A DNA stretch of 64,000 nucleotides from Salegentibacter mishustinae (GTDB lineage: Bacteria > Bacteroidota > Bacteroidia > Flavobacteriales > Flavobacteriaceae): positions 186,001 to 250,000 of the forward strand of contig NZ_LLKN01000002.1 of assembly GCF_002900095.1 (NCBI RefSeq). Reading direction: 5' to 3'. Every line of letters starts with the position of its first letter. The stretch's first letter is position 1. Below, in pieces: positions 1 through 64,000 of the stretch. A program made the translations under genes and the position numbers. Below the pieces are notes generated by a model. The model did not search any database and was not told where the DNA came from. It was given only the letters and a program-made list of their open reading frames with translations.

Positions 1-2049
1 TTTATATCTTCCCTTTAACTGAAATTTATTTTTATCGGCATCTTCCTGTTCTGCCTGGGTTTTTGTAGTTCGGTATAAAGACCTAAAAACATATTTTTGC
101 TGGTTGGCATTCCAGGTTTCAGGATTATTATAATCTTCTGTCCCGGTATTTGGAGAATTATCCAACTCATCAAATAAATGCTGCCCGAAAGGTTCTACCG
201 TGGTGAAAATAATATTTCCGGTTTGCGGATCTATAGTGAGGCCGGGGACATAATCAAAGAAACCATCTCCGCCATTTATGGGATCATTATTATTATTCAG
301 TTTATCTAAATTAAAAACACGAAGCAGCGGAGTTTCGCTAACATCTTCCGGAAGAGGAACAGAGCCATCTCCAGCCGGTTTTATATAATTTAGAGGTTGT
401 GGATCTGTATATAGAATATTTAACCTGAAATCTTCGCGCTCCAATTGATAAGCTCCAAGACTATAAATATTCTTCATCATTAAATCCCAAACCGGTTCAT
501 CTACATTGGTAATGGTGCTTTTAAGCATTTTAACTACCAGGTTTCGGTTTACCCGTTGGTTAGAGCTAGGCTCCATTGGGTCTTGACCAACAATATTATC
601 TCCCGTAGCATTTACACCATCATTGGCGAACTCTCCCACCTGGTAAACTTCCCCATTCACCGTATATTGAAAAGCAACCGCAAGAATTTCGTCGTTACTT
701 AAGCGTTGATTTAAGGAGATATATCCTAATTGGGTATTTAAGCTGTATTCATTAGGCTGTAATTGGCGGGCATTCTCCAATTTCACATAATCCAGACCCT
801 CAGAAACCTGCACCCCGCCAAAACCATTATCTACGGTAGCCACGTCACGAATAGCAGGTGTTAAAACAGATTCTGTGGAACCATCTATTCCGAAGGGATT
901 AAAATCGTTATTGGCATTATCTGGAAAACTTCCAGCGGGCTGGTTGAAGAAACCGGCGGGAATATTATCAAGACCTATATTGCCGGGCTCGTTTGTTTCT
1001 CCTAGATCCTGAATCCCGACTATATTACGGGTATCTGTAAGATTCTGCACATTATTGGTACGATTGGTCACCCAAACCTGAACCCTTTTTATTTGAATAT
1101 TTGCGTTGATAAAAGGATAATCTTCAAGAGCCTCATCATAATGATCCCTAAAATAATGCGAAAGAAAAAAGTGACGATCCTGATCGTAATCCAGCGCAAA
1201 TTTCTCAAAATCTTCTACCGCGGCACCACCTTCAACATTTACGGTACGACGCTCTGATTTTTGTTCAGAAAACACGCCGGTAATTCGGGTTTTCCCAAAT
1301 TGCAATTCAGTTTTAAATCCAAATAAACTTTGCGCTCCCTGCATTAACGCATTGTTAAGCGGCATATTCACATTACCCACTTCAATTTTTCGAACTATGT
1401 CATCTTCAGTTGGCGTATACTCAAGCTTTAATTGATTCTGAAAATCGAAAGTTGACTGAGTATCGTAATTGGCGGTAATTTGCAGACGCTTTCCAATTTG
1501 TCCTAGTAAACTAAGACTTATACGCTGGTCAAAATCAAAAGTGAGATTACTGCGGTTTCGTGGGGAGAAAGCCGGATTATCCTGTTTTGTATACAGCAAC
1601 CCCAGATCCATCTCTACCGTCCCCTGCGGAACGATATTAATTTCTGAACCTCCAAAAACACTTTCAAAAAAATTATTATTTACGTAAAAATCTGGCAGTA
1701 GATCTCGCTGAATTTCCTCTGAACCTTCTTTTCGGCCGGCTTGCGCATCAATCTTCCGCTTAAAATAATTCCGCATTTCTTCATCTAAAACAAGATCTTC
1801 ATATTCTTGAGGAGTTAAAATTAATGGAATAGAAAGATCTAAATCCCCTAATTTTTCGCGGTAAATATAGCGGTCCAGGATAGGATCGTATTCATAGAAA
1901 GAAGAAATAAGCTCAGAATCTGGCAGGGCAATTTCACCCAAAGTATACCCCGTATCAGTAGTGTCCTGTGGGGTTTCCTGCGCAGTGGAACTCAATGAAA
2001 TTATCAATGACAACAACAAGCTGAGTCTAACTGAAGTTGACAGCTTCAA
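1..2049 (-). CDS. sprA: Cell-surface protein SprA, N-terminal part (runs off the window)
   Basis: SprA is the giant outer-membrane translocon of the type IX secretion system, needed for gliding and surface adhesin export. Here 683 codons are open with no stop before base 1, so the C-terminal majority of the roughly 2400-residue family protein lies outside. A signal peptide (KLSTSVRLSLLLSLIISL, ending STAQ) is followed by a family-typical N-terminal region with the DxxxSxPLxLTPxEY-like stretch and many aromatic beta-strand segments. There is no ATG: the frame is open only up to about base 2091, so the start must be TTG at 2049 (chosen, directly before the signal peptide) or TTG at 2064. It lies immediately after ruvA, the usual flavobacterial order. 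Identification is by recognition of sequence and context; confidence is high. Confidence 0.93.
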   Translation of the reverse strand, partial: MKLSTSVRLSLLLSLIISLSSTAQETPQDTTDTGYTLGEIALPDSELISSFYEYDPILDRYIYREKLGDLDLSIPLILTPQEYEDLVLDEEMRNYFKRKIDAQAGRKEGSEEIQRDLLPDFYVNNNFFESVFGGSEINIVPQGTVEMDLGLLYTKQDNPAFSPRNRSNLTFDFDQRISLSLLGQIGKRLQITANYDTQSTFDFQNQLKLEYTPTEDDIVRKIEVGNVNMPLNNALMQGAQSLFGFKTELQFGKTRITGVFSEQKSERRTVNVEGGAAVEDFEKFALDYDQDRHFFLSHYFRDHYDEALEDYPFINANIQIKRVQVWVTNRTNNVQNLTDTRNIVGIQDLGETNEPGNIGLDNIPAGFFNQPAGSFPDNANNDFNPFGIDGSTESVLTPAIRDVATVDNGFGGVQVSEGLDYVKLENARQLQPNEYSLNTQLGYISLNQRLSNDEILAVAFQYTVNGEVYQVGEFANDGVNATGDNIVGQDPMEPSSNQRVNRNLVVKMLKSTITNVDEPVWDLMMKNIYSLGAYQLEREDFRLNILYTDPQPLNYIKPAGDGSVPLPEDVSETPLLRVFNLDKLNNNNDPINGGDGFFDYVPGLTIDPQTGNIIFTTVEPFGQHLFDELDNSPNTGTEDYNNPETWNANQQKYVFRSLYRTTKTQAEQEDADKNKFQLKGRYK

Positions 2050-2068
2050 ATAATTGTGCCTCAATTCT

Positions 2069-2650
2069 TTACAGATTTTTAAGAGCCATTTTTATAATAG
2101 ATTCTACGGTAGGGCTGGTTGAATCTTTCATGATTTTATCTACTACCCTGGTAGCCTGCTTTCTGGCAAAGCCCAGAGTCTCTAATGCAGATAACGCTTC
2201 TTCTTTTATTGTATTGTCTTGAGGAACAAAAACTTCGTCTTCCCCATAGACTTTTAATATCTTGTCTTTTAAGTCTAAAATTACCCGTTGGGCGGTTTTA
2301 GCTCCAATTCCCTTAACGCTTTGTATAGTAGGCACATCGCCATTAGCAATAGCTTCTTTTACCTGGTTAGGTTCTAAAGAAGACAGCATGGTTCTCGCTG
2401 TACTGGTTCCCACTCCCGAAACCGAGATCAATAATCTAAAAATATCCCGCTCTGATTTTTGATAAAATCCGTACAGCGTATGGGAATCTTCCTTTACGTG
2501 CAAATGGGTATAAACACTTATATTTTCTGAATCTGGAATGAGGGAGAAAGTGTGCAGGGAAATATTGACCATATACCCAACACCATTACAGGCGATTACT
2601 AAGTAGGTAGGATTCTTCTCTATTAATTGCCCCTTGAGATGATGAATCAT
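2069..2650 (-). CDS. ruvA: Holliday junction branch migration protein RuvA
   Basis: RuvA binds four-way junctions as a tetramer and loads the RuvB motor during recombinational repair. The 193-residue product has the family layout: N-terminal OB fold (MIHHLKGQLIEKNPTYLVI), two helix-hairpin-helix motifs (residues ~70-130, including VSGVGTSTARTML and VKGIGAKTAQRVILDLKDK) and a C-terminal three-helix domain that contacts RuvB (ALETLGFARKQA). It has its own TAnnTTTG promoter box at 2671-2678, after the malic enzyme terminator, and sprA starts within about 20 bases of its stop, so ruvA-sprA is probably one transcript. ruvB is elsewhere, at 8347. Confidence 0.97.
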   Translation of the reverse strand: MIHHLKGQLIEKNPTYLVIACNGVGYMVNISLHTFSLIPDSENISVYTHLHVKEDSHTLYGFYQKSERDIFRLLISVSGVGTSTARTMLSSLEPNQVKEAIANGDVPTIQSVKGIGAKTAQRVILDLKDKILKVYGEDEVFVPQDNTIKEEALSALETLGFARKQATRVVDKIMKDSTSPTVESIIKMALKNL

Positions 2651-2670
2651 AAAATTTCAACTTAAAGAGC

Positions 2671-2678
2671 CAAATGTA
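2671..2678 (-). promoter_or_regulatory. Promoter -7 box of ruvA-sprA
   Basis: The minus strand reads TACATTTG, matching the Bacteroidota -7 consensus TAnnTTTG, 20 bases upstream of the ruvA start codon and downstream of the maeB terminator. No clear TTG -33 element was found. Confidence 0.55.
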
Positions 2679-2688
2679 GTAAATAAAA

Positions 2689-2719
2689 ATTAAGCCCGAA
2701 ACCTTTGTCCCGGGCTTAA
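2689..2719 (-). terminator. Rho-independent terminator of the malic enzyme gene
   Basis: An inverted repeat (ttaagcccg / cgggcttaa, with about 12 bases between) lies 22 bases past the malic enzyme stop. On the minus strand the stem is followed by a T-rich run (AATTTTTATTT). Confidence 0.8.
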
Positions 2720-2740
2720 CTACTGTATTTCCGCTTAATA

Positions 2741-5026
2741 TTACTTCTTTTGCTTCTTTTCTTTTTCCTGAGCATCTACAACAGTCACTGCCGTCATATT
2801 TACAATTTCCTCTACGCTTGCTCCAAGCTGGAGAATATGCACCGGCCTGCGCATTCCCATCATAATCGGGCCAATAGAATCTACATTATTAAGTTCTTTT
2901 ATAAGCTTGTAGGTACTGTTAGCTGAATCCAGGTTAGGGTAAATTAAAGTATTAACTTTTTTCCCTGCCAGTTTTGAAAATGGAAATTTATCCTGAAGCA
3001 TTTCACGGTTTAGTGCAAAATCTGCCTGCAACTCTCCGTCTACATTTAAATCGGGGTGATAACGGTGCAGGTAAGAAACAGCGTCTTTCACTTTTGTAGC
3101 GTGAGGGTCTTTAGAAGACCCAAAGTTCGCATAAGACATCATGGCAATTACTGGTTCCAAACCAAACAGCTTAACCGTTCTCGCCGTCATTTGTGCAATT
3201 TTAGCAAGATCTTTTGCCGGCGGATCAATATTGATAGAGGTATCACTAATAAAAAGCGGACCCCGTGAAGTATTCATAATATTAGTAGCTGCAACACGAC
3301 TTACCCCGGGAGCCATTCCAATAAGTTCCAGCATTGGTTTTACCACCGCTGGATATGCTCTGGAATAACCAGAAAGCAAGCCATCGGCATCACCTTCGTT
3401 AACCATCATAGCTGCGAAATAATTGCGTTCACGCATTAATTTTTCGGCATCATAAAGCGTTACTCCACTTCGGCTCCTGGTTTTCCAATAAACCTGCGCG
3501 TAAGCCTTTCTATGTTCTTCTTTTTCATCAGATTTTGGATCGATGATAAGCACATCTTCATTAAAATCTATTTCCTGCATCAATTCCTCAATCACACCAC
3601 GGCGACCAAGTAAAATAGGAATTGCTACGCCTTCATCGTGAACAATCTGCGCAGCTTTAAGTACATCAAGGTGATCGGCTTCAGCAAAAACAATTGTTTT
3701 AGGATTCATTTTTGCACGGTTAAGCAACAACCTGGTAATCTTATTATCGCTGCCCATTCTTTCAAGCAGTTCTTCTTCGTATCTATCCCAGTCCTGGATT
3801 GGCTGCCTTGCCACACCACTTTCCATCGCAGCTTTAGCTACGGCCGGAGGCACTTTAGCTATTAAGCGAGGATCAAAAGGTTTTGGAATAATATAATCTG
3901 TACCAAAATTTAGCCTGGTTTCTCCATAAGCGATGTTCACTTGCTCCGGCACGGGTTCTTTAGCAAGTTCGGCCAGGGCTTTTACCGCAGCCATCTTCAT
4001 TTCTTCATTAATTTTAGTAGCTCTAACATCTAAAGCTCCCCTAAAAATAAATGGAAAACCAAGTACATTATTTACCTGGTTAGGATGGTCACTTCTACCG
4101 GTTGCCATAATCACATCTTTACGAGTATCCATTGCCAGTTGATAATCAATCTCTGGATTTGGATTTGCCATTGCGAATACAATAGGTCGCTTAGACATAC
4201 TTTTAAGCATCTCAGGCGATACAATATCTGCAATAGAAAGGCCCACAAAAACATCGGCATCTTTCATAGCCTCCTCCAGGGTATCAATCTTTCTTGAAGT
4301 AGCAAATTCCACTTTCTCCCCAGAAAGGTTTGGACGGTCTTTTCTAATCACACCCTTACTATCTGTCATCACGATGTTTTCAGCCTTTGCACCAAAAGCT
4401 TTATAGAGTTTGGTACAGGAAACTGCAGCGGCCCCTGCACCGCTAATCACTATTTTGGCTTTAGAGATTTTCTTTTTAGCCAACTCTAAAGCATTTAATA
4501 AAGCCGCAGCAGAAATAATTGCTGTCCCATGCTGATCGTCATGCATTACTGGGATATCCAGTTCAGCCTTTAGTCTTTGTTCAATTTCAAAAGCTTCAGG
4601 AGCTTTAATATCTTCCAGGTTGATTCCGCCAAAGGTAGGCGCGATGTTTTTTACCGTTTCAATGAATTTATCTACATCTTTGGTGTCAACTTCAATATCA
4701 AAAACATCTATATCTGCAAATATCTTGAAAAGAAGACCTTTTCCTTCCATCACCGGTTTAGAGGCCTCAGGACCAATATCACCAAGACCTAAAACTGCGG
4801 TCCCGTTAGATATCACTGCTACAAGGTTTCCCTTTGTGGTATATTTATAAGCATTTTCTTTATCCTTTTCTATCTCGAGACAGGGCTCTGCTACCCCGGG
4901 GGAATACGCGAGGGAAAGATCCCTTTGCGTAGCGTATTTTTTGGTTGGTTTAACCTCTATTTTTCCTGGTTTTGGCTTAGCGTGATACACCAGGGCCTCT
5001 CTTCTTTTTCTAGGATTATTACTCAT
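2741..5026 (-). CDS. maeB: NADP-dependent malic enzyme fused to a phosphotransacetylase-like domain
   Basis: It oxidatively decarboxylates malate to pyruvate with NADP+, supplying NADPH and pyruvate. The 761 residues match MaeB-type hybrids. Residues ~1-430 are the malic enzyme domain, with YSPGVAEPC containing the catalytic Tyr, the metal-site region ([18 protein letters not shown]) and a nucleotide fold GAGAAA near residue 195. Residues ~435-761 are a phosphate acetyltransferase-like domain ([54 protein letters not shown]), which in studied MaeB proteins is regulatory rather than clearly catalytic. A TAnnTTTG box at 5049-5056 and a terminator at 2689-2719 make it a single-gene unit. Confidence 0.95.
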
Positions 5027-5048
5027 AATTTATTTTTTCTGCTAATTA

Positions 5049-5056
5049 CAAAGGTA
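5049..5056 (-). promoter_or_regulatory. Promoter -7 box of maeB
   Basis: The minus strand reads TACCTTTG (TAnnTTTG), 22 bases upstream of the maeB ATG. A TTG occurs upstream but at short spacing, so only the -7 box is convincing. Confidence 0.5.
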
Positions 5057-5236
5057 GCAAGCTTAGCTGCAAAATTGTCTTTCTTTAGGCAAAAGAAAAT
5101 TTAAATTTCAATAAATTAGAAGAATATTTTCCTGCGGATTTTTTTATGAAAAATCAACAACAGAAAGCTGATTTATTCTGAATTATTTGCAAAAAACAGA
5201 AATCTTTAGCTCCAACCTGAAGCCTGAAACAATTGG

Positions 5237-6166
5237 TTAGTCATTTAAAAACTGGATATTTCTCTTCAAACCTTCGAATTTGGTTCTCTTTACAGCCGAT
5301 TTTCTAAAGATCTCATTAAAAGTTTCTTTGGTAAGTTCTTCCCAGCCTTTTTTATCTTTTTCAAGCAATTCTGGATGCGGATTAAATAAAGGCTCGTTAT
5401 GCGGTTTTGAAAATCTATTCCAGGGACAAACATCCTGGCAAATGTCACAACCAAACATCCAGTCTTCAAACTGATTTTTATAAGAATTGGGCAATTCGTC
5501 TTTAAGCTCTATGGTAAAATAGGAAATACATTTACTGCCATCTACCTTATAAGGATCTACAATCGCATCAGTAGGACAGGCGTCTATGCAGGCGGTACAA
5601 CTTCCGCAGTGATCGGTAACCGGTGTATCATATTCCAATTCGAGATCTACAATCAATTCAGCTATAAAATAGAAAGAACCGGTTTGTTTGGAAAGTAAAT
5701 TAGAGTGTTTCCCAATCCAGCCGAGTCCGCTTTTTGCAGCCCAGACTTTATCCATAACCGGTGCCGAATCTACAAAAGCACGCCCATCAATTTCCCCAAT
5801 TTCATCTTGCATAAACTGCAATAATTGCTTCAGTTTATCTTTAATTACAAAATGATAATCCCGGCCATAGGCGTATTTGCTAATTTTATAAGAATCTTCC
5901 CTCTGGGTTTCTCCGGGGTAATAGTTCAGCAACAGGGAAATCACACTTTTAGAACCTTCTACCAGTTTTGTGGGATCAAGACGTTTATCAAAGTTATTCT
6001 CCATCCAGCGCATTTCGCCGTGCCGGTTTTTCTTGAGAAACTCCTCTAAACGCGGCGCTTCTTCCTCCAGGAACTCTGCTTTCGAGATGCCACAAGATAA
6101 AAATCCGAGGCGTTCGGCTTCGGATTTTATCATATTCGTGTAAGCTTCCTTGAGAGTATCCTTCAT
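5237..6166 (-). CDS. queG: Epoxyqueuosine reductase QueG
   Basis: QueG is a cobalamin- and iron-sulfur-dependent cytoplasmic enzyme that reduces epoxyqueuosine to queuosine in tRNA wobble position 34. Two 4Fe-4S clusters are visible as [12 protein letters not shown] and [10 protein letters not shown] in the C-terminal half. The N-terminal half has the QueG-type DUF1730 region ([20 protein letters not shown]) and the VDSAPVMDK and GWIGKH segments. ATG at 6166 is preferred over an in-frame TTG at 6184, because the TTG overlaps a promoter-like CATCTTTG. The product is about 309 residues, normal for bacteroidete QueG, which lacks the C-terminal HEAT extension. It appears monocistronic. Confidence 0.95.
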
Positions 6167-6267
6167 AGTTTTACAAAGATGCAATTTTTAAAACATTTGA
6201 AAGTTTTAAAATCATAGATGTAGAAACACTTTTATGACCTGGCTTCATAAACTTACGGTATACCTGC

Positions 6268-6753
6268 CTATGGTGTATTTTCTGCTAGTGGAGCCATATG
6301 CTCATGGGTTATTTTCCAGCCATCACTGGTTTTAATAAAGAGCAAAGTTCCCTGCATCTTAAGATCATAAGCTTCTTCGCCCCTGTCAAATTTAAAATTG
6401 GAGTGAAAAGTCACATTAGCTACGTCACCACCATATATGTGGATTTCCAGATCTTCCCAATCCCACTTTTCAACTTCAGTAATGCTACCAAGGAAATTTC
6501 GTTCGAATTCTTCATTTTCCTTAGACCCCTGTCTTTTTCCACCATCCTGGAATTCGGTAAATTTTGGGCCGTAGGCGTGCATAGAAATTAATTTATCTGT
6601 CTCGTTATTTCTTATACTTTGCTCAATCTCCTTAAGAGCCTCCTTCACTTCCTCTTTTTCTTGCGCGTATTCCTTACTCAGATCAATTTGGCAGTAAGCC
6701 GAGCTCAATCCAAAAAGTAAGGCGATTAGAATAAAAATTTTAGCTTTCATCAT
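6268..6753 (-). CDS. Secreted SnoaL/NTF2-like protein
   Basis: A small exported protein of about 161 residues. A signal peptide (MMKAKIFILIALLFGLSSAYC) is followed by a helix rich in Lys/Glu and a cone-shaped NTF2/SnoaL-like fold (DUF4440-type), ending in the characteristic strand LLFIKTSDGWKITHEHMAP. Such domains bind small ligands or act as enzymes, but no catalytic set can be assigned here. A longer start at 6783 is possible, but it puts eleven extra residues before the signal peptide, so the MM pair at 6753 was chosen. The neighbours queG and P450 give no clue to its role. Confidence 0.8.
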   Translation of the reverse strand: MMKAKIFILIALLFGLSSAYCQIDLSKEYAQEKEEVKEALKEIEQSIRNNETDKLISMHAYGPKFTEFQDGGKRQGSKENEEFERNFLGSITEVEKWDWEDLEIHIYGGDVANVTFHSNFKFDRGEEAYDLKMQGTLLFIKTSDGWKITHEHMAPLAENTP

Positions 6754-7008
6754 ACTTAGTTTTAAGATTACTTTTTTTTTCAAAAACGTGAATACTTAAT
6801 ATACAACTAACTGATTTTTAATTCAATAAGGGTTTTCAATAGGTTTTAAAATGACTCCTGAGAAATCCTTAAGAAGGATCGCCTTTTTAGAAAACTTAAA
6901 TATGTTCAGCAATAATTAAAAGGAAAAAAACATTTGTTTATTGACCTAAAGGCACAGCAATATTGTGCCCATCGGCAATAAAATAGATGACATAAGCAGA
7001 ATATAAAA

Positions 7009-8343
7009 TCAGGGTCTCGATTGAAATTTTAGAATAGCATTTTTTGGTTTAAGCGTAATAAGTGGCTTAATATCGATCTCATCAAAACCTGGCAGTATTT
7101 TATATTGACTTACCAATTCGGTAACTGCAATGATCATCTCGAACATAGCGAAGTTATTGCCTATACATTTCCTGGGACCGGCGCCAAACGGAAAATACTG
7201 CGATGAATATTTTCTACCGCCTTCAGCGAAGCGTTCCGGTTTAAAGGCATCGGGATCTTTCCATAGATCAGGATGACGATGAACCTCATGAATGGAGAAC
7301 AATAAATTGGATCCAGGCTCAAAATATTTTCCTTCGAATTCATCTTCTTCCAGGTTAACCCGATCTATGAAATATGTCGGCGGATATAGTCTCATAGACT
7401 CTTCAATTACCTGCTGGGTAATCTGGCATTTGGTCACATAGCTCATTAAGTCCAGCTCCTCTTCCTTTAGGGCGGAAATTTCTTCATAGATCTTCTCCTG
7501 CCATTCGGGATTTAGAGCCAGCAATTGAGCCGTAAAGGTTAGTGAGTTGGAAGTAGTCTCGTGGCCAGCTGTAAAAAGAATCAGGATCTCATCAATAAGC
7601 TGCTCTTCATCCATAAAATTTCCGTCATCATACTTCGCATCCAGTAGCATATCTAAAAGGTCATCATATCTTTCATATGAGTCCCTTCTTTCCTGAACCA
7701 TCTTTCTTAGAATGCCCCGGGCTTCGGCGGTTAGCTTAAGGTAGCTGTCAATCTTACCACTTGCTTTAAACCACCAACCCAGATAGGGCTGCCGAAGTTC
7801 CTTAACAAGCATTTTTTGGGTCTCTTCTGTAATATATTGCAACCTGTTGATCTCCTCCTGATTCGCAGCACTGCTAAACAAAGATTTCACCACGGTTTGA
7901 AAGGCCAGATCATTATAAATAGGAAAAATATCCAGTTCTTCATTTACGGTGATCTTTTTATATTCCAATAAAATTGCCTGCTTTATGGAATCAAGCAGAT
8001 TGGCTAGTTGTTTTTTATGGAATGCAGGCTGAATTAGCTTTCGCTGTTTTTTCCAATGTTCGCCCTCTGAAGTAAGCAATCCTTTTCCAACATATTTCAT
8101 CAGGTCTTTAGTCTGGATCTCAGATTTTACGAAATTCTTCTGATTCTTTTGAAGTACATATTCCACCAAGCCCGCATCCCTGGAAAATATCACCGATTTA
8201 TTAAATCCAATATTTAACCGAAATGTATCTCCTTTTTTCTGAAAATTATCATGATGAAAAGGCAGAGGATTCTTTAAGATATTAGCAGAGTGCTTTAGGA
8301 ATTTAAGTAAAGATACTTCAGGTATTTTGCCAGATTCAGCCAT
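7009..8343 (-). CDS. Cytochrome P450
   Basis: A soluble heme-thiolate monooxygenase of 444 residues. The I-helix oxygen-activation motif is LFTAGHETTSN, the K-helix ExxR is EESMRLYPP, and the heme-binding loop is FPFGAGPRKCIGNNFA with Cys393 as the iron ligand. The N-terminus has no membrane anchor. It starts 3 bases after the ruvB stop, so it is translated from the ruvB transcript. The substrate is unknown; the overall look is that of bacterial relatives of the CYP4/CYP102 group, which often hydroxylate fatty acids or terpenoids, but that is only a family impression. No ferredoxin or reductase partner gene is nearby. Confidence 0.95.
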   Translation of the reverse strand: MAESGKIPEVSLLKFLKHSANILKNPLPFHHDNFQKKGDTFRLNIGFNKSVIFSRDAGLVEYVLQKNQKNFVKSEIQTKDLMKYVGKGLLTSEGEHWKKQRKLIQPAFHKKQLANLLDSIKQAILLEYKKITVNEELDIFPIYNDLAFQTVVKSLFSSAANQEEINRLQYITEETQKMLVKELRQPYLGWWFKASGKIDSYLKLTAEARGILRKMVQERRDSYERYDDLLDMLLDAKYDDGNFMDEEQLIDEILILFTAGHETTSNSLTFTAQLLALNPEWQEKIYEEISALKEEELDLMSYVTKCQITQQVIEESMRLYPPTYFIDRVNLEEDEFEGKYFEPGSNLLFSIHEVHRHPDLWKDPDAFKPERFAEGGRKYSSQYFPFGAGPRKCIGNNFAMFEMIIAVTELVSQYKILPGFDEIDIKPLITLKPKNAILKFQSRP

Positions 8344-8346
8344 AAA

Positions 8347-9375
8347 TTATTGATTAAAAAGTCCGCCCTGAATATCTCCTTTAACCCTGCCCAAATGTTT
8401 GTAAGCAGCCTCGGTAACTTCCCTTCCTCTTGGAGTTCTATAGATAAAGCCTTGTTGGATTAGAAAAGGTTCGTAAACCTCTTCAATAGTTTCGGCACTT
8501 TCACTTACTGCGGTAGACAAGGTAGTTAATCCTACCGGGCCACCTTTAAATTTATCTATTATGGTTTTCAGGATCTTATTATCCATTTCATCTAAACCGT
8601 GGGCATCTACATTTAATGCTTTAAGTCCGTATTTAGCGATCTCCATATCTATTTTTCCATTCCCTTTAATTTGGGCAAAATCGCGCACTCTACGCAGTAA
8701 AGCATTGGCAATTCTGGGTGTTCCGCGGCTTCTACCCGCAACTTCTATGGCAGCATCCAGGCAAATAGGAACACGAAGTATCTCTGCACTACGCTGCACG
8801 ATGTCTGAAAGCAATTCGGTTGAATAATATTGTAAGCGACTGGAAATACCAAAACGTGCCCGCATAGGCGCCGTAAGCAATCCTGAGCGCGTTGTAGCTC
8901 CAATAAGTGTAAACGGATTTAAATTGATTTGAACTGTTCTTGCATTTGGCCCAGATTCAATCATAATATCTATACGATAATCTTCCATTGCCGAATACAG
9001 ATATTCTTCAACAACGGGACTCAACCTATGAATTTCGTCTATAAATAAGATATCACGTTCTTCGAGATTGGTAAGTAAACCGGCAAGATCACCGGGTTTA
9101 TCCAAAACAGGACCTGAAGTTACTTTTATTCCAACGCCCAACTCATTAGCCAGGATATGGGCTAAAGTAGTCTTACCTAATCCGGGAGGGCCGTGAAATA
9201 GGGTATGATCTAAAGCTTCTTCCCTTTGGTTGGCGGCTTCAACAAATACCTTAAGATTCTCCAAAACCTGATCCTGGCCGGCAAAATCATCAAAACTTAA
9301 GGGGCGTAACGCCCTTTCGATATCAAATTCTTCTGGGGAGAAATTTTCTCCTGAAGGATCAAGATTTTCATTCAT
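8347..9375 (-). CDS. ruvB: Holliday junction branch migration helicase RuvB
   Basis: RuvB is the AAA+ motor that drives branch migration together with RuvA. In 342 residues it shows the RuvB signature [12 protein letters not shown], Walker [12 protein letters not shown], Walker [11 protein letters not shown], sensor [18 protein letters not shown] and the C-terminal winged helix ([15 protein letters not shown]). A full consensus promoter lies upstream at 9407-9434. The P450 gene follows after 3 bases, an unusual operon partner. ruvA is 6 kb away in a different transcript. Confidence 0.98.
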
Positions 9376-9406
9376 AAAACATCAAAATTATGGAGCTGTG
9401 TATAAG

Positions 9407-9434
9407 CAAAGATAAGTAAAATCCTTTGGGGCAA
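9407..9434 (-). promoter_or_regulatory. Consensus promoter of ruvB-P450
   Basis: On the minus strand TTG (9434-9432), exactly 17 bases, then TATCTTTG (9414-9407), matching the Bacteroidota vegetative consensus TTG-N17-23-TAnnTTTG, 32 bases upstream of the ruvB ATG. Confidence 0.75.
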
Positions 9435-9485
9435 GTCTGTAAGAATTTAGCGAATTAATTATCGCTAAAAATAAGTCTAAAAGCA

Positions 9486-9515
9486 AAAAACCTCTCCGTT
9501 TCTGGAGAGGTTTTT
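9486..9515 (-). terminator. Terminator of the act-cta respiratory operon
   Basis: A perfect hairpin (cctctcc / ggagagg, 6-base loop) is flanked by A and T runs, 20 bases beyond the ctaD stop. On the minus strand it ends in TTTTTT, and it closes the eight-gene operon. Confidence 0.9.
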
Positions 9516-9535
9516 ATATATTCTATTTATCAAGC

Positions 9536-11362
9536 TTAATGATTTAACTCTTCTTCGTGATCCTGAAGCGGAACGTTCTGCGGAACAAAATCCTGACCAG
9601 GAATTACGTAATCTGTTCCATCAAGGTTCATCTTACTATAATCGTAAGACCAACGGTAAACTGAAGGGATTGCTCCAGGCCAGTTTCCGTGAATGTGTTC
9701 TACCGGAGTAGTCCATTCTAAGGTAGTAGCATTCCAAGGGTTTTGAGTAGCCTTTTTTCCGTAGAAAATAGAGCTAAAGAAATTATAAAGGAAAACTACC
9801 TGAACACCAGCGGTAATAAGTGCGAATACTGTAATAATCACGTTTACATTCGCAAGATCATCAAAATAAGGGAATGCAGTGTTTGTATAATAACGTCTTG
9901 GCAAACCGGCCAGACCTATAAAGTGCATTGGGAAGAATACCCCGTAAGCTCCTACAGCAGTGATCCAGAAGTGAACATAACCAAGGTTCTTGTTCATCAT
10001 TCGACCAAACATTTTTGGGAACCAGTGATACACACCGGCTAAAAGCCCGTAGATCGCAGATATACCCATTACCAAGTGGAAGTGCGCAATCACGAAATAA
10101 GTATCGTGAACATTAATATCTAATGTTGAATCTCCAAGGATAATTCCTGTTAGACCACCGGTAATGAATGTTGAAACAAAACCAATGGAAAATAACATCG
10201 CAGGGTTCATTTGCAGATTACCTTTCCAGAGCGTTGTGATCCAGTTAAAGGCTTTTACTGCAGAAGGAATTGCAATTAGTAATGTTGTAAATGTAAATAC
10301 AGAACCTAAGAAAGGATTCATCCCTGAAACGAACATATGGTGACCCCATACGATTGTAGAAAGAAAGGCAATTGCAAGAATTGAAGCAACCATCGCACGG
10401 TAACCAAAGATCGGTTTACGTGAATTTGTAGCTAAAACTTCAGATACAATACCCATTGCAGGTAGAATTACAATATAAACTTCTGGGTGCCCAAGGAACC
10501 AGAACAAGTGCTCAAATAAAACCGGAGAACCACCCTGGTGACTTAATACTTCACCCTGTATATAAATATCACTAAGGAAGAAAGAAGTTCCAAAACTTCT
10601 ATCCATTATAAGCAAAAGTGCTGCAGATAACAGAACCGGGAAAGAAACCACACCAATAACGGCAGTAATAAAAAATGCCCATATGGTAAGTGGAAGTCTC
10701 ATCATAGACATTCCCGTAGTTCTAAGGTTAAGTACAGTAACAATATAGTTAAGTGATCCTAAAAGTGACGAAGCGATAAAGATAGCCATGGAAATTAACC
10801 AAAGCGTCATCCCCATACCAGAACCTCCAATAGCCTGTGGCAATGCACTAAGTGGTGGATAAATTGTCCAACCCGCAGAAGCAGGACCAGACTCTATAAA
10901 CAGTGAGCTTAGCATTATACAGCAAGAGATAAAGAATAACCAGTAAGAAAGCATATTCATAAACCCAGATGCCATATCCCGTGCTCCAATTTGAAGTGGA
11001 ATAAGCAGGTTACTAAAGGTACCACTCAAGCCGGCAGTTAATACAAAGAACACCATTATAGTACCGTGTATGGTAACTAACGCAAGGTAGATTGACGGTG
11101 TCATTACACCTTCCGGAGCCCATTTATCTCCTAAAAGCCATTCGAAGATCATAAAAGATTCTTCTGGCCAGGCTAATTGTAAACGGAAAAGTACGGACAT
11201 CATAATCCCTACAATACCCATTAAAATACCTGTAATAAGATATTGCTTGGCAATCATCTTATGATCTGTACTAAATATGTATTTAGTAATAAAAGTTTGT
11301 TTATGATGATGTCCGTGATCCTCGTGGTGATCGTGAGCCGGTGCTGTTGCTATTGCTGACAT
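9536..11362 (-). CDS. ctaD: Cytochrome c oxidase subunit I (aa3 type)
   Basis: The catalytic heme-copper subunit of the terminal oxidase in the inner membrane; it reduces O2 to water and pumps protons. The 608 residues hold about twelve membrane segments. The GHPEVYIVILP motif carries the Cu_B His, the cross-linked Tyr and the D-channel Glu of A1-type oxidases; HHMFVSG has the paired Cu_B His; HFHLVMG holds the heme a3/a His pair. The N-terminus is His-rich (HDHHEDHGHHH), which could bind copper. It is the last gene of the operon after ctaC. Subunits III and IV are not in this window. Confidence 0.97.
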   Translation of the reverse strand: MSAIATAPAHDHHEDHGHHHKQTFITKYIFSTDHKMIAKQYLITGILMGIVGIMMSVLFRLQLAWPEESFMIFEWLLGDKWAPEGVMTPSIYLALVTIHGTIMVFFVLTAGLSGTFSNLLIPLQIGARDMASGFMNMLSYWLFFISCCIMLSSLFIESGPASAGWTIYPPLSALPQAIGGSGMGMTLWLISMAIFIASSLLGSLNYIVTVLNLRTTGMSMMRLPLTIWAFFITAVIGVVSFPVLLSAALLLIMDRSFGTSFFLSDIYIQGEVLSHQGGSPVLFEHLFWFLGHPEVYIVILPAMGIVSEVLATNSRKPIFGYRAMVASILAIAFLSTIVWGHHMFVSGMNPFLGSVFTFTTLLIAIPSAVKAFNWITTLWKGNLQMNPAMLFSIGFVSTFITGGLTGIILGDSTLDINVHDTYFVIAHFHLVMGISAIYGLLAGVYHWFPKMFGRMMNKNLGYVHFWITAVGAYGVFFPMHFIGLAGLPRRYYTNTAFPYFDDLANVNVIITVFALITAGVQVVFLYNFFSSIFYGKKATQNPWNATTLEWTTPVEHIHGNWPGAIPSVYRWSYDYSKMNLDGTDYVIPGQDFVPQNVPLQDHEEELNH

Positions 11363-11389
11363 ATCTAAAGTATATTCTTTTTAGTTCTG

Positions 11390-12457
11390 TTATTCTTGTG
11401 ATTCCATAACGGTAGCAAACTCGTCTTGTTCGCTTAACCATTGGTTGTATTCTTCTTCGCTTTCTACTACAATCTTCATCTGCATATTATAGTGTGCATC
11501 TCCACAAATCTTGTTACAAAGCAAGAAGTAATCAAATTCGTACGAATCTAATGGAGCTTCTCCTTCAGCCATTAAGGCCTTACTATTCTCTTTTCTTATT
11601 TCATTAATGGTTTTTACTTTATCTACCATATATTCTGAATCCCGCATCTCTGCTGTAGTAACATCTGGAGTAAAGGCAAATTGAGTTACCATACCAGGTA
11701 CTACGTTCATTTGAGCTCTAAAATGGGGAAAGTAAGCAGAGTGAAGTACATCCTGAGATCTGAATTTAAACAGAACCTGCTTTCCAACCGGTAGGTGAAG
11801 TTCTGTAGTGATTTTATCATCATCTGCATACGTATCGTTCACGTTAAGCCCTACGGTGTTTACACCTTCTATAAAACGAACGTTGGCTTCACCAAGGGTA
11901 TTGTCCTCGCCGGCATATCTTGCCTGCCAGCTAAACTGCTTAGCGTAGATCTCAATTACAATTGGATCATCATCTTCGCTGATATTCATAATATCACTCC
12001 AGGTAAATAATCCATAGATAATTAAACCTGCAAGAGTAATTACCGGAATAATTGTCCAGATAAATTCTAATTTATCATTATCTGCAAAGAAAAGAGCTCT
12101 GTTACCCTTTTTCCCCTGATACTTATATGCGAACCAGTGAAGCAATGCCTGTGTAATAACCTGCACTACCATAATAAGTCCGATAGAAATAAACATTAAT
12201 GTATCTACTTCGTTCCCGTGCTCTGAAGCAGCTTGGGGAAGGTATAATTTACTCCAATGCCAAAAGCTGTAAGCCATCCCCACGTAAAGGAAGATCATAA
12301 ACCAAAGCATAAGCTTGGCTTGTTGCCTATTATCATTATCGTTAGCTATCTCAGCACTTTCGGCACCAGGGCCTTTAGAAAGCTGAAAAATCTTAGACAT
12401 TTGCCAACCGGTAACGGCCAATAGGGCTAGTACAATTATTACTAAAAATACGGTCAT
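11390..12457 (-). CDS. ctaC: Cytochrome c oxidase subunit II
   Basis: This subunit receives electrons from cytochrome c or ActE through the binuclear Cu_A centre. The 355 residues contain three hydrophobic segments (residues ~2-20, ~50-70 and ~130-150) and a periplasmic cupredoxin domain. Cu_A ligands are visible as His in VLHSAYFPHFRAQMNVVPGM and the CxxxCxxxHxxM set in CNKICGDAHYNM. There is no C-terminal heme domain, so an external cytochrome must deliver electrons. It lies between actF and ctaD with gaps of about 30 bases. Confidence 0.96.
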   Translation of the reverse strand: MTVFLVIIVLALLAVTGWQMSKIFQLSKGPGAESAEIANDNDNRQQAKLMLWFMIFLYVGMAYSFWHWSKLYLPQAASEHGNEVDTLMFISIGLIMVVQVITQALLHWFAYKYQGKKGNRALFFADNDKLEFIWTIIPVITLAGLIIYGLFTWSDIMNISEDDDPIVIEIYAKQFSWQARYAGEDNTLGEANVRFIEGVNTVGLNVNDTYADDDKITTELHLPVGKQVLFKFRSQDVLHSAYFPHFRAQMNVVPGMVTQFAFTPDVTTAEMRDSEYMVDKVKTINEIRKENSKALMAEGEAPLDSYEFDYFLLCNKICGDAHYNMQMKIVVESEEEYNQWLSEQDEFATVMESQE

Positions 12458-12487
12458 TTTATAATTTCTTCTTTAAACAATCTTTTA

Positions 12488-13870
12488 TTAATAGTGGAAA
12501 TGTTCACTTTCCTTAATATACGGGTTGCGTTTAGCAAGCAATGGAGCTTTAGTAAGCGCGTTAAAGATTACAAAAGTAAACAATCCTCCAAAGAAAAATA
12601 CTGCACTTATCTCAGGAATTCCTATAAACCAGGACTCTCCCACAGTTGAAGGCATAACCATTGTAAATATATCTAAATAATGCCCAACAAGGATAATAAC
12701 TCCCGTCATCACCACAAACCAATTAATTCTTTTGTAATCGCTATTCATTAAAACTAATAGTGGGAAAACAAAATTCAATACTACCATACCGAAAAATGGT
12801 AAACTGTAATTCTCTATACGGCTAATAAAGTACACTACTTCTTCAGGAATGTTAGAATACCAGATAAGCATAAATTGTGAGAACCAAAGGTAAGTCCAGA
12901 AAATACTAATTCCGAACATAAACTTTGCTAAATCGTGTATATGGCTGTTATTCACAAAAGGTAAGTGACCTCTGGATTTTAGATAAATACTTACCAAGGC
13001 AATAACTGTAATTCCTGAAACAAACATACTTGAGAATACATACCATCCAAACAAAGTACTAAACCAGTGCGGATCTAAACTCATAATCCAGTCCCAGCTC
13101 ATCATAGATTCTGAAACAAGGAAGAATACTAAAAATCCTGCCGCAAGTTTAAAGTTCTTTTTAAAGTAATGAAGATCTGTAGCTTCATCAAGTTTTCTTG
13201 AATTTCTAACCAGAAAATGTCTAAAAACAAACCAACCTCCTAAAAATATAGCTGCTCTTATCAAGAAGAAAGGCACATTTAAATAAGCGGTTTTATTCTG
13301 AATAATTTCATCGTGAGCTACAACTTCTGGATCCATCCATATAAATAGGTGATTTAAATGAAAACCAGAAAGCGCCAATAATACGAACATAATGATCCCG
13401 CCAGGAACAATATATGCCGAAATAGCTTCCATAACTCTAAACAACACTGGAGACCATCCTGCTTGTGAAGCATATTGTAGCGCATAAAATGCTAAAACTC
13501 CCAGTGAAATCATAAAGAAAAAGAATGCAGCAACATAAACTGCAGCCCAGGGCTTATTTTGTAATTGATGTAATTTATGCTCAAGGTGCTCATTGTCATG
13601 CGCTCCAGCTTCAGCAGCATGAGCTTCATCCTCGTCAGCATTTCTGCCAGGTTCATCATCTAATAAAACCCCGTGCTCGGCTTCTGCAAAGTTAGCATCA
13701 GCTTCCTCTTCTGCATGGGATGTTTCACCGTGATGTTCTTCCGCAGCCATCATTTCCCTAACATCATCCAAATCTGATGGCGCTTGTAGAAACCCAATTA
13801 CGAGCCCAATAGCACCAACAATCATAAAAATAATTGCTGTTAATTTTAATTTACTGGATAGCGTATACAT
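12488..13870 (-). CDS. actF: Alternative complex III subunit ActF (quinol:cytochrome c oxidoreductase)
   Basis: ActF is an integral membrane subunit of alternative complex III, related to ActC/NrfD-type quinol-interacting proteins. From ATG at 13870 the product has about 460 residues and ten predicted membrane helices, with family segments such as SMMSWDWIMSLDPHWFSTLFGWYVF. An unusually acidic and His-rich stretch (residues ~25-100; AAEEHHGETSHAEEEAD, DEDEAHAAEAGAHDNEHLEH) separates helix 1 from helix 2. A start at 13915 would overlap actE by 20 bases and add a non-hydrophobic leader, so the internal Met was preferred. Confidence 0.93.
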   Translation of the reverse strand: MYTLSSKLKLTAIIFMIVGAIGLVIGFLQAPSDLDDVREMMAAEEHHGETSHAEEEADANFAEAEHGVLLDDEPGRNADEDEAHAAEAGAHDNEHLEHKLHQLQNKPWAAVYVAAFFFFMISLGVLAFYALQYASQAGWSPVLFRVMEAISAYIVPGGIIMFVLLALSGFHLNHLFIWMDPEVVAHDEIIQNKTAYLNVPFFLIRAAIFLGGWFVFRHFLVRNSRKLDEATDLHYFKKNFKLAAGFLVFFLVSESMMSWDWIMSLDPHWFSTLFGWYVFSSMFVSGITVIALVSIYLKSRGHLPFVNNSHIHDLAKFMFGISIFWTYLWFSQFMLIWYSNIPEEVVYFISRIENYSLPFFGMVVLNFVFPLLVLMNSDYKRINWFVVMTGVIILVGHYLDIFTMVMPSTVGESWFIGIPEISAVFFFGGLFTFVIFNALTKAPLLAKRNPYIKESEHFHY

Positions 13871-13895
13871 ATTTATAGATCTAAATGCTTTGTTC

Positions 13896-14597
13896 TTAAT
13901 TATTGTTTTCTTCATCTAGGGTTTGCGCTGCACCTTCACCCTGAGATTCCTCAGCATTTTGCTGAGCTCTTTCTACTTCTACAGGATTGGTTTCAGCGAT
14001 AGAGGCTTCTTTTTCTTCCTCAAAAGGTATTTCTTCACCGCCTTCCAGCTCATTCTTAAGATTCATTACATAATGGGTAATTTTCCAACGCTCTTCTTCA
14101 CTGGTTTGTGCAGCATAAGAACCCATTGAATTTAACCCGTAATAAACTACGTGATAAACACTTCCTTCGGTAATAGCACGCCCGGCATCATCGTAAGAAG
14201 GAATACCAAGAATCTTTTCTCTTTCAGCAAGAATGCCTTTACCATCTCCATTATCTCCGTGGCAAACTGCACAGTAAATAGTATACAGTTGTTTTCCTTC
14301 ATTAAGGTTATCTTCTGTGTATGGAAGTGGATTGTTAAGATTGGCTTTAGCATTCGCCATACCTTCTGGTGTATTTTCATAATCGTAAGGCATCCATCCT
14401 CTTGGGATAGTTCCCTCTACCGGAAGTTTAGCCTCCTGACCATTTACAAAAATATCGTATTCCCCGTAAGTCTCATAGCCTATTGGCTTATACATATCTG
14501 GCATGTACTGGTAATTGGGCTCGTCACTATCTGCACAAGACATTACAACGCCCCCAATCAGGAACAATACTATCGTTTTATAGAACAAATTTTTCAT
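13896..14597 (-). CDS. actE: Alternative complex III monoheme cytochrome c subunit ActE
   Basis: A periplasm-facing lipoprotein cytochrome c of the complex. A signal sequence ends in the lipobox VMSC, then comes one CAVCHGDNGDGKG heme site at about residue 110 with a distal Met candidate in LNSMGSYA. The length is 233 residues, with a C-terminal Glu/Gln-rich tail. In studied complexes ActE passes electrons from ActA towards the oxidase. It is encoded 5 bases after actD and just before actF, in canonical act order. Confidence 0.94.
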   Translation of the reverse strand: MKNLFYKTIVLFLIGGVVMSCADSDEPNYQYMPDMYKPIGYETYGEYDIFVNGQEAKLPVEGTIPRGWMPYDYENTPEGMANAKANLNNPLPYTEDNLNEGKQLYTIYCAVCHGDNGDGKGILAEREKILGIPSYDDAGRAITEGSVYHVVYYGLNSMGSYAAQTSEEERWKITHYVMNLKNELEGGEEIPFEEEKEASIAETNPVEVERAQQNAEESQGEGAAQTLDEENNN

Positions 14598-14602
14598 TCT
14601 GT

Positions 14603-15130
14603 CTATTTATTATCTATTAATTTAATTTCAGCAGCTCCGGTATCGTAAAGGAATTTTGTTAATTCATCTACGTTATGATTCGCAACGTCAACTTCCATAA
14701 GGAACATATCATCAGTTGTTCTAACATCTGGATTTTCTGCTTTTTTAAAAGGCCATAACTTACTTCTCATATAAAAAGTAATTACCATAAGGTGAGCTGC
14801 GAAAAATACGGTAAGCTCAAACATAATAGGTACAAATGCAGGTAAATTCTCAAGGAAACTAAAACTTGGTTTTCCCCCAATATCCTGCGGCCAGTCTTCT
14901 ATCATAATGAAATTCATCATTGCAACTGCCACTGCAAAACCAACAACCCCATACATAAAAGAAGTGATTGCCAATCTAGTAGGCGCAAGACCCATCGCTT
15001 TATCCAAACCGTGAACAGGCATTGGTGTATAAATCTCACCAATATGATAACGAGCCTCTCTCACTTGCTTTACGCCCTGCAAAAGCAGATCGTCATCATT
15101 ATAAATAGCGTGTATAACTTTTGATGCCAT
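14603..15130 (-). CDS. actD: Alternative complex III subunit ActD (DUF3341)
   Basis: A 175-residue membrane protein of the DUF3341 family with two central membrane helices (TSFMYGVVGFAVAVAMMNFI and FVPIMFELTVFFAAHLMVI) and an N-terminal ferredoxin-like region (VIHAIYNDDDLLLQGVKQVRE, YTPMPVHGLDKAMGL). Its role in the complex is structural as far as known. It is encoded 5 bases after actC. Confidence 0.95.
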   Translation of the reverse strand: MASKVIHAIYNDDDLLLQGVKQVREARYHIGEIYTPMPVHGLDKAMGLAPTRLAITSFMYGVVGFAVAVAMMNFIMIEDWPQDIGGKPSFSFLENLPAFVPIMFELTVFFAAHLMVITFYMRSKLWPFKKAENPDVRTTDDMFLMEVDVANHNVDELTKFLYDTGAAEIKLIDNK

Positions 15131-15135
15131 CTTAA

Positions 15136-16944
15136 TTACTTATTTTTTAGTTCAGTTGCCTGTGCCACCCAATCTTCACGTTGTGCAGAGTTAGGGAAGT
15201 TTTCTATCACTTCATCAAGCAATTCAAAATCATCCTGCGTAAGTTTACTTACCTGAACATAGGTATAAAGACCTACCTGGTGTAAACGCTGTTCAAGGAA
15301 AGGACCTACTGCTTTAAGCTTTTGTAGATTATCTGCTGTTTGATTTTCCGGGTTATAAGATCCGGTTCTTTCTAGCATTGTATCTATTCTATCCTTTTGA
15401 ACTTCGGTAAGCACTAATCCATCTGCATTTACAGTTTCATTATGCCCATCATCTCCTTCAGCTTTATAAGCATCGTCATCACCCATCTTCTTATCAACCT
15501 TCGTATCGATATTTTTCTTTGGCTCCCCTACGTTTACTGGAGTGTAATGTTTTACATCATCTCCGTGCTCAGCTCTAAGCTTTTTATACTTCGCTCCAGA
15601 GGATTTAAGTATTGTTTTTACTTCAGCCTGTGCAATTACAGGGAAAGACCTTGCATATAATAAGAATAGTACAAAGAAGAACCCAAGAGTTCCAATAAAT
15701 ATTCCAATATCTACAAATGTTGGCGAGAACATTGTCCATGAAGATGGAAGGTAATCACGGTGAAGCGATGTTACAATAATCACAAAACGCTCAAACCACA
15801 TCCCGATGTTTACCACAATAGAAATAAAGAACGAGAACATAATACTTGTACGTAACTTCTTAAACCACATAAACTGCGGAGAGAATACGTTACACGTCAT
15901 CATTGCCCAATATGCCCAGGCGTAAGGCCCGGTAGCCCTGTTAAGGAATGCATATTGCTCATACTCTACTCCAGAGTACCAGGCAATAACTAACTCAGTA
16001 ATATAAGCTACCCCAACAATAGAACCGGTGATCATAATTACTATGTTCATTAATTCTATATGCTGTACAGTAATATAATTTTCAAGATTAGATACCTTTC
16101 TCATAATTATAAGAAGGGTGTTTACCATAGCAAAACCAGAAAATACCGCTCCTGCAACAAAGTAAGGAGGGAAGATCGTGGTATGCCAACCCGGTATAAC
16201 CGATGTAGCAAAGTCAAAAGATACAATGGTGTGTACAGAAAGTACCAAAGGTGTTGCCAAACCGGCAAGTACCAAAGAAACCTCCTCAAAACGTTGCCAG
16301 TCTTTTGCACGCCCACTCCATCCAAAACTTAAAATTCCGTAGATTTTTTTATTAAAAGGAGTAATTGCACGGTCACGAATCATTGCAAAATCGGGAAGTA
16401 ATCCTGTCCACCAGAATACCAATGAAACAGAAAGATAAGTTGAAATTGCAAATACATCCCAAAGCAATGGCGAGTTAAAGTTTACCCATAACGAACCAAA
16501 TTGGTTTGGTATAGGAAGTACCCAATAAGCTAACCATGGACGTCCCATGTGAATTAATGGGAACAAACCAGCCTGCATTACAGAGAAGATGGTCATCGCC
16601 TCTGCTGAACGGTTAATTGCCATTCTCCATTTTTGCCTGAATAATAAAAGTACGGCTGAAATTAAGGTACCGGCGTGACCAATACCTACCCACCAAACAA
16701 AGTTGGTAATATCCCAGGCCCAGCCTACGGTTTTATTAAGTCCCCAGGTTCCAATACCTGTAGAGATAGTATAAATTATACAACCTACACCCCAAAGAAA
16801 GGCAATAAGGGCAATTGAAAAGACAATCCACCAGGATTTATTAGCCCTTCCCTCTACCGGCGCAGCTACATCCACGGTAACATCGTGGTAGCTTTTATCC
16901 CCGGTAACTAAAGGCTTTCGTATAGGTGCTTCGTAATGAGACAT
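15136..16944 (-). CDS. actC: Alternative complex III subunit ActC (NrfD-like) with extra C-terminal domain
   Basis: ActC is the NrfD/PsrC-type membrane subunit that interacts with quinol. Residues ~1-450 contain about ten membrane helices with family stretches such as WWVGIGHAGTLISAVLLLFRQ and FPLIHMGRPW. After a charged linker (residues ~455-530) there is an extra domain (~535-602) with LQKLKAVGPFLEQRLHQVG and LYTYVQVSKLTQDDFELLDE, resembling the helix-hairpin-helix-like domain found at the end of some NADH dehydrogenase subunits and DUF4332-type proteins. The core family length is about 450-480 residues, so the tail is an addition. Confidence 0.94.
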   Translation of the reverse strand: MSHYEAPIRKPLVTGDKSYHDVTVDVAAPVEGRANKSWWIVFSIALIAFLWGVGCIIYTISTGIGTWGLNKTVGWAWDITNFVWWVGIGHAGTLISAVLLLFRQKWRMAINRSAEAMTIFSVMQAGLFPLIHMGRPWLAYWVLPIPNQFGSLWVNFNSPLLWDVFAISTYLSVSLVFWWTGLLPDFAMIRDRAITPFNKKIYGILSFGWSGRAKDWQRFEEVSLVLAGLATPLVLSVHTIVSFDFATSVIPGWHTTIFPPYFVAGAVFSGFAMVNTLLIIMRKVSNLENYITVQHIELMNIVIMITGSIVGVAYITELVIAWYSGVEYEQYAFLNRATGPYAWAYWAMMTCNVFSPQFMWFKKLRTSIMFSFFISIVVNIGMWFERFVIIVTSLHRDYLPSSWTMFSPTFVDIGIFIGTLGFFFVLFLLYARSFPVIAQAEVKTILKSSGAKYKKLRAEHGDDVKHYTPVNVGEPKKNIDTKVDKKMGDDDAYKAEGDDGHNETVNADGLVLTEVQKDRIDTMLERTGSYNPENQTADNLQKLKAVGPFLEQRLHQVGLYTYVQVSKLTQDDFELLDEVIENFPNSAQREDWVAQATELKNK

Positions 16945-16976
16945 ATCCTTTTTTAATTGATTTCTTTATTAATTTA

Positions 16977-19900
16977 TTAAGCTTCTGTTGTGTTCCTAAT
17001 TTTGGTCTGGTACATAACGTTTGGTTTAGTACCCACATATTCCAATAAATGATACATCCTGTCATCTTCCTTCTTATCTCTAATCACAGCACCTTCATTG
17101 TTAATATCACCAAATGTCATGGCTCCTTTATCACAAGCTGCAGAACAAGCTGTCTGGAATTCACCATCTTCAATAACTCTTCCTTCACGCTTGGCATCAA
17201 GAATGGTTTTTTGAGTCTTCTGAATACACATAGAACACTTCTCCATAACCCCTCTTGAACGCACAGTTACATCAGGATTAATAACCATTCTTCCAAGGTC
17301 ATTATTCATATGGTAATCAAACTCTTCGTTTTCAGAATAGTTGAACCAGTTGAAACGACGTACTTTGTAAGGACAGTTGTTAGCACAGTATCTTGTACCA
17401 ACACAACGGTTATAGATCATTTGGTTTTGCCCCTGTCTTCCGTGAGAAGTTGCAGCAACCGGACACACAGTCTCACAAGGAGCGTGGTTACAGTGCTGAC
17501 ACATTACAGGCTGGAAAACTACCATAGGATTATCTGCCGGCTCTTCCAATTCTCCAAATTCAGAAAGAGAACTTCCTAAACCAGAAATATTTTCTTTCTT
17601 ATCAAGATCATCTATAAAGCTATCTTCCGAAGAATAATATCTATCAATACGCAACCAGTGCATATCACGAGATCGTCTCACTTCACTTTTCCCTACTACA
17701 GGAACATTATTCTCTGCGTGACAGGCAATAACACAGGCACCACAACCGGTACAGGCGTTAAGATCTATAGAAAGATTAAAATGGTGACCAATACTACGAT
17801 CAAATCCATCCCACATATCAACTTCAGGAGAAGTTACCGGTTTTTCAACGTGATCTAAAGATACTTCAGGAACTGAATTCCATTCGTGTACATCTTTAGT
17901 ATTGAAAACCTCTAATGTAGTTTCTTTAATAATATCTCCACGACCCATTAGGGTATTATGAAGCTGAACGCAAGCAAATTCGTGAACTCCCGGAGCTTTC
18001 TCGATAGTTACTGATTGTACTGCGTTTAAGTTTTTATATAATGGGTAAGCATTTACACCTACCTGCATTTCTTCCTGAATCCCTTCTTTCTTACCATAAC
18101 CTAGCGCAAGTCCTACCGTACCTTTGGCCTGTCCCGGCTGAATAAGCACAGGAACATTTTTAACTACAGTACCGTCTAATGTAACATTAGCGTAACTTCC
18201 GTTTAGGCCGCCGTTAGAAACATTTTCGTTCTCAAGACCCATAGATTCAGCATCGGCTTTGGAAATGGTAAGGTAATTATCCCATGACGCTCTTGTTAAT
18301 GGATCTGGCATTTCCTGCAACCAAGGGTTATTGGCCTGCTGACCATCCCCCATAGAAGGTTTGGTATAAAGCGTTAGCTCCATCCCATTATTTTCTGAAG
18401 GTCGAGCCAACTCACTAGCAGCTGTTGCAACATTTATAGATTCTGAAGCTTCAGATGCTCCAACTTCTACCGGAGAAGTGGCTTTAAAAACACCATCGTG
18501 AAGTGCAGTATTCCAGGAAGGAATACTACCACTCCAGGTTTCTTTAATATACTCGTGATAAGATTTCTCATTATCAGTCCATTTTAATAAGCAGTCCTGA
18601 AACTGTCTTGTATCAAATAATGGTCTAATTGTAGGTTGCATCAAACTAAAGTCTGAAGCTGTGTATTGAATATCACCCCAGCTCTCTAAGTAATGTGGAG
18701 TTGCAGCTACAAACTTACATAACTGAGCTGTTTCATCAGGTTTCATACTAAAAGCTAAAGAAACTTCAACCTTCGCTAAAGCTTCAGCAAACTCTTTCCC
18801 GTTTGGCAAAGAATAAGCAGGATTCACCCCAGCCATTAATACAGCACCAACAGAACCAGATTTCATATCCTCAACCGCCTGCATAACTTCTTCAGCATTT
18901 CCCTGACGGATCATACGAGGATTATCGGCATCCATAACAGTGCTTCCCAGAGCTTCATTAATTTCAAGCACTAAAGCCTGAGCGTTAGCATCTGGAATTC
19001 CAGAAACAACTACTGCACCACTTCCAGCTTTTCTTAGCTGGCGCGCTGCTTTCACAACTGCATCATCTATTTTAGCAGGTAAATCACTGGTAGAAGAACC
19101 ACCGGCAACATAACCATACAACGCAGCCAGCACGGCTTTTTGCTGAGATGGAGTTACAGGGTAACGCTTATCAGCATTCGCTCCTGTTAAACTCATATTA
19201 GATTCAAACTGAACGTGACGAGACATTTTGCCATTCTTAGGTACGCGACCCTTAGCATAGCCAGCATCATAACCACCGCCCTGCCAATCGCCAAGGAAAT
19301 CGGCTCCTACAGAAACAATAGTTTCAGCTTTAGAAAAATCGTAATTTGGTAATGCACGCTTTCCAAATTTAGACTGGAAAGCATTTAAAGCATCGTTTTC
19401 AGAAACCGTATCGTAAACTACGTGACGTACATTAGGGTACTTTTCTGAAAATTCATTGATTAATTTTGTAGTTGAAGGACTGGCAAATGTTTGAGTTAAC
19501 AAAATCATATCACCAGAAACATTCTCAAGGGCACTTCCAACCTCACGGTCAAACTCTTCCCAGGAAACATTTCTTCCTTCAATCATTGGGCGTTTCACCC
19601 TATTAGCGTCATACATTGACAATACCGAAGCGTGTACACGAGAGTTAACCCCGCCTTTAGACTTCGATAATTCATTATTTTCAATCTTAATAGGTCTTCC
19701 TTCCCTGGTTTTTACCAATACGCTGGCAAAATCAAAACCATCTGCAATGGTAGAGGCATAGTAATTAGCTACACCAGGAACAATACGCTCCGGTTGCACC
19801 ACGTAAGGAATAGATTTAATAACAGGCCCTTCACAAGCAGCCAATGAGGCCGCTGCTGTACTAAACCCAACATATTTTAAGAAATCCCTTCTTGAGGTTT

Positions 19901-20045
19901 TTGAACTTTCAAGGGAATTTTTATCCCCAAGAAATTCATCAACCGGAATTTCTTCAGCAAATTCTTTTTGTTGGAGCGTCTCAACAACAGAGCTGTTTTC
20001 ATTTAGCTCTTCAACACTTTTCCAGTATTTTTTGTTTGATGACAT
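16977..20045 (-). CDS. actB: Alternative complex III iron-sulfur subunit ActB
   Basis: A large periplasmic subunit combining a molybdopterin-oxidoreductase-like domain (without an evident cofactor role) and a ferredoxin-like domain. The 1022 residues begin with a long n-region and a Tat motif (SRRDFLKYVGFSTAAASLAAC) whose AAC could also act as a lipobox. The C-terminal domain has four cysteine groups: CTGCGACVIAC, CQHCNHAPCETVCPV, CVGTRYCANNCPY and CSMCIQKT, fitting three 4Fe-4S and one 3Fe-4S cluster as known for ActB. It lies between actA and actC. Confidence 0.96.
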   Translation of the reverse strand: MSSNKKYWKSVEELNENSSVVETLQQKEFAEEIPVDEFLGDKNSLESSKTSRRDFLKYVGFSTAAASLAACEGPVIKSIPYVVQPERIVPGVANYYASTIADGFDFASVLVKTREGRPIKIENNELSKSKGGVNSRVHASVLSMYDANRVKRPMIEGRNVSWEEFDREVGSALENVSGDMILLTQTFASPSTTKLINEFSEKYPNVRHVVYDTVSENDALNAFQSKFGKRALPNYDFSKAETIVSVGADFLGDWQGGGYDAGYAKGRVPKNGKMSRHVQFESNMSLTGANADKRYPVTPSQQKAVLAALYGYVAGGSSTSDLPAKIDDAVVKAARQLRKAGSGAVVVSGIPDANAQALVLEINEALGSTVMDADNPRMIRQGNAEEVMQAVEDMKSGSVGAVLMAGVNPAYSLPNGKEFAEALAKVEVSLAFSMKPDETAQLCKFVAATPHYLESWGDIQYTASDFSLMQPTIRPLFDTRQFQDCLLKWTDNEKSYHEYIKETWSGSIPSWNTALHDGVFKATSPVEVGASEASESINVATAASELARPSENNGMELTLYTKPSMGDGQQANNPWLQEMPDPLTRASWDNYLTISKADAESMGLENENVSNGGLNGSYANVTLDGTVVKNVPVLIQPGQAKGTVGLALGYGKKEGIQEEMQVGVNAYPLYKNLNAVQSVTIEKAPGVHEFACVQLHNTLMGRGDIIKETTLEVFNTKDVHEWNSVPEVSLDHVEKPVTSPEVDMWDGFDRSIGHHFNLSIDLNACTGCGACVIACHAENNVPVVGKSEVRRSRDMHWLRIDRYYSSEDSFIDDLDKKENISGLGSSLSEFGELEEPADNPMVVFQPVMCQHCNHAPCETVCPVAATSHGRQGQNQMIYNRCVGTRYCANNCPYKVRRFNWFNYSENEEFDYHMNNDLGRMVINPDVTVRSRGVMEKCSMCIQKTQKTILDAKREGRVIEDGEFQTACSAACDKGAMTFGDINNEGAVIRDKKEDDRMYHLLEYVGTKPNVMYQTKIRNTTEA

Positions 20046-20098
20046 ATATATCTAGATATTAACTTCTTAATTAACCCCGAACTACCGGGAAAAAAATT

Positions 20099-21469
20099 TT
20101 AGTAATGGCATTTGGCACATTCAAGGCCTCCCATTTGAGCAATTGTAAGCTCTTCTACACCGTATTTCTTAGATAATTCTTCGTGAATTTTCTCGTAATA
20201 CTCATTCCCTTCCATTCTAACATTGGTTTCTCGGTGACAGTTGATACACCAACCCATAGTTAACGGTGCGTCCTGATAAACCACTTCCATTTCCTGGATT
20301 GGTCCGTGACATTTTTGACACTGAATTCCAGCAACTGTTACGTGCTGCGAGTGATTAAAGTATGCAAAATCTGGAAGGTTATGAATCCTAACCCACTTAA
20401 CAGGCTTTTCTTCCCCTGTATAATCTTGCTCTGCAGGATTCCAGCCTACCGCATCGTATAACTTAGCGATCTCACCGTCATAAAATTCTTTAGAATAATC
20501 TTCGGTAGCAGTTTCTGGTGCAACTTCAGATATCGTTTTGTGACAATTCATACAAACATTAAGCGAAGGAATACCTGAGTGCTTAGAAGTTCTAGCTGAA
20601 GAGTGACAGTATTTACAATCTATCTCGTTATCGCCGGCGTGAATTCTGTGCGAATAATGAATTGGTTGAATTGGCTGATAACCCTGATCAATCCCAACTT
20701 GCATAAAGAAACCGTAAGCGAACCAACCAATTACCAGCAAGCCAAAAACAGCGCTTACCAAAACAAGGAATTGATTTTCAACAAAAGATTTCCAAATTGG
20801 CTTTCTTTTTGGTTTTTCAGGAATTACAACACCGCTAGCCTGAGCGAAATTTCTTAAAGTTTTGTTCACTAAGAACAACACCACAAGTAGCATCGCCAGA
20901 ACGAAAAGCAAAATCCCCAGAATAACATTTACCGAAACACCTCCACCTGAAGATTCACCTCCAGCAGATTCACCACCGGTTTGCGCCGCTTGCGGTTCTG
21001 GCTTTGGTTGTTCTACGTAAGCAAGGATATCATCAATATCAGTATTTGATAATTGAGGAAAAGCCGGCATAGCAGTTTGATTATACTCTTCGTATATCGC
21101 TACAGCCTCATTATCTCCAGAGGCAATTAACTCCTGACTATTCTTGATCCAGCTGTACAACCAATCCATATCACGTCTCTCGGTCACCCCGTGAAGGGCA
21201 GGACCAATAGAAGCTGAATACGGTTTGTGGCAGGCAGCACATAGCGAATTAAACAAGGATTTTCCATTCGCCGGATCTCCAAGATCTGACGTAGCTGCAG
21301 AATCTCCTGAAGATTCATCCGATGATTCATCGGTTTGCTCCTGGCCTTCGGCTGCGGCATCTTGCGAAGCCTCCTCCTGTGCAATTCCCAAAACGCTAAA
21401 TGAGATAAAAAATGCTACACTTAATAGCAATAGTCGCGAAGTTGAGTGGCGGTATTTCACCTTTTTCAT
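20099..21469 (-). CDS. actA: Alternative complex III multiheme cytochrome ActA with N-terminal cytochrome c domain
   Basis: The first gene of the respiratory operon. A signal peptide (LLLLSVAFFISFSVLGIAQ) is followed by a low-complexity acidic linker and a monoheme cytochrome c domain (CAACHKPYSASIGPALHG), then a membrane helix (VNVILGILLFVLAMLLVVLF), a second helix and the multiheme ActA domain. Six CXXCH sites are present: CAACH, CKYCH, CMNCH, CQKCH, CINCH and CAKCH. The usual ActA is pentaheme, so the extra heme is the fused N-terminal domain. A TAnnTTTG box lies 92 bases upstream. Confidence 0.95.
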   Translation of the reverse strand: MKKVKYRHSTSRLLLLSVAFFISFSVLGIAQEEASQDAAAEGQEQTDESSDESSGDSAATSDLGDPANGKSLFNSLCAACHKPYSASIGPALHGVTERRDMDWLYSWIKNSQELIASGDNEAVAIYEEYNQTAMPAFPQLSNTDIDDILAYVEQPKPEPQAAQTGGESAGGESSGGGVSVNVILGILLFVLAMLLVVLFLVNKTLRNFAQASGVVIPEKPKRKPIWKSFVENQFLVLVSAVFGLLVIGWFAYGFFMQVGIDQGYQPIQPIHYSHRIHAGDNEIDCKYCHSSARTSKHSGIPSLNVCMNCHKTISEVAPETATEDYSKEFYDGEIAKLYDAVGWNPAEQDYTGEEKPVKWVRIHNLPDFAYFNHSQHVTVAGIQCQKCHGPIQEMEVVYQDAPLTMGWCINCHRETNVRMEGNEYYEKIHEELSKKYGVEELTIAQMGGLECAKCHY

Positions 21470-21561
21470 ATTATAAGTTGAATTAACGTCTTAACTTTGG
21501 TACGGTTTTTAAAGCCTTAAGCCTTAGTAATATTAACATTTCGCACCCTTAAATTCGGCAA

Positions 21562-21569
21562 CAAAAGTA
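21562..21569 (-). promoter_or_regulatory. Promoter -7 box of the act-cta operon
   Basis: The minus strand reads TACTTTTG, matching TAnnTTTG, in the divergent gap between actA and the SPOR gene. It implies an untranslated leader of about 85 bases. No good TTG -33 was found at the right distance. Confidence 0.5.
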
Positions 21570-21648
21570 ATACTTAAAGTCGATTTTAGGAATGTTAGAT
21601 AAGTGTTAATCGGTAATTTATACTAGTTCTAAATAATAAAACACATCT

Positions 21649-21676
21649 TGTTTAAGTTATTAAATTATACTTTTGC
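21649..21676 (+). promoter_or_regulatory. Consensus promoter of the SPOR-domain gene
   Basis: TTG at 21649-21651, 17 bases, then TACTTTTG at 21669-21676, a full match to TTG-N17-23-TAnnTTTG. The ATG follows 16 bases after the box, leaving a very short leader. Confidence 0.75.
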
Positions 21677-21691
21677 CTTAAATAAATAACT

Positions 21692-22081
21692 ATGAGAAAA
21701 TTAAGCTTAAACAAACTTCTGTTAAGTTGTTTTATCTCAGGAATTTCTTTTCTGAATTTAACAGCCCAAGAAGGTCAGGTCAATATCAGTGAAAACGACA
21801 AGATCACTAAACTACTAGAATTAAAAGCTGAAATGAGAAAGGATAATGAAATTGGGGACCGTTATAAAATTCAGCTTTTTTACGGAAATAATGGGGAAGC
21901 CAATGAAGTTATTAAGGATTACCGAAGTAAGTTCGAATACCCCTCTCTAATCGCCTACGAAGCCCCTAATTACAAAGTATGGGTAGGAAACTTTAGAAAT
22001 CGCCTGGAAGCCGATAGAGCTCTTCTAAAGATTAAAGAAAGTTTTCCTTCAGCATTTATCCCTAAACCACGACGCAAATAG
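21692..22081 (+). CDS. Secreted SPOR-domain protein
   Basis: A 129-residue exported protein with a signal peptide (residues 1-25, ending LTAQ) and a C-terminal SPOR-like fold (residues ~53-124: YKIQLFYGNNGEANEVIKDY, YEAPNYKVWVGNFRNRLEADRALLKIKESFP). SPOR domains bind denuded glycan strands of peptidoglycan, often at division sites. The gene is transcribed alone from a consensus promoter, divergent from the respiratory operon, and shares a bidirectional terminator with infB. Confidence 0.88.
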   Translation: MRKLSLNKLLLSCFISGISFLNLTAQEGQVNISENDKITKLLELKAEMRKDNEIGDRYKIQLFYGNNGEANEVIKDYRSKFEYPSLIAYEAPNYKVWVGNFRNRLEADRALLKIKESFPSAFIPKPRRK

Positions 22082-22177
22082 ATTATCAGCATAACTATTA
22101 AAACCTACTTTAGCATTTCAACTGAAAGCAAGTTCTTGAAACATTAAATCTCGATTATCGAGTAAAAACAAAACATA

Positions 22178-22204
22178 AAAAAAGCGGCCTAAAGCCGCTT
22201 TTTT
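22178..22204. terminator. Bidirectional terminator between the SPOR gene and infB
   Basis: A symmetric hairpin aaaaaagcggc / gccgctttttt with a 5-base loop has A and T runs on both sides, so it can stop the plus-strand SPOR transcript and the minus-strand infB transcript. Confidence 0.9.
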
Positions 22205-22223
22205 TATTCATTAGTAAACCTAA

Positions 22224-25004
22224 TTATTTAAGTTTCTTTTTAACTTCTACTTCACGGAAAGATTCAACTACATCACCTTCCTTAATATCATTGTAGTTCT
22301 TAACCTGAAGACCACAGTCATATCCTTTTGCAACTTCCTTCACATCGTCTTTAAAACGTTTTAATGAAGCAAGCTCTCCGGTATAAACCACAACTCCGTC
22401 GCGAATTAAACGAATTCCAGCATTTCTGTAAATCTTACCAGAAGTTACCATACAACCTGCAATGGTTCCAACTTTAGAGATCTTAAAGGTTTCCCTGATC
22501 TCTGCAGTACCGGTAATCTCTTCTTTAAGCTCTGGAGATAACATTCCTTCCATCGCATCTTTAAGATCATTGATAGCGTCGTATATAATTGAGTAAGTTC
22601 TAATATCAATTTCTTCCTTATCGGCTACCTGTCTTGCATTTCCAGCAGGACGAACATTAAACCCGATAATTACCGCATCTGATGCCGAAGCAAGTAACAC
22701 ATCACTTTCAGTAATGGCACCTACGCCTTTATGAATAATATTCACCTGAATTTCTTCAGTAGACAATTTCAGAAAGCTATCGGTCAAGGCTTCTACAGAA
22801 CCATCCACATCACCTTTAAGGATAATATTAAGCTCTTTAAAGTCACCTAAAGCAATTCTACGTCCAATCTCATCAAGGGTAATGTGACGCTGAGTTCTAA
22901 CACTCTGCTCACGCTGCAACTGAGTACGCTTAGCGGCGATATCCTTAGCTTCACGCTCATCAGTCATCACCTTGAACTTATCACCCGCTTGCGGCGCACC
23001 ATCAAGTCCTAGAATAGAAACCGGCGTTGCGGGACCTGCTTCTTTAACTTCGTGCCCACGCTCATCGTGCATTGCTTTCACCTTACCACTATGGCGACCT
23101 GCTAATACATAGTCCCCAATTTTTAAGGTTCCCGCCTGCACAAGGATAGTAGCAACATAACCTCTACCTTTATCAAGGAAAGCCTCTACTACTGTACCTG
23201 TTGCAGTCTTAGATGGGTTAGCTTTTAATTCAAGAATTTCAGATTCCAGTAAAACTTTCTCAAGAAGCTCTTCCACTCCCATTCCTGTTTTAGCTGATAT
23301 ATCGTGAGACTGAACTTTACCACCCCAGTCTTCAACAAGCAAGTTCATACCTGCCAGTTTTTCCTTAATTTTCTCTGGATTCGCCGTTGGCAAATCAGAT
23401 TTATTGATCGCAAATACAATAGGAACACCGGCAGCCTGGGCGTGAGAAATAGCCTCTTTGGTTTGCGGCATTACATCATCATCTGCAGCGATTACAATAA
23501 TCGCAATATCTGTTACCTGTGCACCACGAGCACGCATCGCCGTAAAGGCTTCGTGACCGGGAGTATCCAGGAAGGTCATTCTTTGACCGTTTTTAAGCTC
23601 TACTCCGTAGGCTCCAATATGCTGTGTAATACCACCACTTTCCCCGGCAATAACATTTTCTTTACGAATATAATCCAGCAAAGATGTTTTACCGTGGTCA
23701 ACGTGACCCATCACAGTCACAATTGGCGCTCTATCTTCAAGATCTTCTGGATTTTCAGGAACTTCTTCTACTGTTTCCTCGATATCTGCAGTTACAAAAT
23801 CTACTTCGTAACCAAATTCATCTGCAACAATAGAAAGTGTCTCAGCATCTAATCGCTGATTCATTGTTACCATCATTCCAAGAGACATACAGGCCGAAAT
23901 CACTTTCGTTACCGGCACATCCATCATCGTAGCAACTTCACTTACCGTTACAAATTCTGTAACTTTTAATGTCTTGCTGTCAGTTTCCTGTTGTGCAAGA
24001 TCGTCTTCTGAACGTTGACGGTGTTGATCTCTTTTATCTCTTCTATATTTAGCTCCTTTACCTTTACCAGATTTACCCTGAAGTTTTTCAAGGGTTTCAC
24101 GAACCTGCTTTTGAACTTCTTCTTCGCTAGGCTCTTCTTTTGTAATAGGTTTAGCTCTTTTTCTAGGAGCTCCTTTTTTACCACCACCTTGATTTGAAGC
24201 TCCTGGCTTCACATCTTTACTAATTCTACGTCGACGCTTTTTACGCTTCTCTTTCTCCTTCTTCTCCTCAGCAGCTTTCTTTTCGTCTTTTTTCTTTTCC
24301 GGTTTTTTAAATTGAGAAAGGTCAATCTTTTTCCCGGTAAAGTTAGGGCCGTTAAGCTTGGTATAATTAGTTTTATGAGTCATAGACTCAGGATCTTTTG
24401 TCTCTTCTTCTTTAGCAGAAGCTTCCTCCTCTTTCTTGGAAGGCGTTTCAGCTTTTTGATCCTCTTTAGAAGGTGCTTCTTCTTTAGGTTTTGGAGATTC
24501 AGTCTTTTCAGGCTTTTGCTCCTTAGCTTCAGGCTTTTCGGCTTCAGGCTTCTTGGCTTCCTCGGGCTGTTCAGGTTGCGCTGGCGCTGGCTTTTCCTCT
24601 TCTTTTTCGGCTTTCTTCTCCGGCCTTTTATCCAGATCAATTTTACCTACTTTTTTAGGACCGGCCAATTTTGCTCTAGAAGAAACTGTTTCTTCGTCCT
24701 TACGATGCTCAGTCTCTTTCTTCTCCTCGGCTTTGCGTTTCTCTTCCTGCTCTTTCTCTCTTGCTAAACGCAATTCTTCCTTCTCCTTTCTTTTTTCTTC
24801 ACCTACTTCTTTAGACTCGACTTTTTTAGACTTGTCGGTCTCAAATTCATCAGAAAGCACCTGATAAACTTCGGGTGAGATTTTGGTAGTAGGACGTGCC
24901 TCAATATCGTGACCCTTAGAATTTAAAAATTCTACAGCCCGGTCTAACGAAATATTGAATTCACGTAATACTTTGTTTAGTCGCATTGTTTTTGCTTCAG
25001 CCAT
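22224..25004 (-). CDS. infB: Translation initiation factor IF-2
   Basis: IF-2 is the GTPase that brings initiator tRNA to the 30S subunit. The 926 residues comprise an N-terminal IF2N domain ([25 protein letters not shown]), a long Lys/Glu-rich low-complexity linker (~residues 75-330) and the GTPase core with G1 [10 protein letters not shown]3 DTPGHEAF and G4 NKSD, followed by domains II-IV. The low-complexity linker is typical of bacteroidete IF-2. It is the last gene of rimP-nusA-infB, 55 bases after nusA. Confidence 0.98.
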
Positions 25005-25059
25005 AAATTGCCCTCTAAATTAACCTCTTTTAATTATTTATATTCTAATGAGTTTTTTA

Positions 25060-26292
25060 CTACTCTTCAAATTCTTCTTTTAAAACCTTCACTACTTCGC
25101 GAATGGTTTCTTCTTCTAAATCGGTAAGTCTAATAAGATCCTCCAATTCCTGTTCCAAAACACTTTTTGCAGTGTCCAGTCCAACTCTTGAAAATTCTTT
25201 GATTACCCAATCTTCAATTTCATCAGAGAATTCCTTCAATTCTACATCTTCTTCCACTCCTTCTCTGAAAACGTCTATTTCATAACCGGTTAACTGCCCG
25301 GCAAGCCTAATATTATGACCTCCACGGCCAATAGCTTTAGAAACTTCTTCCGGCTTAAGCATTACCTCAGCCGTTTTATTTTCCTCATCTAATTTAATAG
25401 ATGTGATTTTTGCAGGACTCAACGCCCTGGTAATATATAATTGATCGTTATTGGTGAAATTGATCACATCTATATTTTCATTCCCCAACTCACGAACAAT
25501 ACTATGTATTCTAGACCCTTTCATACCTACACAAGCACCAACGGGATCAATTCTATCATCGTAAGTATCTACCGCTACTTTTGCTTTTTCTCCGGGAACA
25601 CGAACCACGTTCTGGATAGTAATTAAACCATCAAAAACTTCAGGAATCTCCTGTTCAAATAGTTTTTCAAGGAAAACCGGCGCAGTACGAGAAAGTATAA
25701 TAGTAGGCTTATTTCCTTTAAGCTCTACACTTTCTATTATTCCTTTTACGTTATCTCCTTTTCTGAAGAAATCTGAAGGAATTTGGCGATCTTTTGGCAA
25801 AACGATTTCGTTACCTTCATCGTCTAACAAAATAATTGCCCTGTGCCTAATATGATGAACTTCTGCGGTGTAAATTTCGCCTTCAAGCTCTTTAAAGTGC
25901 TTGAAAATATTAGTGTTATCGTGTTCGTGAATTTTAGATATAAGGTTTTGCCTTAAAGCCAAAATAGCACGACGACCCAAATCTACAAGTTTTACTTCTT
26001 CTGATACATCTTCACCAACTTCAAAATCGGGCTCAATTTTTCTAGCTTCAGCAAGAGAGATCTCCTGGTTAGGATCTTCCACCTCTCCATCGGCAACCAC
26101 AACCCTGTTTCTCCAAATCTCGAGATCTCCTTTATCTGGGTTTACAATAATATCAAAATTATCGTCTTCACCATACTTTTTCTTTAACGCACTCCTAAAC
26201 ACATCTTCCAGGATGGCCATTAGCGTTACACGATCTATCAATTTGTCATCCTTAAACTCTGAAAATGACTCAATCAAGGCGATATTTTCCAT
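25060..26292 (-). CDS. nusA: Transcription termination/antitermination factor NusA
   Basis: NusA binds RNA polymerase and nascent RNA and modulates pausing and termination. The 410-residue product has the N-terminal domain (ENIALIESFSEFKDDKL), an S1 domain (~130-200), and KH1/KH2 domains with GACVGMKGSRIHSIVREL and AIGRGGHNIRLAGQLTGYEI, ending in an acidic helix. It lacks the long C-terminal acidic repeats of E. coli NusA, as usual in this phylum. It is encoded 12 bases after rimP. Confidence 0.97.
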   Translation of the reverse strand: MENIALIESFSEFKDDKLIDRVTLMAILEDVFRSALKKKYGEDDNFDIIVNPDKGDLEIWRNRVVVADGEVEDPNQEISLAEARKIEPDFEVGEDVSEEVKLVDLGRRAILALRQNLISKIHEHDNTNIFKHFKELEGEIYTAEVHHIRHRAIILLDDEGNEIVLPKDRQIPSDFFRKGDNVKGIIESVELKGNKPTIILSRTAPVFLEKLFEQEIPEVFDGLITIQNVVRVPGEKAKVAVDTYDDRIDPVGACVGMKGSRIHSIVRELGNENIDVINFTNNDQLYITRALSPAKITSIKLDEENKTAEVMLKPEEVSKAIGRGGHNIRLAGQLTGYEIDVFREGVEEDVELKEFSDEIEDWVIKEFSRVGLDTAKSVLEQELEDLIRLTDLEEETIREVVKVLKEEFEE

Positions 26293-26304
26293 ATCAATTT
26301 GAGG

Positions 26305-26766
26305 TTAAAATGTTATCATAACTTTAGCATCGGTAATCTCAGAATATGGTAATACCGCTTCCTTTTGCACGGTATGCTTTCCTTTTCCTACGGGTTTTGG
26401 CTCTCTGGCTTTCCAGTTTAGCTTAATCCCGTTCTGATCTACTTCAGTTAAAGTCGCTTCAATTTTTTCGTTATTGGTAGTCACCTGCAGTTTTCTACCC
26501 AGGTTTTTCCGGTATTGCCGTTCCAGGCGCAAAGGTTCAGAAACTCCTGCCGAGCTAACTTCCAAAGAAAAATCCTCTTCTTCCCTGTCTAGATTGTGTT
26601 CAACTTTGCGGCTTACCGCGATACAATCGTTAACAGAAACCCCATTATCACCGTCTATTACGACAGAAATCTTGTTGTCTTTCGTGATATTAAGGTCTAT
26701 TAAAAATAGTGAATTATTTTCCTGGAAAGCTTCCTTCAACAAATTTTCTACTTTATCCTGCAACAT
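26305..26766 (-). CDS. rimP: Ribosome maturation factor RimP
   Basis: RimP is needed for 30S subunit maturation. In 153 residues the N-terminal domain shows [22 protein letters not shown] and the [10 protein letters not shown] segment, then the conserved [12 protein letters not shown] and a C-terminal SH3-like barrel. It is the first gene of rimP-nusA-infB. The leader contains a terminator-like hairpin that ends only 8 bases before the start codon. Confidence 0.96.
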
Positions 26767-26773
26767 AGCTTAT

Positions 26774-26799
26774 AAAAAGAGGGGACTTTATGTCCCCTC
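26774..26799 (-). promoter_or_regulatory. Terminator-like hairpin in the rimP-nusA-infB leader (candidate attenuator)
   Basis: The minus-strand RNA contains GAGGGGAC, a 5-base loop, GUCCCCUC and then UUUUU: an 8-bp GC-rich stem with a U run, the form of an intrinsic terminator. It lies between the likely start site (near 26820) and the rimP ATG at 26766, so it would interrupt its own operon unless read through. That attenuation occurs is inference. Confidence 0.6.
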
Positions 26800-26825
26800 G
26801 CTGTACTTTTTTAGTTTCAACGCTG

Positions 26826-26833
26826 CAAATATA
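26826..26833 (-). promoter_or_regulatory. Promoter -7 box of rimP-nusA-infB
   Basis: The minus strand reads TATATTTG (TAnnTTTG), 60 bases upstream of rimP. No TTG -33 element is evident. Confidence 0.5.
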
Positions 26834-26925
26834 ATAATAATTTCAGAGAAAGAAAACCAGACCTTAAATGAAATTTTATTCTTAACTTTAATAAAGCAAT
26901 CATTTTTAATCTCTTAGAAGAATCT

Positions 26926-27759
26926 ATGAAAAAGATACTCGTTCCAACCGACTTTTCTGATACGGCCGAACACGCCCTAAAAATAGCTGCTCAATTAGCA
27001 AAAAAACACGATAGCGAGATCTACCTTTTGCATATGTTAGAACTACCTTTGCAGCTTATAGATCCTGTAGGTGGTGGCAGCAGTCAAAATTTACCGGAAT
27101 CTATTTTCTTTATGAAATTAGCTCACCAGCGTTTTGCAAAACTTATGGCCAGGCCTTTTCTAAAAGACATTAAAGTTCACGAAACCGTTATGTTCCACCA
27201 GGCTTTTGAAGGAATTATGGAGGTAAGCCAGGAATACAAATGTGATATGATTGTAATGGGATCACACGGCGCCAGCGGTTTCAAAGAAATGTTTATTGGC
27301 AGTAATACCGAAAAAGTAGTACGCACCTCAACTATTCCTGTACTCGTAATTAAAAACGAGCATGAAAACTTTGAGGTTGAGAACTTTATTTTTGCTACAG
27401 ATGCTGATATTAATAGCAAAAAAACACTGGAAGCCGCTTACGAATTCTCTAAACTAACAGAATCTAAATTTCATATTCTTTTCATAAACACTCCTAATAA
27501 CTTTATTACCAGCAACGAAGTTAGGAAGCGTATAGAAAATTTTGTTCTAGACACCTCTGTTAAAGATTATACCATACATATTTACAACGATGTAAGTGTA
27601 GAAAAAGGGATTTTAAATTTCGCTTTAAAAAAGCAGAAAACCTTAATTGGAATTGGCACTCACGGGCATAAAGGTTTAGCTCATTTCTTTAATGGCAGCA
27701 TAAGCGAAGACCTGGTGAACCACGCAAAAATGCCGGTGGTAACTTTTAAGATCGTTTAG
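26926..27759 (+). CDS. Universal stress protein, tandem UspA domains
   Basis: A 277-residue cytoplasmic protein made of two UspA folds. The first (residues 1-~145) starts MKKILVPTDFSDTAEHALK and holds the ATP-binding signature in GSHGASGFKEMFIGSN. The second (~150-277) has the matching GTHGHKGLAHFFNGS. Such proteins bind ATP and help cells survive starvation or stress; a precise role cannot be given. It diverges from rimP and overlaps the convergent AsmA-like gene by 4 bases. Confidence 0.92.
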   Translation: MKKILVPTDFSDTAEHALKIAAQLAKKHDSEIYLLHMLELPLQLIDPVGGGSSQNLPESIFFMKLAHQRFAKLMARPFLKDIKVHETVMFHQAFEGIMEVSQEYKCDMIVMGSHGASGFKEMFIGSNTEKVVRTSTIPVLVIKNEHENFEVENFIFATDADINSKKTLEAAYEFSKLTESKFHILFINTPNNFITSNEVRKRIENFVLDTSVKDYTIHIYNDVSVEKGILNFALKKQKTLIGIGTHGHKGLAHFFNGSISEDLVNHAKMPVVTFKIV

Positions 27760-29279
27760 AGAAAAGATTTTAAAGCTCCATTTCTAATATTTTTCCATAA
27801 ATAGTTCCAAAACGACTTAGTTTGGGTGCGTTTGGTTTTGATATTTTTTTGCTCTTTTTCTGCAGAAGTAGCCTCGTTATTCACTATTAGATTTGCCAGG
27901 GCCGAGAGAAGCTTATTCTTTTCTTCCCCATCTTCTTTAAGTACTTCTACTTTAAAATTATCATAAATCAGTTTCATATCTCCGGTAGAGTTTTGATTAT
28001 TCCCGGCAAAATTGAATCGCATATCTCTAATTCCGCCTTCAGATTTCACATTTAACGCAGGCTTCAAAAATTCATTAATTCCCTCACTGGAAATCCTGTC
28101 CATTTGTCCTGAAATAGTAAATGCATCTGCTTTATTAGAAATATCAAAATTCCAATTTACATTAAGACTAGCCTCCCCCATAAACTGAGTTTGCACATCA
28201 ATATCTGTAGAGGGAAAATCCTTTTTAGACATTCCCACATTCGTAATATTATAAATACTGGCATCAAGATTTTTAAAAGTAACCTTACCCGCTCCTCTTT
28301 TAGCCTTCACCAATTCTTCATATTGTATAGCTAGATTTTTCACCCTAATAGTATCCAACTTTAGTTTAATAGGTAACTCCCTAATCATTTTACTATACAT
28401 TGGCTTTTGGCGCGTATCGTCTTTTACGCGCTTATCACGGTAAATCTTTATATCGCCATTCGCAATTTTCATATTTTCACTTAAGAGGCTAAGCGAATCA
28501 TTTTTTAGATTCCAGTTAAAAGAATTAAGCGCCAGTTCCTCGATACTTAGATCGAACCTATCTTTCTCATACGGAATATGCTGCTGAAATTCCTGCTTAT
28601 CATACAAAGGTTTAATATTGATCTTATTGAACGTAAGGGAAATACCGTCCATTTTCATCTTCTCTAGAAACAAATCATGTTGATCATTAAAATTGAAAAA
28701 TAAACTATCTGAAGTCATTTGAAGCTGTTCATATTTAAACGGAAGCCCATTTTTCAAAGATTCATTATCTGCAGTTACATCTTTCATATTCAACGACGGA
28801 ATGCTGGCAAAAAGTTGGTTTTTAACCGAATCGTTTTTAGCCATTTTAAAACTTGCATTAGCAACCTCTATAGATTTGATCAGCAGGTCTAATTTTGTTG
28901 AATTTCCATTTTTAGAGCTATCTTTTTTCTTTTCCTTTTGGGCTTCGGTATAAATTGCTACTTCCGGTTTGACAAGTTTAAGGCTAGAAATTTCAATTTT
29001 CTTATTGCTTAGGTATGCCAGAATATCAATACCATCAAGTTCTATCTCTTCCGCATTAATTTGTATTCCATTTTTCCTATAAACCGCCTTACTTAAGGAA
29101 GCACTCCTTCCTAAAATACTGGCATTAAGATTTTCATATTTAAATTCAGCCTTGCTTAAATTTTCCTGAAGTGCGGTTGCCATTTTATTTTCTATAAATA
29201 GATTGCCGCCAATAATAGCAACCACCAACACTATTAGAACAACAATAAAACCGAGAATTATTTTAGATCTTTTCTTCAA
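27756..29279 (-). CDS. AsmA/DUF748-like membrane-anchored protein
   Basis: A 507-residue protein with a single N-terminal membrane helix (IILGFIVVLIVLVVAIIGG) and a large periplasmic beta-rich part. Segments like LNASILGRSASLSKAVYRKNGIQI and EISSLKLVKPEVAIY resemble the repeating strands of AsmA-like proteins, linked to lipid transport between membranes. The relation is inferred from pattern only; no catalytic motif is visible. Its 3' end overlaps the universal stress gene by 4 bases, tail to tail. Confidence 0.7.
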   Translation of the reverse strand: MKKRSKIILGFIVVLIVLVVAIIGGNLFIENKMATALQENLSKAEFKYENLNASILGRSASLSKAVYRKNGIQINAEEIELDGIDILAYLSNKKIEISSLKLVKPEVAIYTEAQKEKKKDSSKNGNSTKLDLLIKSIEVANASFKMAKNDSVKNQLFASIPSLNMKDVTADNESLKNGLPFKYEQLQMTSDSLFFNFNDQHDLFLEKMKMDGISLTFNKINIKPLYDKQEFQQHIPYEKDRFDLSIEELALNSFNWNLKNDSLSLLSENMKIANGDIKIYRDKRVKDDTRQKPMYSKMIRELPIKLKLDTIRVKNLAIQYEELVKAKRGAGKVTFKNLDASIYNITNVGMSKKDFPSTDIDVQTQFMGEASLNVNWNFDISNKADAFTISGQMDRISSEGINEFLKPALNVKSEGGIRDMRFNFAGNNQNSTGDMKLIYDNFKVEVLKEDGEEKNKLLSALANLIVNNEATSAEKEQKNIKTKRTQTKSFWNYLWKNIRNGALKSFL

Positions 29280-29462
29280 ATCTTTATTTTTTTACCATTG
29301 AAATTTACAATTTCAAAACACTAAGTATCCTTGTTTAAGAGTTTTTAACTTAAAAAATTAACCCCGAAGTTTTCTTTGCGTTAAATTTTAGCAAAAGGCT
29401 ATAAACATCAAATTTTCAATGGTTTTTGATTGTATATTTGTCCAAACAACCTAACAGAAATC

Positions 29463-29675
29463 ATGATTTTTAAATTAAGCATCAAAGTAATATTCATAAC
29501 CGTAGAAATCTTTTTAGCGGTTTATAGCTTTGCGCTTAGTGATAGTCTATTGATCAAATTTTTGTTCTTTGCGGTAACAGCGGTAATAATTGCTTTTTCC
29601 TTAACCAGGATAACAAACAAATTACTACCTATAGATAAAGACTATATTTCTTCGGAAGAAGAAGACGAGGATTAG
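29463..29675 (+). CDS. Small two-helix membrane protein
   Basis: A 70-residue protein with two predicted membrane helices (IKVIFITVEIFLAVYSFAL and IKFLFFAVTAVIIAFSL) and a strongly acidic C-terminus (SSEEEDED). The ATG at 29463 was chosen because it begins just before helix 1; an earlier in-frame start at 29430 would add a hydrophilic leader. I do not recognise the family. It is followed by a strong terminator. Confidence 0.6.
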   Translation: MIFKLSIKVIFITVEIFLAVYSFALSDSLLIKFLFFAVTAVIIAFSLTRITNKLLPIDKDYISSEEEDED

Positions 29676-29700
29676 AAATTTTTAAATTATCATCATATTA

Positions 29701-29733
29701 AAAATCCGAAGACATGAATCTTCGGATTTTTTT
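29701..29733 (+). terminator. Terminator after the small membrane protein gene
   Basis: A 12-bp hairpin aaaatccgaaga / tcttcggatttt with a 6-base loop ends in a T run on the plus strand, 25 bases past the stop and 13 bases before the phosphoesterase ATG. Confidence 0.85.
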
Positions 29734-29745
29734 ATATTCCTTACC

Positions 29746-30375
29746 ATGAAGCTCATTTGTATTTCAGATACTCATAATAAACACCATCAAATCCCAATTC
29801 CTGATGGTGATGTCTTAATTCACGCAGGAGATATTACCGAAGGTGGCACTAAAAGAGAAGTGTTAGATTTTCTGGAATGGTTTTCTTCACAGCCACATCA
29901 ACACAAAATATTTATTGCCGGTAACCACGATTTCTATTTTGAAAAAAACGAGGATAAAAATATCCAGAAGATCATTCCGCAAAATATATGTTATCTAAAG
30001 AACGATGGCATTACCATCAATAATATAAAATTTTGGGGTTCCCCGATAACACCCGGAAACGGCACATGGGCTTTCAATGAAATACTAACCCAGGAAATAA
30101 GTAAACACTGGGAGCAAATCCCCGAAGACACCCAGGTTCTTATTACCCATACTCCACCTTACAAGATTAAAGATGTATTAAATAATGGCAGGCACGCTGG
30201 CTGCGCTTCTTTATTAAAAACCTTGCAAAATCGACAAATAGAATTCCATATTTTTGGTCACGTACACGATTCTTACGGAATTACTTCTATTTCGGGAACA
30301 AAATTTATTAACGCCTCCTGTTTAGATAACAAGGATAGATATCTGCATAAACCGCTAGAAGTAATTATTAAGTAG
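29746..30375 (+). CDS. Calcineurin-like metallophosphoesterase
   Basis: A 209-residue cytoplasmic phosphoesterase. The dinuclear metal motifs are complete: D-x-H in ISDTHNKHH, GDITEGG, the central GNHDFYF, and the C-terminal TPPYKI and FGHVHDSYG. The family includes nucleotide and diadenosine phosphatases and the MPPED proteins; the FWGSPITPGNGTWAFN segment resembles the MPPED-like group. The substrate is unknown. It starts close to a terminator, so its promoter may lie inside the preceding gene. Confidence 0.9.
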   Translation: MKLICISDTHNKHHQIPIPDGDVLIHAGDITEGGTKREVLDFLEWFSSQPHQHKIFIAGNHDFYFEKNEDKNIQKIIPQNICYLKNDGITINNIKFWGSPITPGNGTWAFNEILTQEISKHWEQIPEDTQVLITHTPPYKIKDVLNNGRHAGCASLLKTLQNRQIEFHIFGHVHDSYGITSISGTKFINASCLDNKDRYLHKPLEVIIK

Positions 30376-30591
30376 ATACAAAAAACTTCTTTTTATCGTT
30401 ATAAGGGAATACCCTTAAATAATCTGTAAGATAATTCATTCAATCTCAAGCATTAAAGTTTAATAAAAATCAAAAAAGATGCTTTAGTCGTTAAATATTT
30501 GCTAATCATAGGATTATTAAAAGTTTTTTAACAGAGATAAAGAAATCTAAGTGTAATTTAGCAAACGCTAACACCTATAATACCAACACCT

Positions 30592-30927
30592 ATGGAATTT
30601 AATACTAACCCTAATGCTACGCTAGATGAGTTTAAAAGCTTGATCTCGTATAGCATCTTTCACTTAAACTCAGGAGAAGATTCAAATTACACTATTTTGC
30701 ATCGCGCTATTATCAAAAAATATTTTGATGCCAAGAATGTAAGAATTAACTATAAAGAGCATACGGTAGATTTACAGATACCAGTAGGAAAGAGGAAGTA
30801 CACAGGAATTACTTTTGAATGCCAGGACTTAGAACGTTTTCTAAAATCCTGTTTAAAGAAAGATGAAAAAAGCATGGGTTTTTACCAGGAAGCTTTAAAT
30901 CATTACAGCATTTTTCACGCTGCTTAA
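30592..30927 (+). CDS. Conserved-looking hypothetical protein, 111 residues
   Basis: A soluble mixed alpha/beta protein without signal peptide or membrane segment. I do not recognise it. Visible features are a hydrophobic N-terminal helix region (DEFKSLISYSIFHLN), a basic strand region (RINYKEHTVDLQIPVGKRKY) and a C-terminal helix (LERFLKSCLKKDEKSMGFY). It ends before a strong terminator, and the 216-base upstream gap supports an independent transcript. Confidence 0.6.
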   Translation: MEFNTNPNATLDEFKSLISYSIFHLNSGEDSNYTILHRAIIKKYFDAKNVRINYKEHTVDLQIPVGKRKYTGITFECQDLERFLKSCLKKDEKSMGFYQEALNHYSIFHAA

Positions 30928-30950
30928 TACTATAAGCCGCTAAAGATTAA

Positions 30951-30979
30951 AGCCATACGCCCTACCGTATGGCTTTTTT
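30951..30979 (+). terminator. Terminator after the 111-residue hypothetical gene
   Basis: A 9-bp perfect stem agccatacg / cgtatggct with a 6-base loop is followed by TTTTTT on the plus strand, 24 bases past the stop. Confidence 0.88.
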
Positions 30980-31044
30980 ATTATTCAATAATTAAGCATA
31001 TACCTTACTCTTGTTTTAACTTAAATTGGTTAATTTTGAACTTT

Positions 31045-31076
31045 TTGAGCGAAATGTTACAATTCAAATATTTTTG
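31045..31076 (+). promoter_or_regulatory. Promoter of DUF3098-uppP-truB
   Basis: TTG at 31045-31047, 21 bases, then TATTTTTG at 31069-31076, within the allowed spacing of the Bacteroidota consensus. The DUF3098 ATG is 18 bases downstream. Confidence 0.65.
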
Positions 31077-31094
31077 CAGCGTTAACGAGACACT

Positions 31095-31346
31095 ATGAGT
31101 AAAAATCAGCAACCTACAGATCACAAAAAATATTTCATTTTTGAAAAGAAGAACTACCAGTTTATGTTTATTGGGCTGGCAGTAATTGCACTGGGTTTTA
31201 TCCTTATGGCCGGTGGCGGAAGTGACGATCCAAATACTTTTAACCCAGATATCTATAATTTTCAGCGCATTCGTTTGGCACCAACTTTAATACTACTTGG
31301 TTTCGCCATAGAAGTATATGCTATTCTTTTAAATCCCAAAAAGTAA
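31095..31346 (+). CDS. DUF3098 membrane protein
   Basis: An 83-residue protein with two membrane helices (FMFIGLAVIALGFILMAGG and APTLILLGFAIEVYAILL) and the family pattern GGGSDDPNTFNPDIYNFQRIRLAP. DUF3098 proteins in this phylum are usually encoded between ftsX and uppP, suggesting an envelope or division role, but no function is known. Here ftsX is absent and the gene starts the transcript; uppP follows after 6 bases. Confidence 0.9.
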   Translation: MSKNQQPTDHKKYFIFEKKNYQFMFIGLAVIALGFILMAGGGSDDPNTFNPDIYNFQRIRLAPTLILLGFAIEVYAILLNPKK

Positions 31347-31352
31347 ATTACA

Positions 31353-32147
31353 TTGAACGAATTAGATGCTGCCATTCTGGGAATTATCCAGGGGCTAACC
31401 GAATTTCTACCCGTTTCTTCCAGCGGTCACCTGGAACTTGGCAAGGCATTATTAGGCGATAACAGTATCCCTAGTGAATCCTTACTCTTTACCGTTATTC
31501 TTCACGCCGCAACCGCATTGAGCACCGTAGTGGTGTTTAGAAAAGACGTCGCAGAGATTTTTAAAGGACTTTTCCAGTTTAAATGGAATGAAGAATTTAA
31601 ATTTTCTCTAAAAATTGTGCTGTCTATGATTCCCGCAGCGCTAATCGGTCTATTCTTTGAAGAACAATTAGAAAGCCTGTTTGGTGGAAACATCATATTT
31701 GTTGGGTTTATGCTTATTGTGACGGCACTCTTGTTGTGGCTGGCAGATAAGGCAAAAAACACTAATAAACCGGTAAGTTACAGTAATGCTTTTGTAATAG
31801 GTGTTGCTCAAGCTATCGCAATTTTACCAGGAATCTCCAGAAGTGGGGCTACAATTTCTACTTCGGTATTATTAGGAAACGATAAAACCAAAGCCGCAAG
31901 ATTTTCGTTTTTAATGGTAGTACCATTAATATTAGGGAAAATTGCAAAAGACCTATTAGACGGGAATTTAATGGAAAGCTCTACTTCTTTCTCTGTGCTT
32001 GCAATAGGTTTTGCCACTTCCTTTATCGCCGGGCTTGCAGCATGCACGTGGATGATTAGTATTGTTAGAAAAAGTAAACTCTCCTATTTTGCTATTTACT
32101 GCTTTATTGCAGGAATTGTCTCTATAGCCGTTGCATATTATAATTAG
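31353..32147 (+). CDS. uppP: Undecaprenyl-diphosphate phosphatase UppP (BacA type)
   Basis: UppP recycles the lipid carrier undecaprenyl diphosphate to the monophosphate for cell wall synthesis, in the inner membrane. The 264-residue product shows the family motifs GIIQGLTEFLPVSSSGHLEL near the N-terminus and ILPGISRSGATISTS near residue 160, both at the active site, with about eight membrane helices. The start is TTG at 31353: the frame is closed directly upstream by the DUF3098 stop and has no earlier ATG. Confidence 0.96.
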   Translation: MNELDAAILGIIQGLTEFLPVSSSGHLELGKALLGDNSIPSESLLFTVILHAATALSTVVVFRKDVAEIFKGLFQFKWNEEFKFSLKIVLSMIPAALIGLFFEEQLESLFGGNIIFVGFMLIVTALLLWLADKAKNTNKPVSYSNAFVIGVAQAIAILPGISRSGATISTSVLLGNDKTKAARFSFLMVVPLILGKIAKDLLDGNLMESSTSFSVLAIGFATSFIAGLAACTWMISIVRKSKLSYFAIYCFIAGIVSIAVAYYN

Positions 32148-32163
32148 AAATAGAAGAATTTTT

Positions 32164-32877
32164 ATGACTACAGAAATTGAAAAATTTACTCCTGAAGATT
32201 TCAAAAACGGCCAAATTCTGGTCTTTGATAAACCCCTGGAGTGGACTTCTTTTCAGTTAGTTAATAAAGTGCGTTGGCTAATTAGAAAGAGCTCCGGAAT
32301 AAAAAAGATAAAAGTAGGTCATGCCGGCACTTTAGATCCTTTAGCAACCGGCGTTTTGGTTATCTGCACTGGTAAATTCACCAAAAGAATACCCGAACTT
32401 CAGGGAACAGAGAAAGAATACACCGGCACCTTTACCCTGGGCGCCACCACTCCTTCTTTTGATATGGAAACCAAAGTTGACAAAACTTTTGAAACAAGCC
32501 ATATTTCTAAAGAAAATCTAGAAGAAGCAGCCCAGAAATTCACAGGAGAAATAGAGCAAATACCTCCGGTTTTTTCAGCTTTAAAAAAAGATGGCAAAAG
32601 ACTTTATGAGTATGCCCGAAAGGGAGAAGAAGTGAAAGTAGAAAGCAGACCTGTGACCATAAAAGAGTTTGAGGTTGATGCACCCCGATTCCCTGAAGTG
32701 GATTTTAGAATAGTTTGCAGCAAAGGCACCTATATAAGGAGTATGGCTAACGACTTTGGCCTGGCGCTAAATTCCGGCGCTTATCTTTCCTCCCTCAAGC
32801 GCACCCGTGTTGGAGAATTCGGCATAGAGAATGCTCTAGACCTTGAGTCTTTTGAAAAATTACTACCTTCAGCATAA
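32164..32877 (+). CDS. truB: tRNA pseudouridine(55) synthase TruB
   Basis: TruB makes pseudouridine 55 in the T-loop of tRNAs. The catalytic Asp is in HAGTLDPLATGVLVICTG (near residue 55), with YTGTFTLGATTPSFD, and the RNA-binding CSKGTYIRSMANDFG further on. The ATG at 32164 (237 residues) was preferred over an upstream ATG at 32131 that would overlap uppP by 17 bases. It is the third gene of DUF3098-uppP-truB. Confidence 0.96.
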   Translation: MTTEIEKFTPEDFKNGQILVFDKPLEWTSFQLVNKVRWLIRKSSGIKKIKVGHAGTLDPLATGVLVICTGKFTKRIPELQGTEKEYTGTFTLGATTPSFDMETKVDKTFETSHISKENLEEAAQKFTGEIEQIPPVFSALKKDGKRLYEYARKGEEVKVESRPVTIKEFEVDAPRFPEVDFRIVCSKGTYIRSMANDFGLALNSGAYLSSLKRTRVGEFGIENALDLESFEKLLPSA

Positions 32878-32907
32878 AATAAACCAGCTTAGGTTTTGTT
32901 TTATAGC

Positions 32908-33621
32908 ATGGATTTTTTCGAAAAACATAAAGCCCTTATTATTACCGTACTTTTTTGTTCGGTATTAATTCTTGGACTTTATAATTTCAACTTATCACAG
33001 AAGAAAAAAATAGAACAGCAAATGCTGGTAGATTTAGAAGAATATACCGAAGCTGAGGAGACAGAAGAGGAGAAACCAGAAGAAGAACTTAAGCCAAAAA
33101 CCACCCGAAATTCACCAAAAACGCATAAAGCATTCAACGAAAATCAGGAAGCACGGGAAGAGAATTTTAACCGGGAACTCGACGAAATTCTGGAGAGAAA
33201 CAGTGCCCGGCAGGAACAAAGTTCAGACAGTGACAATAGCGCTTCTACAATCGGAACTTTTGCTACCGGAAAAAAATCGAAGAACAAAAAAAGATCTGAT
33301 GGTGATAACACTTCAGAAGATGTTTCAACCCAATCTGGGAGTTTGCGAAATAGCTCTATTTCATTTTCGCTTCGCGGTAGAAATGCCGTTTCCATTCCAA
33401 ATCCCATTTACACCTGTGACCTTCCGGGAAAAATTGTAGTAAACATTACGGTAGATGCTGAAGGACGGGTTATAGATACTAATATTAACAAAGCTAGTTC
33501 AAACTCAGACAACGAATGCTTAACCGAAAAAGCGCTCGAATACGCTTTAAATGCAAGGTTTTCACGCTTAGCAGGAAGAAATGAGCAACCTGGCACAATC
33601 ACTTACAATTTTAAACCTTAA
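32908..33621 (+). CDS. TonB-family energy-transducer-like protein
   Basis: A 237-residue inner-membrane-anchored protein: an N-terminal helix (LIITVLFCSVLILGLYNF), a long Glu/Lys/Asn-rich spacer (~residues 30-155) and a C-terminal TonB-like domain (GKIVVNITVDAEGRVIDTNI, ending PGTITYNFKP). TonB-type proteins transmit proton-motive energy to outer-membrane receptors. No exbB/exbD gene is adjacent. ATG at 32908 was taken over the in-frame TTG at 32896. It is encoded 30 bases after truB and 2 bases before tag. Confidence 0.8.
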   Translation: MDFFEKHKALIITVLFCSVLILGLYNFNLSQKKKIEQQMLVDLEEYTEAEETEEEKPEEELKPKTTRNSPKTHKAFNENQEAREENFNRELDEILERNSARQEQSSDSDNSASTIGTFATGKKSKNKKRSDGDNTSEDVSTQSGSLRNSSISFSLRGRNAVSIPNPIYTCDLPGKIVVNITVDAEGRVIDTNINKASSNSDNECLTEKALEYALNARFSRLAGRNEQPGTITYNFKP

Positions 33622-33623
33622 AA

Positions 33624-34205
33624 ATGAAAAAACTAAACCGCTGCGGATGGTGTGAAGGTGATGCACTCTACGAAGCTTATCACGATAATGAATGGGGTGT
33701 ACCCGTGTATGATGATGATACTATTTTTGAATTTCTTATTCTAGAAACCTTTCAGGCAGGTTTAAGCTGGATTACCGTGTTACGAAAACGCGAGAACTTC
33801 AGGGAAGCTTTTGATGATTTTGATTATAAAAAAATCGCTAATTATTCCGAAGAAAAAATTCAGGAATTACTTCAAAATCCGGGAATTATCAGAAATAAAT
33901 TGAAGATTCGAGCCACAGTAACTAATGCTAAGGCCTTTATGGAAGTTCAGAAAGAATTCAGCAGTTTTAGTAAATACATTTGGGACTTCGTGGATGGTGA
34001 TCCTATTCAAAATGAAGTTGAAGACTATAAGAATGCGCCGGCAACTACTGCTATTAGTGATAAATTAAGCAAAGACCTTAAAAAGAAGGGCTTCAAATTT
34101 GTTGGTTCTACGGTATTGTACGCCCATATGCAGGCTACAGGAATGGTGAACGATCACGAAATATCTTGTTTTAGACATTCAGAAGTAAAAGAGCTGGGAA
34201 AATAA
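33624..34205 (+). CDS. tag: DNA-3-methyladenine glycosylase I
   Basis: Tag excises 3-methyladenine from alkylated DNA. The 193-residue product has the zinc-binding set typical of Tag: the N-terminal Cys in RCGWCEGD, His in YEAYHDNEWGVP and the C-terminal HEISCFRH. It also shows the helix-hairpin-helix-like LQNPGIIRNKLKIRATVTNA. It starts 2 bases after the TonB-like gene, so it is translationally close to it. Confidence 0.95.
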   Translation: MKKLNRCGWCEGDALYEAYHDNEWGVPVYDDDTIFEFLILETFQAGLSWITVLRKRENFREAFDDFDYKKIANYSEEKIQELLQNPGIIRNKLKIRATVTNAKAFMEVQKEFSSFSKYIWDFVDGDPIQNEVEDYKNAPATTAISDKLSKDLKKKGFKFVGSTVLYAHMQATGMVNDHEISCFRHSEVKELGK

Positions 34206-34242
34206 ATAGTAGTTTTTATTTAAAATACGTTTTGGTTAAAAT

Positions 34243-34890
34243 TTAAGCAGGGGATTCTAAATAGCTAAGAAATTCGTCACGTGAAATTTCCTCTGCCCCC
34301 AAGCTTTCCAAATGCTGTGTATACACCTGGCAGTCTATAAGCTTTACTCCTTCCTTTTTTAATTTTCTTACCAGGGTTATAAATCCATATTTAGAAGCGT
34401 TACTTGCCCTGGTAAACATACTTTCCCCACAGAAAACTTTCTTATCCTCCAGGTAAATTCCATAAAGACCACCAACTAAATTATCGTCTTCCCAAACTTC
34501 TACAGAATGCGCTATATTAAGCTCGTGTAAATCGCCAAAGCAATCTATCATTTCCTGGGTAATCCAGGTGCCGTGCTGGCCTTCACGTCTTATGTCGGCA
34601 CAGGCTTCTATTACTGCCCTAAAATCTTTATTAAAAGTTACTTTAAACTTCTCTTTTCTGAGCAACTGTTTCATACTCTTAGAGACTTTTAAGTTCTTCG
34701 GAAAAAGCACCATTCTTGGGTCTGGACTCCACCAAAGTAAAGGCTGGGAAGCATCATACCAGGGAAAAATCCCGTGGTTATAGGCATAGATTAATCGCGG
34801 AATACTCAATTCACCACCAATAGCCAGAAGCCCGTGTTCATCGGTATCAGAAACGGGTGGGAATTTTTCGTTATGTTGTAAATAATGCAA
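34243..34890 (-). CDS. aat: Leucyl/phenylalanyl-tRNA--protein transferase
   Basis: Aat adds Leu or Phe to proteins with N-terminal Lys or Arg, marking them for ClpAP by the N-end rule. The family pattern is clear in 215 residues: GLLAIGGELSIPRLIYAYNHGIFPWY, LLWWSPDPRMVLFP, HGTWITQEMIDCF, VEVWEDDNLVGGLYGI and GESMFTRASNASKYGFITL. It is transcribed towards tag. A terminator (34931-34968) separates it from the upstream DUF3127 operon. Confidence 0.96.
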   Translation of the reverse strand: MHYLQHNEKFPPVSDTDEHGLLAIGGELSIPRLIYAYNHGIFPWYDASQPLLWWSPDPRMVLFPKNLKVSKSMKQLLRKEKFKVTFNKDFRAVIEACADIRREGQHGTWITQEMIDCFGDLHELNIAHSVEVWEDDNLVGGLYGIYLEDKKVFCGESMFTRASNASKYGFITLVRKLKKEGVKLIDCQVYTQHLESLGAEEISRDEFLSYLESPA

Positions 34891-34930
34891 TTAACCAGTA
34901 TTATTGGGTGAGTAGGAAATGTACAAAAAG

Positions 34931-34968
34931 AAAAAGCTTAGCAATCTTAATAGGATGCTAAGCTTTTT
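34931..34968. terminator. Symmetric terminator between aat and the DUF3127 gene
   Basis: A 13-bp stem aaaaagcttagca / tgctaagcttttt with a 12-base loop has A/T tails on both sides. It most likely ends the minus-strand flavin reductase-DUF3127 transcript, whose last stop is at 35060. Confidence 0.85.
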
Positions 34969-35059
34969 ATAATTTGAATCCAATTTTTCTCACTTTATGA
35001 GACTTGGATAAACGTACTAGTTTAATATGATCTTACTTAATTTTCTATTCAGAAAACTA

Positions 35060-35434
35060 CTAGAATGGAAGATCGTCGTAATCTTCTTCATTAAGATTAT
35101 TTGCAGGCTCAAAATTATCAGGTGGTGGCACATTCTGCCCGCCTGAAGGTTGTTCTGCCTGTAAGTTTTCTATTCTCCATCCCTGGATAGAATTAAAATA
35201 TTTGGTTTCCCCCTGTGGGCTTACCCATTCTCTACCTCTTAGGTTAATCCCTATTTTTACGGGTTGTCCCACCTGAAAATTATTAAGCAAGTCTGTTTTA
35301 TCCTGTACAAACTCAACCATAATATGTTGCGGATATTGCTCCTCGGTAGTCACTACCATTTCTCTCTTTCTAAAACCGTTATTTCCAAAGGTCTTGGTTT
35401 CTCCTATCAATTTAATCTTACCTTGTACTTCCAT
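35060..35434 (-). CDS. DUF3127 OB-fold-like protein with SSB-type acidic tail
   Basis: A 124-residue soluble protein of the DUF3127 family. Residues 1-~88 look like a five-strand OB fold (MEVQGKIKLIGETKTFGNNG, NLRGREWVSPQGETKYFNSI). A Pro/Asn/Gln linker follows, and the last residues are EEDYDDLPF. The single-stranded DNA-binding protein in this same window (62443-62913) ends EEEEDDLPF. The tail suggests contact with proteins that recognise the SSB tip; DNA binding is not shown. It is encoded 1 base after the flavin reductase gene. Confidence 0.88.
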   Translation of the reverse strand: MEVQGKIKLIGETKTFGNNGFRKREMVVTTEEQYPQHIMVEFVQDKTDLLNNFQVGQPVKIGINLRGREWVSPQGETKYFNSIQGWRIENLQAEQPSGGQNVPPPDNFEPANNLNEEDYDDLPF

Positions 35435-35435
35435 C

Positions 35436-36314
35436 TTAATCTGTTTTTGCTAATAATAATTTCCAGGCAGCATCGGTATCGTTTTTCTCCAAAAACAACT
35501 GTGCCTGGTTATGAATATCTTTTTTGTTATTGGCTTTCACCAGGTCTGCCAAATCTTTATTTTCGGCTATAAAGCTATCTACTTCATCTTTTTTGGGAAG
35601 TGCTTCTACGTTTCCTAACTTACCCAAATCATTTCCGGTTAGGGTTTTACTTTCCCTAATTTCAGCAGGAATAGCATCAATACCAATTCCAAGAGAAGAG
35701 AGAGGTTTTGGCACCTCAAACATTCCAAGATTGGCGCGGCTATACCAATTGCCTCCCATCCTGGCTACAAGATCTATTTTATGCTGATCTATAAATCCGT
35801 CTTCATCCAGAATGTTTTCGTTAATATGCATTTTCAGGACTTCGCAAATTACAAGATTTCCTGCGCCACCTTCCTGACCGGTTTCAATGACTTGCTTTAC
35901 CTTACATTCAAATTGTACCGGAGATTCCGCTACACGAAATGGTCTTACAAGTTCCGATTTCAGCATTGAAAATCCTGCTTTTTCAAACTCATTTACGCCT
36001 TCGGCATATTCGGTACTGGAAAGAGACATTTGCTGAACAATATCATAATTCACAATATTGATCACCACCTCATCTATATTTTTCACATTATTGTAAGTAT
36101 GCTTCACCGTATTATCACGACCTCTCCTGGCCGGCGAAAAAATTAGAGTGGGTGGGTTAGATCCAAAAACATTAAAAAAGCTGAAAGGTGATAAATTTGG
36201 TCGGCCTTCAGCATCTATGGTACTGGCAAAAGCAATAGGCCTTGGCCCAATGGCACCAAGCAAATAGCGGTGAAGTTTACCCGTGCTAACCTCTTTTGGA
36301 TCTATTGTAAGCAT
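35436..36314 (-). CDS. Flavin reductase-like FMN-binding protein
   Basis: A 292-residue protein whose N-terminal ~200 residues are a flavin-reductase-like split barrel (YLLGAIGPRPIAFASTIDAEGRPNLSPFSFF, NPPTLIFSP, GNLVICEVLKMHINE). The C-terminal third is helical and lineage-specific (SLGIGIDAIPAEIRESKTLT). It likely binds FMN and reduces it or acts as an oxidoreductase; substrate unknown. It is encoded just upstream of DUF3127 on the same transcript and diverges from the histidine kinase gene. Confidence 0.88.
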   Translation of the reverse strand: MLTIDPKEVSTGKLHRYLLGAIGPRPIAFASTIDAEGRPNLSPFSFFNVFGSNPPTLIFSPARRGRDNTVKHTYNNVKNIDEVVINIVNYDIVQQMSLSSTEYAEGVNEFEKAGFSMLKSELVRPFRVAESPVQFECKVKQVIETGQEGGAGNLVICEVLKMHINENILDEDGFIDQHKIDLVARMGGNWYSRANLGMFEVPKPLSSLGIGIDAIPAEIRESKTLTGNDLGKLGNVEALPKKDEVDSFIAENKDLADLVKANNKKDIHNQAQLFLEKNDTDAAWKLLLAKTD

Positions 36315-36426
36315 ATTTATTTTTTGGCAAAGGTAACGAAACCAACAGGGAATGAAAAGCCAGAGCGTGCAATAAAATTCGTATAAAAACGCTTATCTTT
36401 AAATCTTTTAAAGCTTAAAGGCCTGT

Positions 36427-37581
36427 ATGAACTTCACAGACGAACGCACTTTTAATCGCTGGTTTATTATTATTTCGTGCCTTATCGTAGTAGGCCTGGT
36501 ATTATGGAATACCAGCATCTTTTTTCAACGTTTAAAAGAAGACGAAAGAGCAAAAATGAGCGTTTGGGCCAAAGCACAGGAAGCGTTGGATAGAGATCCC
36601 GCCCCGGAGGATGCCGACCTGGATCTTATCCTGGAAATTTTAAATAACAATACTACGATCCCTATTATTCATACCGACACCGATGGAGAAATTGCATACA
36701 CGACGAATATAGATCCCGGTAAATTAGAAGATCCTGAACGCGCAGAAAAATTGTTAGCCAGTTTAAAGGATGAAAATGAACCTATTATCATCAACCTGGG
36801 AAATGGAGAAAAACAATATATCTATTATGGAAATTCACCGGTCTTAAACAGCCTTAAGTATTACCCAATAGGACTGGTGCTAATTGGCTTTCTCTTTATT
36901 GGGGTGGTTTATTTCTTTTATACCACAACTAAAAATAGCGAACAGAACAAACTTTGGGCCGGAATGGCTAAAGAAACTGCACACCAGATCGGGACTCCTT
37001 TATCTTCTCTTATTGGCTGGACCGAAATTCTGAAACAGGAAAATGTAAACGAGTCCTATATCACCGAAATGGAAAAAGATATTACGCGACTGGAAACAAT
37101 TACAGAGCGGTTTTCTAAAATAGGTTCTTCTCCAATCCTGGAAAAAACGAATATCATTGAAGCGACTCAAAATAGCTATGATTATTTAAAAACCAGAAGT
37201 TCCAGGCTTATAGAATTTTCAATAGATACCCCAGAAGGAAATATCCCGGTGATGTTAAACCGCCAACTCTATAGCTGGACCATAGAAAACCTGGTAAAAA
37301 ACGCCATAGATGCTATGCGAGGAAAAGGGAAACTAAATATTAGTATTCAGGAGGAACAAAAATGGGCTCATATCTTTATTAAAGATACCGGCAAAGGCCT
37401 GGAAAAAAATAAGTTCAAACTCATTTTTGAACCGGGGCATACCAGCAAGAAAAGAGGTTGGGGACTCGGATTATCTTTAGCGAAAAGAATTATTGAAGGT
37501 TATCATCACGGAAGGATCAAAGTAGCCGAAAGCGAAATAAATAAAGGCACAACCTTTAAAATCTCTCTTAGGAAAGTTTAA
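36427..37581 (+). CDS. Membrane-bound sensor histidine kinase
   Basis: A 384-residue kinase with two membrane helices (WFIIISCLIVVGLVLWNTSI near residue 12 and YPIGLVLIGFLFIGVVYFFY near 145) bracketing a short periplasmic sensor. The H-box is AKETAHQIGTPLSSLIGW, a variant common in this phylum. The ATP lid motifs are IENLVKNAIDAM, KDTGKGLEKNK and GWGLGLSLAKRI. There is no receiver domain and no response regulator gene beside it. Its end overlaps the thioesterase gene by 4 bases, tail to tail. Confidence 0.93.
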   Translation: MNFTDERTFNRWFIIISCLIVVGLVLWNTSIFFQRLKEDERAKMSVWAKAQEALDRDPAPEDADLDLILEILNNNTTIPIIHTDTDGEIAYTTNIDPGKLEDPERAEKLLASLKDENEPIIINLGNGEKQYIYYGNSPVLNSLKYYPIGLVLIGFLFIGVVYFFYTTTKNSEQNKLWAGMAKETAHQIGTPLSSLIGWTEILKQENVNESYITEMEKDITRLETITERFSKIGSSPILEKTNIIEATQNSYDYLKTRSSRLIEFSIDTPEGNIPVMLNRQLYSWTIENLVKNAIDAMRGKGKLNISIQEEQKWAHIFIKDTGKGLEKNKFKLIFEPGHTSKKRGWGLGLSLAKRIIEGYHHGRIKVAESEINKGTTFKISLRKV

Positions 37582-37988
37582 AATTCAGAAAGTTTTTCTC
37601 TTAGATCTTCAGGAATTCTGAAGGTTTTATCTTTTTCGAAATCATAACAAACCACTACATCTTTTCCTTCGGCACAAATCTTATTGGCTTCATCCAAAAT
37701 TAAATGCTTTAAACCGAAACTACTATTTTTAATAAAATCTAGTTTGGTTTTTACTATGGCTTTTCCGGGATAGTAAAGGGATTTTTTGAAATCACAATGT
37801 GTAGAAACCAGCATGGTTCCCATATTGCTATTTTCATACATTTCATAGATTCCTGAAGCTTCCCAAAAATTCACGCGACCCGATTGCATATAGCGCATAA
37901 ACGAGATATTATTCACGTGTTTATACATATCTAAATCACTCCAGTCTATTCTTAGCTGAAGTTCTAACTTATACGTTTCAGCCTCCAT
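37578..37988 (-). CDS. Acyl-CoA thioesterase, hotdog fold
   Basis: A 136-residue hotdog-fold thioesterase of the 4HBT/YbgC type, with the pattern LQLRIDWSDLDMYKHVNNISFMRYMQSGRVNF; the Asp and His-Asn pair form the usual active site. Such enzymes hydrolyse acyl-CoA thioesters; the exact substrate is unknown. It is encoded directly after the HIT protein gene. Confidence 0.9.
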   Translation of the reverse strand: MEAETYKLELQLRIDWSDLDMYKHVNNISFMRYMQSGRVNFWEASGIYEMYENSNMGTMLVSTHCDFKKSLYYPGKAIVKTKLDFIKNSSFGLKHLILDEANKICAEGKDVVVCYDFEKDKTFRIPEDLREKLSEF

Positions 37989-38377
37989 TAAAGATTTACG
38001 TGAATAGATTCCGCTAACTTTTTGAATTCTTCATCCTCCATTTTGACGCTATTTGAAAAGTCCATATCACTCATAGAATTAAGTGGAATGAGATGAACGT
38101 GGGCGTGCGGGACTTCAAGTCCTACAACTGCCATTCCTACCCTTTTGCAATCAACGGTTTTTTTTAGGGCCAGGGCTACTTTTCGAGAAAATCGCATCAA
38201 TTCTTGGTAGACTTCCTCCTCAAGGTCAAAAATATAATCTACTTCTTTTTTGGGAATACAGAGCACGTGACCCCTGGCATTGGGATTTATATCTAAAAAA
38301 GCTAAAAACTGACTATCCTCGGCGATCTTGTAAGCAGGCACTTCGCCTTTTACAATTTTGGTGAATAAACTAGACAT
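37988..38377 (-). CDS. HIT-family nucleotide hydrolase
   Basis: A 129-residue histidine-triad protein: SLFTKIVKGEVPAYKIAED at the start and the catalytic triad GLEVPHAHVHLIPL (HxHxH) near residue 100. Members hydrolyse AMP-linked or AMP-NH2-type substrates (HinT/Fhit relatives). Located immediately downstream of greA; in this lineage greA is commonly followed by this gene, but a terminator at 38409-38460 separates them here. Confidence 0.95.
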   Translation of the reverse strand: MSSLFTKIVKGEVPAYKIAEDSQFLAFLDINPNARGHVLCIPKKEVDYIFDLEEEVYQELMRFSRKVALALKKTVDCKRVGMAVVGLEVPHAHVHLIPLNSMSDMDFSNSVKMEDEEFKKLAESIHVNL

Positions 38378-38408
38378 AATAATTATTGAATTGGTTAGTA
38401 CTCTAAAA

Positions 38409-38460
38409 GTAAAATCCTTTTCACAGAACCTTAGTTAAAGGTATTGGAAAAGGATTTTAC
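38409..38460 (-). terminator. Terminator of greA
   Basis: A 14-bp stem gtaaaatccttttc / gaaaaggattttac encloses a smaller acctt / aaggt hairpin. On the minus strand it is followed by TTTTAGAG, 22 bases past the greA stop. Confidence 0.8.
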
Positions 38461-38481
38461 AAAGTGTTAAAAACCGGGAAC

Positions 38482-38958
38482 TTATTCTCTCCAGATCTTT
38501 AATATTTCAAATTTCATCGTTCCGCTAGGAACATTAATTTCTGCGGTATCACCAACTTTTTTACCCAGTAAACCTTTACCAATTGGAGAATCTACAGATA
38601 TTTTACCTGTTTTTAGATCGGCTTCACTTTGGGCTACCAGTTTATATTCTACTTCAGCACCATTAGTTTGGTTCTTTATTTTTACGTGAGAGTGCACTAA
38701 AACTTTATCGGTATCTAATTGAGATTCGTCTATCACTCTTGCGTTAGCAACCACTTCTTCTAATTTAGAAATCTTCATTTCTAAAAGTCCCTGTGCTTCC
38801 TTAGCAGCATCATACTCGGCGTTCTCACTTAAATCTCCTTTATCCCGGGCTTCGGCAATAGCTTCAGAAGCTCTTGGCCGTTCTACATCACGTAATTGAT
38901 TTAGCTCATCTTTCAATTTTTTTAGCCCCTCTTCAGTATAATAAGATACTTTGCTCAT
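38482..38958 (-). CDS. greA: Transcription elongation factor GreA
   Basis: GreA rescues backtracked RNA polymerase by stimulating transcript cleavage. From ATG at 38958 it has 158 residues: the N-terminal coiled coil (YYTEEGLKKLKDELNQL, ...ARDKGDLSENAEYDAAKEAQ) with the acidic DLSENAEYD tip, and the C-terminal FKBP-like domain (VDSPIGKGLLGKKVGDTAEI). An earlier in-frame start would add about 29 residues covering the leader hairpin, unlike any GreA, so it was rejected. A terminator-like hairpin precedes it. Confidence 0.97.
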   Translation of the reverse strand: MSKVSYYTEEGLKKLKDELNQLRDVERPRASEAIAEARDKGDLSENAEYDAAKEAQGLLEMKISKLEEVVANARVIDESQLDTDKVLVHSHVKIKNQTNGAEVEYKLVAQSEADLKTGKISVDSPIGKGLLGKKVGDTAEINVPSGTMKFEILKIWRE

Positions 38959-38981
38959 AACTTCATCGTTTATATAAATAG

Positions 38982-39008
38982 AAAAAATCCCATAGCGCGA
39001 CGGGATTT
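38982..39008 (-). promoter_or_regulatory. Terminator-like hairpin in the greA leader (candidate attenuator)
   Basis: The minus-strand RNA has AAAUCCC, a 10-base loop, GGGAUUU and further Us (six in a row), then 24 bases to the greA ATG. It begins almost at the predicted start site (box at 39015-39022), so termination would give a tiny RNA. E. coli greA is known to have a terminator in its leader; that this one works the same way is inference. Confidence 0.5.
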
Positions 39009-39014
39009 GTTTAA

Positions 39015-39022
39015 CAAATATA
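39015..39022 (-). promoter_or_regulatory. Promoter -7 box of greA
   Basis: The minus strand reads TATATTTG (TAnnTTTG) just upstream of the leader hairpin. No TTG was found at -33. Confidence 0.45.
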
Positions 39023-39074
39023 ATAAATTTACGCCTTGAAAACAATAATAATATTTAGCGAAAAATTTGCCAAT

Positions 39075-39509
39075 ATGATGAAAAAAACTCTTGTTTTACT
39101 TCTATTTTCAGCAATTTTTAGCGCGTGCTCCACAAATGATGATAATTCGCTTAATAACCCCAACCTTATTAATTTGAATTTCAGGCTGCAACTAAATCTA
39201 GATTTCCCTGAATATAATGATCTTCAATTCCCAGGCAATAGCTTTGCAACCTATAACGAAGGTATACGTGGGGTTGTTGTATATAACATCAATAATTCAC
39301 AATACACCGCTTTTGAATTAAGCGACCCTAATCATCCACCAAGTAATTGTTCTGCAATGACCGTTGAAGGCGTAGTTGCTACCTGTAATTGTGAAGATGG
39401 AAATTCTTATAATATTATTACAGGTGAATTACTGGAAGGTGAAGGCCAGTACTCTATGAAGCCATACCGCATTGAACGTCGCGGAAATACGATTGAGGTA
39501 TATAATTAA
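39075..39509 (+). CDS. Lipoprotein with a Rieske-like fold lacking the full ligand set
   Basis: A 144-residue lipoprotein: signal sequence MMKKTLVLLLFSAIFSAC with Cys as the lipidation site. The C-terminal part (CSAMTVEGVVATCNCEDGNSY ... GEGQYSMKPYRIERR) has the layout of Rieske iron-sulfur domains, with Cys where the first C-x-H would be and C-N-C at the second box, but the His ligands are missing. It probably keeps the fold without a 2Fe-2S cluster; this is an inference. A start at 39036 is in frame but would precede the signal peptide by 13 residues. Confidence 0.7.
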   Translation: MMKKTLVLLLFSAIFSACSTNDDNSLNNPNLINLNFRLQLNLDFPEYNDLQFPGNSFATYNEGIRGVVVYNINNSQYTAFELSDPNHPPSNCSAMTVEGVVATCNCEDGNSYNIITGELLEGEGQYSMKPYRIERRGNTIEVYN

Positions 39510-39513
39510 AAAC

Positions 39514-39548
39514 CTCTCCCCTCCCATTAAAAAGGAGGAGAAAGGTGA
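39514..39548. terminator. GC-rich hairpin between the lipoprotein and TonB receptor genes
   Basis: An imperfect inverted repeat cctctcccctcc / ggaggagaaagg lies in the short gap between two convergent genes. On the minus strand it is followed by TTTTT, so it may end the receptor transcript. Its sequence also resembles the larger repeat at 50764-50925. Confidence 0.6.
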
Positions 39549-39556
39549 CAAACAAA

Positions 39557-41938
39557 TTAAAACTTCAAAGTAATTCCGGCTAAAAAGTTGGTAGTTGCTT
39601 GAGGATAGTAACCTGCTCCATCTAAAGTTTGTAAACCCGTTGAAGTATCTGGGTTTTCTACATCAAAAGTGTAGTAATAGCCATTAGATACATATTCTTC
39701 GCCAAATATATTATTGACCAAACCTGTAAATACCACTTCTTTAAATAAAGGCGCGTTTCTCCAGGTATACTGAACATTAAAATCGTTTACGAAATATGCA
39801 TCTAACTTAGAGGTTTCGGCTTCAATATTGCTCATATATTGCTCTCCCACATATTTTGAAAGTAGGCTTAATTCCAAACCATTTACAGGCAGATAACTAA
39901 TTCTATTACCACCCACTATTGAAGGAGAAAAAGAAATATCGGTATTCCCAAAATCAACCAGTTCACCATCCCAGGTAGCTACAAAATCGATATTCTTATT
40001 TTGGCTTAAAGCCAGGTTTGGCCTTAGCACTACTTTTTCTGAAAGTCTAATTATCGCATCTATTTCCAGACCTAAGCGATAACTATTTCCACTGTTTTCA
40101 CGAATAAAAGAACCAACATCATCAATACCACCGGTGAGTACCAGCTGATTTTGATAATCCATATAATATAAATTGGTATTTAGCTGAACAGCTGTTGTAT
40201 TAAGCCTCCAGCCCAATTCATAATCGTTTAGTTCTTCGTGTTCAGGATCACCGTTTTCATAATCACTTCTTCTTGGCTCTCTATTGGCGCGAGCATAAGA
40301 GAAATAAAATTGATTTTGATCGTTCAACACATAGGTTAATCCGGCTTTTGGATTGAAAAATGTGAAAGAATCATTTACCAGGAATTCATTACCTTCAGAT
40401 AAAACTCCTTCGGTCTCATAATCTATAGTTCTGACTTGCATATCTAAATAACCGGCCAGTTTGTCTGAAATCGCATAAGTCGCTTTTCCGTATAGGTTAA
40501 AGTCAGTTTTTCTACCTACATTTTCATAGTATGGCTCATAAGGATCATTATTTCTAGCAAAACGGGTGTAAATAACTTCACCAAAATGATCACCAATGTA
40601 TCGATTCCAGGCACCGCCAAAATTCACATCCCAATCTGCATCCTGATAATTTAAACCGAAAGTAGTTCCGTAGAAATCATTATCCAGCCATTTAGTGCCT
40701 ACCAAATCTGAAGTAGAAACTTCTTCCCCATCAGCCTGAAAATTTTCCAATCCGAATTCATTTAAAGCAGCATCCTCTTCATATTCCTCGTAATAACCGC
40801 GGCCATAGGTATAATGAAAAGCAAGATTAGAAGACCAGTTTTTATTATACTCCTGGTTCCACAGTAATTGATAGTGATCTTGCTTGTAATTATCGGTTTG
40901 GTTTTCATAGAATTTAGTGTTTCCAGCCTCATCGGTATATACTCCCGCAGGGTTATAGGTTCGATCGTTTTCCAGGGTTTCTGCATCTATCCCGTACCAG
41001 GCCTGGTAAGTAGTTTCACTACCTCCAAATGTTATGGCCTTAACGAGTGTATTTTCGTCTACATAGGTTCCTTGTAGAAAGTAAGATTTTAAATCACTAC
41101 TGGCCCTATCTATATAGCCATCACTTTTAATTTGCGAAGCACGGCCGGCAAATTCCCAATGATTGTCTATAAGTCCAGTACTGAATTTCACGGTATGCTT
41201 GTGCGTGTTAAAAGAACCGTAGCTATTGCCAATTTCTGCGTTTGCTTCTTCGCTGTAACCGTCGGTTAAGATATTTATACTGGCTCCAAAAGCACCGGCG
41301 CCATTTGTGGAAGTTCCCACCCCACGTTGCAACTGTAAATTTTCTACAGAAGATGCAAAGTCACCCAGGTTCACCCAAAAGGTTCCAAGGCTTTCAGCAT
41401 CGTTATAGGGAATACCATTTATTGTTACATTGGTACTGGTGGGACCGCTTCCTCTCACCCTAATCCCGGTGTAACCCACGCCGGCACCGGCATCACTGGT
41501 AGTTACCACATTAGGCATATAATTCATTAACACAGGAATATCCTGGCCCAGGTTACGATCTTCAATTTCCTCATTACCAAGGTTACTATAAGTAATAGGA
41601 GATTTTGCGGTAACTCTTACCGAAGAAAGAAAAACCTCATCTAAAACTTCTTCAACATTAGCAAGGTCTACATTTAAGGTTTTGTCCTGATCAAGCTCTA
41701 CCTCTAAACTTTTTTGATTCCCATAAGAAAATACAAGCTTATAAGTTCCTTCTTTAAGCTGGAGGCTATACCTCCCATTTTCATCGGTAGCTGTGCCCTC
41801 TCCAGATTCTACGGCATAAACTGCCACGCCTTCTACCGGCTTTTCGCCACGGGTTACTTTTCCCTGTACAATGTGTGTTTGAGCAACGGCTTGCAGTGAA
41901 ATAAGGCAGAGGCCGATAAAAAATAATAAAGATTTCAT
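39557..41938 (-). CDS. TonB-dependent outer-membrane receptor under TPP riboswitch control, probable thiamine uptake
   Basis: A 793-residue outer-membrane receptor. It has a signal peptide (LLFFIGLCLISLQAVAQ), a carboxypeptidase-regulatory-like beta-sandwich (residues ~20-100, QGKVTRGEKPVEGVAVYAVE), a plug domain (IPVLMNYMPNVVTTSDAG, GIRVRGSGPTSTNVTINGIP) and a 22-strand barrel ending in LAGITLKF. The leader holds a TPP riboswitch with its own terminator. In Bacteroidota, TPP-controlled receptors of this kind have been proposed as thiamine transporters, so the substrate is probably thiamine or a precursor moiety. No SusD-like partner is present. Confidence 0.9.
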   Translation of the reverse strand: MKSLLFFIGLCLISLQAVAQTHIVQGKVTRGEKPVEGVAVYAVESGEGTATDENGRYSLQLKEGTYKLVFSYGNQKSLEVELDQDKTLNVDLANVEEVLDEVFLSSVRVTAKSPITYSNLGNEEIEDRNLGQDIPVLMNYMPNVVTTSDAGAGVGYTGIRVRGSGPTSTNVTINGIPYNDAESLGTFWVNLGDFASSVENLQLQRGVGTSTNGAGAFGASINILTDGYSEEANAEIGNSYGSFNTHKHTVKFSTGLIDNHWEFAGRASQIKSDGYIDRASSDLKSYFLQGTYVDENTLVKAITFGGSETTYQAWYGIDAETLENDRTYNPAGVYTDEAGNTKFYENQTDNYKQDHYQLLWNQEYNKNWSSNLAFHYTYGRGYYEEYEEDAALNEFGLENFQADGEEVSTSDLVGTKWLDNDFYGTTFGLNYQDADWDVNFGGAWNRYIGDHFGEVIYTRFARNNDPYEPYYENVGRKTDFNLYGKATYAISDKLAGYLDMQVRTIDYETEGVLSEGNEFLVNDSFTFFNPKAGLTYVLNDQNQFYFSYARANREPRRSDYENGDPEHEELNDYELGWRLNTTAVQLNTNLYYMDYQNQLVLTGGIDDVGSFIRENSGNSYRLGLEIDAIIRLSEKVVLRPNLALSQNKNIDFVATWDGELVDFGNTDISFSPSIVGGNRISYLPVNGLELSLLSKYVGEQYMSNIEAETSKLDAYFVNDFNVQYTWRNAPLFKEVVFTGLVNNIFGEEYVSNGYYYTFDVENPDTSTGLQTLDGAGYYPQATTNFLAGITLKF

Positions 41939-41995
41939 TCGTAAGAAATTATTTACGAATAAAAGGGGCTATTATTCCTTGGTTAAAAATTAGAT

Positions 41996-42042
41996 AAAAA
42001 AAAATCCTGAAATTGCCCACCGGTGTTTTGGCATTTTCAGGA
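41996..42042 (-). terminator. Expression-platform terminator of the TPP riboswitch
   Basis: The minus-strand RNA forms TCCTGAAAATGCC / GGCAATTTCAGGA (one mismatch, 12-base loop) followed by nine U residues, located between the aptamer and the receptor start. This is an intrinsic terminator that TPP binding could expose. Confidence 0.85.
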
Positions 42043-42065
42043 GTACATACGTTGCGCATTTTGCG

Positions 42066-42146
42066 CGTGTCCCTTGGCAGCATTACCTGCCCAGGTTCTT
42101 TGGGTATGATCTCAGCCACAATTAAGTGGCACCCCTTTGAGATTTG
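42066..42146 (-). promoter_or_regulatory. TPP riboswitch (THI element)
   Basis: The minus strand contains the conserved aptamer blocks in order: GGGGTGCC, GGCTGAGATCATACCC, GAACCTGGGCAGGTAATGCTG, and AAGGGA. These correspond to P2/J3-2, the pyrimidine-sensor GGCTGAGA and the pyrophosphate-sensor loop of thiamine pyrophosphate riboswitches. It sits immediately upstream of an intrinsic terminator and the TonB-dependent receptor gene. Confidence 0.93.
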
Positions 42147-42149
42147 CGG

Positions 42150-42179
42150 CAAATGTATAAGACTTTTATGAAAAAGCAA
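42150..42179 (-). promoter_or_regulatory. Consensus promoter of the TPP-regulated receptor
   Basis: On the minus strand TTG (42179-42177), 19 bases, then TACATTTG (42157-42150), a perfect Bacteroidota promoter. The predicted start site falls at the 5' edge of the riboswitch. Confidence 0.8.
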
Positions 42180-42300
42180 TAATTTTTACGCCTATAATTT
42201 AGCCCCTCCAATTATTAGCTCGCCTCAGGCCTACAACCATTTCTCTTGCATAAAAATTCTAAGATCCGGGATAATGCGGTTTCATTTCGTTTAAATGGTG

Positions 42301-42308
42301 TAATTTTG
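42301..42308 (+). promoter_or_regulatory. Promoter -7 box of the hybrid kinase gene
   Basis: TAATTTTG matches TAnnTTTG, 14 bases before the ATG. No TTG at the right spacing, so the call is weak. Confidence 0.4.
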
Positions 42309-42322
42309 GTGGTAATAATTTT

Positions 42323-44740
42323 ATGCGAAACACAAAGCGCTCCATAACCTATAAAGTAATTGGCGGATATCTCCTGATAGCCGCACTGGCCGCTGTTGCC
42401 GTTTGGCTGGTATGGAACCAGGTTGTTGCTTTTAGTAAGGTTTCAGAGAACAACAATAACAATAACGAACAGCTTTTTATGCTGAGCGATATTACTACCA
42501 GCCTTTATGAAACTGAAAACTTAAGCAGGCAGCTTATTCAAACCGGAAATGAAGCTGATCTCGAGAAATACCAAAATCAAATAGATAGCATTCAGCTTGA
42601 TATTCAGAGATTAAAAACCGGTTATGCAGATAGTTCAATGAAAAATGAACTGGATAGCATTAAAGAATTGCTATCTGAAAAGTCTACCAATCTCCAGGAA
42701 CTATACGAACTAAGAGAACAACAACGTAATCAAAATTACTATTCCCAGGTTTTAAATGAATTAAAAAAAATAGATCCATCTTTTGAAGATTATAATTACC
42801 GCCAACGTTTTTCCAACCTGGAACCTCATCAACGTAGATTATTAATTAGATGGCTGGAATATTCACGAGAAGACAATGCTGAAAAACTCACCAACCGAAC
42901 TGCAGACTCTATAATAGGTTCGGTTAGAAATGTATTAAGCGAGCTAGAAATTGCTAACCGACGGTTTCAAAATACCGTAGATAAAAAGGAGCAGGAATTC
43001 CTGGAAAATGATATGATTATTAACCAGCAATTAAGACGCTTGCTGGGGAAAATTGAACTGGAAGAACGGGAAGCCTCCATACAGCGAGCTAAAGTGTCCC
43101 AAAATATGATAGAAGAGAGCTCGCAAATATTCCTGATTGCAGGTATTGTGAGTTTCCTAATTATATTATTATCGCTAATTTTTATTATTAAAGATATCAC
43201 TAAAAGTCAGCAATACAGGAGAGAATTAGAAGAAGCCAAAGATTTTGCTGAAACCCTGTTAAAAAGGCGGGAACAATTTATGGCCGCGATTACCCACGAT
43301 TTAAGATCGCCATTAAATACGCTTATTGGCTATACAGATCTAATTGAAAAATCTTCCCTCAATACCAAGCAGTCTCATTATATGGACCAGGTAAAAAAAT
43401 CGTCTAACTTCATTCTGCATTTAGTTAACGATCTCCTGGATCTTTCTAAACTGGAAGCCGGAAAAATGACGGTTAAAAAGCTACCGTTTAATCCTGCGAA
43501 ACTTATAAAAGATACTGTTTACAACGCTTTACCGGCAACCAGAAATGAAAATGTAGCGATTGTTTTTGAAGCTTCAAAAGATGCAGACACACAAGTTCTT
43601 AGCGACCCTTTCAGGATCAAGCAAATAATTGCCAACCTCATCACCAATGCCTGTAAGTTTACTAAAGAAGGTGAAATTAAAGTCAATATTTACCTTAAGA
43701 AAGAAATTGAAGATAGTTACTGCCTTATTATTTCGGTAAAAGATACCGGAATTGGAATTTCTGAAGAAAAGCAAGAAGAGATTTTTGAGGAATTTTCACA
43801 GGAGAATACAAAAATAGAAAAAGCTTACGGCGGAACAGGGCTAGGACTCACTATTACCAAGAGTTTGACCGAATTATTAAAAGGTGAATTGAAACTGAAA
43901 AGCAAACAGGGCGAAGGTAGCGAGTTTACGGTTTTTCTTCCCGTTAGAAAACTTACTACTGAAGCAGCTAAAGTACCTGAAGTAGAAGCTACACCTGAAT
44001 TACCTGATCTTTCCGGGAAAACCGCTCTTATTGTAGACGATGAACCTTCTCAGCTTTCGCTCACGGGCGAATTGCTTAAATCTATGGGAATGCAGTGTGA
44101 TAGCGCATTGAACGGAAGCGACGCTCTTAAGAAATTGGAAAACAGAAAATATTCGCTGGTTTTAACCGATATACAAATGCCAGAAATGGATGGTTTTGAC
44201 CTGATTAAAAATATCAGGAAAAAGTATAAAATTGGGGAATTACCCGTTATCGCTTTATCGGGTAGAACAGATGTTGATGCTGAAACATATAAACTCGCTG
44301 GATTCAACAAAAGTCTTTTAAAGCCTTATAAGCCCGGAAAATTGCAACAAAGTATTGCAGCTATTTTTAAACTTGAACTTAAAGAGAAAGTAAATAACAA
44401 CCTTCAACATTCTAAAAACAATCATTACGATCTTCAGGATATTTATGATTTTTCGGCAGGAGATCAGGAAGCTGTGCAAACTATTTTAGAGGCGTTTATA
44501 GAAAGTTCCAGATCACAAATAGAGCTTATTGCTATTGCGCGTAAGAATAATGATGAAAAAGAAGTCGCAAGACTAGCCCATAAAATGGTACCAATGTTAA
44601 AGCAGATCAATGCGAAACATCTGGCGAGGCAGTTAGAAAGGCTTGAACAAAATGAAGCTTTTACTGATAAAGAATTTAATCAATTGAAAGCTGGAATTCT
44701 AAACTTAATGGAAGAACTGGAACAGGAAATTAAAGTTTAA
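42323..44740 (+). CDS. Hybrid sensor histidine kinase with receiver and HPt domains
   Basis: An 805-residue membrane kinase with a complete internal His-Asp-His relay. Order: membrane helix (YLLIAALAAVAVWLVWNQVV), long periplasmic helical region (~35-265), membrane helix (IFLIAGIVSFLIILLSLIFII), H-box AITHDLRSPLNTLIGY, ATPase motifs NLITNACKFT, VKDTGIGISEEK and GGTGLGLTI, a receiver (ALIVDDEPSQ, phospho-Asp in VLTDIQMPEMDG), and a C-terminal HPt helix with ARLAHKMVPML. The convergent NtrC-type regulator overlaps it by 11 bases and is the natural partner. Confidence 0.95.
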   Translation: MRNTKRSITYKVIGGYLLIAALAAVAVWLVWNQVVAFSKVSENNNNNNEQLFMLSDITTSLYETENLSRQLIQTGNEADLEKYQNQIDSIQLDIQRLKTGYADSSMKNELDSIKELLSEKSTNLQELYELREQQRNQNYYSQVLNELKKIDPSFEDYNYRQRFSNLEPHQRRLLIRWLEYSREDNAEKLTNRTADSIIGSVRNVLSELEIANRRFQNTVDKKEQEFLENDMIINQQLRRLLGKIELEEREASIQRAKVSQNMIEESSQIFLIAGIVSFLIILLSLIFIIKDITKSQQYRRELEEAKDFAETLLKRREQFMAAITHDLRSPLNTLIGYTDLIEKSSLNTKQSHYMDQVKKSSNFILHLVNDLLDLSKLEAGKMTVKKLPFNPAKLIKDTVYNALPATRNENVAIVFEASKDADTQVLSDPFRIKQIIANLITNACKFTKEGEIKVNIYLKKEIEDSYCLIISVKDTGIGISEEKQEEIFEEFSQENTKIEKAYGGTGLGLTITKSLTELLKGELKLKSKQGEGSEFTVFLPVRKLTTEAAKVPEVEATPELPDLSGKTALIVDDEPSQLSLTGELLKSMGMQCDSALNGSDALKKLENRKYSLVLTDIQMPEMDGFDLIKNIRKKYKIGELPVIALSGRTDVDAETYKLAGFNKSLLKPYKPGKLQQSIAAIFKLELKEKVNNNLQHSKNNHYDLQDIYDFSAGDQEAVQTILEAFIESSRSQIELIAIARKNNDEKEVARLAHKMVPMLKQINAKHLARQLERLEQNEAFTDKEFNQLKAGILNLMEELEQEIKV

Positions 44741-46085
44741 TATCGTACTGTTTTAGTTTATTGTAAAGTGTTTTACGATCTATAGAAAGTAATCTCGCAG
44801 CTTTACTTTTATTACCGCCGGCTTTCTCCAAAGCGTCTAAAATTAGTTGTTCCTCATTCTTATTTTTAAAAAGCCCGTATTCGGTTTCTGTGTTAGAATG
44901 AGTAGCTGTTGCGATTTCGTGCGGAAGCACTTTAAGAGGTATCATTTCATCCTGTGTAAGCAAGGCGGCCCTTTTCACCATATTCTTTAACTCCCTTAAA
45001 TTACCTGGCCAGTTATAGTTCTTAAAAGCTTCTATAGCACTTTCAGTAAAACCTATCACATTTTTTTCCAATTCAGTATTTGCTTCGTCGAGAAAATATT
45101 CTGCAAAAAGCATCAAATCTTCTTTCCGTTCTTTTAAAGCAGGAACTTTAATTGAAAATTCATTTAAACGATGATAAAGATCTTCTCTAAACTCGCCATC
45201 TTTTACAGCTTGTGCAAGATCTTCGTTTGTAGCGGTAATCACACGAATATCTACCTGTATTTCGTTATTACTGCCTACCGGTTTAATTTTTCTTTCCTGG
45301 AGGGCTCTTAATAATTGCACCTGAAGTTCATAACTAAGGTTACCAATCTCATCGAGAAAAAGGGTACCTCCATTGGCTGCTTCAAAATGTCCTGTTTTAT
45401 CATTTATCGCCCCGGTAAAAGAACCTTTTAAATGACCAAAAAATTCACTGGAAGCTAATTCACGAGGGATTGCCCCGCAATCTACGGCTATAAATGGAGC
45501 ACCGGCCCGCTTACTTTGTTGGTGAATACTTTTTGCTACCTGCTCTTTACCTGTTCCGCTTTCACCCATAATTAAAACGGACATATTTGTAGGCGCAACA
45601 AGCTCAATATAATCGCTTAATTTTATCGCCGCTTCACTAACTCCTTTTACAAAACTGGTTTCCTGACCTGAAGCAGGCTTTTGTGTTTTTTTAGCTTGTG
45701 TTGGTGCGCTGGGTTGTTGTACTTGGGTATGGGTTAAAGCATTTTCTATGGTTTGCAAAATAGACTCAGGCCTAAATGGTTTAGAAACATAGTCAAAAGC
45801 TCCTATTTTCATCGCCTCTACCGCCATACTAATTTCGGCATAGCTAGTCATGATGATGACCTGGGTGTCGGCATTTTCAGCTTTCACCTCTTTTAAAATA
45901 TCAAGTCCGCTGGTATCGGGTAACCTAACATCAGAAAGAATTAGGTTAAATGAGTTTTCTTTTAACTTTTTAAAAGCTTCTGCTCCAGAAAAAACCAATT
46001 CAACCTCATAGTCGCGCTTGATTAGGAAAGTTTTCAGCATAGTTCCAAAAGGAACATCATCTTCAACTATAAGAATTTTTGTCAT
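44730..46085 (-). CDS. Sigma-54-dependent response regulator (NtrC family)
   Basis: A 451-residue transcription activator with a receiver (KILIVEDDVPFG; phospho-Asp in LILSDVRLPDTSG), a sigma-54 AAA+ domain with Walker A GESGTGKEQV, the sigma-54 contact loop as GSFTGA (rather than GAFTGA) and Walker B GGTLFLDEIGNL, and a Fis-type HTH (GNKSKAARLLSIDRKTLYNKL). It should activate promoters read by sigma-54 RNA polymerase. It overlaps the hybrid kinase tail to tail, implying a pair. A candidate -24/-12 site lies near the downstream secreted protein gene. Confidence 0.96.
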   Translation of the reverse strand: MTKILIVEDDVPFGTMLKTFLIKRDYEVELVFSGAEAFKKLKENSFNLILSDVRLPDTSGLDILKEVKAENADTQVIIMTSYAEISMAVEAMKIGAFDYVSKPFRPESILQTIENALTHTQVQQPSAPTQAKKTQKPASGQETSFVKGVSEAAIKLSDYIELVAPTNMSVLIMGESGTGKEQVAKSIHQQSKRAGAPFIAVDCGAIPRELASSEFFGHLKGSFTGAINDKTGHFEAANGGTLFLDEIGNLSYELQVQLLRALQERKIKPVGSNNEIQVDIRVITATNEDLAQAVKDGEFREDLYHRLNEFSIKVPALKERKEDLMLFAEYFLDEANTELEKNVIGFTESAIEAFKNYNWPGNLRELKNMVKRAALLTQDEMIPLKVLPHEIATATHSNTETEYGLFKNKNEEQLILDALEKAGGNKSKAARLLSIDRKTLYNKLKQYDIKL

Positions 46086-46157
46086 TGATTTTTAATTTAA
46101 CCGTCTTGCAAATTTAACAATCTAAATTTCATTGAGTTTAAAAATAAGTATAAAAAA

Positions 46158-46179
46158 AGAGACCCCGTGAAAGGTCTCT
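46158..46179 (-). terminator. Terminator of an orphan minus-strand unit
   Basis: Stem agagacc / ggtctct with an 8-base loop; the minus strand then reads TTTTTTT. It lies upstream of the regulator gene, so it ends a transcript arising between 46180 and 46417, where no recognised gene exists. Confidence 0.8.
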
Positions 46180-46417
46180 CTTCAATGACAATCTAAATTA
46201 TTTATTAATGTGTCATTGGGTGGTATCCATTTTCCAAACTGCAAAAGTACAATCTGCATAAAATTCCTTCATCAACTTAATTGGTTAAAAAGTGTTAGTT
46301 AGTAAGCCAAAAGGCATTTTAACCTTTTAAGTTGTACACATGATCTCTGTTACTTTTTGCTTTAAATCTGGTGCCGAAGGAGTTGGTTTCTCTTAAATTC
46401 CGGCTGTTAGTTTAAAA
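46180..46417 (-). other. Candidate small RNA or small-peptide unit
   Basis: A 408-base stretch (46086-46493) has no recognised gene, yet this part is bracketed by two minus-strand terminators (46418-46465 and 46158-46179), implying its own transcript. Two overlapping short frames exist on the minus strand: 46213-46272 (19 residues, MKEFYADCTFAVWKMDTTQ) and 46182-46259 (25 residues, stopping at the terminator edge). Neither is recognised. The last 30 bases resemble the end of the second unit near 47067. Coding status is unknown. Confidence 0.35.
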
Positions 46418-46465
46418 AATTTCCGTTGAACTTTTTTGGTAGGGCAAATAAATTCAACGGAAATT
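46418..46465 (-). terminator. Terminator of the PepSY-like protein gene
   Basis: A perfect 13-bp stem aatttccgttgaa / ttcaacggaaatt with a 22-base loop; the minus strand continues with TTTT. It begins 29 bases past the gene's stop. Confidence 0.8.
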
Positions 46466-46493
46466 ATTGGTTAGTTAAAGTTGGAGTAGTAAA

Positions 46494-46835
46494 CTATTTA
46501 TCCTCTTTCTCGATCCAATTTCCTTCACTGTCTATATAGGCCTTTTTCTTTTCCCCATCTACATTAAGCGCCAATTTATAAACGTTTTTACCATCTTCCT
46601 CTTTTACCCATGCTTCTTCGGCAACGGCACCGTTCATATCGGTCATTACCGCATCTTTTATTGCTTGGGGCAAGGCTAAAACGTCAAGCTTTTTGAAATC
46701 ATCTTTTACTTCCTGAACCTCTTCTACGGCTTCAGTTTGCTCCATTTCTTCAGGTTCTTCTTCCTGCGCTTGCGCATTTTGACTGAACAAAAACATTCCT
46801 GCAGCGGCCATTAAAGTTATTCCTAGCTTTTTCAT
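46494..46835 (-). CDS. Secreted PepSY-like (DUF2874-type) protein
   Basis: A 113-residue exported protein: signal peptide (ITLMAAAGMFLFSQNAQAQ), a Glu-rich linker (~residues 24-45) and a single PepSY-like domain (LPQAIKDAVMTDMNGAVAEEAWVKEED, VYKLALNVDGEKKKAYIDSEGNWI). Such domains occur in beta-lactamase-inhibitor-like periplasmic proteins of this phylum, of unknown function. It is a monocistronic gene with its own terminator. A palindromic tggaataattatacca site at 46881-46896 lies about 45 bases upstream and fits a sigma-54 promoter with one mismatch. Confidence 0.8.
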   Translation of the reverse strand: MKKLGITLMAAAGMFLFSQNAQAQEEEPEEMEQTEAVEEVQEVKDDFKKLDVLALPQAIKDAVMTDMNGAVAEEAWVKEEDGKNVYKLALNVDGEKKKAYIDSEGNWIEKEDK

Positions 46836-46880
46836 AATAATAAAGTTTTAAGTTATGTGGTTTAAATCTGATAAATAATA

Positions 46881-46896
46881 TGGAATAATTATACCA
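46881..46896 (-). promoter_or_regulatory. Candidate sigma-54 promoter of the PepSY-like gene
   Basis: The minus strand reads TGGTATAATTATTCCA, close to the sigma-54 consensus TGGYAYRN4TTGCW with the central G of GC replaced by C. It lies 46 bases upstream of the ATG and about 0.8 kb from a sigma-54-dependent activator gene. The site is also a near-perfect palindrome, so it could instead be an operator. Confidence 0.35.
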
Positions 46897-47040
46897 AACC
46901 TTCAACATCACAAGTATTCAACTGAAAAACAAGTACTTAGGAGGAATTCAAAAATCTTATTGGGAAACTATTATGTAGAAAACCCCATTTTTTAAGAGAA
47001 AATTATGTAGAAATGTAGATTCGCAAAACCTTAGAAACAA

Positions 47041-47066
47041 AAAAAGAGACCCTAAGGTCTCTTTTT
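47041..47066. terminator. Symmetric terminator, second agagacc type
   Basis: Stem aaaaagagacc / ggtctcttttt with a 4-base loop, T runs on both strands. It shares its stem with the terminator at 46158-46179. It lies in the 441-base gap between the PepSY-like gene and arfB. Confidence 0.85.
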
Positions 47067-47096
47067 CTCCGAAAATCTAAATTATACAACAGTATC

Positions 47097-47177
47097 TTAA
47101 GCTGCTATATTTAATATTAATTTAGCGATTAAAACACATAAAAAATTATACCAGTAAAATCCTGTATTTTTAAGCAT
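47097..47177 (-). CDS. Possible 26-residue membrane peptide
   Basis: A short minus-strand frame from ATG at 47177 to TAA at 47099, product MLKNTGFYWYNFLCVLIAKL then ILNIAA, hydrophobic enough to span a membrane. It lies between arfB and the terminator at 47041-47066 in a 441-base gap (46836-47276) without other genes. I do not recognise the family. Conservation is unknown and the frame may be chance. Confidence 0.35.
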   Translation of the reverse strand: MLKNTGFYWYNFLCVLIAKLILNIAA

Positions 47178-47276
47178 TTGAAAATAAACACCTTAAGAAA
47201 TTTTCTATTTCCCTTCGCTTAAATAGCTACAAAAAGAAGGGTGCTTTTTCTACACTTGTGTAGAAAATCACCTCAC

Positions 47277-47678
47277 TTATTTTAAAGGATCGTTTCTTCT
47301 GGCTTTTTTCTCTGCGTTGATTTTCTTCGCTTTTAAGCGTTTTAATTTTGCCGCCTTGCTGGGTTTAGTTTTCTTCCGAGGTTTAGGCTTTTTAATATTT
47401 TCTCTAAGTAGTTCAAGAAACTTAGCTATAACGAGTGCCTTGTTTTTATGCTGACTTCTGCTTTCTTCACTCTGTAAAATTAAAAGATGGTCTTTGGTGA
47501 TCCGGGAAGCCAGTTTATTGAGAATTCGCGATTTTTCTTCTTCTGAAAGTCCTTCTGAAGCTTCCACATCAAAATAAAGTTCAACCTTAGAAGAAGTTTT
47601 ATTAACGTGTTGTCCACCGGCACCCGAACTTCGCACGGCTTTAAAACTAAGTTCCCGTGTTATTTGCGCTTCATCCAA
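47277..47678 (-). CDS. arfB: Alternative ribosome-rescue factor ArfB
   Basis: A 133-residue peptidyl-tRNA hydrolase that frees stalled ribosomes. The release-factor-like catalytic core carries the GGQ motif in VRSSGAGGQHVNKTSSKVEL, and the C-terminal tail is strongly basic (KPKPRKKTKPSKAAKLKRLK), which in ArfB enters the empty mRNA channel. It starts 6 bases after the DUF4301 gene and is the last gene of the ykoF-pnuC-kinase-DUF4301 string. Confidence 0.94.
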   Translation of the reverse strand: MDEAQITRELSFKAVRSSGAGGQHVNKTSSKVELYFDVEASEGLSEEEKSRILNKLASRITKDHLLILQSEESRSQHKNKALVIAKFLELLRENIKKPKPRKKTKPSKAAKLKRLKAKKINAEKKARRNDPLK

Positions 47679-47684
47679 AACAAA

Positions 47685-49238
47685 TTATTTGGGTTGGTGA
47701 GAAGGTTTTAAAAGATCGGCTACGGTCTTAACCGGGTTAAAAGTCTCTACCGGAACTTCTACAAAAACAGTATTCCAGTAGGCCATCCCGCCGTTCCATA
47801 AACCTGGTCGCTCTAAGGCTTTTAGAGGTTTACCATCTTTAGTTTTATTAGCGATAAAGCTCATATTTTCGTCTACGTATTGATTAAGATCAAAACTTTC
47901 ACCTTTGTGATTTTTTAGACTACAGGCAATATCTACAGGATTAAAGTGAGTAGAATTATTAAGAATTTCTAATTGCTCTGTATTGTCATTATCTATTTGT
48001 GCACCTTCAATTATTTGCAACGAGATTTCGCCATCTTCATTCTTAACGAGGAAAGGTCCGCCTCCGGGTTCTCCTTCATTTTTAACCATTCCACATACTC
48101 TTAGTGGGCGGTCTAGCTTTTTACATAAATATTGGGATTTTTCTTCGCCTGTAAATTTAGCAAAGGAAGAAGTGATCTTTACAAAAAGTTCATCTTCCAG
48201 AAAGCCAGCGATCTCATCAAGTTTTGCTTCAGAATTATTGCCGGCATCTAGAGCTTTCATGTATTCAAAAACCTGCTTTTGTAGTGTAATGAGCTTTCCA
48301 CCAAGCATTCTCTTCATCTCCACCACTTTTTGAAGATTGGAGGCAACAACTACATTATCTATATTTTTAAGAAAAATAAGATCTGCGTCCTGTTGATTGA
48401 GGTTTTCTATTAAAGCACCATGGCCACCGGGTCTAAAAAACATTCTATCATTTTCATCCCTAAATGGTTTATTTTCATCATCTACCGCAATAGTATCGGT
48501 TTTTGGATCCTGATAAGAGTAAGAAATTTCGAATTTCGTAAGGGTAGCTTCCTCTACTCTTCCCCTGATATTTTCAAACTCTTTTTCAAACTTTTCTTTA
48601 TCACCTTCAGCGACCGTAAAATGCAATTTTGTTACTCCATTTATCGAAAGATATTTGGCGGCACTATGCAAGTGTTCTTCGAAAGCAGTCGCGGTGAAAT
48701 CCTTATAAGCATGAAAAGGAACCAATCCTTTTGGTAAATCGCTTAAACCAAGTCCGTTTTCATACAACATGGTCTTCACCAAAATTAGTTGCTGTTCGTC
48801 ATTAGATTTATTTGAAAAATCAGGATGGTTATCGTTTGCTTTTTTGTAGGCTCGCTCATAAAATGGCAGCTTTTCTATTTCTTCAAAAAACAACTGTAGA
48901 TTTTTGTTTTCCTTACTATCTAAATAATCCCTTAAGCTTGCCTTTTCAGGATCAAACTCATTCGCAAAATTGTGGAATGCTTTAAACATTCTTGTTGCCG
49001 CGCCTGAAGCAGGAACAAATTTCAAAAGATTCAGCTGCTCTTTTTTACCTTCAAAAGTTTTAATAAACTTCTTTTGCTCTTCAGCATTATAAGCAAATAT
49101 CCCGTTACCCAGTGTTGCTGCCTGTTGTATATCTACTTTTATATTTCCTCTTTCAAATATTTGAATTTGTCTTTCAACTTCCTGAGTTGATAATCCTTTT
49201 TCTTCAATCTGCAAAATGTCTATTTCGCTAAACTCCAC
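47685..49238 (-). CDS. DUF4301 family protein
   Basis: A 517-residue soluble protein of the DUF4301 family, found mainly in Bacteroidota; function unknown. Visible patterns are LLKFVPASGAATRMFKAFHNF, LPKGLVPFHAYKDFTATAFEEHL, FFRPGGHGALIENLNQQDADLIFLKNIDN and RVCGMVKNEGEPGGGPF. The layout (SGAATRMFK, PGGHGALI, LIFLKNIDN) is like that of nucleotidyl-transferase folds such as UDP-sugar pyrophosphorylases, which is my inference. It is encoded 2 bases after the NadR-like kinase gene. Confidence 0.88.
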   Translation of the reverse strand: MEFSEIDILQIEEKGLSTQEVERQIQIFERGNIKVDIQQAATLGNGIFAYNAEEQKKFIKTFEGKKEQLNLLKFVPASGAATRMFKAFHNFANEFDPEKASLRDYLDSKENKNLQLFFEEIEKLPFYERAYKKANDNHPDFSNKSNDEQQLILVKTMLYENGLGLSDLPKGLVPFHAYKDFTATAFEEHLHSAAKYLSINGVTKLHFTVAEGDKEKFEKEFENIRGRVEEATLTKFEISYSYQDPKTDTIAVDDENKPFRDENDRMFFRPGGHGALIENLNQQDADLIFLKNIDNVVVASNLQKVVEMKRMLGGKLITLQKQVFEYMKALDAGNNSEAKLDEIAGFLEDELFVKITSSFAKFTGEEKSQYLCKKLDRPLRVCGMVKNEGEPGGGPFLVKNEDGEISLQIIEGAQIDNDNTEQLEILNNSTHFNPVDIACSLKNHKGESFDLNQYVDENMSFIANKTKDGKPLKALERPGLWNGGMAYWNTVFVEVPVETFNPVKTVADLLKPSHQPK

Positions 49239-49240
49239 GT

Positions 49241-49807
49241 CTATTTATTTTTTAAAAGTTCGTCTATTTCCTCTATCGCAATATTAAAACGATCTATAAG
49301 ATCGCCTTTCAAAACAACATAAGGCTTTTGATGTTTTATAAGCTCTTCTTCAAAGCGTTTGAACATCCCTTTTCGATCTTCCGGTTTATCCCGAAGATCA
49401 TCAGGGGTCCAGGGAACGTCAATATACGTTAAAAAGTACAAATCGTATTGATTGTTTAACGCATGTTTAAGAAGTTGAGCATCACAAAAACCATCGTAAT
49501 AAGCCTCTGAATAGACTTTTAGCTCTAAAAGGTTAGTGTCGCTAATTAGGAGATTATTAGCTTTTTCGGCCAACATATTTTCACGTTTCATTTGGCCTTC
49601 AGCAATAGGAATCATGTCTTTTGGTTCACAAATCTTTTTTTCTTTATCCCATTTTTCCTGAAGATATTCCCGCATATATTCTTCTACCCAAAAAGTATTA
49701 TAATGGGTCGCAAGCATTTGTGCCAGGCTGGTCTTTCCTGTAGATTCAGGTCCAAATAGAACTATTTTTATGAGGGACGAAGGTCGTTGCGCAAGTTTTT
49801 CTGCCAT
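49241..49807 (-). CDS. NadR-like P-loop kinase (no adenylyltransferase domain)
   Basis: A 188-residue ATPase resembling the ribosylnicotinamide kinase domain of NadR. Walker A is VLFGPESTGKTSLAQMLA, followed by WVEEYMREYL and a DTNLLELKVYSEAYYDG segment; the YFLTYIDVPWTPDDLRDKPEDR stretch is typical of the family. The usual partner NMN adenylyltransferase domain is absent. It overlaps the pnuC-type gene by 40 bases. It may phosphorylate the vitamin imported by PnuC (nicotinamide riboside or thiamine); which one cannot be read from sequence. Confidence 0.88.
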   Translation of the reverse strand: MAEKLAQRPSSLIKIVLFGPESTGKTSLAQMLATHYNTFWVEEYMREYLQEKWDKEKKICEPKDMIPIAEGQMKRENMLAEKANNLLISDTNLLELKVYSEAYYDGFCDAQLLKHALNNQYDLYFLTYIDVPWTPDDLRDKPEDRKGMFKRFEEELIKHQKPYVVLKGDLIDRFNIAIEEIDELLKNK

Positions 49808-50400
49808 GCTTTATAGCCGTAAATAGCGATTATAGTAAATACAAAATATTGAAGTGCCGTTAAGGTAAGGCCTTTATAGAAATAAAGCGGAACCGAAATG
49901 ATATCTCCAATAATCCAAAATATCCAGTTTTCAATCTTTCTTTTAGCCATTTGCCACATTCCTACAAAGAAAATTGCCGTGGTAAAGGTGTCTACGTAGG
50001 CAGTCCAATTAGTCCACTTATCAAAATACTCATAAACGGCGAATACAAAAAGTAAGGTCGCAATAAAGATAAACAGGCTTTGCCAGTTTTCCTTCTTTGT
50101 AGTATTGGTTATAGGCGTAAAATGCTCGGCATCTACTTTTCGCGTCCAAATATACCAGCCGTAGATACTCATAGAGAAATAATAAGCATTAATCATCATA
50201 TCACCCAAAAGTTCCCATTGCCAAAGCAGGTAAACAAAAATCGTAGTGCTTATAATCCCGGTAGGATAAACCAGAATATTGTTTTGCTTGGAATAGAGTA
50301 CCGAAAGAAAACCAAAGATTACCGCAATTACTTCAAGAATGATAAATAAAGTTGGATACCCGTAATATTGATCAAAGAAAAAATCAAAAATCGGCTGCAT
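49768..50400 (-). CDS. PnuC/PnuT-family vitamin transporter
   Basis: A 210-residue inner-membrane transporter of the PnuC family with seven predicted helices. The C-terminal substrate motif WQMAKRKIENWIFWIIGDIIS (W...NW...W...D) is visible. PnuC carries nicotinamide riboside, but Bacteroidota also have PnuT paralogues proposed to carry thiamine. The preceding gene encodes a thiamine-binding YkoF-type protein, which favours PnuT here; the following NadR-like kinase would fit either. It overlaps both neighbours. Confidence 0.9.
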   Translation of the reverse strand: MQPIFDFFFDQYYGYPTLFIILEVIAVIFGFLSVLYSKQNNILVYPTGIISTTIFVYLLWQWELLGDMMINAYYFSMSIYGWYIWTRKVDAEHFTPITNTTKKENWQSLFIFIATLLFVFAVYEYFDKWTNWTAYVDTFTTAIFFVGMWQMAKRKIENWIFWIIGDIISVPLYFYKGLTLTALQYFVFTIIAIYGYKAWQKNLRNDLRPS

Positions 50401-50650
50401 AGTCGCTTCGGTCAGATTTTACAATTTTCATATAAATGAGTCCGCGGTCTATAGCCTCAAAAGCATCTTTTATTTCTGAATTCAATAAATTCATCACCTC
50501 ATCATAATCTCCATAAACCTGAGTACTTAGCGGATTTTCTTTTACCGTTAAGCCTGAAGCTCGCAATTTTTTGATGAAATTGATGATTTTTGGTTCAAAA
50601 TCGTCCTGCAACGGACTTAAGGTTAATTCTACTGAAATTTTCATTTTCAT
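50384..50650 (-). CDS. YkoF/MTH1187-type thiamine-binding protein
   Basis: An 88-residue ferredoxin-like-fold protein of the thiamine-binding (YkoF/MTH1187) family: MKISVELTLSPLQDDFEPKI, then FIKKLRASGLTVKENPLSTQVYGDYDEVM. YkoF binds thiamine in B. subtilis, where it is linked to a thiamine-precursor transporter. There is no signal peptide, so it acts in the cytoplasm. It is the first gene of a tight operon with pnuC, a kinase, DUF4301 and arfB. Upstream there is a TAAATTTG box (50698-50705) but no TPP riboswitch. Confidence 0.85.
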   Translation of the reverse strand: MKMKISVELTLSPLQDDFEPKIINFIKKLRASGLTVKENPLSTQVYGDYDEVMNLLNSEIKDAFEAIDRGLIYMKIVKSDRSDYAADF

Positions 50651-50763
50651 TGGATTTAGGCCACGAGTAAACGAATAATATGTTTACCCAGGCAAGCCAA
50701 ATTTAAATATTTGAAATTGGTATTGTGGTGACTTAAACTAACAATTTATGAGTTTTTACTTTT

Positions 50764-50925
50764 GCTCCCCTCCTTTTGAAGGAGGGGAATGAATTCCGAT
50801 TTTTCGGAAGAAAGGGGTGGTAACAAATATTAGAAACAGAAAATCTAAAGCAATTATCAAGAAAACCCCTCCGACTTTTCCGATACAAAAGCGTAAAAGC
50901 CACCTATCCTTAAAAAGGGAGGAGC
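50764..50925. repeat. Palindromic MITE-like intergenic repeat
   Basis: A gene-free element of about 160 bases whose ends are imperfect inverted repeats (gctcccctcctttt at 50764 and aaaaagggaggagc ending at 50925; 11 of 14 match). Inside are a smaller hairpin (cccctcc / ggagggg), a ccgatttttcgg palindrome and the pair aggggtgg / acccct. No transposase. It resembles the shorter hairpin at 39514-39548. It fills most of the gap between the thiamine-binding gene and the GGGP synthase gene. Confidence 0.55.
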
Positions 50926-50947
50926 TTTAATGGTTTTTTATTAAATA

Positions 50948-51640
50948 TCAATTTTCAAATTGTGTTCCCATTACAATCATATCAGCTCCAGCTTTATAGG
51001 CTTTTTCCTGTTGTTCTAAACTTCTAATTCCGCCACCTACTATCAAAGGAATATTTATCGCCTTTTTTACTTCGGCAATAATTTCTTCTGAAACCGGAAA
51101 ATCAGCACCACTTCCTGCTTCCAGGTAAATAAGTTTTTTCCCCAGAAATTGACCGGCAAGTGCGGTATTTACGACTGAAGTTACTTCAGATTGCGGAATT
51201 GGCTTTGTCCCGCTTACGCGCTGTACAGCGCATTCTTTCCCACCCTCAATTAGAATATAAGCCGTTGGAATAATTTCCAGTTTGCTATTCTTTAATTTTT
51301 CTACAGATTTCACCTGTTGTTCTATTAAGTACTCAGGATTTCTTCCGGAAAGGAGGCTTAAAAAAAGTAATGCATCTGCTGTTTCTGTAATTTGTGAATA
51401 ATCTCCCGGAAACAGAATAACCGGTAAATCGGTTTCAGCTTTAATCGCTTTTACGGTTTTTTCGGTTTTAAAATTTTCTACCGTGCTACCGCCTACAAAA
51501 ATATGTGTAGTTTGTTTTGGTAATTTTTTCAGGTATAATTTTGTTTCCGCTTCTATAAATTTATCGGGATCTATTAAAATGGCGAGTAGTTTTCTTCCAT
51601 TGGTCGCAGCCTGGAAAATTTCAGCATAAAATTTCCGCAT
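50948..51640 (-). CDS. Geranylgeranylglyceryl phosphate synthase family protein
   Basis: A 230-residue TIM-barrel prenyltransferase related to archaeal GGGP synthase and Bacillus PcrB. Family motifs: LAILIDPDKF at the start, HIFVGGSTVENF, PVILFPGDYSQI, YLEAGSGADFPV and the phosphate-binding PLIVGGGIRSLEQ. Enzymes of this family in Bacteroidota have been shown to make ether-linked prenyl glycerol phosphates in vitro, though their cellular lipid is unclear. It starts at the 1-base overlap with the phosphopantetheinyl transferase gene. Confidence 0.92.
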   Translation of the reverse strand: MRKFYAEIFQAATNGRKLLAILIDPDKFIEAETKLYLKKLPKQTTHIFVGGSTVENFKTEKTVKAIKAETDLPVILFPGDYSQITETADALLFLSLLSGRNPEYLIEQQVKSVEKLKNSKLEIIPTAYILIEGGKECAVQRVSGTKPIPQSEVTSVVNTALAGQFLGKKLIYLEAGSGADFPVSEEIIAEVKKAINIPLIVGGGIRSLEQQEKAYKAGADMIVMGTQFEN

Positions 51641-52287
51641 TAGCCCTGGACTTTTTTCGAGTCTTCCCAGCCATACACGCAGGTAAAACCTTCAAATTCC
51701 AGGAATTTCATTTCATAAAAAGATTCCCTTCCTTTAAAATTCACTTTTGCTGTAGTTTCGGCATCATCAAAATCAAAATCGGTCACATTAATATGCTGCA
51801 AAAACCCAAGCCCGGGTTCGGCATACATTTTATAAATAGATTCTTTAGCGCCCCAAACGATGGTAAGTTTTCTTATTAAAGCTTCTTCATTGGCTACCGT
51901 ATGATACTCGCTTAAAGGGGTAAATTTACTGGCTATTTTAAGGATCTTATCCCGGCGTTTTTCAATATCTATTCCCACTTTTCCATCGCTTAAAATAATA
52001 GCCGTAAAATTAAAAGAATGCGTAATAGAAATATTACTTCCGTTTTTTAAGTGTGGTTTTCCAAGATCATCATAAAACAAATCGTGATCTACATAACCCG
52101 CTTCGGCCATTAAATGACGGATACTCATAAAACCACGGCGGTGAATTTCAGATTTCATTCCGCTTACTCGATTTTGGCAATGCTCGGTAAGCTCAATCCC
52201 CCGACTTAAATCTTCAAAAGACTCTTCTACCTTCCAAATGAAGACTTTAGTGTGCGGGTTTACTGTTATTGTTTTGTAAAGTGGCAT
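51640..52287 (-). CDS. 4'-phosphopantetheinyl transferase superfamily protein
   Basis: A 215-residue Sfp-type transferase that attaches the phosphopantetheine arm of CoA to carrier proteins. The magnesium-binding [15 protein letters not shown] and the catalytic [11 protein letters not shown] motifs are both present, and [13 protein letters not shown] precedes them. The target carrier protein is not in the window. It is co-transcribed with the GGGP synthase gene and diverges from ahcY. Confidence 0.93.
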
Positions 52288-52308
52288 GTAGGTTTGTTAA
52301 AGATTCCT

Positions 52309-52316
52309 TATTTTTG
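52309..52316 (+). promoter_or_regulatory. Promoter -7 box of ahcY
   Basis: TATTTTTG matches TAnnTTTG, 37 bases before the ahcY ATG. The -33 TTG is not at a good distance. Confidence 0.45.
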
Positions 52317-52353
52317 CGCAAGAAAAAAATTGCTAATATTCAAATATAATAAT

Positions 52354-53670
52354 ATGTCGACTAAAACAGTGCCGCATACCGCTTATAAAGTTAAGGATAT
52401 TTCCCTGGCCGACTGGGGAAGAAAAGAAATTGAACTTGCCGAATCTGAGATGCCAGGTCTAATGGCACTTCGCGAAGAATACAAGAACGAACAACCACTA
52501 AAAGGAGCCAGAATTGCAGGATGTCTTCACATGACTGTGCAAACCGCTGTGCTTATTGAAACCCTGGTTTCTCTTGGTGCAGATGTTACCTGGAGCTCAT
52601 GTAATATTTTCTCTACACAAGATCACGCTGCCGCTGCAATTGCTGCTGCAGGAATTCCGGTTTATGCCTGGAAAGGAATGACCGAAGAGGAATTTAACTG
52701 GTGTATAGAACAAACTTTATTTTTTGGCGAAGAACGCGAACCATTGAATATGATTCTTGATGATGGTGGCGATCTTACCAATATGGTTTTTGATAAGTAC
52801 CCAGAGCTTGCTGAAGGTATCCGTGGACTGTCAGAAGAAACCACTACTGGTGTTCACAGACTTTATGAAAGAATGAAAAACGGAACTTTGGTGATGCCCG
52901 CAATTAACGTAAATGACTCGGTTACCAAATCTAAATTTGACAACAAATACGGATGTCGCGAAAGTGCTGTTGATGCTATTCGCCGTGCAACTGATATTAT
53001 GCTTGCTGGAAAACGCGTAGTAGTTTGTGGTTATGGAGACGTTGGTAAAGGTACTGCTGCTTCATTTAAAGGCGCCGGATCTATTGTGACTGTTACTGAA
53101 ATTGATCCTATTTGCGCATTACAAGCTGCAATGGACGGTTTTGAAGTAAAAAAATTAGAAACTGTTTTACCTAAGGCTGATATTGTAATTACCACTACCG
53201 GAAACAAGGATATTGTTCGTGGAGAGCATTTTGAAGCGATGAAAGACAAAACTATTGTTTGTAATATTGGGCATTTTGATAACGAAATTGATGTTGCCTG
53301 GTTAAACAACAATCACGGTGATTCTAAAGACGAAATCAAGCCACAGGTAGATAAATATACTATTAACGGAAAAGACATTATTCTTTTAGCCGAAGGTCGT
53401 TTAGTAAACCTTGGTTGCGCTACCGGTCACCCAAGTTTTGTAATGAGTAACTCGTTTACCAACCAGACCTTAGCGCAAATTGAACTTTGGAAAAATTCTG
53501 ATAAGTATAAAAATGAAGTTTATATGCTTCCGAAGCATTTAGATGAAAAGGTTGCCAAACTTCACCTTGAAAAAATTGGAGTAGAATTAACTGAACTTAA
53601 AGATTATCAGGCTAAATATATTGGCGTGGAAGTAAAAGGCCCATACAAGCCGGAATACTACAGATACTAA
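52354..53670 (+). CDS. ahcY: Adenosylhomocysteinase
   Basis: AhcY splits S-adenosylhomocysteine into adenosine and homocysteine, keeping methylation reactions going. From ATG at 52354 the product has 438 residues, the normal length. Motifs: [30 protein letters not shown], the NAD-binding [17 protein letters not shown], and the C-terminal YKPEYYRY. An in-frame start at 52252 would add 34 residues through the promoter region and was rejected. A terminator follows at 53738-53773. Confidence 0.98.
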
Positions 53671-53677
53671 CAATATC

Positions 53678-53721
53678 ATTTCCGCGCTTCGACTATGCTC
53701 AGCATAAACTACGGCGGAAAT
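53678..53721. repeat. Palindromic repeat after ahcY
   Basis: An inverted repeat atttccgc / gcggaaat encloses tatgctcagcata and cttcgac. The inner text is like the short interspersed palindromes common in flavobacterial gaps. It lies between the ahcY stop and its terminator. Confidence 0.5.
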
Positions 53722-53737
53722 CTATATGTATAAATAA

Positions 53738-53773
53738 AAAGACCTCACAGTTGTAGAAACTTGTGAGGTCTTT
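53738..53773 (+). terminator. Terminator of ahcY
   Basis: A 12-bp stem aaagacctcaca / tgtgaggtcttt with a 12-base loop is followed by a T run on the plus strand. Confidence 0.88.
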
Positions 53774-53789
53774 TTTATTTATTATACGT

Positions 53790-53813
53790 CATCCTGAACT
53801 TGTTTCAGGATCT
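53790..53813. repeat. Short interspersed palindrome (catcctgaa type)
   Basis: atcctgaa / ttcaggat with a 5-base loop. A diverged copy lies at 60422-60445 (19 of 24 bases the same). Confidence 0.5.
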
Positions 53814-53839
53814 AAGCAAGGTTTAAACAAAAATCATTT

Positions 53840-54187
53840 CTAATTCCCGCTCATGAACCAGATAAAAAAAATAATAGCAACAAGCACCACGAGAGCAGCA
53901 AGTAGCACAAAGACCCATTTTCCCACCTGAGGTCTTCTTCTTTCCGGTTTCGAAATATTATGAGACTGGCCTAAAAACCCACTTCTTTTAATGATTTCGG
54001 TAGCTCTCTCCCGCTCACTTTCCTCAACTTCTATTCGCATCCCGTCGTTTCCTAAACCACCAATATTTGCCGCATTATCCATAGCTTCCCCGTGAGTTCT
54101 ATAAGTTATGTTCTCATTGTCAAAAAGGTTTTTGAGGATAGCAAGCTCATGGCGATCTGATGTGCGAAAAACATCTATATAATTCAT
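53840..54187 (-). CDS. DUF2007-domain membrane protein
   Basis: A 115-residue protein: residues 1-~70 are a DUF2007-type putative signal-transducing domain (VFRTSDRHELAILKNLFDNENI, GGLGNDGMRIEVEESERERATEII) and a single C-terminal membrane helix (WVFVLLAALVVLVAIIFFIWF) anchors it. Function unknown. It is monocistronic, preceded by the terminator of the rplU-rpmA operon. Confidence 0.85.
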   Translation of the reverse strand: MNYIDVFRTSDRHELAILKNLFDNENITYRTHGEAMDNAANIGGLGNDGMRIEVEESERERATEIIKRSGFLGQSHNISKPERRRPQVGKWVFVLLAALVVLVAIIFFIWFMSGN

Positions 54188-54220
54188 AATATAAATCTTT
54201 AAGTCTAAATTAAAGATACA

Positions 54221-54255
54221 AAAAAACCCCTTCCGAAATTCGGAAGGGGTTTTTA
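54221..54255 (-). terminator. Terminator of rplU-rpmA
   Basis: A stem aaaaccccttccgaa / ttcggaaggggtttt of about 15 bp with almost no loop beyond the turn; on the minus strand it ends in TTTTTT, 43 bases past the rpmA stop. Confidence 0.9.
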
Positions 54256-54297
54256 TATAATTCTAGAAGTTTCTTTTCCCAGTAAAGGGTAAGGACT

Positions 54298-54558
54298 CTA
54301 TGCTTCAAACGGTTCTATAGAAACGTAAGATTTATTGTTCTTTGTTTTAGAGAATTTCACAAGACCGTCAACTTTAGCGTGTAAAGTATGATCTTTTCCT
54401 GCATACACATTCTCACCTGGATTGTGCGCAGTTCCTCTTTGTCTAACAATGATGTTTCCTGCTACGGCAGCTTGACCGCCAAAGATCTTCACACCTAAGC
54501 GTTTCGATTCTGACTCTCTACCGTTCTTGGAACTACCGACTCCTTTTTTGTGTGCCAT
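54298..54558 (-). CDS. rpmA: 50S ribosomal protein L27
   Basis: An 86-residue large-subunit protein near the peptidyl-transferase centre. The family signature [40 protein letters not shown] is complete, without the N-terminal extension seen in Firmicutes. It is encoded 28 bases after rplU. Confidence 0.98.
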
Positions 54559-54586
54559 TTTACTTTAGTTTTAAGTAGATTAATAT

Positions 54587-55078
54587 TTAACTTAAAGCTT
54601 CAATTAATTCAGCTTTCTTCATAGAAGAATAGCCTTCAAGACCTTTCTCCTTAGCCATCTCTTTCAATTCAGCTACGGTGTACTGATTTAAATCTTCCGA
54701 TTTTTTATCAGATTTGGTTTCTTTAGGTGCTTCCTCTTTTTTAGCTGAAGCAGCTTTCTTTCCACCTTTTACATCGATGCTTTCAATTACGATCTCGGTT
54801 AAAGCCTGACGGTGACCGTTTTTCTTCTTGTAACCTTTACGTCTTTTCTTTTTGAAAACGATTACTTTGTCTCCTTTAAGGTGACGGGTGATTTTTGCTC
54901 CTACAAGAGCACCATCTATAGCCGGGGCGCCTAGGTTTATGTTGTCTCCGTCTCCGGTAAGAAGAACTTTGTCAAAAGAAACGCTGTCTCCTTCTTCTCC
55001 GCTTAGACGGTTAACAAACACCTTCTGGTCTTTTGCAACTTTAAATTGCTGCCCTGCTATCTCTACAATTGCATACAT
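54587..55078 (-). CDS. rplU: 50S ribosomal protein L21 with C-terminal SAP-like extension
   Basis: Residues 1-~103 are L21 (MYAIVEIAGQQFKVAKDQKV, VIVFKKKRRKGYKKKNGHRQ, LTEIVIESI). A Lys/Glu-rich linker (~105-130) leads to a helix-extension-helix-like tail (YTVAELKEMAKEKGLEGYSS, KKAELIEAL) similar to SAP or Rho N-terminal motifs that touch nucleic acids. The usual L21 has about 103 residues, so the tail adds about 60. A consensus promoter is upstream. Confidence 0.96.
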   Translation of the reverse strand: MYAIVEIAGQQFKVAKDQKVFVNRLSGEEGDSVSFDKVLLTGDGDNINLGAPAIDGALVGAKITRHLKGDKVIVFKKKRRKGYKKKNGHRQALTEIVIESIDVKGGKKAASAKKEEAPKETKSDKKSEDLNQYTVAELKEMAKEKGLEGYSSMKKAELIEALS

Positions 55079-55136
55079 AGTGTTGTGATTAATTAATTTA
55101 TGCTAAAAATTACGCTTACTTTTTCGCAAGCGGGTG

Positions 55137-55166
55137 CAAATATACTTCTAATTAATTAATTCACAA
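55137..55166 (-). promoter_or_regulatory. Consensus promoter of rplU-rpmA
   Basis: On the minus strand TTG (55166-55164), 19 bases, then TATATTTG (55144-55137), a perfect match to the Bacteroidota consensus, giving a leader of about 50 bases. Confidence 0.78.
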
Positions 55167-55179
55167 AGCCTAAAAAGAT

Positions 55180-55644
55180 TTAATAGGTGTGTTGCTGCCC
55201 TTCCTTAGTATTCCACGAATCTTTAAACAGTTGCATATAGGCTAAAGTAAGCACCAGACTGGTGGCAAAACCCATTACAGCTACCACAAAAAGCACAATA
55301 CCTATCTCTGTACCATAATCTGTGCGCCACATATTTATAAGATTACCCAGGAAATCTGGGTTTAGTTCTGTAGCATAAAAAGCAAAGAATATAGTAAAAA
55401 CTATAGTCGCGTTAAACCCCGTAAGCAGGCTCGCCATAAAACCTTTCTGATATTTAAACTTTGCTCCCTTAGAATTTCGGTAAGCTTTTAAAGCTAACCA
55501 CATTCCTGCTGCCATGATCACCCCGTTAAATAAACTAAACAACGGGTAGATATGTACATTAAAAAGAGATAATATTAAAAAATAAGCAATTAGCCCTACT
55601 GCGATTAAAAGTCCATATTTAATTGGAACACTAAAATTCTTCAT
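55180..55644 (-). CDS. DUF4199 membrane protein
   Basis: A 154-residue protein with four membrane helices (GLLIAVGLIAYFLILSLF, LFSLFNGVIMAAGMWLAL, LTGFNATIVFTIFFAFYA, GIVLFVVAVMGFATSLVLTL), matching DUF4199 of Bacteroidota. Function unknown. It stands alone, divergent from the M16 peptidase pair. Confidence 0.88.
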   Translation of the reverse strand: MKNFSVPIKYGLLIAVGLIAYFLILSLFNVHIYPLFSLFNGVIMAAGMWLALKAYRNSKGAKFKYQKGFMASLLTGFNATIVFTIFFAFYATELNPDFLGNLINMWRTDYGTEIGIVLFVVAVMGFATSLVLTLAYMQLFKDSWNTKEGQQHTY

Positions 55645-55829
55645 AGCTGTGGTTGGTGTTTTTATTTAGTAAATTTCTAAAAAATGTGTCGGTTTTTAGC
55701 TTAATAGCTTGTTAATTTTGACACTTTTCGCACAATCACAATAATTTCTTCATTTTCCTGAAGCTATCTTGTAACAAAATACGACTTTCAATTACTAATC
55801 CCATGCATTAATGAAAAATCTATTTAAAA

Positions 55830-57161
55830 ATGATTAAAAACTTAAAGATGGCTGCCCTTGCATTAGTTTGCAGCGCAGCAGGAATTGCCCAGGAGGTAGA
55901 ATTTACCGAATACAACCTGGACAACGGATTACACGTTATTTTACACCAGGACAACACAGCCCCAGTAGCTACCGTTGGAGTGATGTACCACGTAGGTGCT
56001 AAAGATGAACAGGAAGGCCGATCTGGCTTTGCGCATTTTTTTGAACACCTTTTGTTTGAAGGTACCGAGAATATTGAGCGCGGAAAATGGTTCGATATCG
56101 TTGCCGCTAATGGTGGCAGCAATAATGCCAACACCACACAAGATCGCACCTATTATTACGAGACTTTCCCTTCTAACAACCTTGAACTAGGTTTATGGAT
56201 GGAGTCTGAAAGAATGCTTCACCCGGTTATCAACGAGGTAGGTGTAGAAACTCAAAACGAGGTTGTAAAGGAAGAAAAGCGCTCTCGTATTGATAACGCT
56301 CCTTATGGAAAGATTATTTATTCTACCGGTATCAACAAATATGTTTTTGATAAGCATCCTTACAAAAACTCAGTTATTGGTACTATGGAAGACCTTGATG
56401 CGGCAGAGCTGGACGAGTTTAAAGCTTTCTTCGATAAATATTATGGACCAAACAACGCTACTTTAGTAGTTGCCGGTGATATAGAAATTGATGAAACTAA
56501 AGAAATGATCGAGAAGTATTTTGCTGAAATTCCTGAAGGAAATGAAGTAGAAAGAGTTTCTATTGAAGAAGAACCAATTACTGAAACTATTACAGCTACA
56601 GAGTACGACAGTAATATTCAAATTCCTGCAAAGTTATTTGTTTACCGCACGCCTTCTATGGTAGAAAAAGATGCTTATATCCTTGATATGATCTCTTCTA
56701 TTCTTACTGACGGAAGAAGCTCCAGAATGTACAAGAAAATGGTAGACGAAGAAAAAACCGCGCTTCAGGTATTAGCTTTCCCAAGATCTCAGGAAGATTA
56801 CGGAACCTACGTTATGGGTGCTCTTGCTTTAGGAGAAACTCCACTTGATACATTAGCGGCTTCAATGGATGAAGAGATTGATAAACTTCAAAACGAGTTG
56901 ATTTCAGAAAAAGAATATCAAAAACTTCAGAATAAATTTGAGAACCGTTTTGTGAATTCTAACAGCAGCATACAAGGTATCGCTTCTTCTTTGGCAACTT
57001 ACAATGTTCTTTATGGAGATACAGATTTAATTAACGAAGAGATTGAAATCTATAGAAACATCACCAGAGAGGATATTAAAAGAGTTGCTAACGAATATCT
57101 TAACGAAAATCAACGTTTAGAATTAGATTACCTTCCAGAAAGCGAAAAGGAAAAGGAATAA
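55830..57161 (+). CDS. M16 family zinc peptidase, catalytic subunit
   Basis: A 443-residue exported peptidase: signal peptide (MAALALVCSAAGIAQ) and the inverted zinc site HFFEHLLFEG (HxxEH) near residue 67, with the distal Glu in NEVVKEEKRSR. Such enzymes degrade small peptides as a clam-like pair with an inactive partner. The partner gene follows 17 bases downstream, and the two are certainly co-transcribed. Confidence 0.95.
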   Translation: MIKNLKMAALALVCSAAGIAQEVEFTEYNLDNGLHVILHQDNTAPVATVGVMYHVGAKDEQEGRSGFAHFFEHLLFEGTENIERGKWFDIVAANGGSNNANTTQDRTYYYETFPSNNLELGLWMESERMLHPVINEVGVETQNEVVKEEKRSRIDNAPYGKIIYSTGINKYVFDKHPYKNSVIGTMEDLDAAELDEFKAFFDKYYGPNNATLVVAGDIEIDETKEMIEKYFAEIPEGNEVERVSIEEEPITETITATEYDSNIQIPAKLFVYRTPSMVEKDAYILDMISSILTDGRSSRMYKKMVDEEKTALQVLAFPRSQEDYGTYVMGALALGETPLDTLAASMDEEIDKLQNELISEKEYQKLQNKFENRFVNSNSSIQGIASSLATYNVLYGDTDLINEEIEIYRNITREDIKRVANEYLNENQRLELDYLPESEKEKE

Positions 57162-57178
57162 CATAAAATATATACAGA

Positions 57179-59239
57179 ATGAAATTTAATATAATCACAT
57201 TATTTATAGCTTGCTTTTTGACCACAGCGGCAATTGCGCAGGTAGACCGTTCTAAACAACCGGAACCGGGTCCGGCACCAAAGATCAATCTTGGCCAGCC
57301 AGATGAATTTACTTTAAATAACGGCTTAAAAGTTCTAGTGGTAGAGAACCATAAACTACCAAGAGTTTCTGCTTCTTTAATCATAGACAACAAACCTCAC
57401 GCTGAAGAAAAACCTGCTACGGCTGCTTTGGTTTCTTCCCTACTAGGTACAGGAACCGAAAACATGTCTAAGGATGATTTTAACGAAGAGATAGACTTTT
57501 TGGGAGCAAATGTTAATTTTGGATCTGAAAGCGTTTACGCTAGTTCCCTTTCGAAGTTCTTCCCTAGAGTTATGGAACTTATGGCTGAAGGAGCTTTAAA
57601 ACCAAAATTCACCCAGGAAGAGTTTGAAGCTGAAAAGAACAAGCAAATTGAAGGATTAAAATCTATTGATAAAGACGTAGGTTCTATCGCCAGCCGTGTA
57701 AGTGCTGCTTTAGCTTATGGAGCTAACCATCCCTATGGAGAATTTGCTACGGTAGAAAATACTGAAAAAGTTTCTTTAGAAGATGTAAAAGCTTTTTACA
57801 ACAATTATTTCAAACCTGCCAATGCATATCTTGTTGTAGTTGGAGACGTTAAGACTTCTGAAGTAAAAAAACTAGCTGAGAAGAACTTTGGAAGCTGGGA
57901 AGCCGGTGCTCCAAAAGAGCAAGACTTACCTCAAGTAGCTAACGTGAATGAAACACAAATCAACTTAGTTGATATGCCAAACGCGGTACAAAGTGAGTTA
58001 AGACTTCAAAATACCATAGATTTAAAAATGGCAGATGAGGATTACTTCCCGGTATTGGTAGCAAACCAAATTCTTGGTGGTAGTTTTGGAAGTTATTTAA
58101 ACATGAACCTTCGTGAAGACAAAGGTTATACTTACGGAGCCAGAACAAGCACGGGAGCAGACAAGTATGCTTCAAGATTTGTTGCACAGGCAAGCGTTAG
58201 AAACGCAGTAACCGATAGCGCAATTGTAGAATCTTTAAAAGAGATTAGAAGAATTAAAACCGAGCCTGTAGATGCTGAAATGTTGCAAAACGCTAAAAGC
58301 AAATTCGCCGGTGATTTCGTATTAAGGCTAGAACAACCTTCTACCATCGCTAATTATGCGCTTAATATTAAAACGAACGATCTTAGCGATGATTTCTATG
58401 AAATTTTTCTAGAGAAAATAAATGCAGTTACTGCAGATGATATTCAACGTGTAGCTAACAAATATTATCAAACCGATAATATGAGAATTGTAGTTGCAGG
58501 TAAAGCTTCAGAAATTGCTGAAAACCTTGAAAAAGTTGAATTTAACGGAAAAACTATCCCGGTTAAATATTACAACAAACTTGGTGAGGAAGTTGAAAAA
58601 CCACAAGCTAAAGAAGTTGACGCTTCAGTAACCGTAGAAAAAGTTTACGAAAATTATATCGCAGCTATTGGTGGACGTGATGCTGTTGAAGAAATAGAAA
58701 GTGTAGTTATGAAAGCCGAAGCTAGTGTACAGGGAATGGCTTTAAACCTTACTATGAAAAGAACTATGGATGGTAAGCTAAACCTGGAAGTTGCTGTTGG
58801 TGGTAACGTAATGAGCAAACAGATTTTTGATGGTGAGACTGGCTTTGTAATGGCGCAAGGTCAAAAAATCCCTTACAACGAAGACCAAATTAAAACAGCT
58901 AAAATAGATGCTAATCCATTCCCGGAACTACAGGTTGGAGACGCAACTTTAGAAGGAATTGAAACTGTTGAAGGTACAGATGCTTATGTTGTTGCACTTA
59001 ACGATAACTACAAAACTTACTACAACGTAGACAGTGGTTTAAAAATGCAAACTGTACAAACTGTATCTCAGGCTGGGCAAACAATGTCTATCCCTAAAGG
59101 ATTCAGCGATTACCAGGAAGTAGAAGGAGTGAAATTTCCTTTTAAAATGACTCAGGCTGCAGGCCCACAAACTTTTGAATTTGATGTTACTGAAATCCTT
59201 GTTAACGAAGGAGTTTCAGCTGAAGATTTTGAAGAATAG
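57179..59239 (+). CDS. M16 family peptidase-like partner, zinc site missing
   Basis: A 686-residue exported protein with a signal peptide (IITLFIACFLTTAAIAQ), a two-half M16 fold (residues ~35-470) and an extra C-terminal domain (~485-686, ENYIAAIGGRDAVEEIESVV, LNLTMKRTMDGKLNLEVAVG) like lipoprotein-carrier-type beta domains. At the place of HxxEH it reads KPATAALVSSLLGTG, so it cannot bind zinc and must assist the preceding active subunit. Confidence 0.93.
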   Translation: MKFNIITLFIACFLTTAAIAQVDRSKQPEPGPAPKINLGQPDEFTLNNGLKVLVVENHKLPRVSASLIIDNKPHAEEKPATAALVSSLLGTGTENMSKDDFNEEIDFLGANVNFGSESVYASSLSKFFPRVMELMAEGALKPKFTQEEFEAEKNKQIEGLKSIDKDVGSIASRVSAALAYGANHPYGEFATVENTEKVSLEDVKAFYNNYFKPANAYLVVVGDVKTSEVKKLAEKNFGSWEAGAPKEQDLPQVANVNETQINLVDMPNAVQSELRLQNTIDLKMADEDYFPVLVANQILGGSFGSYLNMNLREDKGYTYGARTSTGADKYASRFVAQASVRNAVTDSAIVESLKEIRRIKTEPVDAEMLQNAKSKFAGDFVLRLEQPSTIANYALNIKTNDLSDDFYEIFLEKINAVTADDIQRVANKYYQTDNMRIVVAGKASEIAENLEKVEFNGKTIPVKYYNKLGEEVEKPQAKEVDASVTVEKVYENYIAAIGGRDAVEEIESVVMKAEASVQGMALNLTMKRTMDGKLNLEVAVGGNVMSKQIFDGETGFVMAQGQKIPYNEDQIKTAKIDANPFPELQVGDATLEGIETVEGTDAYVVALNDNYKTYYNVDSGLKMQTVQTVSQAGQTMSIPKGFSDYQEVEGVKFPFKMTQAAGPQTFEFDVTEILVNEGVSAEDFEE

Positions 59240-59260
59240 TGATTTTTTGTTAATGTTAGA

Positions 59261-59290
59261 GAGAACCGGCCAGCAATGGTCGGTTCTTTT
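59261..59290 (+). terminator. Terminator of the M16 peptidase pair
   Basis: Stem agaaccggcca / tggtcggttct with one offset; followed by TTTTATTTTA on the plus strand, 24 bases past the stop. Confidence 0.8.
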
Positions 59291-59362
59291 ATTTTAAACC
59301 TAAATCCAAACAGCTTAAATAAAGATATAACCATCAGGTTTCACCAATACTAGAGGCTTAAA

Positions 59363-60268
59363 TTATGTAGCCTGTTTTCTAAACTTAGAAAACACTTTTT
59401 TAGATCGGTTTACAATAAACACCCCTAGTAAGATTACAAAAGCTGAAATTAACTGCCAGGCACTAAAAACCTCACCATCTAAAATTCCCCAACCTAAAGC
59501 GACTACCGGAATAGTATAGGTTACAGAAGTAGTAAAAACCGGGTCTGAGATCTGCACCAGTTTATTAAAAATTATCATGGCCACTCCGGTTCCAATCACC
59601 CCTAAAATAGCAACATAGCCTATAGATTGTTGCAGTGCGATATTAGAAAGATCGCGTTCAAAGAATCCCGAAAAATATAAAATCACCAAAGTAGGCAATA
59701 GCAAAACAGTGAAACTTCCCGCTGCAATTGCTAGCGGACTAATATCACTCATATGGGTTTTAAGGATATTTACATTCATCGCATAACAAGAAGCAGCGAT
59801 AATTATTAAAAGTGAATAAAGATAATTCTGATCTGGATTAATACTGGCACCACTTAAAATTAAACCGGCCGTACCTAAAAGACCAATTACGACTCCCAAT
59901 ATTTTATTCTGATTAAATACCGCCTTAAAAAATAAGGCTCCAAAAATAAGCGTCATTAAAGGCGTAGCAGCATTTAAAATAGAAGCAATAGCGCTGTCAA
60001 TTTCGGTTTCCGCAAAAGAGAAAAGATAAACCGGAAAGAAGTTCCCCAGCAACCCCGATATCACCATCCATTTCCATTGCCTCTTCTTGATCTTCAAGAT
60101 AGATCTAAACCCAATAAGAATAAGAAAAACAGCGGCAAAAATTATTCGGAATGACCCGACTTCTATGGCCGACAAACCTACCAGGCCCTTTTTAATAAGA
60201 ATAAAGGAACTTCCCCAAACAATAGAAAGAATAACCAGGTAAACCCACTTTAATTTTTCCAAAGGCAT
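59363..60268 (-). CDS. EamA/DMT-family transporter
   Basis: A 301-residue inner-membrane exporter with ten predicted helices in two EamA repeats (WGSSFILIKKGLVGLSAIEV and LYSLLIIIAASCYAMNVNIL start the two halves). DMT proteins carry amino acids, drugs or other small molecules; the substrate is unknown. The gene is alone in its transcript; the 246-base gap upstream contains only a diverged short palindrome. Confidence 0.92.
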   Translation of the reverse strand: MPLEKLKWVYLVILSIVWGSSFILIKKGLVGLSAIEVGSFRIIFAAVFLILIGFRSILKIKKRQWKWMVISGLLGNFFPVYLFSFAETEIDSAIASILNAATPLMTLIFGALFFKAVFNQNKILGVVIGLLGTAGLILSGASINPDQNYLYSLLIIIAASCYAMNVNILKTHMSDISPLAIAAGSFTVLLLPTLVILYFSGFFERDLSNIALQQSIGYVAILGVIGTGVAMIIFNKLVQISDPVFTTSVTYTIPVVALGWGILDGEVFSAWQLISAFVILLGVFIVNRSKKVFSKFRKQAT

Positions 60269-60421
60269 ATTTCTCGATTTTTAAGCTGCAAAAGTCGGTA
60301 TTCCTTTAGAGCTGAAAAGAAAAGAAGCACTTAATTTTTAAATGATTTTGATTGAAGATCCTTCAAGACTTTTTTTCTTTATAATCTTAGTCTAATAGGC
60401 CAGGTAAAGCATCCTTAACAC

Positions 60422-60445
60422 CATACTGAGCTCGTTTCAGCTTCT
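60422..60445. repeat. Diverged copy of the short palindrome
   Basis: catactgagctcgtttcagc, then ttct, matches the element at 53790-53813 at 19 of 24 bases, with its stem partly decayed. Confidence 0.4.
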
Positions 60446-60515
60446 AACCTAGAATTATTCCAATCTCCGAAGAAATTCCGGTAGAGACCTTTAAAAAAGC
60501 TATAAGTATTATTAT

Positions 60516-61079
60516 TTAATCTTTCCAGCGGAAGGTTTCAATCATATGCTTCATATCTTTTTTCAGATAATCGGCTGCAGGAATAATCGAATCGTAGTTG
60601 GGTTTGGTTCTAAAGTAAGCTGAAGCCGTCACAAAGTGATTCACACTATCGGTTAAGTAAAACTGTGCCTGGGAAGCCGCATCACCAGAAACCTCATAAA
60701 ACATCCCATAAACATCCTGAACCTCATTTGTATAAACATCACCTTCAATAGCATCGGCTTTTATAGTATGTTGCAAAGGGAGTTTTTGCGCATCTGCTAA
60801 TAAAGAATCCAGGTTATTATTAATTGGCTGATACGTTACAAATATGGTTCCGTTAAGTTCATTGTATTCCAGGTCTATCCAACAAGGAATATTATTTAGG
60901 GAAGCTTTAATTTCAGACAGGGTATTGATTTCAAAATTATATGGGCAATTAAGATTTGTAGGCTCGTATTTAGCTTCAGGATAATTGAGAGATAAAAAGG
61001 CGCGCGGCTTTGGTGTTGCCGCATCTTCCCCGCAACCCATAAGCATCAACAATACTAAGACAAATGCATATTTCCTCAT
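60516..61079 (-). CDS. gldD: Gliding motility lipoprotein GldD
   Basis: GldD is a lipoprotein required for gliding and type IX secretion in flavobacteria. From ATG at 61079 it has 187 residues: signal sequence MRKYAFVLVLLMLMGC with lipobox, then the family text PKPRAFLSLNYPEAKYEP, NCPYNFEIN, CWIDLEYNELNGTIFVTYQP and a C-terminal ASAYFRTKPNYDSIIPAAD. A start at 61103 would overlap gldE and delay the signal peptide. It is downstream of gldE, as in Flavobacterium johnsoniae. Confidence 0.96.
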   Translation of the reverse strand: MRKYAFVLVLLMLMGCGEDAATPKPRAFLSLNYPEAKYEPTNLNCPYNFEINTLSEIKASLNNIPCWIDLEYNELNGTIFVTYQPINNNLDSLLADAQKLPLQHTIKADAIEGDVYTNEVQDVYGMFYEVSGDAASQAQFYLTDSVNHFVTASAYFRTKPNYDSIIPAADYLKKDMKHMIETFRWKD

Positions 61080-61092
61080 AACAAAAAACCTT

Positions 61093-62421
61093 CTACACTT
61101 CAACCGGAGAGATATTTAGTTTTATCTGTTTAAGACGTTTATTATCCAAAACCTCTACCGTAAAACTATAATTCAAGAAATAGATCACATCGTTTCTCCT
61201 GGGAAATCCTCCTGAAATTTCTAAAAGAAATCCAGCAAGAGTATCAGCTTCCCCCTTTCTTTCTTCAAAGGCTTGAGGATCTTCAATTTTCACTATTTTA
61301 TAAAAATCTTTTAACGGAGTTTTCCCTTCAAAAACATAAGTATTTTCATCTAATTTGGAGTACACCAAATCTTCATCGTCGAACTCATCGCTAATATCTC
61401 CTACAATTTCTTCAATAATATCTTCCAAAGAGATCAATCCGCTGGTACCGCCATATTCGTCTACCACAATTGCCAGGTGATTCTTTTTAGTCTTAAAATC
61501 ATTCAATAAATCGTCCAGCTTTTTATTTTCGGGAACAAAATAAGGCTCCCTAAGCAAGCTCGTCCAGTCAAAATCTTTTTCGTCAAGAAATGGCAGCAAA
61601 TCTTTAACGTATAAAATACCAATTACATTGTCTATATTTTCCCGATAAACCGGGATCCTGGAGTAACCTCTATCTATAATTTCAGGAATAATTTCTTTGT
61701 ACGTCTGGCTTTCATTTAAAGCAAAAATATCCATCCTGGGGCGCATTACCTGTTTGGTATCGGTATTCCCAAAAGAAACAATGCCCTGCAATATCTTTTG
61801 CTCTTCCTGGGTGGTATCTTCCTCACTGGTAAGCTCTAAAGCCTGCGACAAATGATCTATACTTATAAATGACCGCTGCTTCCCAAGACGATTGTGCATA
61901 AATATAGTTACCGCACGCATTGGGCCACTTAACGGAGTAAAAATAGTATCGAGAAAATTTAAGGGGCGCGCCATAAAATTGGAAAATAGCACATTGTTTC
62001 TACTGGCGTAAACTTTCGGTAAAATTTCACCAAAAAGTAGAATTATAAATGTCACTATACCAACTTCAATAAGAAATTTAAAGTTGATGCCGTAGAATAC
62101 CGTATTCATTCCGCCAAAAAGTTCATCGGCGAGATTATCAAATAGTAGCACTATGGCTATATTGATAAAATTATTGGCCACAAGAATGGTAGCCAGCAAC
62201 TTTTTAGGTTTATCTAAGAGATCTACCACAATTTGTTGCGCCTTGCTACGCTTCCCGTCTTCAGCAATTACATCGGCGGGTGTTAACGAAAAGAATGCTA
62301 CTTCAGCCCCAGAAATTAAGGCTGAACAAAGTAAAAGCAGCAATAAAACTAAATAGCTAAATAGCTGCGTAAAATCAAAAGCGGCCCAAAACAAAAATAA
62401 ACTGGGAGGTTCTGAATCCAA
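61093..62421 (-). CDS. gldE: Gliding motility-associated protein GldE (CNNM/CBS family)
   Basis: A 442-residue inner-membrane protein: DUF21/CNNM domain with four helices (residues ~15-190, LLLLLLCSALISGAEVAFFSL), two CBS domains (~205-330, MRPRMDIFALNESQTYKEII; DEYGGTSGLISLEDIIEEIVG) and a C-terminal CorC/HlyC domain. In gliding bacteria it stabilises or supports GldD function. The start is TTG at 62421; no ATG precedes the membrane region. It lies between ssb and gldD. Confidence 0.95.
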   Translation of the reverse strand: MDSEPPSLFLFWAAFDFTQLFSYLVLLLLLLCSALISGAEVAFFSLTPADVIAEDGKRSKAQQIVVDLLDKPKKLLATILVANNFINIAIVLLFDNLADELFGGMNTVFYGINFKFLIEVGIVTFIILLFGEILPKVYASRNNVLFSNFMARPLNFLDTIFTPLSGPMRAVTIFMHNRLGKQRSFISIDHLSQALELTSEEDTTQEEQKILQGIVSFGNTDTKQVMRPRMDIFALNESQTYKEIIPEIIDRGYSRIPVYRENIDNVIGILYVKDLLPFLDEKDFDWTSLLREPYFVPENKKLDDLLNDFKTKKNHLAIVVDEYGGTSGLISLEDIIEEIVGDISDEFDDEDLVYSKLDENTYVFEGKTPLKDFYKIVKIEDPQAFEERKGEADTLAGFLLEISGGFPRRNDVIYFLNYSFTVEVLDNKRLKQIKLNISPVEV

Positions 62422-62442
62422 ATGATGGAGTTTTAATTAAAC

Positions 62443-62913
62443 TTAGAAAGGCAAATCGTCTTCCTCTTCTTCTTTTGCCATAGATTGATTGGCAAAATTA
62501 TCATTTTTAGGCGTGTTTTGTTGACTTTGAGCAGGGGAATTTTGCTGCTGCATATTTCCACCACCTTCATTCTCTCCTTTTGGAGTTAAAAAGGTAAACT
62601 CTGTACACTGTATTTCGGTGGTGTAACGATCATTTCCCTGGTCGTCCTGCCATTTTCGGGTTTTAATTCTACCCTCAATATAAACCTTATCACCTTTTTT
62701 AAGGTATTTCTCGCAAACCTCAGCAGCTTTATTACGCACCACTATATTATGCCACTCGGTATTGGTAACGCGCTCGTTGGTTGTACGGTTAGTATAAGTT
62801 TCGTTGGTAGCCAGCGGAAAACGCCCAATTGCGCCACCGCCTTCAAAATAATGCATTTTCACGTCGTCTCCCGTATGCCCAATCAGCATTACTTTGTTTA
62901 ATGTACCTGTCAT
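62443..62913 (-). CDS. ssb: Single-stranded DNA-binding protein
   Basis: A 156-residue SSB with the OB fold (residues ~1-110, NKVMLIGHTGDDVKMHYF, TEWHNIVVRNKAAEVCEKYL, IEGRIKTRKWQDDQGNDRY), a Gln/Asn-rich linker and the acidic tip EEEEDDLPF that recruits repair and replication proteins. It is part of the mutY-ssb-gldE-gldD string found in flavobacteria. Confidence 0.98.
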   Translation of the reverse strand: MTGTLNKVMLIGHTGDDVKMHYFEGGGAIGRFPLATNETYTNRTTNERVTNTEWHNIVVRNKAAEVCEKYLKKGDKVYIEGRIKTRKWQDDQGNDRYTTEIQCTEFTFLTPKGENEGGGNMQQQNSPAQSQQNTPKNDNFANQSMAKEEEEDDLPF

Positions 62914-63017
62914 CTTAATTAAATTATTTTTAGCCTAAAATGGCTGTTTATTTACACCCTAAAATACTGAAAAATTTATTGCTAAGTAAAGCTAAATTCC
63001 ATAAAACTTTAAACAAA

Positions 63018-64000
63018 TTATAAGGAATAGGTTTCCAGCGCAGTTTCCTCAAGGAAATTAGCAATTAAAACCGGTACAGGGTAATCTTTCACATTCTTTA
63101 CAGGAATTCCCTCTTCTCCCACGCTCTCAGCTTTCACCCACCAAAAATGCGTATAAATATGCTGATGCGAAAGCTTATGTACCACGGGTTTTTTATTATG
63201 AAGCTGCAGCGATAATTCCTGGACTCCAAGAATTTCGTTTATTTTTTCTTCGGAAGGAAAAGCGCCTTCGCTCACCGGTTTTTCGGTTTCAATTAATGGG
63301 AACTCATATAATCCGTTCCAAATTCCCTTTCCCGTTCTTTGCTGAAGCAGGGTTTTATTTTCTTGAGAATAAACCACTAAATAATTAAAGTAGCGTTTTA
63401 TCACTTTAGTTTTCTTCAGTTTAACCGGCAGGTCTTTAATCTTATTCTTCTGTAAAGCCAAACAACCTGAACTTAAAGGACAAGTTTCACAAAGCGGATT
63501 TCGAGGTTTGCACTGAAGCGCACCAAATTCCATTAAAGCCTGATTAAAACTGGGAGGATCCTTTTCATCCAACAATTCTGAAGCAAGAGCCTTGAATTCC
63601 TTGATGCCGGCTGTTGAATTTATTGGAGTTTCTATATCAAAAAACCGAGATAGAACCCGATAAACATTCCCATCTACTACCGCAACGGGCTCATTATAAC
63701 AAATAGAAGCAATGGCGGCAGCGGTATAATCGCCAACCCCTTTTAGTTCTTTGAGTTCTTTATAAGAACCCGGGAAAACGCCATTGAGCTCTTCAGCTAC
63801 GTATTTAGCGCTCTCATGAAGATTTCTGGCGCGAGAATAATAACCCAAACCCTGCCATAGTTTAAGCACTTTTTCCTGCGGCGCTGCAGCAAGATCAAAA
63901 ACACTGGGAAATGCAGATATAAAACGCTGATAATAGGGCAAACCCTGCTCTATTCTAGTTTGCTGAAGCATAATTTCACTCAACCAAATATGATATGGGT
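63018..64000 (-). CDS. mutY: A/G-specific adenine glycosylase MutY (5' end outside the window)
   Basis: MutY removes adenine mispaired with 8-oxoguanine. The frame is open to the window edge: PYHIWLSEIMLQQTRIEQG is internal family sequence, so the real start lies beyond 64000. Helix-hairpin-helix with LKGVGDYTAAAIASIC, the catalytic Asp region AVVDGNVYRVLSR, a 4Fe-4S cluster CKPRNPLCETCPLSSGC (C-x6-C-x2-C-x5-C) and a C-terminal NUDIX-like domain (QRTGKGIWNGLYEFPL) are visible. 327 codons are present. Confidence 0.97.
   Translation of the reverse strand, partial: PYHIWLSEIMLQQTRIEQGLPYYQRFISAFPSVFDLAAAPQEKVLKLWQGLGYYSRARNLHESAKYVAEELNGVFPGSYKELKELKGVGDYTAAAIASICYNEPVAVVDGNVYRVLSRFFDIETPINSTAGIKEFKALASELLDEKDPPSFNQALMEFGALQCKPRNPLCETCPLSSGCLALQKNKIKDLPVKLKKTKVIKRYFNYLVVYSQENKTLLQQRTGKGIWNGLYEFPLIETEKPVSEGAFPSEEKINEILGVQELSLQLHNKKPVVHKLSHQHIYTHFWWVKAESVGEEGIPVKNVKDYPVPVLIANFLEETALETYSL

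Follow-up and report, generated by a model that had tools for sequence, protein, structure and literature searches.

Organization of the locus

The window analysed here is a stretch of 64,000 nucleotides from Salegentibacter mishustinae. A gene for a TonB-dependent receptor lies on its minus strand behind a leader whose features are collected in Table 1. The leader is retained throughout the genus (15 of 15 genomes). Published work is cited throughout from excerpts of the papers concerned.

An initial annotation of this DNA had read a promoter, a TPP aptamer, a 12-13 bp terminator hairpin with nine Us and the receptor start in this order. Promoter and receptor start were found as it had placed them. 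The terminator also agreed: its stem (42042-42005, minus strand) has 13 positions with one A-A mismatch, leaving 12 pairs, and is followed by nine U at 42004-41996. The TTG is presumably the -33 element of the Bacteroidota promoter consensus, and transcription would start at about 42144 (minus strand). A simple scan for sigma-70 promoters and terminators listed neither the leader promoter nor the leader terminator, because it used other consensus boxes and limited loops to at most 8. The start-codon hairpin and the CCCC in front of it had been overlooked by the initial annotation.

Table 1. Features of the receptor leader, from promoter to coding sequence
Feature	Position	Strand	Basis or remark
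-33 promoter element TTG	42177..42179	-	read in sequence
-7 promoter element TACATTTG, 19 nt past TTG	42150..42157	-	read in sequence
TPP-like aptamer without P1	about 42070..42143	-	RF00059 match 42052-42146, 45.7 bits
UCUCA at presumed RNA 5' end	42138..42142	-	complements core UGAGA; occupies the place of P1
AAAGGGGUG, P2 5' strand	42130..42138	-	proposed switching strand
CUGAGAUCAUACCC, pyrimidine-binding J3-2 and P2 3' strand	42102..42115	-	role from excerpt of PMC3764141
P4-P5 arm with closed J4/5, CCU-G-GGCAG-GUAAUG-CUGCC-A-AGG	42070..42098	-	
Small GCGC hairpin 3' of aptamer	42054..42066	-	arms co-change within genus (by eye)
GUAUG	42046..42050	-	complements core CAUAC; in predicted antiterminated fold
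ACUCCU at terminator base	42039..42044	-	complements AGGGGU (one G-U)
Intrinsic terminator including nine U	41996..42042	-	
H1 hairpin GAAUAA-(UAGCCCCUU)-UUAUUC	41957..41977	-	proposed anti-sequestor
CCCC	41965..41968	-	with following UUU (41964-41962) complements AAAGGGG
Start-codon hairpin UUUUAUUCGUAA / UUACGAAUGAAA	41933..41964	-	AUG and codon 2 paired
TonB-dependent receptor, 793 aa (carboxypeptidase-regulatory-like, plug, barrel)	39557..41938	-	ATG 41938

The plug and barrel domains identify the product as a TonB-dependent receptor. Its nearest relative among named records is from Christiangramia (74% identity; the listing may omit the records closest to that of the window). It is 45.8% identical over 88% to a receptor of Bacteroides finegoldii, the species compared here rather than BT2390 itself, whose gene is followed by pnuC and thiamine diphosphokinase. 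Similarity and context predict an OMthi-type receptor that takes up thiamine.

The genome of the strain (3.82 Mb, 5 contigs) contains three TPP-like elements: this leader, one before a pnuC-like gene and one without a close sense gene behind it. ThiC and TMP-TENI were not found in this genome, thiamine pyrophosphokinase was not found by PF04263 or TIGR01378, and ThiG gave one partial match of 26 bits. This gene content fits dependence on imported thiamine.

Collections of TPP-like leaders

TPP matches were obtained in 57 of 60 genomes (own genome included), at 111 places that were sorted by hand. Relatives of the window receptor, 25 to 97% identical to the window protein (itself aside), follow at 54 places, the window locus included. 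The other 57 were assigned to pnuT (15; 14 by BLAST, L084 by its leader), to the thiS-thiC order (thiSC, 20; one ThiC checked by Pfam), to orphans (11) and to a mixed class (11) that comprises three thiM-like loci, seven followed by a methyltransferase-like and an AIR-synthase-like gene and one unassigned locus, the proteins of two loci having been checked by Pfam. A protein search gave a second collection of at least 80 named loci; the aptamer pattern was present upstream in 80 of 80, and the start codon was placed at once in 77. The 134 receptor leaders used below comprise 133 distinct sequences, since L093 and L179 share an identical leader.

The aptamer and its 5' end

The covariance-model search with the Rfam TPP family that the initial annotation had proposed as a check did yield a match to RF00059 (E 1.2e-7, 801-base search), but its 45.7 bits fall under the gathering score of 54.3. 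No Rfam family reached its gathering score anywhere in the 64-kb window. The gathering score was reached by 4/54 receptor-class aptamers, compared with 20/20 thiSC, 11/11 orphan, 10/11 mixed and 4/15 pnuT aptamers. The UGAGA pyrimidine pocket of J3-2, P4, P5 and the UAAU of L5 are all present in the window leader. The earlier statement that all conserved TPP aptamer blocks can be read was nevertheless wrong: P1 is absent, the C-G of J5-4 beside the pyrophosphate is missing, and the score is below threshold.

The 15 leaders of the genus form 1-3 uninterrupted P1 pairs at best, against 5-6 in the 20 thiSC leaders. P1 was rejected as the switching helix. Among the remaining receptor leaders, 4-6 pairs are possible in 14/39 and 13/80, so that a short P1 is possible in some of them. 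A TAnnTTTG box was present in 131/134 receptor leaders, mostly 12-16 nt 5' of GGGG, which places the probable RNA start near UCUCA. UCUCA itself was found in 117/134 receptor leaders and in 0/50 other TPP leaders, a count that omits seven pnuT loci whose aptamer starts upstream of the matched stretch. The leader is best described as a TPP-aptamer variant, without P1 and with J4/5 closed; the canonical form is probably ancestral.

Closure of the J4/5 pocket

In the window leader J4/5 consists of a single G facing a single A, and the C-G of J5-4 is missing. All 134 receptor leaders were looked at and 132 were parsed by fold: J4/5 was 1x1 with five P5 pairs in 89, 1x0 with six in 36, 3x3 in 2 and of other form in 5. 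The closed form (1x1 or 1x0) therefore accounts for 125/132, with 2 leaders unparsed. A 3x3 loop was parsed in 15/15 pnuT, 11/11 orphan, 10/11 mixed and 6/8 parsed thiSC aptamers, and neither 1x1 nor 1x0 occurred among the parsed aptamers of these non-receptor classes. The parse failed on 12/20 thiSC aptamers, all of which by eye keep the canonical GA-N against CG-N; it also failed on L110 and L149, which on inspection by eye are canonical and closed, respectively. A crude regular expression for the J5-4 G, which had given 7/134 receptor, 15/15 pnuT, 11/11 orphan, 15/20 thiSC and 2/11 mixed aptamers, was discarded in favour of the fold-based parse, since it recovered only 2/11 of the mixed class where the parse read 10 as canonical.

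Covariation in the arm was assessed on 25 aligned receptor aptamers hand-picked for diversity. Each of the five P5 pairs shows changes in both of its positions. Pairing holds in 99.7% of 350 cells, and 0/500 shuffles equalled the covariation score. A decaying aptamer that binds nothing any more would account for the low Rfam score and the loss of P1, but is very improbable given the strong conservation and covariation across the order and the occurrence of comparably closed aptamers in five families beyond it.

These outside families were found with a model of the receptor aptamers (R2) run on 149 genomes of the class, which matched in 95. The best 30 R2 loci comprised 14 with closed J4/5 (two read by eye), 13 with 3x3 by parse, 1 canonical by eye and 2 unread, a composition biased by a ranking that favours closed J4/5. 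Nine of the 14 closed loci lie outside the order. BLAST placed the receptor downstream at 12 of the 14, the remaining two being L247 and L248. The aptamers of the Bacteroides and Persicobacter receptors are canonical by eye. As far as seen, closed J4/5 goes with this receptor, since none was parsed in the other classes and 12 of 14 closed loci have the receptor downstream.

Possible consequences for the ligand

Canonical aptamers bind the pyrimidine in J3-2 and the metal and pyrophosphate through G60, C77 and G78 of J4-5/J5-4 (PMC3764141; PMC6414600), G78 being a direct pyrophosphate contact (PMC3764141). In the window aptamer the C77-G78 positions are gone and J3-2 is intact. Because the part that grips pyrophosphate is closed by base pairs, TPP is a doubtful ligand and the leader may sense another form of vitamin B1, perhaps thiamine itself or some other pyrophosphate-free form. 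The interpretation given by the initial annotation is partly upheld: a thiamine-linked, riboswitch-like leader does precede a thiamine-type receptor, but TPP is in doubt as what the leader senses.

The same anatomy could still bind TPP, only more weakly, so that the closed J4/5 tunes the receptor switch above the TPP level of the pnuT and thi switches. The retained UGAGA pocket, L5 UAAU and P4 U-A pair agree with this, as does the canonical J4/5 before the same receptor in some lineages, and we regard it as a serious possibility, somewhat short of an even chance. Against it, the C77/G78 positions are lost and the neighbouring loop is now a covarying pair. Canonical aptamers bind thiamine at 50 uM and TPP at 50 nM, 1000-fold apart (PMC4112796), so the pyrophosphate pocket matters. 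The full reading, a widespread Bacteroidota variant of the TPP aptamer, linked to the receptor, with a closed pocket that senses thiamine or another non-pyrophosphate form and a P2 5' strand that drives terminator and start-codon hairpin in series, is possible and is put forward tentatively.

Predicted pairing partners of the P2 5' strand

The P2 5' strand, AAAGGGGU, has two downstream complements, ACUCCU at the terminator base and CCCCUUU at the start-codon hairpin. For CCCCUUU it was the best partner within the aptamer in 117/120 leaders (mean -11.8 kcal/mol); the P4 3' strand was rejected as partner of CCCC at -5.9 kcal/mol. For RNA ending with the 5' arm of the terminator, and with no ligand in the calculation, the fold with AGGGGU:ACUCCU and CAUAC:GUAUG is predicted at -37.1 kcal/mol, against -33.9 kcal/mol for the holo-like fold with P2.

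On its own downstream region the own P2 5' strand outperformed swapped strands in pnuT (13/14), mixed (10/11) and thiSC (16/19) leaders. The receptor class was weakest (106/129; means -12.1 vs -10.8), where the test is less telling because GGGG is common to the class. As GGGG is unchanged in all 25 aligned aptamers, its pairing with CCCC or CUCC is not demonstrable by compensatory change; conservation and the exclusion of other partners argue for it.

The terminator

Both a terminator and a mutually exclusive antiterminator are predicted in the window leader. A terminator between aptamer and start was predicted in 24/120 receptor leaders, compared with 21/1150 shuffles, and 14/15 leaders of the genus passed this test. 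CUCC stands at the terminator base in 22/24, even though leaders from outside the genus have a different upper stem. Of the 9-mers tested against this base, the P2 5' strand fitted best in 22/24 (8/10 outside the genus). With a terminator in only 24/120 leaders, termination was rejected as the general mechanism, and within this genus it is plausible.

The initial annotation had taken the leader for a TPP riboswitch with transcription termination as its probable mechanism. The terminator with its nine U is a good one, and its presence in 14/15 genus leaders keeps that mechanism plausible there. An ordinary TPP riboswitch that acts by termination alone is, however, improbable: most leaders showed no terminator, the far more widespread platform is the start-codon hairpin, and the closed J4/5, the absent P1 and the score under the gathering threshold are at odds with it.

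The start-codon hairpin

A model of the start-codon hairpin (R1) was built on 20 sequences. At E<=0.05 it matched the window and 73/80 loci of the second collection, missing 7/80; the count was 71/78 once L168 and L179 had been removed, as their hairpins duplicate training sequences. Within the own genome, no site other than that of the receptor leader fell below E 0.1. Among 22 more distant receptor leaders 5 matched at E<=5, with L089 alone below 0.05. The hairpin contains 56 double-change cells vs 17.7 in shuffles, on an alignment that was fitted to the model and leans towards it.

The unpaired fraction at positions -3..+6 was 0.11 in 120 receptor leaders vs 0.49 in 266 other ORFs, which were taken from the first ATG per frame and not necessarily from the true start. 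CC[CT]C occurs 12 to 45 bases upstream of an in-frame start in 120/134 leaders (about 13% chance per such interval), start codons having been chosen with preference for this motif and the 120 leaders of the fold and pairing tests selected on it. The motif was not obtained in 14/134 leaders, 3 of them without a placeable start.

H1 was scored hairpin by hairpin, because MAFFT did not align it across the order. Taken one sequence at a time it had weak support, outscoring its shuffles at p<=0.05 in 14/120 leaders (median 0.16), and forming H1 costs an average 6.3 kcal/mol relative to the free fold (pseudoknot-free energies).

The CCCC hairpin could instead be an element independent of the aptamer, to which a protein, an sRNA or the ribosome binds. 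Its C's lie outside the start hairpin, and their complementarity to GGGG is not testable by covariation. We consider this unlikely, as the exact H1 matches among the matches listed for 60 genomes all fall at this receptor (18/18), R1 gave no match below E 1 in the 57 loci of the other TPP classes, and nearly every leader has its best partner for CCCCUUU within the aptamer in the P2 5' strand. Masking of the start codon is probably the leader's main mode of action.

Proposed mechanism

The best overall explanation, to which we give a probability of roughly 0.6, is a variant TPP aptamer in which the P2 5' strand rather than P1 is exchanged, with the terminator and then the start-codon hairpin as its platforms. 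The analysis itself shows the anatomy, the conservation, the covariation of P5 and of the start-codon hairpin, the complementarities and the gene context; the order of folding, the switching, the direction of control and the ligand we infer. When ligand is absent, pairing of the 5' UCUCA with the core UGAGA is possible and would leave the P2 5' strand free. It would pair first with ACUCCU at the terminator base, giving antitermination, and next with CCCCUUU; together with H1 (GAAUAA:UUAUUC) this would extract the 5' arm of the start-codon hairpin and free the AUG. With ligand, P2 would hold GGGG, and both terminator and start-codon hairpin would form. The net effect would be that less of the outer-membrane thiamine receptor is made when a thiamine compound is plentiful.

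Relation to known systems

TPP-riboswitch control of omr was reportedly described by Rodionov in 2002. Control of omr, an outer-membrane receptor gene, by a TPP riboswitch is already published (PMC2211319). The window leader shares with RF00059 the P2-P3 helices, J3-2 UGAGA, P4, P5, L5 UAAU and a thiamine gene context; it differs in the absence of P1, the closure of J4/5, the loss of C77-G78 and its sub-gathering score.

In Escherichia coli thiC the OFF state, as proposed here, hides ribosome-binding site and start codon, and the ON state has a long-range anti-P1 pairing with SHAPE reactivity reduced at C7-G16 of the 5' region (PMC5234074). The window leader, by contrast, lacks P1 and would use the P2 5' strand against two platforms in series. 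In Neisseria meningitidis thiC, as predicted for the window leader, a Rho-independent terminator has its 5' arm blocked by an antiterminator until ligand frees the arm, but the shift involves P1, and a start-codon hairpin is not mentioned in the excerpt of that paper (PMC7237195).

OMthi BT2390 of Bacteroides thetaiotaomicron is likewise a TonB-dependent thiamine receptor behind a TPP riboswitch, with genetic evidence for thiamine uptake; its transcript level showed no significant response to thiamine, and the original study calls the mode of action uncertain (PMC5613172). Unlike the window leader, the aptamer of its B. finegoldii relative scores 63.9 bits, is canonical by eye and lies right at the start codon. 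A 2019 preprint, by its title, has the TPP riboswitches of Bacteroides control either transcription or translation. For the control of such receptors the start-codon hairpin suggests an explanation that experiments can test.

Variant riboswitch classes and the HMP-PP riboswitch provide precedents for a known scaffold with an altered pocket, or for a thiamine intermediate as ligand, but no TPP-aptamer variant of the closed-J4/5 kind is described in the excerpts (PMC7266159, PMC6478431). Nor did excerpts of the open-access literature yield a description of a TPP-type aptamer whose pyrophosphate pocket is closed. If the proposed reading is true, nature has an aptamer that reads thiamine independently of TPP, by which cells could tell their supply from their cofactor pool. 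Annotation based on the Rfam cut-off would miss the variant, since 50/54 receptor-class aptamers score below it.

Orphan TPP aptamers

An aptamer of the TPP type with no sense gene found close downstream was located in the genome of the window (L004) and at ten further loci, and is termed the orphan element. J4/5 is canonical in all of these loci. The spacer hairpin varies in sequence and keeps its pairing, as judged by eye and by folding, and AGCUUCAUUU is invariant in the terminator. The element is present in 11/15 genomes of the genus, adjoining murB in ten and lying at another location in G011. The gene following it is convergent in 10 genomes, and is of fasciclin type after L004. The orphan element may be a small RNA that senses TPP, or a source of antisense transcripts.

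Coordinates of the TPP-like elements
Feature	Locus	Coordinates	Genome position
Orphan TPP aptamer	L004	7555-7690	G000:C1:121554
Orphan TPP aptamer, further loci	L036, L040, L043, L045, L059, L062, L067, L073, L078, L082		
pnuT riboswitch	L005	8981-9803	G000:C2:393643

pnuT riboswitch and thiamine genes

The pnuT aptamer (L005) carries an insert ahead of GAACCUG. By eye, GAAAUGGGGUG complements CACCUCAUUUC, which lies immediately 5' of the CAUUG:CAAUG start hairpin. Genes downstream are pyruvate dehydrogenase-like by appearance. With the protein families tried, ThiC, TMP-TENI and thiamine pyrophosphokinase were not found in the whole genome.

A second pnuC-like gene adjoins a gene for a NadR-like kinase-domain protein (window 49241-50400), where no riboswitch matched at the gathering score; the pair probably serves nicotinamide riboside uptake.

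Other aptamers and records

Canonical-J4/5 TPP aptamers were also observed upstream of methyltransferase-like and AIR-synthase-like genes (L039, L046, L053, L063, L068, L083 and L119), with the Pfam check covering the L046 pair. This gives the genes a putative link to thiamine. At L249 a TPP-like aptamer with a short P5 precedes a protein resembling, by eye, thiazole synthase. The receptor and leader of the window, of Flavobacteriaceae type, have a counterpart (L165) in a record titled Klebsiella pneumoniae MAG, probably a mislabelled bin.
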